Positions 1 through 34,730 of a stretch of 34,730 nt of DNA are shown here, piece by piece. Location of the stretch: the IMG/VR virus record IMGVR_UViG_3300029268_000069, positions 1 to 34,730 of that record. One strand, 5' to 3'. The notes beneath the pieces were generated by a model, which was not told the origin of the DNA, did no database searches, and saw nothing but the letters and a program-made list of their open reading frames with translations. The position numbers were made by a program, and so were the translations under genes. Every line of letters starts with the position of its first letter. Position 1 is the first letter of the stretch. This stretch comes from a virus.

Positions 1-148
1 AGCAATGCTTGATAAATATGGATACACATTAACATTCGTAGGAATGGAAAAAGAATATGCATACTTCTTATCTGGATCAACTATTACTAACGCTTATGCT
101 GGAATGTCACCAGAGATTACATCAGCAATGATTGTTAAAGGATCTTAA
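1..148 (+). CDS. Major tail tube protein, 3' end (partial)
   Basis: The open frame enters from the left edge with codons starting at base 2 and stops at TAA 146-148, giving 48 residues of C-terminus. It carries no start codon. The fragment (AMLDKYGYTLTFVG near its beginning, ending MIVKGS) fits as the missing end of the gene cut at the right edge (34331-34730). Together they would give about 182 residues, usual for a siphovirus tail tube subunit. A strong terminator follows directly. Joining base 34730 to base 1 is out of frame by one base, so at least one base (3n+1) is missing between the edges. The tail tube call is inferred from length and from its place after the capsid gene. Confidence 0.6.
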   Translation, partial: AMLDKYGYTLTFVGMEKEYAYFLSGSTITNAYAGMSPEITSAMIVKGS

Positions 149-174
149 TTCTTCTTAAATTTATATTCTTTTTT

Positions 175-209
175 AAAGGAGGGTATGTCTAAAAACATAC
201 CCTCTTTTT
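175..209 (+). terminator. Rho-independent terminator after the tail tube gene
   Basis: A 10-bp perfect stem (GAGGGTATGT 179-188 with ACATACCCTC 195-204) has a 6-nt loop and is followed by five Ts. Flanking A and T runs extend the pairing. It closes the capsid-tail tube transcription unit. Confidence 0.85.
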
Positions 210-224
210 CATTTCTAAAAAAAA

Positions 225-260
225 AATCAAATTTTTAAAAAAATACTTTTTAATAAAAAT
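225..260 (+). promoter_or_regulatory. Candidate phage late promoter, copy 1
   Basis: AATCA at 225-229 and TACTTTTTAATAAAAAT at 244-260 lie 10 nt before the ATG at 271 and just after a terminator. The same 36 bases recur at 14291-14326 with two mismatches, and both boxes recur at 32750-32785 at the same spacing. Position after a terminator and before a gene start fits a promoter. The assignment is inference from recurrence. Confidence 0.65.
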
Positions 261-270
261 AAAAACAACA

Positions 271-606
271 ATGATAATTGTAAGTGGAAATACCAATAAT
301 ATAATTTACTATACGAGATATACTCAAATTGATAAATATGAGATATTGGACCACGAAACAAGAATTGTAAATAGCGGTTTAACTACAATAGTTGGATATA
401 ATGGTAAAATCAATCATACAGGTTTAACATATAATTTTAGCGATAATAATGTATATTCATATAAATCATATTATTTATATGAAGGAACATATTATTTAGC
501 AACTCATCAATTTTTACAATCATATGCAAATGATGATAGATTAAACCAATTTAATCAAATGGAAAAATCAGTAGAAGAAAGTAGATTTAAACCATATAAA
601 AAATAA
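271..606 (+). CDS. Unknown protein between tail tube and portal genes
   Basis: This 111-residue protein is rich in Tyr, Asn and Ile and has no membrane segment or Cys. The first ATG of the frame lies 10 nt after the promoter-like box, in an A-rich context, so the start is well supported. It is the first gene of the rightward unit leading into the portal (8 nt gap), and its C-terminus is basic (RFKPYKK). The virion neighbours suggest a structural or assembly role, but no family is recognised. Confidence 0.75.
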   Translation: MIIVSGNTNNIIYYTRYTQIDKYEILDHETRIVNSGLTTIVGYNGKINHTGLTYNFSDNNVYSYKSYYLYEGTYYLATHQFLQSYANDDRLNQFNQMEKSVEESRFKPYKK

Positions 607-613
607 ATAAAAA

Positions 614-1987
614 ATGGAAAAACACGTAGTATTAAATTTATCCATAGAAGATATTTCAGCTTACGATTTTGGTGAATATGTTTCATACGGTTCACTATGG
701 ATTAATTTTGGAAAGGATAATGATTATCCATCATTTTTAAGAAATTTATATTTAAACTCACCTACCAATCAGGCAATTATAGATAACACTATAAACCTTT
801 CAACTGGTGAAGGAGTTGAAGTAATTAATCCTGAACAAAATCCAATATCAAATAAGTGGTTGAATGAAAATTTTACAAAAGATGTTGTTAAAAATTTAAT
901 AAGCGATTTAAAAATATATGGATATTGTGTTATTCAAGTTTATAGTGGTTCATTAGTAAAATATACAGAAGCCTTAAAATATAGATTTGATGTTGATAAA
1001 AATAATTTTATATGGTTTAGTAATGATTGGGACAACTATAATTATAGGAAAAATGCACCTGTAAAACTACCAATTTATAAAGAAGGTACAGATGAAGGAT
1101 TATCTATATTAGTTATAACTATGGATAAAAAAGGATTTGATTACTATGCACCAGTGGATTATAACGGTGCTATAAATTATATTACATTAGAAACTGAAAT
1201 AAGTAAATATCATTTATCAAATATAAAAAATGGTTTATTCCCTTCATTCATAGCAACATTTATAGGTGCTGAATTTAGTGATGAACAAATGAATAGTATT
1301 GAAAGAGATATAAGTAAAAAATTTGGTGGTTCAGGAAACACAGGAAGAGCAATTATAGGATTTGCTGATAATAAAGATAATGCAACAGTATTACAAACTA
1401 TAAACCAACCTAATTTAACAGCTCAATATGATTTCTTAACAAAAGAGTGTAGCGAGAAGATATTAGTTGGACACGGAGTAACATCACCTCTATTATTTGG
1501 TATCACCAGAGACTCTGGGAATGGTCTTGGAAGCAACGCAGAAGAGTTATCACAGGCATTTTATTTATATTATGAAAGTAAATTAAAACATTACCAGAAT
1601 TATATACTCGCAATGATTAAAAAAGTTATGAATGGTAATTTATTATATGCTGATGTTCAATTTAAAACATATAATCCATTTAGAAATACAGATAAAACTC
1701 AAACATTATCAGAATATAAACAACCTATTAGTGAAATAGATAGTCAAGTAATTTTAGATAAAATAGATAAATTAAAAATTAAACCAGAAGGTATTTTAAT
1801 AGGTGAAAAATTAATGGCTGGTTCATCAGGTAAATATATGAAATTTGTAAAATCAAGTAATAAAAATAATATCATAACTAAAAAATTTGAAATACTTTCC
1901 AATAAAGGATATTTATTCAAATATGATGATATAATTAAAAACACACCAGAATATTATTTTATGGAACAAATTTATATGGAAAAATAA
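614..1987 (+). CDS. Portal protein
   Basis: This 457-residue protein probably forms the portal ring at the capsid vertex through which DNA is packaged and ejected. The N-terminal part is acidic and Asn/Tyr-rich. The middle holds a stretch (GHGVTSPLLFG, then GNGLGSNAEEL, about residues 288-312) typical of HK97/SPP1-type portals of Bacteroidetes phages, followed by a long helical segment. The length fits the family (400-500). The start ATG sits in AATAAAAAATG with no Shine-Dalgarno. The connector gene follows after 9 nt. The unusual point is location: the portal lies after the tail tube and far from the terminase, which is 8.6 kb downstream. Confidence 0.82.
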   Translation: MEKHVVLNLSIEDISAYDFGEYVSYGSLWINFGKDNDYPSFLRNLYLNSPTNQAIIDNTINLSTGEGVEVINPEQNPISNKWLNENFTKDVVKNLISDLKIYGYCVIQVYSGSLVKYTEALKYRFDVDKNNFIWFSNDWDNYNYRKNAPVKLPIYKEGTDEGLSILVITMDKKGFDYYAPVDYNGAINYITLETEISKYHLSNIKNGLFPSFIATFIGAEFSDEQMNSIERDISKKFGGSGNTGRAIIGFADNKDNATVLQTINQPNLTAQYDFLTKECSEKILVGHGVTSPLLFGITRDSGNGLGSNAEELSQAFYLYYESKLKHYQNYILAMIKKVMNGNLLYADVQFKTYNPFRNTDKTQTLSEYKQPISEIDSQVILDKIDKLKIKPEGILIGEKLMAGSSGKYMKFVKSSNKNNIITKKFEILSNKGYLFKYDDIIKNTPEYYFMEQIYMEK

Positions 1988-1996
1988 AAATAAAAA

Positions 1997-2542
1997 ATGA
2001 AAAAACAATTATTCATAGATTTTGACGATATATTAACATATACTACTATATCTGGTAATATAGATGTTTATAAAGTTGAACCACATATATACAACGCTCA
2101 AATTTTATATATTGAACCAATTTTAGGATCTGATTTATATACAAAAATTGAAACATTAATAAGTACCGGTGAGATTACAGGAACATCCTACGCGAATTAT
2201 AACACACTAATTTTAGACTATATTACACCATCCATAGCATTTCATACTATGGAACTATTCGTGCCGTTTAATAGCTTTCAAATTGCAGATGGAGGTATGT
2301 TAATGCATTCACCAACTAATTCAACCGCATCACCATTTGAAGATATAGATAAAATAGTAAATAAATATAAAATAATAGGAGCTAAATATGATGATAAATT
2401 GGTAGCATATTTATGTAAAAATAATAGTTTATTTACAGAATATAATACTAATACTGGATTGGTTGATAAAACAGAAACAACTAATAGAGGCTGTTCGTGG
2501 TACTTGGGAACTAATAACATAACATCAAAAATAAGAATATAA
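1997..2542 (+). CDS. Head-tail connector/adaptor-like protein
   Basis: This 181-residue protein follows the portal directly. The pattern (MKKQLFIDFDDILTYTTISG, then a helical part with EPILGSDLYTKI and a long helix around residues 70-90) resembles small all-helical connector proteins that sit below the portal in Bacteroidetes phages (DUF6712-like). That family match is from memory. The C-terminus ends with RGCSWYLGTNNITSKIRI. Role in head completion is inferred from position and fold pattern. Confidence 0.55.
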   Translation: MKKQLFIDFDDILTYTTISGNIDVYKVEPHIYNAQILYIEPILGSDLYTKIETLISTGEITGTSYANYNTLILDYITPSIAFHTMELFVPFNSFQIADGGMLMHSPTNSTASPFEDIDKIVNKYKIIGAKYDDKLVAYLCKNNSLFTEYNTNTGLVDKTETTNRGCSWYLGTNNITSKIRI

Positions 2543-2544
2543 AA

Positions 2545-2634
2545 ATGGAAATGAATGAAAATCAACTAAAAACTTGCACTATCCTTGTAACTATTTTATT
2601 TGTAACAGGATTTTTATTAATTATAATTTTATAA
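2545..2634 (+). CDS. 29-residue single-pass membrane peptide
   Basis: ATG 2545 follows the connector stop by 2 nt. The peptide has a short polar N-terminus (MEMNENQLKT) and one hydrophobic segment to its end (TILVTILFVTGFLLIIIL). It looks like a tiny inner-membrane protein, and similar ones occur at 9257 and 13435. Function is unknown. The spacing on both sides supports translation. Confidence 0.5.
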   Translation: MEMNENQLKTCTILVTILFVTGFLLIIIL

Positions 2635-2636
2635 AT

Positions 2637-2840
2637 ATGAGAAAAGAATTTGAAAATACAGAAAAATTAAAAAAATATATCAAGAAAAGATCTTTGATAC
2701 AAGCGAAAGAATTAAAAATTCATAATTCAGCGCAAAGTGATTTTATGGGTGAATGTATACCTAAATTAATTAAAGAAGGTTATGATAAGGAACAGGCTAT
2801 AGCCATATGTTATTCAAAATATAATGATGGAAAAAAATAA
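2637..2840 (+). CDS. Small Cys-containing phage protein
   Basis: This is a 67-residue protein if it starts at ATG 2637 (MRKEFENTEK), 2 nt after the previous stop. The frame is open further upstream, but that part overlaps the membrane peptide. The N-terminal half is Lys-rich and helical. The C-terminal half (FMGECIPKLIKEG, then KEQAIAICYSKY) matches a short two-Cys motif often seen at the ends of phage head proteins and small phage ORFs. Function is not known. Confidence 0.6.
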   Translation: MRKEFENTEKLKKYIKKRSLIQAKELKIHNSAQSDFMGECIPKLIKEGYDKEQAIAICYSKYNDGKK

Positions 2841-2848
2841 TTTAATAT

Positions 2849-3064
2849 ATGAAAGATAAAATAAAAATATGGTTTGAAAAAATGAAAATATGGTTTAAAA
2901 AAAATTGGTTTATGATATTTAATTACATAGTAATTATATTAGTATATGCAATATTTTTCGGTCGTGAAGATGTTGTATTTGCTGAACTATCATTAGGTGG
3001 ATGGTTATTATTTTCATTAGGTTATTCAATTTATAAATGGTTTGAAAAAAATAAAATTAAATAA
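2849..3064 (+). CDS. Small two-helix membrane protein (lysis candidate)
   Basis: This 71-residue protein has a basic amphipathic N-terminus with a repeated KIWF/K pattern, a membrane segment around residues 20-38 (WFMIFNYIVIILVYAIFF), a second hydrophobic stretch around 48-60 and a basic tail. That layout fits a holin or another inner-membrane lysis protein. It lies 3 nt before the next membrane gene. No sequence family is recognised, so the lysis role rests on topology and neighbours. Confidence 0.5.
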   Translation: MKDKIKIWFEKMKIWFKKNWFMIFNYIVIILVYAIFFGREDVVFAELSLGGWLLFSLGYSIYKWFEKNKIK

Positions 3065-3066
3065 TT

Positions 3067-3357
3067 ATGTTAGATAAAAATACTATTAACAATGAAAAAC
3101 AACAGGTTGATTGGCTGAAGTATATAAATACTTTGATATTAACTTTTATATTTGGATTTACAGTAATGTGTTTTACAAGTATAAATAGTGTTAAAACAAT
3201 TCAAGTGGAACAAGGTAAAGAACTTGTTAGATTAAAAACAGTTCAAGATACAAATGTAACACAAGTTGCATTTTTAAATTCAAGGGTTTCATCATTAGAA
3301 TTAAATCAAATGGAAACAATAAAAAATTGGGTAGATTTAAATTTCGTAAGAAAATAA
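3067..3357 (+). CDS. Membrane-anchored coiled-coil protein (XhlA/spanin-like)
   Basis: This 96-residue protein has a charged N-terminus, one membrane segment at residues 20-40 (YINTLILTFIFGFTVMCF) and a long predicted helix to the end with heptad-like spacing. The architecture resembles haemolysin XhlA-type or inner-membrane spanin subunits that accompany holins. No lipobox partner lies next to it; the possible lipoprotein at 13009 is far away. Function is inferred. Confidence 0.5.
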   Translation: MLDKNTINNEKQQVDWLKYINTLILTFIFGFTVMCFTSINSVKTIQVEQGKELVRLKTVQDTNVTQVAFLNSRVSSLELNQMETIKNWVDLNFVRK

Positions 3358-3374
3358 AAAATAAATAAATTAAA

Positions 3375-3536
3375 ATGAGCGTAACAAATACAGATACAAC
3401 TCACGTTGTAACAGGAACAAGTTGGACAGCAACTTCAGGTTCCTCGGGTAATTCAGGTAGTTCTGGAACAAGTGGTGTTAATGGAACATCAGGTAGTTCA
3501 GGATCTTCAGGTAGTTCAGGTACATCAGGAACTTAA
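3375..3536 (+). CDS. 53-residue mini collagen-like protein
   Basis: ATG 3375 to TAA 3534-3536. Residues 1-21 (MSVTNTDTTHVVTGTSWTAT) are followed by about ten Gly-X-Y triplets made of GSS, GNS, GTS, GVN and GTS to the last residue. The triplets use the same words and much of the same DNA (GGTAGTTCAGG) as the giant fibre gene at 14338 and the fusion at 25577. A14 nt gap to the next gene and the usual AAATTAAAATG start context support expression. It may be a small virion decoration or trimerising peptide, or a donor cassette. It could also be a relic of a longer fibre gene. Confidence 0.55.
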   Translation: MSVTNTDTTHVVTGTSWTATSGSSGNSGSSGTSGVNGTSGSSGSSGSSGTSGT

Positions 3537-3549
3537 ATAAAAATTTAGT

Positions 3550-3771
3550 ATGAATTTTTTTAAAAGATTATTAGATGGTCAGGATGAATTATCATCTAAA
3601 AGATTTATAAGTTTAACATCACTTATAGTGTTTTTTGGTGTGGTAATTTGTGCTATATTTGGATTGAATGTTAGTGATACAATTATATATTCATTAATAA
3701 CATTAATACTTGGTAATGCAACATTAACATTATTTACAAAAAAAGATGAAAATAATACAACTAATTTATAA
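3550..3771 (+). CDS. Putative holin
   Basis: This 73-residue protein begins MNFFKRLLDGQDELSSKRF, followed by two hydrophobic helices (about residues 20-42 and 44-62) and a charged tail (TKKDENNTTNL). The N-terminal FxRLLxGxxELSSKR pattern followed by two membrane helices is common in small holin-like proteins of Bacteroidetes phages. It is the last gene before a terminator, which fits a lysis cassette end. No endolysin is found nearby. Confidence 0.55.
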   Translation: MNFFKRLLDGQDELSSKRFISLTSLIVFFGVVICAIFGLNVSDTIIYSLITLILGNATLTLFTKKDENNTTNL

Positions 3772-3849
3772 AATTATAATATAACTCTTATATAAGTTTT
3801 CATAAGTTATAGTTTTTAGTAGTCATCAATTAATTAATTCATCAAAATA

Positions 3850-3879
3850 GAGGGTTTCAGCAATGAGATCCTCTTTTTT
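3850..3879 (+). terminator. Rightward terminator closing the portal-lysis unit
   Basis: A 9-bp stem with two G-U pairs (GAGGGTTTC 3850-3858 with GAGATCCTC 3865-3873) and a 6-nt loop is followed by six Ts. It faces the leftward terminator next to it. Confidence 0.75.
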
Positions 3880-3893
3880 ATTTTAATAAGTTT

Positions 3894-3924
3894 TAAAAAA
3901 CCCTGATAATAAATTAACAGGGTT
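3894..3924 (-). terminator. Leftward terminator after the SSB-like gene
   Basis: Read on the minus strand, AACCCTG and CAGGGTT (3918-3924 and 3899-3905) form a 7-bp stem followed by a run of Ts (A run 3894-3900 on the plus strand). It ends the only leftward transcription unit in the window. Confidence 0.75.
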
Positions 3925-3958
3925 CCAAGGCAAAAACAATTTGACCGCTCAAATCAAA

Positions 3959-4024
3959 CTATTTCTTATATTCTACAAGTTCTATTAATAAGAACTCTTC
4001 TATTTCTTCATCTAATGTTTTCAT
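3959..4024 (-). CDS. 21-residue acidic peptide downstream of the SSB-like gene
   Basis: The minus-strand ATG at 4022-4024 begins 2 nt after the stop of the SSB-like gene and the frame stops at 3959-3961. The product MKTLDEEIEEFLLIELVEYKK is an acidic amphipathic helix. It lies before the leftward terminator, so it is transcribed if the SSB-like gene is. Such a short frame could arise by chance. The close spacing and strong charge bias make it worth recording. Confidence 0.35.
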   Translation of the reverse strand: MKTLDEEIEEFLLIELVEYKK

Positions 4025-4026
4025 AA

Positions 4027-4797
4027 TTAGTTTTCATTAATTTCAAAAAACTCAGATGCATCATCATCATCATCTTCACCAAATGTTTCAACATCATTAT
4101 TCTCACCAAGAACGGTATTAACATCTACTTCAGGAATGAATTTGATGTGATCCTGATTAGGAAGAATTATTGGTAAATGTTCTCTTAATTTATCAGTAAA
4201 TAAATCATCTAAATCACTATAATCATTAGATACAAATTCACCTTTTTTATTTTTAAGAGTTTCAATATATTTCTTTTGCTCATCTATTGAAAAATACCAT
4301 TCACTTTTTTTACCATTAATACTCATCTTTACAGATGTATAACCTGATTGATTAAGATATAATGTAATGTTTAATTTTTCAATCGCCTCTTGACAACCAA
4401 GTAATGAATTCATAATGCTTCTTGCAACCTGTGTGTAAGAGGAACTGATTATAAATAATATATTTTTATCTTTAATTGTCTTTGTTAAGTGTAACTTAAT
4501 TGTTTTAATTTCCTTATTTTCATAAGTATATGAACCTAATTCAATTTTAGCGAGATTACCATCTATTGTTTGAATAGTGGTTCTTGGATCTTGATGTATC
4601 TTATCTCCAATTTTTTTAGAGAATTCAAAATAAGCAACATCTTTTGTTTTTGGTTTAACGAAAAATACCTCATCATATTTTCCACTTAATTCATCTTGTT
4701 CAAATTCTAAATTATCAAATGTTTCTTCAATAACTTCATACTTTTCTTTTGCTTTTCCTGTTGCTTCAACTGGTGCATTTACTTCTTGTTTTTTCAT
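4027..4797 (-). CDS. Probable single-stranded DNA-binding protein
   Basis: This 256-residue protein probably coats ssDNA during phage replication. The middle part (about residues 80-185) is beta-rich with alternating hydrophobic residues (KIELGSYTYENKEIKTIKLH, then KNILFIISSSY and LYLNQSGYTSVKMSINGKKS), consistent with an OB fold. The C-terminus is strongly acidic and ends with aromatics (EDDDDDASEFFEINEN), the hallmark of phage ssDNA-binding proteins that recruit partners through an acidic tail. A lysine-rich N-terminus precedes it. The gene is transcribed away from the replication genes at 4982. No sequence-level family match can be claimed without a search. Confidence 0.6.
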   Translation of the reverse strand: MKKQEVNAPVEATGKAKEKYEVIEETFDNLEFEQDELSGKYDEVFFVKPKTKDVAYFEFSKKIGDKIHQDPRTTIQTIDGNLAKIELGSYTYENKEIKTIKLHLTKTIKDKNILFIISSSYTQVARSIMNSLLGCQEAIEKLNITLYLNQSGYTSVKMSINGKKSEWYFSIDEQKKYIETLKNKKGEFVSNDYSDLDDLFTDKLREHLPIILPNQDHIKFIPEVDVNTVLGENNDVETFGEDDDDDASEFFEINEN

Positions 4798-4981
4798 AAT
4801 GTTTTTACTTTTTATTTTTAATAAGGATTTTCACCTTAAAGATTTTTAATCTTTGATATGTTATATATATTTTTATTTATACTAAAAGTTTATTAAATTA
4901 AATAATTTATTATAATTTAACAAATTTTTAACATTTAGAACCAAACAACTTTTATATATAATTATAAAAATTAATAAAGTT
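4798..4981. promoter_or_regulatory. Divergent intergenic region with leader hairpins
   Basis: This 184-bp AT-rich spacer separates the leftward SSB-like gene from the rightward replication genes and must hold both promoters. Near the leftward gene are two inverted repeats: TAAGG/CCTTA (4822-4826, 4834-4838) and AAAGATT-TTT-AATCTTT (4838-4854). They could be leader hairpins or an operator for the ribbon-helix-helix protein encoded at 4982. I could not place a confident Bacteroidetes-type -33/-7 pair. Confidence 0.45.
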
Positions 4982-5209
4982 ATGGCAAAAAAAATCGTGA
5001 GTTATTACATTGAGGACACATATTTAGATTTGTTCTCATTTACAGCGGCTGCTAATAATACATCTCTATCTTCTTTAATAGAAGGTTTCATAAGAGATTA
5101 TTGTATTGAAAATAAAGCAGCAACCAACGAAAATATCCTTAAATTATGGGAACAAGATCAGTTGGTACAACAAAAAAAATTAGATAAGAAAAATGTTATA
5201 CGCAAATGA
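4982..5209 (+). CDS. Ribbon-helix-helix (CopG/Arc-like) DNA-binding protein
   Basis: This 75-residue protein has a short beta strand (KIVSYYIEDTYLDLF, residues 4-18) followed by two helices with the SLSSLIEGFIRDYC motif at about residues 28-41, the usual ribbon-helix-helix plan. The C-terminal 30 residues are charged. It is the first gene of the rightward early unit and faces the divergent spacer, so it may repress that region. It overlaps the nuclease gene by 17 nt, which implies coupled translation. The DNA-binding assignment is from fold pattern. Confidence 0.6.
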   Translation: MAKKIVSYYIEDTYLDLFSFTAAANNTSLSSLIEGFIRDYCIENKAATNENILKLWEQDQLVQQKKLDKKNVIRK

Positions 5210-5852
5210 CATAGATGGAAAAAGGATTAGTCCCGTAAAGAAATTGAAAGGGTATTGTCCAGATTGTAAATCTGAAATGACACCTAAATGTGGAGAAAAA
5301 ATGATACATCATTGGGCACATAAGAATATATTGTCTAATTGTAATTATAAAGGTGAAACAGAATGGCATAGATATTGGAAATCTAAATTTCCAATTGAAA
5401 ATTGTGAAATTATTATGCAACATCAGGGAGAAAAAAGAATTGCTGATGTATATTATAATGGAATGATATATGAATTTCAACACTCACCTATAACCTCTGA
5501 TGAAATATATCAGAGAACTGAATTTTACAATAATTTAGGATTAAATATAATCTGGATATTTGATTTAACTAAACAATTTAATAATCAACAGATTACTATT
5601 TGGAAAAATGAAATGACTTGGAGACATATTAAAGATTATATATTTACTTCAGATAATTTCTATATAAATCTAGTAGATGATAGATTAATTGAAATAACTA
5701 ATTTTTTAGATGAAGAACGTTACACCTTCACTGATTGCTATGGTAGAGAACGGATAGGAAATAGACCACCAAAATTTACTATTCAAGATGTTCATCTAGT
5801 AGAAGAATTAGATGATACAGGTTGGATATTTAAAAATAATGAAAACGAATGA
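5193..5852 (+). CDS. CoiA-like nuclease
   Basis: This 219-residue protein matches the CoiA-like plan. It has an N-terminal zinc-ribbon-like part (CPDC about 22-25, then KCGEKMIHHWAHK with the conserved HxAH element near 39-43), an E-x-EWH helix (about 55-60) and a PD-(D/E)xK-like core, RIADVYYNGMIYEFQHSPI, whose Asp and Glu-x-Gln would be catalytic. It is followed by RTEFYNNLGLNIIWIFDL, as in the family. CoiA in competent bacteria acts on incoming DNA. In phages such proteins are probably recombination or repair nucleases. It lies between a regulator and the primase-helicase and overlaps the latter by 4 nt (ATGA). Confidence 0.72.
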   Translation: MLYANDIDGKRISPVKKLKGYCPDCKSEMTPKCGEKMIHHWAHKNILSNCNYKGETEWHRYWKSKFPIENCEIIMQHQGEKRIADVYYNGMIYEFQHSPITSDEIYQRTEFYNNLGLNIIWIFDLTKQFNNQQITIWKNEMTWRHIKDYIFTSDNFYINLVDDRLIEITNFLDEERYTFTDCYGRERIGNRPPKFTIQDVHLVEELDDTGWIFKNNENE

Positions 5853-8017
5853 TAACTTACTACAAAGACATAAAAACTGAACTTAATGAAAATATAGATT
5901 TTAATTTATTGATTAATAAATTAAAAGATATTAAAATCAAAAAAATAACTGATAATTGTAGATTGTATGATAAATATACACAAAAAATTGAATATAGAGA
6001 AGCACAAATTAAATTACCAATCGTTTGTTTCTCTGCTATATTCAAAGAAAAATCCACACATAGTATAGATAATATAATTGAACATACAAACCTTCTATGT
6101 TTAGACTATGATGGACTTGATAATACTGAAGATGTATTTAATCTATTGAAAGAAAATGCCTTTATACATTTTATATATAGATCAACATCTAATAAAGGTT
6201 TGAAAGTTGTAGTTAAAATAAATTTAGATAAACTAATAAATTTATCTTCTGATATGACTATTGTAGAAGGTAATGTTGAATATAATAATGTATATAAATT
6301 GGTTTATGATTATATTGGAGAACAATTTTACAATTTAATTAATATATTACCTGACCCATTAGCAAAAGATATTAGTAGATGTAGTTTTATATCTTATGAT
6401 GATAAATATCACTTTAATAGAAATTCTCAAAAGTTTGAAATAACGGTTAAAGAAGCAGAAGCATTTAATAAAAGGAAACTTAAAAAAGTAAAAGTATCTG
6501 CTAACAAAACAACGGCTGTTGGAACTCATGAGGTTGCATTTATGAACGAAATTATTGATTTCTTAACTGACAAGAAATTGGATATTACTGATAATTATAA
6601 TGATTGGCTATATTTAGCACATCTTTGTAAGAAATTATATGAACCAAAGATAGCAATGATAAAATTTCATCAATTAAGTCAATTTAATCCAGTTTATAAA
6701 CCAGATGATACTACTAGAAAATTTAATAATATATTACAGATTGATAAAGATAAACCTACATCTTTCAGTTATTTAAATAAATTAATGAAAGATAATGGTA
6801 TAAGTTTTACACCAAAAGGAAAAAATCTATTCAAAGATAAATTAGATAAAGAAGATGTTCAAAGAATTATGGATTATGAAAATTGGGAAATTAAATATTG
6901 TAAAATTAAGAAAATACATTATTTACATATACCTAATCTTAACCATATTGCTTATCCTGATAACATAATTCCAATTGAATTATCTGGTAAAAAAGGTTTT
7001 CCTGTTATATGGCAATATTTTATGAAAAATTATGCATTAGATTTAACAGACGCAGATATAGATAAAAATATATATTCTTATATATCTAAAGAATTCAATT
7101 TTATGGAAGAAAAATTTGAACAAATTAAAACAGACGATCCAAAAGAATACCATAGATTTTTTACTCTTATAGAGAGCAACGTTGATATTAAATCTGGAAT
7201 GACAAGATGGTTTATAGGTTGTTTTGATAACTGGTTAAATGATTATGGTAAGAAATATGATGAAATGATGATATTACATGATGAAAAAGGTTATATTGGA
7301 AAGACAGATTTAATAATGAATTATATGTTCAAGATTTTTACATATAACAACAGAAGTTATTTATGTTCTAACACAAATTTCAATTTAGATAATAAAGATG
7401 CTTACATGAATGACGCACAAAATCTTATATCATATAAAGCCGAAATAAGTAGTAGTATTCTAAAACATTCGGATCAAGTTAAAGATTATATTTCTAGAAG
7501 AGAAACTAATTTAAGAGTACCTTATGGTAGAAATATGGAAGAATATAATTCATATACATCTTATATAGGCGACACTAATGATGAGAATTTTTTAAGCGCA
7601 GAACAGAACCGTAGAAGATTTATAGTTGTTCATCTTGAAAAACTACACTTTCAAGATGCTAAATTTGATTGGGAAAAATTTTGGGGCTATTTATATTTCT
7701 TATGGAAAGATAAAGGATATAGATATAGTGATTTTACAACAATAGATAATATTGATTATGTAGAATTAAATACAGATTTATCTTTACTTGATGAAATATT
7801 ATCTTTTGATGATACATTATCATATAATACAACTGAATTAATATCTATGATAAAAATGGAAGTACCAAGTTTCAGAGTATCTAAAAATGAGATGAGTAAA
7901 TATTTAAAAATGAGAGGATATATTTACAAAGAACGTTGGGTATCACATATTAAGAAAACTAAAAAAGGCTGGAATATCAAAATAAATATTAACAATGCAT
8001 CTGAATATATATTTTAA
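5849..8017 (+). CDS. Primase-helicase fusion (BT4734-like/PriCT-2/VirE type)
   Basis: This 722-residue replication protein shows three parts. An N-terminal primase-like domain (about 60-200) has LLCLDYDGLD and FIYRSTSNKGLKVVVKI, as in BT4734-like proteins. A helical PriCT-2-like segment follows (about 225-315; NDWLYLAHLCKKL, then PDDTTRKFNNIL). The C-terminal VirE-type SF3-like ATPase (about 370-640) has HDEKGYIGKTDL (Lys about 485) as Walker A and the family signatures DYISRRETNLRVPYGR and FLSAEQNRRRFIVV with Arg-finger candidates. The first Gly of the Walker A is replaced by Glu. It should prime and unwind DNA at the phage origin. The inverted-repeat locus follows its stop directly. Confidence 0.8.
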   Translation: MITYYKDIKTELNENIDFNLLINKLKDIKIKKITDNCRLYDKYTQKIEYREAQIKLPIVCFSAIFKEKSTHSIDNIIEHTNLLCLDYDGLDNTEDVFNLLKENAFIHFIYRSTSNKGLKVVVKINLDKLINLSSDMTIVEGNVEYNNVYKLVYDYIGEQFYNLINILPDPLAKDISRCSFISYDDKYHFNRNSQKFEITVKEAEAFNKRKLKKVKVSANKTTAVGTHEVAFMNEIIDFLTDKKLDITDNYNDWLYLAHLCKKLYEPKIAMIKFHQLSQFNPVYKPDDTTRKFNNILQIDKDKPTSFSYLNKLMKDNGISFTPKGKNLFKDKLDKEDVQRIMDYENWEIKYCKIKKIHYLHIPNLNHIAYPDNIIPIELSGKKGFPVIWQYFMKNYALDLTDADIDKNIYSYISKEFNFMEEKFEQIKTDDPKEYHRFFTLIESNVDIKSGMTRWFIGCFDNWLNDYGKKYDEMMILHDEKGYIGKTDLIMNYMFKIFTYNNRSYLCSNTNFNLDNKDAYMNDAQNLISYKAEISSSILKHSDQVKDYISRRETNLRVPYGRNMEEYNSYTSYIGDTNDENFLSAEQNRRRFIVVHLEKLHFQDAKFDWEKFWGYLYFLWKDKGYRYSDFTTIDNIDYVELNTDLSLLDEILSFDDTLSYNTTELISMIKMEVPSFRVSKNEMSKYLKMRGYIYKERWVSHIKKTKKGWNIKININNASEYIF

Positions 8018-8020
8018 AAA

Positions 8021-8094
8021 GGAAAGGAAGGAAAGGAAGGAAAGGAAAAAATCTCCTACAACCATCTATTTACTTACCTTTCCTTTCCTTTCCT
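8021..8094. repeat. Purine tandem repeat paired with a pyrimidine tract
   Basis: Three tandem copies of GGAAAGGAA (8021-8047) start 3 nt after the primase-helicase stop. CCTTTCCTTTCCTTTCCT (8077-8094) is nearly its reverse complement, so the two can pair over about 18 bp around a 29-nt spacer. Shorter purine runs recur near 8201-8217. This is part of the candidate replication locus. Confidence 0.85.
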
Positions 8095-8111
8095 ATAAAT
8101 ATATATATAAA

Positions 8112-8178
8112 GTAAGGGGAATAAAATGGTATATTTGGGGGATTTAAAATCCCCCAAATATATATTTTCCCCCGTTAC
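8112..8178. other. Long imperfect hairpin, candidate replication origin
   Basis: The core TATATTTGGGGGATTT (8130-8145) and AAATCCCCCAAATATA (8147-8162) are a 16-base perfect inverted repeat. The pairing continues imperfectly outward (GTAAGGGGAATAAAAT against ATTTTCCCCCGTTAC) to give arms of about 33 nt. G and C blocks like these are otherwise rare in this AT-rich genome. It lies in the 242-bp gene-free gap after the primase-helicase, a common place for a phage origin. A bidirectional terminator or structured RNA is possible but no T run follows on either strand. Confidence 0.6.
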
Positions 8179-8259
8179 CTATAGGAAACGCTATTTTTTA
8201 CGGAAAAGAAAGGAAGTAAAAAGAATAAAGACCTGATTAATAACAAAATATATACTTTT

Positions 8260-8466
8260 ATGAAAACTGATGGAATATACGATGAATATGATAAAGAACA
8301 TACTTTAGAAGAAAGAATAAAATTCTATTTGGATTACTATAATAGAATTAAAAATACTGATAGACCTTATAATGACGTGACACTTGAAATTATTAAAGAA
8401 CTTCGCCAAGAACTACGAAGCATTAAACTTAAAAAAATAACTAAAACAAATGAAAAAGAAATATGA
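8260..8466 (+). CDS. Small helical protein of unknown function
   Basis: This 68-residue charged protein is mostly helical (EERIKFYLDYYNRIKN, then TLEIIKELRQELRSIKLKK). The start ATG follows the origin-like gap, and the 3' end overlaps the next small gene by 17 nt. It shows no membrane segment, Cys pair or recognised family. Its place among early genes suggests a replication or host-interaction accessory role. Confidence 0.6.
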   Translation: MKTDGIYDEYDKEHTLEERIKFYLDYYNRIKNTDRPYNDVTLEIIKELRQELRSIKLKKITKTNEKEI

Positions 8467-8626
8467 TGTACTATTAACTATCAAAAATGATGGCTACAAT
8501 TTTCCAAAAACAATTCAAGAATTAGCCATTTTAATTAATAAAAATGAAAGAAAAGAAAAATTATTAGAAATAATTAAAAATAATTCAGATTTAATTGATT
8601 TAGCCGATAAAAATAATACTATATAG
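8450..8626 (+). CDS. 58-residue protein of unknown function
   Basis: ATG 8450 to TAG 8624-8626, beginning MKKKYDVLLTIKNDGYNFP and ending DLIDLADKNNTI. It overlaps the preceding gene by 17 nt in another frame and ends 4 nt before the sigma-like gene, which argues that it is translated. It has a short beta-like N-terminus and a helical Lys-rich C-terminal half. No family is recognised. Confidence 0.5.
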   Translation: MKKKYDVLLTIKNDGYNFPKTIQELAILINKNERKEKLLEIIKNNSDLIDLADKNNTI

Positions 8627-8630
8627 TATT

Positions 8631-9239
8631 ATGGAACTAAAGGATCAAATGGATTATTTAATTAAAAAAGGATTTACCGTTAAAGATAATAATATATATT
8701 CATTCAAAGGTAAATTATTAGATAAAGATAGAATAGCAGTAAATGATAAACAACATTGTTTCATGGTTAATAGAAAGAAGTTTATTCATTACTACAATAC
8801 AGGTAACATTTTATATACAATACCAAGACCATCAAGAAAGATTAATAAAACTATAGCATCTGTACCAAATGTAATATCTGTAAAAAGATTACCATATATT
8901 AAAGATGATGAATTGATATATCATATTATTATTTCAAAGGGTAAAGGTTATTTAACTTCAGAAGCAACTACATTTTTGATAAGTATAGCCCATAATTTAA
9001 TTAAAAAGTTTAACTATAATGATTACGATGATATGCTCGATTGCAGGCAAGAAGCAATATATCAAATGGTTAAGAATTATATGTTATTTGATGAAAGAAA
9101 GTATTCATCAGCATTACCATATTTCAGTGAGATTTGTAAGCGTGCAATGGCTAAAAGTTTTAATAAGATTAGGGGTCAAAGAAGTTCATATGATACTTTT
9201 GTACCAAAGATGATAAGTTTAAGTAATTTTAAACAATAA
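8631..9239 (+). CDS. gp55-like sigma factor candidate
   Basis: In this 202-residue protein, the C-terminal 90 residues carry a pattern like region 2 of sigma factors in the T4 gp55 style: YDDMLDCRQEAIYQMVKNY, then FDERKYSSALPYFSEICKRA and SFNKIRGQRS. The N-terminal 100 residues (KGFTVKDNNIYSFKGKLLDK, HCFMVNRKKFIHYY) look like a small beta-rich domain also seen in HNH and host-interaction proteins of phages. If right, it directs host RNA polymerase to late genes. The match is by pattern only. A general DNA-binding role is the alternative. Confidence 0.5.
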   Translation: MELKDQMDYLIKKGFTVKDNNIYSFKGKLLDKDRIAVNDKQHCFMVNRKKFIHYYNTGNILYTIPRPSRKINKTIASVPNVISVKRLPYIKDDELIYHIIISKGKGYLTSEATTFLISIAHNLIKKFNYNDYDDMLDCRQEAIYQMVKNYMLFDERKYSSALPYFSEICKRAMAKSFNKIRGQRSSYDTFVPKMISLSNFKQ

Positions 9240-9256
9240 AAACAATATATAAAACT

Positions 9257-9349
9257 ATGAACGATAAAACATTATGGAAATTAATTGCAATAACAGAACT
9301 AATTATATTAGTTGTGTTGGTTGCTACAATATGGATAAAAATAATTTAA
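9257..9349 (+). CDS. 30-residue single-pass membrane peptide
   Basis: ATG 9257 to TAA 9347-9349 gives MNDKTLWKLIAITELIILVV followed by LVATIWIKII. It has a short polar N-terminus and one membrane helix, like those at 2545 and 13435. It sits in the gap between the sigma candidate and the small terminase. Function is unknown. Confidence 0.45.
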   Translation: MNDKTLWKLIAITELIILVVLVATIWIKII

Positions 9350-9356
9350 TTTAACA

Positions 9357-9833
9357 TTGGAAGAAAGTAATTTACCAATCAAGAAAAAAGTAGGAAGACC
9401 CAAAGGGTTGAAGAACATAACAACAGATTTTAAAATTAAGAATAAGAAATTATTCATAGATACATTAAAGCAAAGTTATGGTATTCTTACACCAGCATTA
9501 GAAATTGCTGGAATAACAAGGCAAACTTTTAATAAATACTACAATACAGATCCAGAGTTTGCTTTAGAAATTGATAATATCAGAGAGAGTGCAATTGATT
9601 TTGTAGAAAGTCAATTGTATGAACAGATTAAAGCAAAAAATCCAACATCAACTATATTTTATTTGAAATGTAGGGCAAGGTCAAGAGGTTATATTGATAA
9701 TGTTGATGTTAAAGTAGATAGTACAAGTGAGATACGTATAAAATATATTTTACCAACATTACCAGAAGAACCAAAGGATCAGATAGAAGTTAATAATCCT
9801 ATTACAATTAAAATTAATGATAATAACTTATGA
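9357..9833 (+). CDS. terS: Terminase small subunit
   Basis: This 158-residue protein should recognise phage DNA and recruit the large subunit for packaging. The N-terminus is basic and AT-hook-like (KKKVGRPKGLKN). A homeodomain-like helix-turn-helix follows (about 38-62; SYGILTPALEIAGITRQTFNKYY), then the helix DPEFALEIDNIRESAIDFVE and the phrase STIFYLKCRARSRGYID, as in phBC6A51-type small subunits. There is no ATG in the frame, so TTG 9357 is the likely start. It overlaps the HNH gene by 4 nt. Confidence 0.75.
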   Translation: MEESNLPIKKKVGRPKGLKNITTDFKIKNKKLFIDTLKQSYGILTPALEIAGITRQTFNKYYNTDPEFALEIDNIRESAIDFVESQLYEQIKAKNPTSTIFYLKCRARSRGYIDNVDVKVDSTSEIRIKYILPTLPEEPKDQIEVNNPITIKINDNNL

Positions 9834-10573
9834 CCAAGGAAGAAAAGAAAGAAAAAAAGAAAGAGTATAATAGAAAATGGAGAGAAGCACATCCAGATTA
9901 TTTTATAAAAAAACATAAGGAATATCATAGTACAGACAAATGTAAAGACTATATAAAAAAATACAGATGTAGACCTGAAGTTAAAGAAAGAGAGCGTGAA
10001 TTAAAGAAAGAGTATTGGAAAAAAGTAAAAGATGTAGAGAATGAAAAAAGAAGGGTAATAAATACTACACCTGAAGTACTTGAACGTAGAAGACAACTTT
10101 ATAAAGAACGAAAAGAAAAAAACTTTGAAAAAATATCAGAACAAAAAAAACAATGGCACGAGAAGAATAAAGAAAAAAGAAATATAGAAAGAAAATATAA
10201 ATATCAAAATGATAGATTATATAGAATAGAACAAGTTGTAAAATCTACCATAAAATTAACATATAGACAAATAGGTGAGAAAAGGAAAAAAGGTATTGAA
10301 ACTATATTAGGTTGTTCTTATGAGCATTTTTTAGAATATATTGAAAGCCAATTTGAACCTTGGATGAATTGGGATAATTATGGAAAATATAAAAAGAACA
10401 CATTTAATTACGGCTGGGATATTGACCATATAATACCAAGGAGCACAATAAAAAATGAAGAAGATGTTTTTCTTCTTAATCACTATACTAATTTACGTCC
10501 ATTATGTAGTTATTATAATAGACATATAAAAAAAGATAAAATAACTTCAAAAAATAACAACAAGCCCCTATAA
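9830..10573 (+). CDS. HNH endonuclease between the terminase genes
   Basis: This 247-residue protein has a highly charged Lys/Glu/Arg-rich helical N-terminal 150 residues and a C-terminal HNH core, WDIDHIIPRS (about 199-208), LLNHYTNLRPLC (about 217-228) and YYNRHIKKDK. The ATG overlaps the terS stop (ATGA), and the stop region touches the ATG of terL at 10573. HNH enzymes beside terminases can be homing endonucleases or helpers of packaging cleavage. Here the insertion splits terS from terL and the adjacent terL P-loop is disrupted. Confidence 0.78.
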   Translation: MTKEEKKEKKKEYNRKWREAHPDYFIKKHKEYHSTDKCKDYIKKYRCRPEVKERERELKKEYWKKVKDVENEKRRVINTTPEVLERRRQLYKERKEKNFEKISEQKKQWHEKNKEKRNIERKYKYQNDRLYRIEQVVKSTIKLTYRQIGEKRKKGIETILGCSYEHFLEYIESQFEPWMNWDNYGKYKKNTFNYGWDIDHIIPRSTIKNEEDVFLLNHYTNLRPLCSYYNRHIKKDKITSKNNNKPL

Positions 10574-10671
10574 TGGCTGAAGTAATTTTTGCACCAACTA
10601 TTTTGCAAAATAAAGCGTGGAACATTCTTAAAGATAGAACCACCAACTTCATCCTTTATGGGGGCTCGTAA
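10573..10671 (+). pseudogene. terL: Terminase large subunit, N-terminal piece (frame-broken)
   Basis: ATG 10573 opens a frame coding MAEVIFAPTILQNKAWNILK and on to FILYGGS, which contains the adenine-binding Q motif (LQNKAW) and the first half of the P-loop. It stops at TAA 10669-10671. The rest of the protein continues in the next frame. Removing the ten bases 10669-10678 joins YGGS to GSGKS and gives a normal Walker A, GGSGSGKS. Alternatives are a one-base slip in the G run 10660-10664 or a programmed +1 shift at TCG-TAA. Confidence 0.6.
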
Positions 10672-11881
10672 GTTGGCAGGTTCTGGAAAATCCTATCTTG
10701 GATGCTATTGGGTATTTATATCCTGTTTGCAATACCCCGGAATTAGATGTCTTATAGGTAGAGCAAGATTAAATAACTTAAAAAGGACCACATTAAAAAC
10801 TTTACTTGATATATTCAAGTTAAATAATTACACAGATTTTCATATTAATAATACAACATCAACTATAACATTTCCAAACGGAAGTGAGATTATATTGATG
10901 GACTTATATCCATATCCACAAGATATAGATTTTGACCGTCTTGGTTCATTAGAAATAACACTTGGATTTATTGACGAACTTTCTGAAGTTAGTTGGAAAG
11001 GATTTCAAGTTTTAAGTTCCAGAATAAGATATAAACTTAATGAGTATAAGTTAATTCCAAAACTTTTTTGTGCATCCAATCCAACTAATAACTGGGCTAA
11101 AAATTATTTTTATACACCATTCATTGAAGGTAGAGAAAAAGAAAATGTGAGATTTGTTCAAGCATTATCAAGTGACAATCCATTTTTACCAAGTACATAT
11201 TTAGAAACTATGAAAAATACGTTAGATTTTTCATTGAGACAAAGACTACTCTTTGGTGACTGGTCCTTTGAGTCAGATGACTATAATTTATTCGACTACG
11301 ATAAATTACAACAATGTTTCTACAATGAGAGTTTAATAACAACTGGTAAGTATTATATTTCTGCAGATATAGCAGATTTAGGAAATGATAAGACGGTAAT
11401 TTGTGTATGGGATGATTGGAGAGTTGTTAAGATAGTTAAACTTGAACAAAAGGAAACTACACAAGTAGTTGAAAAAATTAATCAATTAAGAGTTGAATAT
11501 AAAATACCAATAGGTCATATAGTAATTGATAGCGTAGGTGTTGGGAGTGGTGTAGCATCTTTATTAAAAGGTGTAGTAAGATATATGGGTAGTAACAAGT
11601 CAATTAATGGTGGCTATAGAAACATTAAAACAGAATGCTTTTATAAATTTGCAGAAAGAGTTAATAACTTAGAAGTTAGTTTTAGTTTTCCATATAGTGA
11701 TGAACTTATACAAGAATGTATTTTATATAAGAAAGAGTTTAGTGGTTTAATTGCTGGTGTAACTTCAAAAGATAAAATTAAACAGAGTTTAGGAAGAAGT
11801 CCCGACTTGGCTGATGCACTTTATTTAAGAGCCTATTTTGATTTAAAGATTGGTGGTACAATTAAAATAAGAGTAATATAA
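10658..11881 (+). CDS. terL: Terminase large subunit (ATPase and nuclease)
   Basis: This packaging motor subunit has 407 residues if started at the internal ATG 10658; an open frame reaches back to TTG 10589. It shows a P-loop end GSGKS at about residues 8-12, Walker B LGFIDE, and the coupling motif CASNPTNNW. The RuvC-like nuclease has three acidic motifs: ISADIADLGNDKT, IDSVGVGSGV and PDLADAL. All enzymatic motifs after the P-loop are intact. The Q motif and first P-loop glycines lie in another frame (10573-10671), so the natural protein needs a frameshift, or the gene or its sequence has an indel. Confidence 0.85.
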   Translation: MGARKLAGSGKSYLGCYWVFISCLQYPGIRCLIGRARLNNLKRTTLKTLLDIFKLNNYTDFHINNTTSTITFPNGSEIILMDLYPYPQDIDFDRLGSLEITLGFIDELSEVSWKGFQVLSSRIRYKLNEYKLIPKLFCASNPTNNWAKNYFYTPFIEGREKENVRFVQALSSDNPFLPSTYLETMKNTLDFSLRQRLLFGDWSFESDDYNLFDYDKLQQCFYNESLITTGKYYISADIADLGNDKTVICVWDDWRVVKIVKLEQKETTQVVEKINQLRVEYKIPIGHIVIDSVGVGSGVASLLKGVVRYMGSNKSINGGYRNIKTECFYKFAERVNNLEVSFSFPYSDELIQECILYKKEFSGLIAGVTSKDKIKQSLGRSPDLADALYLRAYFDLKIGGTIKIRVI

Positions 11882-11976
11882 TGAAAGTAAAATTATTAAC
11901 AGGAGATTGTTTAGAACAAATGAAAAAAATACCAGATAACTATGTAGATAGTATCGTCACGGATCCTGTAAAATAA
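11881..11976 (+). pseudogene. DNA methyltransferase N-terminal remnant
   Basis: ATG 11881 overlaps the terL stop (TAATG). The 31 residues MKVKLLTGDCLEQMKKIPDN through DSIVTDP are the classic start of a beta-type N6/N4 DNA methyltransferase, where TDPPY should follow. Here the frame reads TDPVK and stops, so the catalytic motif is cut inside. The matching C-terminus lies at 12546-12680, after an HNH gene. Too short to be an enzyme. Confidence 0.75.
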
Positions 11977-12032
11977 TTTGAAATAGTATAGTTTTAGACC
12001 CCACTAATTTTATATATAGAAGAAAAATCAAT

Positions 12033-12614
12033 ATGAGAAAAAAAGGTGAAAATAATTGTAAATGTGAAGTATGTGGTAAAGAGTTCCACAGAAAGCAAAG
12101 TTTAATAAGGGAACATATTTATTGTTCTATGATTTGTAGAAATAAAGTATTTAAGAAATATAATTTTGATACAAATGAAATTACTAATGAAGTAGATTGC
12201 TTATTACTTAACTATGAAATTAAAAAAGAGGGAGTTGTTATAAACAAGAGAACTGGTAAAGAGGTTAAGTTTTGTAAAAATAACAAAGGTTACGAAGTAT
12301 CAAGATTACACACACCATTAGCAACTAATAAAGATGGTAGGAAAGCATATAAATTGCATAGGTTAATTTGTATGATACATTTAGAAGATTACAATTGTAA
12401 ATTACAGGTTAATCATAAAGATGGTAATAAATCAAATAATAATATAACTAATTTAGAGATGGTTACTGCAAAACAAAATGTAAGACATTACTTTGATGTT
12501 CTTGGTGGTAATAATGATCATATTATTAGAGATAGTAAAGGTAGATTTTTGGGTTCAGGTTCAACAGGTGTTGCAGCAGTTAAGAACAATTTTAATTTTA
12601 TAGGTATAGAATAA
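12033..12614 (+). CDS. HNH endonuclease with a methyltransferase tail
   Basis: This 193-residue protein has an N-terminal Cys cluster (CKCEVCGKEF, then YCSMICRN) resembling a zinc finger. An HNH core follows: YKLHRLICMIHLED, then LQVNHKDGNKSNNNITNLEM (about 130-149), with the usual VNHKDGNKxNNxxxNLE signature of NUMOD4-linked homing endonucleases. After DSKGRF the sequence changes to FLGSGSTGVAAV and NFIGIE, which is motif I of a DNA methyltransferase. The last 22 residues are thus host-gene sequence fused in frame, ending at a TAA inside the old methyltransferase. Confidence 0.82.
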   Translation: MRKKGENNCKCEVCGKEFHRKQSLIREHIYCSMICRNKVFKKYNFDTNEITNEVDCLLLNYEIKKEGVVINKRTGKEVKFCKNNKGYEVSRLHTPLATNKDGRKAYKLHRLICMIHLEDYNCKLQVNHKDGNKSNNNITNLEMVTAKQNVRHYFDVLGGNNDHIIRDSKGRFLGSGSTGVAAVKNNFNFIGIE

Positions 12615-12680
12615 AGTTCAGTATATATGGAAATAGCAAAAGCAAGAATTAATTATGCCAATGAAAAAACAGATTTGTAA
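12546..12680 (+). pseudogene. DNA methyltransferase C-terminal remnant
   Basis: In one frame the DNA codes FLGSGSTGVAAV, NFIGIE, a TAA stop (12612-12614), then SSVYMEIAKARINYANEK and a final TAA at 12678. This is the AdoMet-binding motif I (DPFxGSGSTG) and C-terminal helix of a beta-type methyltransferase. The roughly 150 middle residues, including PPY and target recognition parts, are missing and their place is taken by the HNH gene. Confidence 0.75.
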
Positions 12681-12996
12681 AATTTGCAATATAGAAAAGG
12701 ATGTTTTATGTTATAGAAGGCAGCAATCTGGTTCGTTTCGTAAGATATGTAAAAGATGTGAATATGATAAGTATGAATATAAACATAGAAAACCAAAGAA
12801 AGAAGTACCAGAGGAAATACTTAAACGCAGGGAATATGATAAATTAAAAAAGCGTGAAAAAGCATTAAAGGAAAAAAATAAATGGTTGAACGATCTATAC
12901 CAATATATAGTTTATAAAAATATATTCACAGAGCGAGAGCTGGAAATTATATATAAGTGGTTAGAAGTTGTAAATAAATTAGGAGATATAAAATGA
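12655..12996 (+). CDS. Zinc-finger protein, possibly an HNH relic
   Basis: This is a 113-residue protein (start at ATG 12655 or 12661). The N-terminus CKICNIEKDVLCYRRQQSG then RKICKRCEYDKY has the CxxC...CxxC arrangement of the zinc finger found at the N-terminus of many phage HNH endonucleases. The rest is a Lys/Glu-rich helix and a C-terminal helix (FTERELEIIYKWLEVVNKLG), with no HNH core. It overlaps the end of the methyltransferase remnant. It may be a shortened homing enzyme or a small DNA-binding protein. Confidence 0.55.
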   Translation: MPMKKQICKICNIEKDVLCYRRQQSGSFRKICKRCEYDKYEYKHRKPKKEVPEEILKRREYDKLKKREKALKEKNKWLNDLYQYIVYKNIFTERELEIIYKWLEVVNKLGDIK

Positions 12997-13008
12997 AATA
13001 TAAATAAA

Positions 13009-13272
13009 ATGAAAAAAGAATTAACTATTGTACAAAGATTTGTAGCAGGATTTATAATTGGGTTTGCTATTATTTTATTATTAACAAATTGCACAAAAGA
13101 AATTACTGTTAAAGAAAATATGAAAGTTGTTAATGTTTCATATTTACCATTTGGTGATGTTTATATACTTGTTAGACCTATCAAAGAAGGTGAAATTAAA
13201 GAACAATATATTTTTTATAAAGCTAATGGTCTTGGTAAAAAAGTCAAAGAATATATTATAAAAGAAAAATGA
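13009..13272 (+). CDS. Membrane-anchored small protein, possible lipoprotein
   Basis: This 87-residue protein has a basic N-terminus (MKKELTIVQR), a hydrophobic segment at 11-26 (VAGFIIGFAIILLLTN) and Cys 28 directly after LLTN, which resembles a weak lipobox (Asn at -1). The exported part is about 60 residues with basic character. It could be an outer-membrane spanin-like lipoprotein or a plain membrane protein. The stop overlaps the next ATG by 4 nt. Confidence 0.5.
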   Translation: MKKELTIVQRFVAGFIIGFAIILLLTNCTKEITVKENMKVVNVSYLPFGDVYILVRPIKEGEIKEQYIFYKANGLGKKVKEYIIKEK

Positions 13273-13454
13273 TATTCACAGAAAAACAATTAGTAGAATT
13301 TTGTAATTGGAAAATTTCAATTTCAAATAGATATATTACTATGGCTATGGTTAGTGATTCGGATTTAAGAAATTTTTTTGGATCTGATTATGATAACATT
13401 AAAAAGGAAAGAAAAGAAAAATTAAAAAAAATTTATGGAAAAACACATTTATAA
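13269..13454 (+). CDS. 61-residue protein of unknown function
   Basis: It begins MIFTEKQLVEFCNWKISISN and ends with a Lys-rich helix (KKERKEKLKKIYGKTHL). The ATG overlaps the previous stop (ATGATA), and the 3' end overlaps the next short gene by 20 nt, so translation is likely coupled. There is no membrane segment or known motif. Confidence 0.5.
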   Translation: MIFTEKQLVEFCNWKISISNRYITMAMVSDSDLRNFFGSDYDNIKKERKEKLKKIYGKTHL

Positions 13455-13524
13455 AACATTATTACAGTGTATAATTTTATTTGCTATTGGAATTATTATA
13501 GTAACACTATTAGCATCAATATGA
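13435..13524 (+). CDS. 29-residue single-pass membrane peptide
   Basis: ATG 13435 to TGA 13522-13524 gives MEKHIYKTLLQCIILFAIGI and on to IIVTLLASI: a short charged N-terminus and one membrane helix. It is the third tiny membrane peptide of this kind in the window. The compact overlaps on both sides support it as a real gene. Confidence 0.45.
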   Translation: MEKHIYKTLLQCIILFAIGIIIVTLLASI

Positions 13525-13525
13525 T

Positions 13526-13597
13526 ATGGAAGAACAAGAAATAATAGTTTTAGATAATGATAATTATTTAAAAATTAAAGAAGTACCAGAAGGTTAA
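13526..13597 (+). CDS. 23-residue acidic peptide
   Basis: ATG 13526 starts one base after the previous stop and the frame ends at TAA 13595. The product MEEQEIIVLDNDNYLKIKEV then PEG is acidic, with two beta-like stretches. The tight spacing is the only support. A chance frame is possible. Confidence 0.3.
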   Translation: MEEQEIIVLDNDNYLKIKEVPEG

Positions 13598-13624
13598 AAT
13601 GGTGCTTAGTAAAAATAAAAAAAG

Positions 13625-13783
13625 ATGATGAATAGAATTGAATATCAAAATTATTTACAAGATAACATAAACCGGTTGAAAGAAAGTGTAAATTATATAA
13701 ACCAAGAATATATTGGATTAAATCGCGACATTCATTTATGCTTGGTTAATTTACACTTTGCTGGTTTTAGAAAAACTAATTAA
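13625..13783 (+). CDS. 52-residue helical protein
   Basis: ATG 13625 (or 13628) to TAA 13781-13783. It contains MNRIEYQNYLQDNINRLKES and a helical run to NRDIHLCLVNLHFAGF. Heptad-like spacing suggests a short coiled coil. It precedes the sigma factor gene by 7 nt. No family is recognised. Confidence 0.45.
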   Translation: MMNRIEYQNYLQDNINRLKESVNYINQEYIGLNRDIHLCLVNLHFAGFRKTN

Positions 13784-13790
13784 TTAAAAA

Positions 13791-14303
13791 TTGGATAACT
13801 ATGAATACGTTAAAAAACTATACAAAAAACAATCCGATTTAACAAGGATATCAAATTATCATGGTTATTTCAATGAGGATTGTAAAGATATAATACAAGA
13901 ATTATATATAGTTTTACTAAAACTGAAAAATATAAATAGGTATGTTGATGATAATGATGAACCTAACATTTATATTATTTTTATAATTTTAAAAAATTTA
14001 ATTTATCAAGACCGTAAAAAGCGTGATAGAATTTTATATGATGATAATGATATAAATAAATTAAATGTATCAGAAGATACTAATTTTGATATAGATAAAT
14101 TTGAATTCATATTAGAACAAATTGAAAAAATTGATGATGATATTGAATGGTTTAGTAAAAAAATAGTTGAGGTATATATAAATGACAACCATTCAATAAG
14201 GAGCCTTTCAAAGGCAACAGGAATAACACCACATTATATTCAGCCTATTATACATAAGTTCAAGTTGAAATGTAGGGAAGAGTTTATAAAAATCAAATTA
14301 TAA
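13791..14303 (+). CDS. Sigma-70-like RNA polymerase sigma factor
   Basis: In this 170-residue protein, a region-2-like part (about 25-80) has FNEDCKDIIQELYIVLLKLK followed by NIYIIFIILKNLIYQDRKKR. A C-terminal region-4-like helix-turn-helix (about 125-165) has FSKKIVEVYINDNHSIRSLS, KATGITPHYIQPIIHKFK. The order and length match small phage or ECF-type sigma factors. No ATG exists early in the frame, so TTG 13791 is the likely start. It lies directly before the promoter-like box of the fibre operon, so it is a good candidate to recognise that box. Confidence 0.62.
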   Translation: MDNYEYVKKLYKKQSDLTRISNYHGYFNEDCKDIIQELYIVLLKLKNINRYVDDNDEPNIYIIFIILKNLIYQDRKKRDRILYDDNDINKLNVSEDTNFDIDKFEFILEQIEKIDDDIEWFSKKIVEVYINDNHSIRSLSKATGITPHYIQPIIHKFKLKCREEFIKIKL

Positions 14304-14326
14304 AAAAAATACTTTTTAATAAAAAT
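14291..14326 (+). promoter_or_regulatory. Candidate phage late promoter, copy 2
   Basis: AATCA 14291-14295 and TACTTTTTAATAAAAAT 14310-14326 lie 11 nt before the fibre ATG at 14338. The 36-base stretch equals 225-260 except for two bases. Its left end overlaps the final codons of the sigma factor gene. Confidence 0.65.
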
Positions 14327-14337
14327 TACATATCAAC

Positions 14338-17300
14338 ATGTACGAAAACACTTTTTATAAAATAGTAGATAAGATTATAAATCGTTTAACTATAAACGGG
14401 TTCAAGCAAATAACATACGGTACAGAAAGTGATATAGATTTAAAAAAAAGGCAATCTAATTATCCATTAGCGCATATTGTATTACCTAATGGTTCAAATG
14501 ATATAAAGGTTACTAATTTAAGTTTTATAATAATAGTTGCTGATAAATTGGATCAAACTGGTAATGTATATCCACAATACGGTAATAATAATTTAATAGA
14601 TATTCAACAGGATTTATTAACAAGAACTCAAACAACTTTAAAATCATTAGATAAACGTTTTTTATCAAGTTATGATAGTATTGAAATTGGTTATGATATA
14701 GTTTATAATACAAATTTTACAGCCTTTCAAGAAAATTATCCTGAATTATTAGCAGGGTTTGTATTTAATATAGAAATTCAAATGCCTAACATGATAGATG
14801 ATCTATCATGTGAGGATTATTCAATATCTGGCGTACCTACAAGACCGCAAGGTTTTGGAACATCTGGTACTAATGGAACAAGTGGTACGAATGGTACAAG
14901 CGGAACAAGTGGAACATCTGGTAGTTCAGGTAGTTCAGGATCAACTGGTTCATCTGGTAGTTCAGGATCATCAGGAAATGATGGTACATCAGGAACAAAC
15001 GGATCATCAGGAACATCAGGTAGTTCAGGTAGTTCAGGTGAAGATGGAACATCAGGTAGTTCCGGTGAAGATGGTTCATCTGGTAGTTCAGGATCATCAG
15101 GTAGTGCAGGTTCATCTGGTAGTTCAGGATCATCAGGTATTAATGGTACAAGCGGTTCATCAGGAACATCAGCAACTAATGGAACATCAGGTAGTTCAGG
15201 TACTTCTGGTAGTTCAGGTTCATCAGGTAGCGCAGGTTCATCAGGTATAAACGGAACCAGTGGTTCATCAGGTAGCGCAGGTTCATCTGGTAGTTCAGGT
15301 TCATCAGGTACAAATGGAACATCAGGTAGTTCAGGTACATCAGCAACAAATGGAACATCAGGTAGTTCAGGTACATCAGCAACAAATGGAACAAGTGGTA
15401 CATCAGGTAGTTCAGGTTCATCTGGTAGTTCAGGTTCATCAGGTACAAACGGAACAAGTGGATCATCAGGTAGCGCAGGTTCGTCAGGTACAAATGGTAC
15501 AAGCGGATCATCAGGTATAAATGGAACAAGCGGTTCATCAGGTAAAAATGGAACTAATGGTACAAATGGAACAAATGGAACATCAGGTAGTTCAGGAACA
15601 TCAGCAACAAATGGTACAAGCGGATCAAGTGGAATAAATGGAACATCAGGTAGTTCAGGTATTAATGGAACATCAGGTAGTTCAGGAACATCAGCAACAA
15701 ATGGCACAAGCGGATCAAGTGGAACAAATGGTACATCAGGTTCATCAGGTATAAATGGTACATCAGGATCAAGTGGAACATCTGCAACAAATGGAACAAG
15801 TGGAACGAGCGGATCATCTGGAAAAGATGGTACATTTGTAGGTTCATCAGGAACATCAGGTAGTTCAGGTAGTTCAGGTGTTAATGGAACATCAGGTAGT
15901 TCAGGTGTTAATGGAACATCAGGTAGTTCAGGTGTAAATGGTACATCAGGTAGTTCAGGTTCAGCAGGTACAAATGGTACATCAGGTAGTTCAGGTTCAG
16001 CAGGTACAAATGGTACATCAGGTAGTTCAGGTAAAAATGGAACTAATGGAACTAATGGAACTAATGGAACATCAGGTAGTTCAGGTGTTAATGGAACATC
16101 AGGTAGTTCAGGAACATCAGGAACTAATGGTACATCAGGTAGTTCAGGTAGTTCAGGTAATTCTGGAACAAATGGAACATCAGGCAGTTCAGGATCAAGT
16201 GGTACAAGTGGTACAAGTGGATTAGATGGTGCGGTGCAAGGATTAATTTTATGGTATGATAATATTTCATCTGATCAAACTAAACCTGAAATAATAGGAA
16301 ATACAACTATTGCATTTGTTAATAGTAATCCAGACACTATAACTCGTGCTGCAGGTAGTTTTGTAACTGATGGATTTACAGCAGGACAAAAAATAAAAGT
16401 ATCAGGATCTTCTCAATCTGGAAATAATGCAACTTGGGTAGTAACAGCAGTAACTGACTCTACATTAACATTAGCAACAATAAATGCATTAACAGCATCT
16501 GCATCTGGAAGTAGTATAACAATTATACAAGATTATGAAAAACTAACAAGAGTGCCTTCTGCTGGAACAGAAGTTGATGAATCACAATCTGTAGTATTGG
16601 CTGATGGTGGAGTTGCGTTAGATAATTACATGACAGTTGATATGGTTCCAGGAGCATTAAGTATACCAGTAGGAATATGGAAGTTTCATGGATTTTATTA
16701 TCGTACTGGTGGAGGGTCAGGAATTGTTACATTCAAATATGAAGTATTAAAATTCAATCCTTTAACAGGAATACTTACATCTTTATTCACAACAGTTGCA
16801 ACTGATGAAATAACAGCGGATACATTAGCAACTGCGCAAGAAGTGATAACTTCTCATACTATTAGTTCAGATATTGCGTTATTAACAACTGATAGATTAG
16901 TTGTTAGAGTTTTAACATATAATACAAGTACAACTGCTAGGATAGCACATTTTGTTTATCAAGGATCATCAAGAGCTTCCCATATTAATACAACTTTTGC
17001 TGTAACTGGTATAAATGGAACAAGTGGTTCATCAGGAACATCAGGAACAAGTGGTATAAATGGAACTAATGGTACAAGCGGAACATCTGGAAGTTCAGGA
17101 ACATCTGGCTCATCAGGAACAAACGGAACAAGTGGTTCGTCAGGTACAAGTGGTAGTTCTGGTTCCTCAGGAACAAATGGTACATCTGGTAGTTCAGGTA
17201 TTAATGGTACATCTGGTAGTTCAGGCTCATCAGGAACAAACGGAACAAGTGGTTCATCAGGTAAAAATGGTACAAACGGTACTAATGGAACATCAGGTAG

Positions 17301-18933
17301 TTCAGGAACAAGTGGTAGTTCAGGTTCATCAGGTACAAACGGAACGAGTGGTTCGTCAGGTGTAAATGGAACAAGCGGTAGTTCAGGAACATCTGGTACT
17401 AACGGAACATCAGGATCAAGCGGTGTTAATGGAACATCAGGTAGTTCAGGTATTAATGGAACATCAGGTAGTTCAGGAACATCTGGCACTAACGGAACAT
17501 CAGGATCAAGCGGTGTTAATGGTACATCAGGTAGTTCAGGATCATCAGCAACTAATGGTACAAGTGGTAGTTCAGGAACATCTGGAACAAATGGTACATC
17601 AGGTAGTTCAGGTAAAAATGGCACAAACGGTACAAACGGTACAAACGGAACAAGCGGTTCATCAGGAACATCAGGAACATCAGGTACAAATGGAACAAGT
17701 GGTTCAAGTGGTGTGAACGGAACATCTGGTAGTTCAGGTGTTAATGGAACATTAGGTAGCTCAGGTACAAGCGGTAGTTCTGGTTCATCAGGAACTAATG
17801 GAACATCAGGTAGCTCAGGTTCATCAGGTACAAACGGTACAAGTGGTTCATCAGGTAAAAATGGAACAAACGGCACAAACGGCACAAACGGAACATCTGG
17901 TAGTTCAGGCTCATCAGGAACAAACGGAACAAGTGGTTCATCAGGAAGTTCAGGTATTAATGGAACATCAGGAAGTTCTGGTTCATCAGCAACTAATGGA
18001 ACATCAGGATCAAGCGGTAGTTCAGGAAGTTCTGGTTCATCAGCAACTAATGGTACAAGTGGTTCATCAGGTAAAAATGGTACAAACGGTACAAATGGAA
18101 CAAGTGGTTCATCAGGCGTAAATGGAACTAATGGAACATCAGGTAGTTCAGGTTCGTCAGGTATAAATGGAACAAGTGGTAGTTCAGGAACATCAGGAAG
18201 CTCAGGAACATCAGGTTCAAGTGGAACAAACGGAACAAGTGGTTCATCAGGAACATCAGGTTCAAGTGGTATAAACGGAACAAATGGTACATCAGGTTCA
18301 TCAGGTGTAAATGGAACATCAGGTAGTTCAGGAACATCTGGTAATAATGGTACAAGTGGTTCATCAGGAATTAATGGTACTAATGGAACATCAGGATCAA
18401 GTGGTGTTAATGGTACATCAGGCAGTTCAGGATCATCAGGAATTAATGGTACAAACGGAACTAATGGTACAAGTGGTTCATCAGGTGTAAATGGAACTAA
18501 TGGAACATCAGGTAGTTCAGGATCATCAGGTGTAAATGGTACATCTGGTAGTTCAGGTTTAGGAACAAATGGTACATCAGGTAGTTCAGGAAGTTCAGGA
18601 TTTTATAGTACTGTTGTTGAAGCTCAGGATGCTGGTCACACTTTAACAACCGCTGATGCATTTACCACATTTACCTGTAATTCAACTGGTAATCAAACAT
18701 TTAATTTACCAAGTGTAGGTGCTGGTGAAATTGGATATGAATTTACATTTGTAAAATTAGGAACTGGACAATTAATTATTCATCCAGCAGATAGTGATAC
18801 AATTGAAGATAGTGGTGCAGGATCAAATACATATTGTGCTGATGAAGGATTAGCAACAGTAACATTAAAATTGATATCAACAACTCAATATGTTATGAAA
18901 TATGCATTAGGAGTTTGGATTACAACAACTTAA
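14338..18933 (+). CDS. Giant collagen-like tail fibre protein
   Basis: This 1531-residue protein has five parts. Residues 1-170 are a folded domain (YPLAHIVLPNGS, then LAGFVFNIEIQMPN) resembling a tail-terminator-like family of Bacteroidetes phages. Residues 174-633 are Gly-X-Y triplets (GSS, GTS, GTN, GIN, GVN, GKN). Residues 634-890 are a beta-rich domain (FTAGQKIKVSGSSQSG, YMTVDMVPGALSIPVGIWKF), probably a receptor- or sugar-binding jelly roll. Residues 891-1421 are a second triplet block. Residues 1422-1531 are a beta C-terminal tip (ending GVWITTT). The triplets contain no Pro and are Ser/Thr/Asn rich, so the stalk would be a non-prolyl collagen-like triple helix. It is first gene after the promoter-like box. 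Confidence 0.75.
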   Translation: MYENTFYKIVDKIINRLTINGFKQITYGTESDIDLKKRQSNYPLAHIVLPNGSNDIKVTNLSFIIIVADKLDQTGNVYPQYGNNNLIDIQQDLLTRTQTTLKSLDKRFLSSYDSIEIGYDIVYNTNFTAFQENYPELLAGFVFNIEIQMPNMIDDLSCEDYSISGVPTRPQGFGTSGTNGTSGTNGTSGTSGTSGSSGSSGSTGSSGSSGSSGNDGTSGTNGSSGTSGSSGSSGEDGTSGSSGEDGSSGSSGSSGSAGSSGSSGSSGINGTSGSSGTSATNGTSGSSGTSGSSGSSGSAGSSGINGTSGSSGSAGSSGSSGSSGTNGTSGSSGTSATNGTSGSSGTSATNGTSGTSGSSGSSGSSGSSGTNGTSGSSGSAGSSGTNGTSGSSGINGTSGSSGKNGTNGTNGTNGTSGSSGTSATNGTSGSSGINGTSGSSGINGTSGSSGTSATNGTSGSSGTNGTSGSSGINGTSGSSGTSATNGTSGTSGSSGKDGTFVGSSGTSGSSGSSGVNGTSGSSGVNGTSGSSGVNGTSGSSGSAGTNGTSGSSGSAGTNGTSGSSGKNGTNGTNGTNGTSGSSGVNGTSGSSGTSGTNGTSGSSGSSGNSGTNGTSGSSGSSGTSGTSGLDGAVQGLILWYDNISSDQTKPEIIGNTTIAFVNSNPDTITRAAGSFVTDGFTAGQKIKVSGSSQSGNNATWVVTAVTDSTLTLATINALTASASGSSITIIQDYEKLTRVPSAGTEVDESQSVVLADGGVALDNYMTVDMVPGALSIPVGIWKFHGFYYRTGGGSGIVTFKYEVLKFNPLTGILTSLFTTVATDEITADTLATAQEVITSHTISSDIALLTTDRLVVRVLTYNTSTTARIAHFVYQGSSRASHINTTFAVTGINGTSGSSGTSGTSGINGTNGTSGTSGSSGTSGSSGTNGTSGSSGTSGSSGSSGTNGTSGSSGINGTSGSSGSSGTNGTSGSSGKNGTNGTNGTSGSSGTSGSSGSSGTNGTSGSSGVNGTSGSSGTSGTNGTSGSSGVNGTSGSSGINGTSGSSGTSGTNGTSGSSGVNGTSGSSGSSATNGTSGSSGTSGTNGTSGSSGKNGTNGTNGTNGTSGSSGTSGTSGTNGTSGSSGVNGTSGSSGVNGTLGSSGTSGSSGSSGTNGTSGSSGSSGTNGTSGSSGKNGTNGTNGTNGTSGSSGSSGTNGTSGSSGSSGINGTSGSSGSSATNGTSGSSGSSGSSGSSATNGTSGSSGKNGTNGTNGTSGSSGVNGTNGTSGSSGSSGINGTSGSSGTSGSSGTSGSSGTNGTSGSSGTSGSSGINGTNGTSGSSGVNGTSGSSGTSGNNGTSGSSGINGTNGTSGSSGVNGTSGSSGSSGINGTNGTNGTSGSSGVNGTNGTSGSSGSSGVNGTSGSSGLGTNGTSGSSGSSGFYSTVVEAQDAGHTLTTADAFTTFTCNSTGNQTFNLPSVGAGEIGYEFTFVKLGTGQLIIHPADSDTIEDSGAGSNTYCADEGLATVTLKLISTTQYVMKYALGVWITTT
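14857..16221 (+). repeat. Collagen-like coding repeat block 1
   Basis: Degenerate 9-base units coding Gly-X-Y, dominated by GGTAGTTCAGG and GGTACATCAGG words, run from residue 174 to about 628 of the fibre. Interruptions are rare (for example GTFV near 15830). Because codons differ mainly at third bases, many long near-identical words are shared with 17008-18600, 28370-28614 and 3436-3533. Confidence 0.9.
17008..18600 (+). repeat. Collagen-like coding repeat block 2
   Basis: The second Gly-X-Y block of the fibre gene covers residues 891-1421, with the same words as block 1. A larger repeated module of the type GKN-GTN-GTN-GTN followed by GTS-GSS recurs in both blocks, suggesting expansion by unequal recombination. 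One interruption (GLGTNG) lies near the end. Confidence 0.9.
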
Positions 18934-18942
18934 AAATTAAAA

Positions 18943-20019
18943 ATGACTGATAAAAGTAAATTATATTTTGGAAAATATGTGGATTATGGCTCATTACAAT
19001 CTACTGAAAGATTTAAAGTTATGTTAAATAGACACGTTGAAGCCGGATCTTTGAGTACAAAAACTACTGTTAGTACATATTCATTAATTTTACAAACATC
19101 TTATTATGGGGGGGTATTATCACAGAATGGTGATTTACATTTTGTACCATTTACTGCAAATGTAGGTCAAAAAATATCACCAACAGGAGTTGTATCTACA
19201 TATTCATTAGTATACACAACAGCATCGGGGGCGTATGCTGGAGGTATTTTTGCCACAAACGGTGATATACATTTTGCTCCACACGCGGCAACAGTAGGTC
19301 AAAAAATATCGGCATCTGGTGTAGTTTCAACATATTCATTAGTATATACTAATTCATCAGGTGCTTATATTGGCGGAGCATTAGACACAAATGGTAATAT
19401 ACATTTTTCACCGTATGTAGGAAATGTAGGACAAAAAGTTTCATCGGCAGGTGTAGTATCAACATATTCTATGGTATATACAGGTGGTTCTTATCAAGGT
19501 GCAGTAGTTGCTTTAAACGGTGATCTACATTTTATAGGAAGAGGTGCTTTAATAGGTCAAAAAATAAATACAGCAGGAGTTGTATCGACATATTCATTAG
19601 TTCATACAACGGTATCTGAACCTTATATTGGTGGTGTATTAGCACCTAATGGTGATATTCATTTTATACCATTTAGCGCAAATGTTGGTCAAAAAATAAA
19701 TACATCAGGAGTTGTATCAACATATTCATTAGCATATACCGCAAACTATTCATATGTAGGAGGAGTTTTGGCACCTAATGGTGATATTCATTTTGTTAAT
19801 TGGACTGCACCTGTTGGTCAAAAAGTTAGTTCAACTGGAGTAGCTTCAACATATTCATTAGTATATACATCTGGTACAGCATACTTGGGTGGAAATCTCG
19901 ATAGTAATGGAAATATTCATTTTATACCGTTTAGTTCACCAGGTCAAAAAATATCAACACAATCCGCACTTCCTTTTAGTTTAGGAATGTGTGTAAATAG
20001 TTACTTTAATAAATTTTAA
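18943..20019 (+). CDS. Seven-repeat beta-propeller protein 1
   Basis: This 358-residue protein has an N-terminal 41 residues (MTDKSKLYFGKYVDYGSL, then FKVMLNRHVEAGS) followed by seven repeats of about 43 residues with the pattern VVSTYSLVYT-x-GGVLAxNGDIHF-x-GQKI and a short end NSYFNKF. Seven repeats fit a seven-bladed beta-propeller. Variation concentrates in the loop after VYT and the residues before GQKI. It is the first of three tandem paralogues after the collagen fibre and is likely a virion adhesin or fibre tip. Its N-terminal part is shorter than that of the other two. Confidence 0.65.
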   Translation: MTDKSKLYFGKYVDYGSLQSTERFKVMLNRHVEAGSLSTKTTVSTYSLILQTSYYGGVLSQNGDLHFVPFTANVGQKISPTGVVSTYSLVYTTASGAYAGGIFATNGDIHFAPHAATVGQKISASGVVSTYSLVYTNSSGAYIGGALDTNGNIHFSPYVGNVGQKVSSAGVVSTYSMVYTGGSYQGAVVALNGDLHFIGRGALIGQKINTAGVVSTYSLVHTTVSEPYIGGVLAPNGDIHFIPFSANVGQKINTSGVVSTYSLAYTANYSYVGGVLAPNGDIHFVNWTAPVGQKVSSTGVASTYSLVYTSGTAYLGGNLDSNGNIHFIPFSSPGQKISTQSALPFSLGMCVNSYFNKF

Positions 20020-22209
20020 AAAATGGCAGATATATCAAGATATATAGACGGAATAGATGGTTGGGTAGGACACATACCAACAGCTGATAACTCAACATTA
20101 GATACTGATTTAGTTGAATGGAAAAAATTTCAAGTGATGCTTAGAAAAAGTGTTAATGGTGGTCAGTGTTTTAATGATGGTATAGTTTCAACATATCCTT
20201 TGGTATATACATTAGCAGACGCTTATGCTGGTGGAATTATTGGTTCAAATGGTGATGTTTATTTTGTATCATCAGCAGCAAGTGTTGGTCAAAAAATAAA
20301 TTATAATACAGGAACTATATCAACATTTTCATTAGTTTATACTGGAACTTATGTATTTACAGGTGGCGTTTTAGATTCTAATGGTAATGTTCATTTCGTT
20401 CCATCAGGCGCGAGAGGTCAAAAAATTAATTCATCTGGAATTGTATCAACATATTCATTAGTATATACAGCGAGTGATGGATATGTTGGTGGTGTTGTAG
20501 CAACTAATGGTGATGTTCATTTTATACCGAGAGCAGGAACAAGAGGTCAAAAAATTAGTTCATTAGGAGTTGTTAGTACATATTCATTAGTATATACTGG
20601 TAGTAATTATTTTGGAGGAGCACTTGCTGCAAATGGTGATATACATTTTATACCAAGATCAGCAACAGTTGGTCAAAAAATTAGTTCAGCAGGAGTAGTT
20701 TCAACATATTCATTAGTTTATACTGCTGATAATGCTTATTGCGGTGGAGCTATATCTGCAAATGGCGATATTCATTTTATTACATTTAATGCAGGAGTAG
20801 GTCAAAAAATTAATTCAGCAGGAGTAGTTTCAACATATTCATTAGCTCATACAACTGGAAATGGATATGTAGGAGGCGTTTTAGCACCTAATGGTGATAT
20901 ACATTTCATACCATATAGTGCTTCAGTAGGTCAAAAAATTAGTTCAGCAGGAGTTGTTAGTACATATTCATTAGCATATACTACTGCTGGAAGTTATTTT
21001 GGTGGAGTTCTAACATCTAATGGTGATATACATTTTATACCATCAAGCGCAGCATCAGGACAAAAAATATCAACATTACCTAATATACCTTTTACAAAAA
21101 ATACAGTTTTATCATCTTTTTTTAATAAATTTTAAATTATACAATGGCAGACAAATCAAGATATGTTTCAGGAATAGATGCAGGACCAGGTAAAATTCCG
21201 CATAACGATGATAGTACATTAGATACTAATTTAGTTGAATGGAAAAAATTTAAGGTAATGCTTAGAAAAAGTATTGATGCCGGTACAGTGTTTAGTAATC
21301 AAATTGTTAGTACATATCCATTAATATACACAGCTGGTAATACATATTTTGGTGGTATTCTTGCTATAAATGGTGATGCTCACTTTGTGCCATATTCTGC
21401 GACAGTAGGTCAAAAAGTAAATTCATCTGGTGTAGTTAGTACCTATGCTTTGGTTTATCAAGTTTCATCTGCATATAGAGGTGGTGTTCTTGGTGTTAAT
21501 GGTGATATACATTTTATACCATATGCCGCAGCAAGAGGTCAAAAAATTAACGCATCTGGTGTAGTTTCAACATATTCATTAGTATATACCGCGCCTAATG
21601 CGTATGGTGGTGGTGTTCTTGGCCCTAATGGAGATATACATTTTGTTCCTGAAATTGCGACAGTAGGTCAAAAAATTAATTCATCAGGAGTTGTCAGTAC
21701 ATATTCATTAGTTTATACATTAAGTCCAGCTCCTTATAGAGGCGGAGTTCTTGCTGCAAATGGTGATATACATTTTGTTCCTGTAAATGCCGTGGTAGGA
21801 CAAAAAATATCATCTGCAGGCGTAGTATCAACATATTCATTAGTATATACTGCCGCCTCGGCATATGCATCAGGCGTTTTATCATTTGATGGAGATATAT
21901 ATTTTGTTCCAGGTAGTGCTGCGGTAGGACAAAAAATAAGTATTGATGGCACAGTTTCGACATATAGTTTAGCACACACCGGGTCAAATGCATATAGAGG
22001 TGGTATTCTTTCACCTAATGGAGATATACAATTTTCACCAGATTCGGCGACAGTAGGTCAAAAAATTAATTTATCAGGCGTAGTGTCAACTTATTCATTA
22101 GTATATACGGCAGCTAATGCGTATAGAAGTTGTATTTTAACACCAGACGGTGATATACATTTAGTACCCTCGAGTGGAACTGTAGGGCAAAAAATATCTT
22201 TGCTTGGTG
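19066..22209 (+). repeat. Twenty-one 129-bp propeller-blade coding repeats
   Basis: Three sets of seven repeats, about 123-132 bp each, are spread over three genes. Near-identical DNA words such as GTCAAAAAATTAGTTCAGC and TCAACATATTCATTAGTATA recur within and between the genes. This offers substrate for recombination between blades and between paralogues. Confidence 0.8.
20023..21135 (+). CDS. Seven-repeat beta-propeller protein 2
   Basis: This 370-residue paralogue starts 3 nt after the previous stop. Residues 1-53 (GIDGWVGHIP, STLDTDLVEWKKFQVMLRKS) are nearly shared with protein 3. Seven repeats with GQKI endings follow, and the C-terminus is SSFFNKF. The shared N-terminal segment with its basic helix may be the virion attachment part, with the propeller exposed. 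Loops between the conserved strands differ from proteins 1 and 3, as expected for divergent binding surfaces. Confidence 0.65.
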   Translation: MADISRYIDGIDGWVGHIPTADNSTLDTDLVEWKKFQVMLRKSVNGGQCFNDGIVSTYPLVYTLADAYAGGIIGSNGDVYFVSSAASVGQKINYNTGTISTFSLVYTGTYVFTGGVLDSNGNVHFVPSGARGQKINSSGIVSTYSLVYTASDGYVGGVVATNGDVHFIPRAGTRGQKISSLGVVSTYSLVYTGSNYFGGALAANGDIHFIPRSATVGQKISSAGVVSTYSLVYTADNAYCGGAISANGDIHFITFNAGVGQKINSAGVVSTYSLAHTTGNGYVGGVLAPNGDIHFIPYSASVGQKISSAGVVSTYSLAYTTAGSYFGGVLTSNGDIHFIPSSAASGQKISTLPNIPFTKNTVLSSFFNKF

Positions 22210-22262
22210 CTATACCTTTTAATAATGCAATTTGTATGTCAAGTTTTTTTAATAACTTTTAA
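21144..22262 (+). CDS. Seven-repeat beta-propeller protein 3
   Basis: This 372-residue paralogue has residues 1-53 as the shared N-terminal segment (DDSTLDTNLVEWKKFKVMLR), residues 54-355 as seven repeats of 43-44 residues, and a last 17 residues ending MSSFFNNF. Repeats 5 and 7 diverge (YASGVLSFDGDIYF, YRSCILTPDGDIHL). The sequence starts 8 nt after protein 2. Like the others it lacks a signal peptide, as expected for a virion component. Confidence 0.65.
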   Translation: MADKSRYVSGIDAGPGKIPHNDDSTLDTNLVEWKKFKVMLRKSIDAGTVFSNQIVSTYPLIYTAGNTYFGGILAINGDAHFVPYSATVGQKVNSSGVVSTYALVYQVSSAYRGGVLGVNGDIHFIPYAAARGQKINASGVVSTYSLVYTAPNAYGGGVLGPNGDIHFVPEIATVGQKINSSGVVSTYSLVYTLSPAPYRGGVLAANGDIHFVPVNAVVGQKISSAGVVSTYSLVYTAASAYASGVLSFDGDIYFVPGSAAVGQKISIDGTVSTYSLAHTGSNAYRGGILSPNGDIQFSPDSATVGQKINLSGVVSTYSLVYTAANAYRSCILTPDGDIHLVPSSGTVGQKISLLGAIPFNNAICMSSFFNNF

Positions 22263-22276
22263 AAATAATATAGAAA

Positions 22277-23017
22277 ATGATAACATTTAACAACACAGGA
22301 ATATCATCAACACCTACAAAATCAGGTAGATCATTAGTATATACAGATATTATATACAATGGTGAAACTTATAAATGGGCTATATATGTACCACCATTAA
22401 ATAATATGAGTTTAGGTGAATATATGGAAATAAATGCTGATATATACGAACAAGATATAGCACAAAAAGAAGCGTTATGGTCTTCCATGTCACATACAAA
22501 AGAAGTTGAAAATGAATATGGTGTAATGGTTACAGTTTATATTAATAAAAGTGAAGTTGTATGCCCTACAATACCAGATTATATTGAGAGTGTTTCTGAT
22601 TTTTCAAATGATATAGCATCTATTAAAAGACTATTACAAACATTAACAAATTTTGTAATGAGTGGAAACACATTAACTGAAAAACAAATAAATGATTTAA
22701 CAGTTATAAATGATTATTATGATGTTAGAAAAGAATATAAAGTTAATGATTTGATAGACTATAACGGAAAGCTTTATAAAGTTTTACAAAACCACACATC
22801 ACAAGTAGATTGGATTCCATCAAGCACACCAGCTTTATATTTATTAAAGCAAGCAGAAGGAGTGATTGCAGAATGGATACAACCAACAGGTGCACATGAC
22901 GCATATTCAATAGATGATAAAGTTTTACATAATAGTTTTACTTGGAAGAGTTTAATTAATTCAAATGTATGGGAACCAGGTGGAGTTGGAACAGAAAGTT
23001 TATGGACTAAAATATAA
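22277..23017 (+). CDS. Virion protein with carbohydrate-binding-like modules
   Basis: In this 246-residue protein, the N-terminal 150 residues are a mixed fold followed by a helical stretch (NDIASIKRLLQTLTNF). The C-terminal part has two short Trp-rich modules: YKVNDLIDYNGKLYKVLQNH then WIPSSTPALY, and EWIQPTGAHDAYSIDDKVLH then WKSLINSNVWEP. This is the pattern of CBM5/12-type chitin- or glycan-binding modules often found at phage tail tips. It ends the adhesin cluster after the propellers, so a receptor-binding role is likely. Confidence 0.62.
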   Translation: MITFNNTGISSTPTKSGRSLVYTDIIYNGETYKWAIYVPPLNNMSLGEYMEINADIYEQDIAQKEALWSSMSHTKEVENEYGVMVTVYINKSEVVCPTIPDYIESVSDFSNDIASIKRLLQTLTNFVMSGNTLTEKQINDLTVINDYYDVRKEYKVNDLIDYNGKLYKVLQNHTSQVDWIPSSTPALYLLKQAEGVIAEWIQPTGAHDAYSIDDKVLHNSFTWKSLINSNVWEPGGVGTESLWTKI

Positions 23018-23025
23018 TTTAAAAT

Positions 23026-23631
23026 ATGAAAATACCAAGAAGAAAAAAAGATATACTTGCTAAATACTATATAGAATATTTAGAGTATATAAAAACGGAA
23101 CCGAAAGAAGATAAGGAAATTATAAAAAATACTATAAAGATTTTTTATAGAATTAATGATGAAGAATTAAATAAATTTGAATATCACACAATTTTAGATA
23201 TGTTTAAAATTATAGAAAATATATTAAAAATAGAACAACCATTAGTTCCTATATTCAAATTAAATGATATTGAATATGGTATAAATCCTAATTTTGATGA
23301 TATGACATTTGCTGAAATGATAGACTGCGATACAACTGATATACTTAAACAAATTTCTATACTATATAGAACCATAGAAAATAAAAAAGGAACTAAATAT
23401 ACAGTAGTAAAATATGAAGCAGATATATCCAACTATGATGAATTGAAAGAGAATTTAACATTAGATGTATATTTAGGATTCATAGGTTTTTTTTTGAAAA
23501 TAAACAAAGACATATTAAACTATACCCTGAACTATTTAACGGAGAAGGGTATGGATCAAGAGAAGAGGAAAGTTTTGGAACAAAGTGGAGTTGGTTTCCA
23601 TGGATATATGAATTATGCAATGGAGATATAA
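23026..23631 (+). CDS. Tail assembly chaperone, short form (gpG-like)
   Basis: This 201-residue, helical and charged protein would bind the tape measure during tail assembly. It has the recognisable phrase YGINPNFDDMTFAEMIDCDT (about 84-103), found in this family of Bacteroidetes phages. The frame holds a run of nine Ts (23487-23495) at codons GGT-TTT-TTT-TTG, about 45 codons before its stop. A -1 slip there leads into an open frame with the expected C-terminal extension. The short form is made when no slip occurs. Confidence 0.72.
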   Translation: MKIPRRKKDILAKYYIEYLEYIKTEPKEDKEIIKNTIKIFYRINDEELNKFEYHTILDMFKIIENILKIEQPLVPIFKLNDIEYGINPNFDDMTFAEMIDCDTTDILKQISILYRTIENKKGTKYTVVKYEADISNYDELKENLTLDVYLGFIGFFLKINKDILNYTLNYLTEKGMDQEKRKVLEQSGVGFHGYMNYAMEI

Positions 23632-23735
23632 CAAAACAGGATGAAGTTTTAGATATGAATGTAGGAAAAGTATTTGTATGGTTGTGTTATAAATTGGATA
23701 AATTAAAATTAGATAATAGAAATATAAACAGATGA
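23493..23735 (+). CDS. -1 frameshift extension of the tail assembly chaperone (gpGT-like)
   Basis: After a -1 slip at the T run the frame stays open from 23493 to TGA 23733-23735. It codes a family-like tail: LYPELFNGEGYGSREEESFG, KWSWFPWIYELCNGDIT, KQDEVLDMNVGKVFVWLCYK. The KWxWxxxIYxLxxGDI and DEVLxMNV features are typical of the downstream part of tail chaperones in Bacteroidetes phages. The frame has no good start of its own, and its stop overlaps the next ATG (ATGA). The full product would be about 236 residues. Confidence 0.75.
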   Translation, partial: FENKQRHIKLYPELFNGEGYGSREEESFGTKWSWFPWIYELCNGDITKQDEVLDMNVGKVFVWLCYKLDKLKLDNRNINR

Positions 23736-24133
23736 ACTTAGAAGAAGCATTAGCAGTAATAGGAAAAAAGGTTGTTAAAGATGCAAGAGCAAATTTAACA
23801 AGAGCTAAAAAAAGAGCAAGTGGTAATCTTTACAACACTTTAAAATATGTTGTAGAAGATAGTAAATTAAAATTTGAAATGGCTTCATATGGTAGATATG
23901 TGGATCAAGGTAGAAAGCCTGGTAAATATGTACCAGTTAATTCATTAAAAGAATGGATGAAGATAAAAGGAATAGATAGTAAATATTCATTTGTTATAAA
24001 TAGAGCAATAAAAGAAAGAGGTATAAAAGCAACATTCTTTTTTACAAGAGCATATGATAACAACGAAAAACAATTAGATAAAGTTATAGAGAGTTATACA
24101 AATTCTTTATTAAAAAAAACATTTAAAAAATGA
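23732..24133 (+). CDS. Neck/tail completion protein (HK97 gp10-like)
   Basis: This 133-residue protein shows the family pattern: an N-terminal helix with basic residues, ASYGRYVDQGRKPGKYVPV (about 51-69), a short helix LKEWMKIKGI, and a C-terminal RAIKERGIKATFFFTRAYD. This corresponds to HK97 gp10-like proteins that cap or join the tail to the head. It begins inside the stop of the chaperone extension and overlaps the next gene by 4 nt. Confidence 0.72.
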   Translation: MNLEEALAVIGKKVVKDARANLTRAKKRASGNLYNTLKYVVEDSKLKFEMASYGRYVDQGRKPGKYVPVNSLKEWMKIKGIDSKYSFVINRAIKERGIKATFFFTRAYDNNEKQLDKVIESYTNSLLKKTFKK

Positions 24134-24435
24134 AAAAAAGATTAGAAATTATTACCTTATTCGGAGAAGACGGATTTGGTTGGGAAGAAAGAAAGAAAAG
24201 ATTAGCACATGATATACCTTTTCCGTTATCAGCGATGCTTGAAAATGAATTTGAATATTTAAAAAAATTTAATTTTGAAAAAGTTCAATTGGAACCAGCA
24301 GAACAAAATGAATTATTAAAAATTTATAATAGAGTTTTTAACCAGAAACATGAGGCATCAAGTTGTAGAACTTGCTGGGTTTCAATTTTATATTATCTTC
24401 AAAAGATGTTTTACGATTATAAAAATAAATTATAA
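24130..24435 (+). CDS. Small tail-cluster protein with CxxC
   Basis: This 101-residue protein is charged and mostly helical, with LLKIYNRVFNQKHEASSCRT (about 59-78) then CWVSILYYLQKMFYD. The S-C-x-x-C-W motif after an N-x-x-F-x-x-K stretch recurs in small proteins of Bacteroidetes phages. It may bind metal or form a disulphide, but function is unknown. It lies between neck and tail genes, with overlap upstream and a 2 nt gap downstream. Confidence 0.6.
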   Translation: MKKRLEIITLFGEDGFGWEERKKRLAHDIPFPLSAMLENEFEYLKKFNFEKVQLEPAEQNELLKIYNRVFNQKHEASSCRTCWVSILYYLQKMFYDYKNKL

Positions 24436-24437
24436 AG

Positions 24438-25070
24438 ATGGCACTAACATTATCAATACAACCTAACGAACATGGAATACACGGTTCAAGAAGCCCAATT
24501 GTATATCAATTTACAGGTGCGGACCAATCATATTCATATCAATTTGATTTAGCATTAACAACTGGTGCAATATCATCACTTGCTAACTATGTTTCAATTA
24601 ATAGAGTGCCTGATATTGATAATTATATAACAATAGATGCATCTACATTAATTAAAAACTTTTTAATGAATAATATAAGTTATACAACTGAAAATGTAGC
24701 ATATTTTCAAGCAACTATGTATGAATTTAATACAGGTTCAACAGGTTCAACAGTATCTGAAATAGGAATAGCAACATTAGGATATACTAAATATACAGAT
24801 GGTATGAATTTTACAGATGAAACAACTGCAAAAGATTACATAATGAACTATTTATATACTAATAAGATATATCCTATATTCAATTATACTGGAACAACAA
24901 CAATTTGCTGGCGAGATGCAGGTGTAAATACAGGTTATAAAATTAATTTTACTACAACAAGTGGTTCAGCTGGTAATACACAGGCTTCATTTCCAACACA
25001 ATCCGTAGCAAAAGATGAAATTGCAAGAATATCATTTATATACAATGAATTAAATTATGATATGCCTTAA
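24438..25070 (+). CDS. Putative tail tip/baseplate protein, part A
   Basis: This 210-residue, beta-rich protein has the N-terminal SIQPNEHGIHGSRSPIVYQF, which resembles the opening of structural proteins lying before the tail hub in Bacteroidetes phages. It has no signal peptide and few charged residues. Together with the next gene it may form one two-protein unit, since in related phages such regions are a single long gene. The assignment is by neighbourhood. Confidence 0.5.
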   Translation: MALTLSIQPNEHGIHGSRSPIVYQFTGADQSYSYQFDLALTTGAISSLANYVSINRVPDIDNYITIDASTLIKNFLMNNISYTTENVAYFQATMYEFNTGSTGSTVSEIGIATLGYTKYTDGMNFTDETTAKDYIMNYLYTNKIYPIFNYTGTTTICWRDAGVNTGYKINFTTTSGSAGNTQASFPTQSVAKDEIARISFIYNELNYDMP

Positions 25071-25086
25071 AAAAACAAATTAAAAA

Positions 25087-25575
25087 ATGGCAAATGTAGA
25101 TACAACTAAACCAGTAACAGTTCAAATTATGAATAGCACTACAGTGGTGGCAACATATACCTTTTCACCAGTAGATTGTAATGGTAATACTATGAACTAT
25201 TTAAAATATATAAACCGTTGGGGTGTATGGGATTATATATACTTTCAAGGTAGAACAGATAGTAATTTAACTACATCGTATGAAACTTATAAATATAACC
25301 AGGGTGGAATAAATTACAGCACTTTAACTGGTTTATATCATAAATTTATAACAGATGGAAAAATTAAAATAAGTTTAAATACAGGATGGATGGATGAAGT
25401 TTATAATCCACAAATTGAAGATTTATTATTAAGTGAAATTGTTTTATTAAACGGTAATGATCCTGTAATAGTAACTGATAAGGAAATGAAATTTAAAACA
25501 GCAAGATTTGATAGAATGATTAACTATATAATTGTAGTTGAACGCGCATATGATGAAATAAATAATGTAATATAA
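25087..25575 (+). CDS. Putative tail tip/baseplate protein, part B
   Basis: This 162-residue beta-rich protein (MNYLKYINRWGVWDYIYFQG about 38-57, then LNTGWMDEVYNPQIEDLLLS) has features of a domain that commonly follows the part A type sequence in Bacteroidetes phage tail proteins. It ends 1 nt before the hub-fibre fusion gene. The role in the baseplate is inferred from position. Confidence 0.5.
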   Translation: MANVDTTKPVTVQIMNSTTVVATYTFSPVDCNGNTMNYLKYINRWGVWDYIYFQGRTDSNLTTSYETYKYNQGGINYSTLTGLYHKFITDGKIKISLNTGWMDEVYNPQIEDLLLSEIVLLNGNDPVIVTDKEMKFKTARFDRMINYIIVVERAYDEINNVI

Positions 25576-25576
25576 G

Positions 25577-28500
25577 ATGGAATTATATATAAGAGTAGAA
25601 CAAGCATCAGGAGTTTTTATAGATAAAAAATGTTCTTTATTCAAAGATGAAGAAATTGAATTAACTAAAAACTGGAACGACCAACAAATTATCAGTGGCT
25701 ATGGTAGTTGGAGTAAAACATTTTCATTACCAATTGATAACAATAATAGCGATATTTTTAAATACTATGATATTATAGGTTTAAATGTTTCAGGTAAAAC
25801 TCAAATTAATCCTAATTATTTTATAGATGCCAGATTAGTTGTAAATGAATTTGAAATGATTGGAAATATACAATTAGTTGGATTTTCTATGAACGGTAAT
25901 AAACCATATTCATATCAAGTTAATTTTTATGGCGAAGAAAAGAACTTAATTAAAGATTTAAAAAATGTTTCATTAAATGATATATCTTTAAAAGATATGA
26001 ATTTTACATTTAATTATAATAATGTAACTGGAACATGGGACACTTCTGGTGATTTTTTTGTACCACTTATGGCAACTGAAAGACCTTTTAATTGGAGAGA
26101 TAATCCTAATACAAATAATATAAATCCTTTTCCAGGATGGCTTCCACCAGTAAATAGTAAATCAGGTATAACTATGAGTGATTTAGCAGTAGGATATAAA
26201 TTTACAACTATTTTAAATAAATTATTCAAAGATTATACTTTCGTACATTCAACTGGTGTTACATCATTTTTACAGGATATGTATATGATGCCTAATACTA
26301 AATTAGAATATGGTAAAAATTTAACATATATTTACACAGAAGCATTTGAAAATTATTTACTTAGAAAAGAAGGTAGGATTTTAAATCAATTAAAACTTAC
26401 AATGCAGAATAACAGTTATGGCCCAATAACTGATACAGGTATATTAGATGGTAATCAAGATACAACATCTTGGAACAATATAGAAGATTATATTAATTCA
26501 AACAATATATATACAGTTCAAACATCTGGAAAATATATACTTAATTTTAATTTTTATCAAATATCAGAAACTTTAAAAAATTCATATTACAATAGACCAA
26601 ATTATGGTCCAAGATTCGATGTAACTTTATTATATACAAGTATGAGAATATACATATATAAAAATGATGATACAACAAATACAGCATGGAATACTTTTAG
26701 TATAAATGGAAAAGGTTCTAAATATGATTTAAGATTAGAATTAGATTTTTTAAAAGATGATACAGTAAGATTTGCAGTTAATTATATATCAACATATAGA
26801 ATACACTCATATGATAGTGGAATAGATTTTTATGAAAGTGTAGAATGCACTTTTTTAGAATTTGAAGTATATTCAACTATTAAAATACAATTAAAAGTCG
26901 AAACTGGTTATGATAAACAAAAACCAGTTATAAATTTTAAAGATATGTTATTAAGCGATTTCTTTGTTAATTTTTGTAAATCATTTAATATATTTTTTAT
27001 TTATGATAAAAATACAATTAATACATATTTTAAAGGCGAACTTCCGATAACTAATTATAATTTAAGTAAATACTTAATAATAAATGAATTAAGTTTTAAT
27101 AACCAACCTAAATATAAATTAATAAATTATAAATTTGCTGAACCGAAAGATGTTAATAACTTAAAATGGAAGCAAGGTATGGAAATTGAAAGTAATGGTT
27201 TATATTTTGGTGAAGCTAAAAACATTTTCAATTATGATGTTGGTATAGAAAAATTAGAATATACAAGTATATTTACTGTTTTTCCACGAACAACATTAAA
27301 TAAAACTGATGATGATAATTTTATTTTACAAGATACTGAAATACCTTTACATAGTGAATTAAGCGAAAGTTTAGATCCAATTAATACAGACTTTTTAATT
27401 TTTTATAAATTACCTAAAATTACAGGATTAACATATCTTTATAATTTACAAAGTGATACAAGTGTTGAAGCATTTGATGCTATAGATTTTGCACCTGATT
27501 ATGGTCCAGATGGTCCTAATGGATGGTCATTAGATTACAATAAATTATCTAACATAATGCCTGAAAATAGTAAAAAGAAATATGAGACAACTTTAACATT
27601 TTTACTACCTTCCGATATTTTACATAAATTAAAAGTTTATGATAGAATAGTTGTAAATGGTTTATGGTATGAAATATCAACTATTAATTTTAATATATCA
27701 ACTGGTTTAACTAAAATTAAAGCAGTAACAACCGATACATATACAGGTGCTGTTTATACACCATTAAATCCAATACCAACAACAACCACTACAACTACAA
27801 CACCACCTACAACAACTACAACAACAGGCGCACCAACTACAACCACTACAAGTTCAACTACTACTACAACTACACTACCTCCACTATCTAATATTCAGGG
27901 AGATATAATATATTACAATTATAATTTATCTGGTTGGACTGGTTCAACATCAGGTATAACATGGGAAGATGATTTATCAAGGTTGAATATACACGAAGCA
28001 GTAATAGGCGAATTAGATATTACAGGATTAACATATTCAGGTTTAACTAATTATTTAGTTATGAATGATACAGGTAAGGTTTATTATAGAACAGGTTCAA
28101 CTGGAACTATAACATTCGATGGATTAACTAATAATTATTTACCAATGTATAATTCAGGAACCACACAATTAGTTGATAGTGCTATATATTTTCAACCTAC
28201 ATTAATAGGTGATCCAAGAACAATTATATCAAACGGATTATCAATATCAGATATTGATATTGATGTAAATATATCTGGATCAAGTTGGATTGTAGTAGCA
28301 CAATCCGATGGTCATATATCAAAAGCAACTATTACAGATTTAGTTGGTACAGTTTCTGGATATACAAGCGGTAGTTCAGGATCAAGTGGTAGTTCAGGTA
28401 GTTCTGGTTCAAGTGGAACATCAGGTAAAAATGGAACTAACGGAACAAATGGTACATCAGGTAGTTCAGGAACATCTGGTTCATCTGGTAGTTCAGGTTC

Positions 28501-29779
28501 ATCAGGTAGTTCAGGATCAAGTGGAACTAATGGAACATCAGGTAGTTCAGGAACATCTGGAAATACTGGTACTAATGGAACAAATGGCACATCAGGTAGT
28601 TCAGGTACATCAGCCGCTGGGTTAGCTGGAACATCAGGATATGTTGCTAAATTTACAGGTGCTTCAACATTAGGTTGTAGTATAATTCGTGATGATGGTA
28701 CAAACGCATCTATTGATACTGAAACAAATGCGAATTATAAATTGTATGTAAATGGTCATACAAGAAATAATGGTATAATATATGTTTCAACGACATTAGG
28801 TTCTGGTGGTATTAATACAATATCAACTTTTAAAGGTGCTGATGCTGCTGGTTATAATATATGGGTTGGTGGTGGCGGTTCAACATCTTATGGCGATGCT
28901 GGAGATACAAAAAAAGGTTCATATAATTACACATTTGGTCATAATGCAGGTGCTGGAATAACACAAGGATATAAAAATTCATTTTTCGGAAATAATACTG
29001 GACCATTAGCTTCAACAGGTTATCAAAATGCTTGTTTTGGAAATGAAAGTGGATATTATATAAGCACAGGTTTTAATAATACAGCAGCTGGTTTTAGTGC
29101 TTTAAGGGAAAATAGGGGTGGTTCATATAATATAGCAATTGGTAAAGATGCTGGTTCAACCGCAAATGTAAGCGATACAAACCAGGCTTCAACATATTCA
29201 ATTTATGTTGGTAATGATGTAAGACCATCAGCAAGCGGAAACTATAATGAAATTGTAATTGGTAATACTTTGAACGGTGTTAATTTTATAGGACATGGTT
29301 CAAATACAGTAACAATAGGAACTACTGGTGTTACTGGAAATTATTTTAATGGTGATATTTATTTAAATGGTAATAAGTTATTAGGAATATTTGAAGTAAC
29401 TTCTAATATCATAACAAGCGCACAAATTTTAGATTTACACGATACACCAATTCAATTAGTTGCTGCACCTGGATCAGGCAAAGCTATTGAAATTATATCA
29501 GCATCTTGTAAATTTGTAAGGGGTTCATCAGCATATACATCAACAAATGATTTGTGTTTAGGATACAATAACGCTTATCAAGCTGCATGGACTTTAGATA
29601 TATGGTCAGGAACAAACACAACTGATGTTTCAAGATGTTTTATCAATCCAACTAAAGCAAATATGTTTGATAATCAAGCAGTAAATATATTTGTTTCTAC
29701 TGCTGATCCAACAGGTGGAAATGGAACATTAAAGATATTCGCAACTTATAGAATAATATCATTAGGATTAGATGCTTAA
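25577..29779 (+). CDS. Baseplate hub-tail fibre fusion protein
   Basis: This 1400-residue protein has several parts. Residues 1 to about 730 are a beta-rich hub-like region (YGSWSKTFSLPIDNNNSDIF near 45-64 is the typical opening of tail-tip proteins of these phages). About 734-770 is a Thr/Pro linker. About 775-930 is a beta domain. About 932-1010 is a Gly-X-Y block like that of the 14338 fibre. About 1110-1200 are YadA-head-like repeats (FGNNTGPLASTGYQNACFGN, ESGYYISTGFNNTAAG). The last 150 residues form a beta tip (ending RIISLGLDA). It appears to combine the hub and a side or central fibre in one chain. Confidence 0.68.
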   Translation: MELYIRVEQASGVFIDKKCSLFKDEEIELTKNWNDQQIISGYGSWSKTFSLPIDNNNSDIFKYYDIIGLNVSGKTQINPNYFIDARLVVNEFEMIGNIQLVGFSMNGNKPYSYQVNFYGEEKNLIKDLKNVSLNDISLKDMNFTFNYNNVTGTWDTSGDFFVPLMATERPFNWRDNPNTNNINPFPGWLPPVNSKSGITMSDLAVGYKFTTILNKLFKDYTFVHSTGVTSFLQDMYMMPNTKLEYGKNLTYIYTEAFENYLLRKEGRILNQLKLTMQNNSYGPITDTGILDGNQDTTSWNNIEDYINSNNIYTVQTSGKYILNFNFYQISETLKNSYYNRPNYGPRFDVTLLYTSMRIYIYKNDDTTNTAWNTFSINGKGSKYDLRLELDFLKDDTVRFAVNYISTYRIHSYDSGIDFYESVECTFLEFEVYSTIKIQLKVETGYDKQKPVINFKDMLLSDFFVNFCKSFNIFFIYDKNTINTYFKGELPITNYNLSKYLIINELSFNNQPKYKLINYKFAEPKDVNNLKWKQGMEIESNGLYFGEAKNIFNYDVGIEKLEYTSIFTVFPRTTLNKTDDDNFILQDTEIPLHSELSESLDPINTDFLIFYKLPKITGLTYLYNLQSDTSVEAFDAIDFAPDYGPDGPNGWSLDYNKLSNIMPENSKKKYETTLTFLLPSDILHKLKVYDRIVVNGLWYEISTINFNISTGLTKIKAVTTDTYTGAVYTPLNPIPTTTTTTTTPPTTTTTTGAPTTTTTSSTTTTTTLPPLSNIQGDIIYYNYNLSGWTGSTSGITWEDDLSRLNIHEAVIGELDITGLTYSGLTNYLVMNDTGKVYYRTGSTGTITFDGLTNNYLPMYNSGTTQLVDSAIYFQPTLIGDPRTIISNGLSISDIDIDVNISGSSWIVVAQSDGHISKATITDLVGTVSGYTSGSSGSSGSSGSSGSSGTSGKNGTNGTNGTSGSSGTSGSSGSSGSSGSSGSSGTNGTSGSSGTSGNTGTNGTNGTSGSSGTSAAGLAGTSGYVAKFTGASTLGCSIIRDDGTNASIDTETNANYKLYVNGHTRNNGIIYVSTTLGSGGINTISTFKGADAAGYNIWVGGGGSTSYGDAGDTKKGSYNYTFGHNAGAGITQGYKNSFFGNNTGPLASTGYQNACFGNESGYYISTGFNNTAAGFSALRENRGGSYNIAIGKDAGSTANVSDTNQASTYSIYVGNDVRPSASGNYNEIVIGNTLNGVNFIGHGSNTVTIGTTGVTGNYFNGDIYLNGNKLLGIFEVTSNIITSAQILDLHDTPIQLVAAPGSGKAIEIISASCKFVRGSSAYTSTNDLCLGYNNAYQAAWTLDIWSGTNTTDVSRCFINPTKANMFDNQAVNIFVSTADPTGGNGTLKIFATYRIISLGLDA
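28370..28614 (+). repeat. Collagen-like coding repeat block 3
   Basis: This block of Gly-X-Y codons covers residues 932 to about 1010 of the baseplate-fibre fusion, using the same DNA words (GGTAGTTCAGG, GGTACATCAGG) as the 14338 gene. Confidence 0.85.
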
Positions 29780-29794
29780 AAATAATAATATAAA

Positions 29795-29959
29795 ATGAAT
29801 TTAGTATATGCAGTTTTACAACAAATACAATCCGATAATTGGTATAATGTTTCAAAAGAAATGGAAATAGCAAAAGGTAAAAATAAAATAGGGTTAAACC
29901 ATAAAATCAAAAGGAAAATTTATTCCTTTTTATATAAAATAAAAACTAAAAATGGCTGA
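29795..29959 (+). CDS. 54-residue basic protein before the tape measure
   Basis: ATG 29795 to TGA 29957-29959. It begins MNLVYAVLQQIQSDNWYNVS and the C-terminal half is strongly basic (KGKNKIGLNHKIKRKIYSFL). The 3' end overlaps the tape measure start by 8 nt. It could be a small tail protein or a leader peptide that tunes tape measure translation. No family is recognised. Confidence 0.45.
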   Translation: MNLVYAVLQQIQSDNWYNVSKEMEIAKGKNKIGLNHKIKRKIYSFLYKIKTKNG

Positions 29960-31763
29960 AGATGTAACTCAAATAGTTAAAATAGATGTTCAAGCCGATG
30001 AAGCTATATCTGTATTAAAAGAAATTAGAGATGCTTTAAATGATACTTCTAAACAAGCTGGTAATGTTAAACAAGAAACTGATAAAATTAATAAAACAAA
30101 TTTAGGTAATGTTAGAAACCAGATAAACGGTTTAACAGATAGTTTTAAAGCAGGTGAAGTAGGTGTTAAAGGTCTTGCGAAAGGCGTTATAGGTGTAGGT
30201 AAAGCTTTAATAACAACATTTATAACTAATCCTATATTATTAGCAGTAACAGCAATTGTTGGTGCTGTAGCAGCTCTTGTTGCAGTATTTGCTAAATTTG
30301 AACCTATAATAGATAAAATAGAACAAGGATTTGCTGCACTTAGTGCAATTGGTGGTGTTTTAAAGGCTGGTATATTTAGTTTATTTACAGGAACAGATAA
30401 ACTTGGAAAAAGTTTTAAAGAAGCTGCAAAAGAAGCTATTGAATTAAAAAAGAGAGAACAAGAGTTAGCAGATACAGGTAAAATTTTAGAAGTTCAAAAT
30501 CAAGCAACCGCTAATGCAATTGATGAATTAGTTTTAAAATCTAAAAACAGAACATTAACTGAAAAAGAAAGATTAGATTACATTCAACAAGCAATGGATT
30601 TGGAGAAAAAACAATTTGATGAAAATAAAAAAAGAGCTAATGAAGCAAGAGAAATAGCACTATTAAAATTAAAAGAAGGAAAAACTATATCAGATGAAGA
30701 ATTAAAAGATTTAAGAACTAAATCCGATGAAGAACAAGCAATTATTATAGAAAGTTGGATTAATAAAAAATATGTTGATAGAAAAAAATATGAAGATTGG
30801 GTAAAAACAGTTCTTGATAATCAAAAATTAGATAATGAAAGTATAAAATTTAGAGAAAAAATACAAAATAGAGAAGACCAATTATATCAACAACAATTAG
30901 ATAATATACAAAAGGTAAAAGATGCAGAAGAAAAAGCAAAGGAAAAAACTGAAAAATTAAAAGATGATACATTAAAATTAGAAAAAGATTGGAATGATAA
31001 AGTTAAGAAAGATGATGAAGATTTTAATGATTGGATAGATGGATTGTTAGAAGACCAACTTAAAAGTTATGAGGAAGAAGGAAATAAAGAAGTTCAATCT
31101 ACATTAAACGTTTCAGATTCCAAACAAAAAATTAGAGAACAAGAAGCTAAGGATGCTATTGAATTAGAAAAACAAAGAATAGAAGAAACTAATAAAGAAA
31201 GTTTAAAAGCAATTAAATTAGAAGAAGATATAAAAAATGCTTCATTTCAATTAACACAGGATACTATTAGAGCAACTATGGAATTTGATAACGCATTAAC
31301 ACAAACACAAATAAATAACGCTAATAAATTATTAAAAAATAAAACAATAACACAGGAACAATATGATAAAAAGGTTGCTGAAATACAATTAAAAGCCGCT
31401 AAAAGAGAAAAGGCATTTGCAATTGCATCAACTATTATAGATACAGCAGGCGCAATTGTAAAAATGTTGAAAGATCCAGGTGGAGTTCCAGGTGCTATAA
31501 TGTCTGCTGCCGCAGGAATTTTAGGTGCCGCACAAATTGCTACAATTTTATCAACACCAATTGATGGTAGTTCAACTGGTACAGCTCCATCATCACCTAA
31601 TATATCAACAACTGGTGAAGGTACAGCACCTAATACAAGTTTTAGTTTTTCACCAAGTGTAAAAACACCAGAACAACCAGTAATAAAAACATATGTAATA
31701 TCAAAAGATGTAGATACTCAACAACAATTAGATAGAGCAATAATCGCGAATGGAAGTATTTAA
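29952..31763 (+). CDS. Tail tape measure protein
   Basis: This 603-residue protein sets tail length and is ejected with DNA. It has an N-terminal coiled coil (about 10-65), a hydrophobic membrane-active segment at about 86-113 (ITNPILLAVTAIVGAVAALV), a long charged helical region (about 150-480; many KKREQ and EEKAKEK stretches), a second hydrophobic Ala/Gly patch near 510-545 (AIMSAAAGILGAAQIATIL) and a Ser/Pro/Thr tail. By the usual relation of about 0.15 nm per residue the tail would be near 90 nm. It is unusual that it lies after the fibre-bearing baseplate gene and next to the capsid genes. Confidence 0.78.
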   Translation: MAEDVTQIVKIDVQADEAISVLKEIRDALNDTSKQAGNVKQETDKINKTNLGNVRNQINGLTDSFKAGEVGVKGLAKGVIGVGKALITTFITNPILLAVTAIVGAVAALVAVFAKFEPIIDKIEQGFAALSAIGGVLKAGIFSLFTGTDKLGKSFKEAAKEAIELKKREQELADTGKILEVQNQATANAIDELVLKSKNRTLTEKERLDYIQQAMDLEKKQFDENKKRANEAREIALLKLKEGKTISDEELKDLRTKSDEEQAIIIESWINKKYVDRKKYEDWVKTVLDNQKLDNESIKFREKIQNREDQLYQQQLDNIQKVKDAEEKAKEKTEKLKDDTLKLEKDWNDKVKKDDEDFNDWIDGLLEDQLKSYEEEGNKEVQSTLNVSDSKQKIREQEAKDAIELEKQRIEETNKESLKAIKLEEDIKNASFQLTQDTIRATMEFDNALTQTQINNANKLLKNKTITQEQYDKKVAEIQLKAAKREKAFAIASTIIDTAGAIVKMLKDPGGVPGAIMSAAAGILGAAQIATILSTPIDGSSTGTAPSSPNISTTGEGTAPNTSFSFSPSVKTPEQPVIKTYVISKDVDTQQQLDRAIIANGSI

Positions 31764-31789
31764 TTATCAGTTAGTTATAAAATTGATGA

Positions 31790-31806
31790 ACTCAATATAT
31801 TTGAGT
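31790..31806. repeat. Short palindrome before the protease gene
   Basis: ACTCAA-TATAT-TTGAGT is a 6-bp perfect inverted repeat inside the 64-bp gap between the tape measure and protease genes. It has no T run. It could be an operator, a processing hairpin or chance in AT-rich DNA. Confidence 0.3.
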
Positions 31807-31827
31807 ATAAAAATAAAATTAAATAAA

Positions 31828-32715
31828 ATGAAAAAAGTATTATATGAAATGAAAATTGAAGATGAAACAACTGATGGCGTATTTGCTGTTTCATTAGTAA
31901 ATTCACCAGCAATAAAATCCGATTATGTTTTACTATCAAATGAATTACCTAAAATAGAAATTAAATTAGATAAATTAGTTGATAAAAAGAAAAAAATAGT
32001 ATGCGGAGCTATTTTAATTCCTGATATGGTAATTGAAAGAGATGGTTATGATATTATATTTAGAAAAGATACAATTAGAAAAATATCTGAAAATTTTATT
32101 ATTCAAGGTAATAAAGACAATATAACTTTACAACATCAAATGCCTGTGAATAAAATTAATTTAGTTGAAAGTTGGATTGTTGAAGATACTGAAAAAGATA
32201 AATCTGCATTTTTAGGTTATAATTTACCAGTTGGTTCATGGATGGCATCATATAAAATTAATGATGATAATATATGGACAGAATTTATAGAAAGTGGTGT
32301 GTTGAAAGGCTTCAGTTTAGAGGGAAATTTTGCTAAAAATGAAGTTCAATTATGTGATTGTGATTCCACGACAACAACAGCTCCACCTGAACCAGATGAA
32401 ATAGATAAAGAAATTTTATCAATTTATCTTGCTATAACTTATCCTGAAAAAGAACAAGAAGCCTATTACAAATGGGAAGTTGGTAAAGGTGAAAATTGTC
32501 CTTCATGTAAAGAATTTAACGGACAAATACATAAATTAAAAGACTGGATAACAAAGGCAATACCAGGAGTTCCTAACGGATCTATCGTTGCTGGATTATC
32601 AACATCGTTTCCTCATAGCCCATTTGGAACATATTGCGAAGATGCATGTAATTGTAAATTGGTTAAAGTTCAGTCTCCTGATTTTATATCTAAACATATA
32701 GTAAAACCTTGGTAA
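31828..32715 (+). CDS. XkdF-like prohead protease with MuF-like Cys domain
   Basis: This is a 295-residue protein if started at ATG 31828 (MKKVLYEMKIEDE), which has the usual AAATAAAATG context. An open frame reaches back to 31750 but overlaps the tape measure. Residues 1-175 match the XkdF-type serine protease: FAVSLVNSPAIKSDYVLLS, LQHQMPVNKINLVESWIVED, and GVLKGFSLEGNF. The catalytic residues are probably His of LQHQ and Ser of GFSLEG. A CDCDSTTTTAPPEP linker (about 180-193) follows, and then a Cys-rich C-terminal part (CPSCKEFNGQIH, then GTYCEDACNCKL) like that of MuF minor head proteins. It should cleave the scaffold during head maturation. Confidence 0.72.
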   Translation: MKKVLYEMKIEDETTDGVFAVSLVNSPAIKSDYVLLSNELPKIEIKLDKLVDKKKKIVCGAILIPDMVIERDGYDIIFRKDTIRKISENFIIQGNKDNITLQHQMPVNKINLVESWIVEDTEKDKSAFLGYNLPVGSWMASYKINDDNIWTEFIESGVLKGFSLEGNFAKNEVQLCDCDSTTTTAPPEPDEIDKEILSIYLAITYPEKEQEAYYKWEVGKGENCPSCKEFNGQIHKLKDWITKAIPGVPNGSIVAGLSTSFPHSPFGTYCEDACNCKLVKVQSPDFISKHIVKPW

Positions 32716-32749
32716 AGTATTGGTAATAAACAAATTAACCATAAAAATA

Positions 32750-32785
32750 AATCATGTAAAGTATTTATTACTTTTTAATAAAAAT
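32750..32785 (+). promoter_or_regulatory. Candidate phage late promoter, copy 3
   Basis: AATCA (32750-32754) and TACTTTTTAATAAAAAT (32769-32785) lie 11 nt before the scaffold-like gene ATG at 32797. The spacing between boxes (19 nt start to start) equals the other two copies, while the bases between differ. That pattern points to two selected boxes rather than a copied block. Confidence 0.65.
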
Positions 32786-32796
32786 AAAAAATAATT

Positions 32797-33333
32797 ATGA
32801 ATATTCTTGAAAAGATAAAAAAGATTAAAGTGTTTTTAAATGAAGAAGAAATATCAACTGAATTAAAGGATATCAAAACAGCGGATGGAACCATTTTAAG
32901 TTATGATAACGAATTAGCAGTTGGTGCTGAAATTTTCGTAGTTGATGAATCAGGTAGAAATCCTGCACCTGACGGAGAATATATCTTGGAAGATGGTTCA
33001 AAAATTGAAGTTATGAAAGGTAAGATTGAAGAAATTAAATCTCCTGAAGCTCCAGTTGAAATGCCAGTTGAAGAAATTGCACCTGTTGAAGGAACTGAAA
33101 CTAAATTAAGTATTGAAGATTTAGCAACAAAAATTCAAATGCTTGAAGAAGAAAATGTTAAAATTAATGAAATTTTAACACAATTAGCACAAACTTTATC
33201 AGATAAAACTTTTGAAAAAGAAGTTAAAATGAGTATCATGGAACCTACTATTAATGTTATTCCAGAACAATCATTTAGAAATCAAAAAAACAACGAATTA
33301 AATACTATTTTTAAAAATATGTATAAAAAATAA
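32797..33333 (+). CDS. Putative head scaffold protein
   Basis: This 178-residue acidic protein has an N-terminal 60 residues that are beta-like (LSYDNELAVGAEIFVVDESG, then DGEYILEDGSKIEVMKGKIE), then a Glu/Pro-rich segment, then a helical C-terminal part (LATKIQMLEEENVKINEILT). It lies between protease and major capsid genes, the classic scaffold position, and its composition fits a scaffold. A head decoration role is less likely. Confidence 0.6.
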   Translation: MNILEKIKKIKVFLNEEEISTELKDIKTADGTILSYDNELAVGAEIFVVDESGRNPAPDGEYILEDGSKIEVMKGKIEEIKSPEAPVEMPVEEIAPVEGTETKLSIEDLATKIQMLEEENVKINEILTQLAQTLSDKTFEKEVKMSIMEPTINVIPEQSFRNQKNNELNTIFKNMYKK

Positions 33334-33342
33334 ATAAAAAAT

Positions 33343-34281
33343 ATGGAACAAAATCTTTTAACAACCGTTTCTATTACAAGTACCTATGCAGGTGAATTTG
33401 CTGGTAAGTATATACAGGCAGCTTTTTTAGCAGGTGCAACTCTTGGAAATGGTACTATTACAATTAAACCTAATATTAAATATAAGGAAGTTGTAAAAAA
33501 ATTAGCAACAAGCGCAACTATTTTAGCTGACGCAACTTGTGACTTCACCGCAACCGCAACTGTTACTTTAACTGAACGTATCTTAGAACCTAAGGAACTG
33601 CAAGTTAACTTACAATTGTGTAAAAAAGATTTTCATAGTGATTGGGATGCAATTCAAATGGGTTATTCAGCATTTGATGTTCTTCCTAAAACATTTACTG
33701 ATTTCTTAATTGGTAATTTATCAGCAACCGTTGGTGCTTCAATTGAAACTGCTGTATGGCAAGGTGTTGGTGGAGCTGGTTCATTTACTGGTTTAACCAC
33801 TTTATTCAAAGGTGATGCAACCGTAGTTGATGTATCTGGTACTACTATTACCGCTGCTAACGTTCAGGCTGAACTTGCAAAAGTTGTTGCCGCTGGTGCT
33901 GCTTTAAATACAACTACCGCAGTTATTTATGCTTCTAAATCCGTTATATCAAATTACTTAATTTCATTAGGTGGGTTTGGTTCATCTGGTTTAGGTGCTA
34001 ATGGTTATAAAGGCGAAGGTCCTGCTGGTTCAGGAAATGCTCCTTTATATTTTGCAGGAGTTCAAATTGTAGAAGCTCCAGGTATGGCTTCAAGTGAAAT
34101 GGTAATGGCTGAACCTTCTAACTTATGGTTTGGTACTGGTTTAATGAACGATTATAATAAAGTTCAAGTATTAGATATGGCTGACCTTGATGGTAGTGAA
34201 AATGTTAGATTTGTAATGAGATTTACTGCTGGCGTTCAATACGGCATTGGTGCTGAAATTGTATATTACTGGATTTACTAA
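33343..34281 (+). CDS. Major capsid protein
   Basis: This 312-residue protein contains ERILEPKELQVNLQLCKKDF (about 86-105), a phrase typical of capsid proteins of Bacteroidetes phages with an HK97-like fold, and an Ala/Gly/Thr-rich body. It starts 9 nt after the scaffold gene. A strong terminator follows, then the tail tube gene. GC content rises slightly relative to neighbours, as usual for highly expressed capsid genes. Confidence 0.82.
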   Translation: MEQNLLTTVSITSTYAGEFAGKYIQAAFLAGATLGNGTITIKPNIKYKEVVKKLATSATILADATCDFTATATVTLTERILEPKELQVNLQLCKKDFHSDWDAIQMGYSAFDVLPKTFTDFLIGNLSATVGASIETAVWQGVGGAGSFTGLTTLFKGDATVVDVSGTTITAANVQAELAKVVAAGAALNTTTAVIYASKSVISNYLISLGGFGSSGLGANGYKGEGPAGSGNAPLYFAGVQIVEAPGMASSEMVMAEPSNLWFGTGLMNDYNKVQVLDMADLDGSENVRFVMRFTAGVQYGIGAEIVYYWIY

Positions 34282-34283
34282 TC

Positions 34284-34311
34284 AAAATGGGGTTGGAAAC
34301 AACCCCATTTT
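34284..34311 (+). terminator. Perfect hairpin after the capsid gene
   Basis: AAAATGGGGTTG (34284-34295) and CAACCCCATTTT (34300-34311) form a 12-bp perfect stem with a GAAA loop, starting 2 nt after the capsid stop. Few Ts follow outside the stem, so it may be a partial terminator or an mRNA 3' end protector rather than a full stop. The tail tube gene starts 19 nt later. Confidence 0.7.
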
Positions 34312-34330
34312 ATAAAAATAAAAATATAAA

Positions 34331-34730
34331 ATGGCTTGTATAATATCTAAGGGTAGATTAGAACCTTGTAAAGAATTTGTAGGCGGCTTATATAAAATAT
34401 GGTTTGTTAATTTTGGAGCAATATCTGGAACAACCGTAACTGATAATCAAATATCAAGTCTTGGAGTTCCTGCAGCATCATCTTTATTTGAATATGAATT
34501 AAAAGGTACATCGAACCTTACTCAGGAAATGACTTCAAGTAGAGAAAATGGTACAACTTTCGTAACTCAAACATTAACATTAGATTTAAAAGGCGCTGAT
34601 TACATAACTAATAATGAAATTAAATTATTAGCTTATGGAAGACCTCATATCATAGTTCAAGATAACTATGGCTCAGCTTGGTTAGTTGGTAAAACATTAG
34701 GAGCAGAATTAACAACTTCTAATTTATCAA
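34331..34730 (+). CDS. Major tail tube protein, 5' part (partial)
   Basis: ATG 34331 (MACIISKGRLEPCKEFVGGL) runs open for 133 codons to the right edge. The beta-rich sequence (TQEMTSSRENGTTFVTQTLT, AYGRPHIIVQDNYGS) resembles tail tube subunits. Its position after the capsid gene and its likely total length with the left-edge fragment (about 182 residues) support this. The last codon is cut after one base, and the frame does not match the left edge directly. Confidence 0.68.
   Translation, partial: MACIISKGRLEPCKEFVGGLYKIWFVNFGAISGTTVTDNQISSLGVPAASSLFEYELKGTSNLTQEMTSSRENGTTFVTQTLTLDLKGADYITNNEIKLLAYGRPHIIVQDNYGSAWLVGKTLGAELTTSNLS

Follow-up and report, generated by a model that had tools for sequence, protein, structure and literature searches.

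The locus lies in an uncultivated phage record from a metagenome assembly (IMGVR_UViG_3300029268_000069), of which we analyzed a stretch of 34,730 bases, here called the window. Its terminase is nearest to those of Bacteroidota phages, the closest named one being that of Flavobacterium phage 11b (41%). Between the terminase gene terL and a small downstream ORF with CxxC motifs, the window holds both ends of a DNA methyltransferase gene, with an HNH endonuclease ORF between them. The features are as follows:

10573 to 11881, plus strand: terL, the upstream neighbor; its own stop is overlapped by the methyltransferase ATG
11881 to 11976, plus strand: 5' remnant of the methyltransferase gene; 11881-11967 codes for 29 residues ending in TDP and is followed by VK and a stop
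11968 to 12032, plus strand: A+T-rich segment of 65 nt from the point where the methyltransferase breaks off to the HNH start codon; no Rfam match
12033 to 12614, plus strand: HNH ORF of the I-HmuI family (193 aa), whose residues 172-193 come from the methyltransferase
12057 to 12137, plus strand: CxxC..CxxxC zinc-finger-like N-terminal segment of the HNH ORF, below the Pfam cutoff
12210 to 12491, plus strand: I-HmuI-like catalytic core (residues 60-153), complete by 1u3e alignment and predicted fold
12546 to 12680, plus strand: 3' remnant of the methyltransferase gene, running from motif I (FLGSGSTG) to where the gene naturally ends and containing an in-frame TAA (12612-12614)
12655 to 12996, plus strand: small CxxC (zinc-ribbon-like) ORF, the downstream neighbor; its start overlaps the methyltransferase end

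Both outer pieces are recognizable as parts of an N6/N4 DNA methyltransferase. The 5' piece (11881-11967) reads MKVKLLTGDCLEQMKKIPDNYVDSIVTDP, the first 29 residues of the enzyme, in a frame that ends at a stop at 11976, and it matches positions 122-150 of the PHROG family phrog_67 (DNA methyltransferase) with an E value of 3.7e-10. The 3' piece (12546-12680) reads FLGSGSTGVAAVKNNFNFIGIE, the internal TAA, SSVYMEIAKARINYANEKTDL and a final stop, corresponding to the last 44 residues of the methyltransferase from FLGSGSTG onward; the 22 residues ahead of the TAA match phrog_67 positions 309-330 (E value of 1.7e-6). A home-made hidden Markov model of intact phage methyltransferases scored the N- and C-terminal pieces at 34 and 40 bits, respectively, while the top score in 100 shuffles of the region was 7 bits. 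When used as a two-piece query, they retrieved intact phage enzymes carrying both pieces in the same order, and in the window they stand in that order, at the correct ends of the gene, bordering terL and the next ORF. A degenerate DNA pattern for the N-terminal piece had 0 matches in viral_contigs, a result that carries no weight. The sequence-only reading of this DNA had proposed that an HNH gene replaces the middle of a methyltransferase, whose last part runs from motif I to its end with one in-frame stop; the two phrog_67 matches, with an HNH_3 ORF between them, bear this out.

The break falls within the catalytic TDPPY motif: in all six intact enzymes compared, the match to the N-terminal piece ends exactly before PY. 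In place of motif IV, (D/N/S)PP(Y/F), the window reads TDPVK followed by a stop, while the SAM-binding motif I (FxGxG) is present as FLGSGSTG at 12546, in a frame separate from that of the N-terminal piece and with a stop after it. The region between motifs IV and I is absent from the whole window, since tblastn with both short and long enzymes found the two ends only; a relocation of the middle within the window was rejected on the same result. With motif IV cut and the middle absent, the methyltransferase is, as far as its sequence tells, dead. Compared with intact phage N6/N4 methyltransferases (PF01555; phrog_67; Vibrio phage 1.168.O, Pseudomonas phage Medea1, and L068), the window shares both gene ends but has motif IV cut after TDP and everything from there to motif I gone. 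In five of the six intact enzymes, the two pieces are separated by 148 to 363 residues, and in the sixth by 542. Short enzymes (~215 to 260 aa, as in Vibrio phage 1.168.O, Lactococcus AM9, and Klebsiella Carvaje) would put the loss at 148 to 187 residues and long GSGFPKS-type enzymes (~430 aa, as in L068 and Medea1) at 340 to 363, the long class fitting the pieces slightly better (best sum of 95.9 versus 89.0 bits among unevenly sampled viral loci). Since both classes fit the ends, we give the missing stretch as a range, estimated at about 150 to 360 residues. The loss of about 150 residues proposed earlier thus holds as a loss, but its figure is one of several and near the lower bound.

The ORF between the two pieces matches Pfam HNH_3 (E value of 1.6e-10). 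Its closest solved relative is I-HmuI from Bacillus phage SPO1 (PDB accession no. 1u3e), on whose residues 12-100 residues 60-153 of the ORF align (E value of 3.8e-9); a profile match reached 8e-38 and the Foldseek comparison 1.7e-8. These matches classify the nuclease as homing type and I-HmuI-like, in agreement with the sequence-only reading. The core holds the family-conserved residues H109, R110, N127, H128, N140, N149, and H152, and AlphaFold block-mean pLDDT is 86 to 97 for residues 61-160, falling to 42 to 63 for residues 161-193; in sequence and predicted fold, the core appears intact. The further claim that the endonuclease is complete, however, did not hold. After the core, 19 residues precede the methyltransferase sequence, whereas 79 relatives from viral contigs have a median of 70 residues there, 77 of them having at least 30 and only two having fewer. 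I-HmuI has 74 more residues after the core, where the window protein carries a methyltransferase fragment instead, and the C-terminal DNA-binding region that belongs to I-HmuI-like nucleases is missing. The HNH gene is therefore not complete, having lost its own C-terminal region.

As had been proposed, the HNH frame continues in frame into the methyltransferase C-terminal piece, with the junction somewhere between H152 and F172 and residues 172-193 providing the match to phrog_67. The sequence-only reading would have been refuted by HNH homologs with the same FLGSGSTG tail and no methyltransferase nearby; GSGSTG occurred in none of the 79 viral-contig relatives, and the tail was rejected as a native HNH feature. 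The N-terminal zinc-finger-like segment, which the window protein has in addition to what I-HmuI has, was likewise found in none of these 79 relatives. The 65-nt A+T-rich segment ahead of the start codon is possibly the HNH gene's own leader.

By terL, the only close relative found was L021 (terL 67% identical), which has in common with the window the order terS, HNH gene, terL, small CxxC ORF, sigma-like gene, and further genes. The small CxxC ORF directly after terL in L021 is similar by eye, with no tblastn match to its counterpart in the window. L021 holds no methyltransferase between terL and the CxxC ORF and no such HNH gene downstream of terL, so that the methyltransferase was an accessory gene, either gained in the window phage or lost in L021. 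The intact methyltransferase that the sequence-only reading sought next to terL in related phages was thus not found in this relative. A pattern for the HNH-methyltransferase junction, which does match the window, had 0 matches in genome_contigs, single-sequence peptides of the HNH ORF had none there either, and database searches including viral contigs and genome_contigs found no conserved sibling of the fusion. Both components were seen in comparable settings: L068 has a methyltransferase gene immediately upstream of terL, and Vibrio 1.168.O and Pseudoalteromonas HS1 each have one close to terL or portal; a same-family HNH gene lies ~150 bases upstream of the intact long-class methyltransferase in Pseudomonas phage Medea1 (L011:222-743); and in L275, L297, L302, and L320, a same-family HNH ORF starts within ~500 bases after the methyltransferase match. 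The near-portal methyltransferase of Pseudoalteromonas phage HS1 (L013:2498-3141) is annotated as two ORFs and is apparently broken without nuclease insertion. In the open-access literature searched, we found no described case of a phage methyltransferase whose middle part had given way to an HNH gene.

Taken together, we read the locus as a degraded double remnant, in which a homing gene invaded an accessory methyltransferase and a deletion then truncated both genes, and we put the probability of this reading at roughly three in four. The starting point would have been an accessory N6/N4 DNA methyltransferase gene between terL and the small zinc-ribbon-like gene. A free-standing I-HmuI-family HNH homing endonuclease gene would have entered it at the catalytic TDPPY codons, and a later deletion would have brought methyltransferase motif I into the HNH frame just past the catalytic core, taking away the nuclease's C-terminal region and at least 150 methyltransferase residues. 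Alternatively, insertion and deletion may have happened in one illegitimate repair event; that insertion came before deletion is our inference, since we found no sister genome that has, at this place next to terL, an intact methyltransferase or a full-length HNH gene. Both genes lose parts at one shared junction, and a search of both junctions revealed neither target-site duplication nor direct repeats. Of the earlier proposal of an invasion that left a chimeric endonuclease, the homing-type invasion stands, while the product is better described as two genes truncated at one junction. Because its own C-terminal DNA-binding region is gone, the HNH protein has probably lost specific homing; with the HNH frame open and fused in frame, a functional protein is possible. 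Most likely, a mobile gene of a known kind wrecked this locus, and no new working machine resulted.

Free-standing HNH homing genes that divide a phage enzyme gene in two at a site critical to its function are known from mobE in nrdA of Aeh1 and mobA in gene 60 of T4 (PMC2988022). In those cases, the host gene keeps all of its parts and works as two polypeptides (PMC2988022), whereas in the window at least 150 residues and the 3' end of the nuclease gene are gone and the host gene is accessory. Decay of an HNH homing gene by deletion is likewise seen in I-TevIII from the nrdB intron of T4, which was inactivated by a large deletion but lies inside a group I intron, with the host gene intact after splicing and no fusion to host sequence (PMC2988022). 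More generally, homing genes are described as clustering around terminase genes and as decaying, in many cases, through frameshifts and in-frame deletions (PMC10448857). It has been argued that insertion in an essential gene shields the element from imprecise deletion (PMC2988022). Such a shield would be absent here because a methyltransferase of this kind is dispensable, as in L021, and the outcome fits: as an accessory gene, the methyltransferase was free to be lost, which left the nuclease unprotected from deletion, in line with the idea that homing genes persist best in essential genes. On this reading, the locus is a frozen late stage in the life of a homing endonuclease in a phage genome. 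It is a degraded case of a familiar type that leaves known mechanisms unchanged, and it illustrates how a gene annotated as "HNH endonuclease" can conceal a fused-on piece of the gene it invaded.

Given the open 193-codon frame and the intact catalytic core, it is tempting to speculate that the fusion works, with the 22 borrowed residues as a new C terminus, the zinc-finger-like N-terminal segment binding DNA, and the nuclease still cutting for homing. We consider this unlikely, as the C-terminal region of I-HmuI and of nearly all relatives is missing, the tail is predicted at low confidence, and the fusion has no conserved sibling among the sequences searched. A bolder version, in which homing followed by deletion created a new endonuclease architecture, with the victim's 3' end as C terminus and DNA binding moved to the zinc-finger-like N terminus, strikes us as very unlikely. 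The ORF also comes right after terL, and HNH nucleases encoded next to terminase genes contribute to cos cleavage in phage HK97 (discussed in PMC10448857), so that it might be read as a packaging nuclease acting with the terminase instead of a homing nuclease. This is highly improbable for an ORF whose family is that of the I-HmuI-like homing nucleases, which sits inside a wrecked methyltransferase and whose like is absent downstream of terL in L021.

An assembly or sequencing artifact, by which the contig would join different genomes or the damage would be error, deserves mention for an uncultivated metagenome record, the more so since a nearby 7-nt interruption of terL could be real decay or errors. 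It is nevertheless quite unlikely: the pieces form the two ends of a single gene, correctly spaced from either neighbor, an artifact would require two false junctions in that gene, and G+C content is similar in the HNH gene (0.255) and the methyltransferase pieces (0.28 to 0.29). The remaining alternative is that the locus is what is left of a group I intron (or intein) that carried the endonuclease. Introns typically insert at conserved catalytic motifs, I-HmuI is itself intron-encoded, and if there was an intron, its 3' part may have been lost by deletion. However, no catalytic RNA core was detected (no Rfam match even at E values up to 1), intact flanking exons are lacking because exon sequence is missing, and merely 65 nt lie ahead of the HNH start; an intein is disfavored by the HNH gene having its own ATG, out of frame with the N-terminal piece. 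Intron and intein were rejected on these grounds and are scarcely credible, which agrees with the earlier view that the methyltransferase, its middle absent from the window, is not interrupted by a spliceable intron.

Several further observations concern the surroundings of the locus. The terL interruption consists of seven extra bases, TAAGTTG (10669-10675), that begin with an in-frame stop within the Walker A motif and sit exactly between the residues matching L021 terL residues 31 and 32, so that terL is either broken, wrongly assembled, or translated by ribosomes that hop over the insert. Gene 60 of T4 offers a precedent, as an interrupted gene that still works via ribosome bypass and that also adjoins a homing gene. 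Another HNH gene (9830-10573; weak PF01844 match) lies between terS and terL, ending just upstream of the latter, and the same gap in L021 holds a different, HNH/AP2-like gene (L021:5336-5908), so that the terS-terL gap appears to be a hot spot where unrelated nuclease genes settle. Further downstream, an ORF of 1531 residues (14338-18933) consists largely of collagen-like GTSGSSG repeats, its N-terminal part matching a short L021 gene. Finally, the contig carries the portal gene (614-1987) at its beginning and a capsid-like gene (33343-34281) at its end, with terL in between, which reflects either an unusual gene order or a circularly permuted contig.
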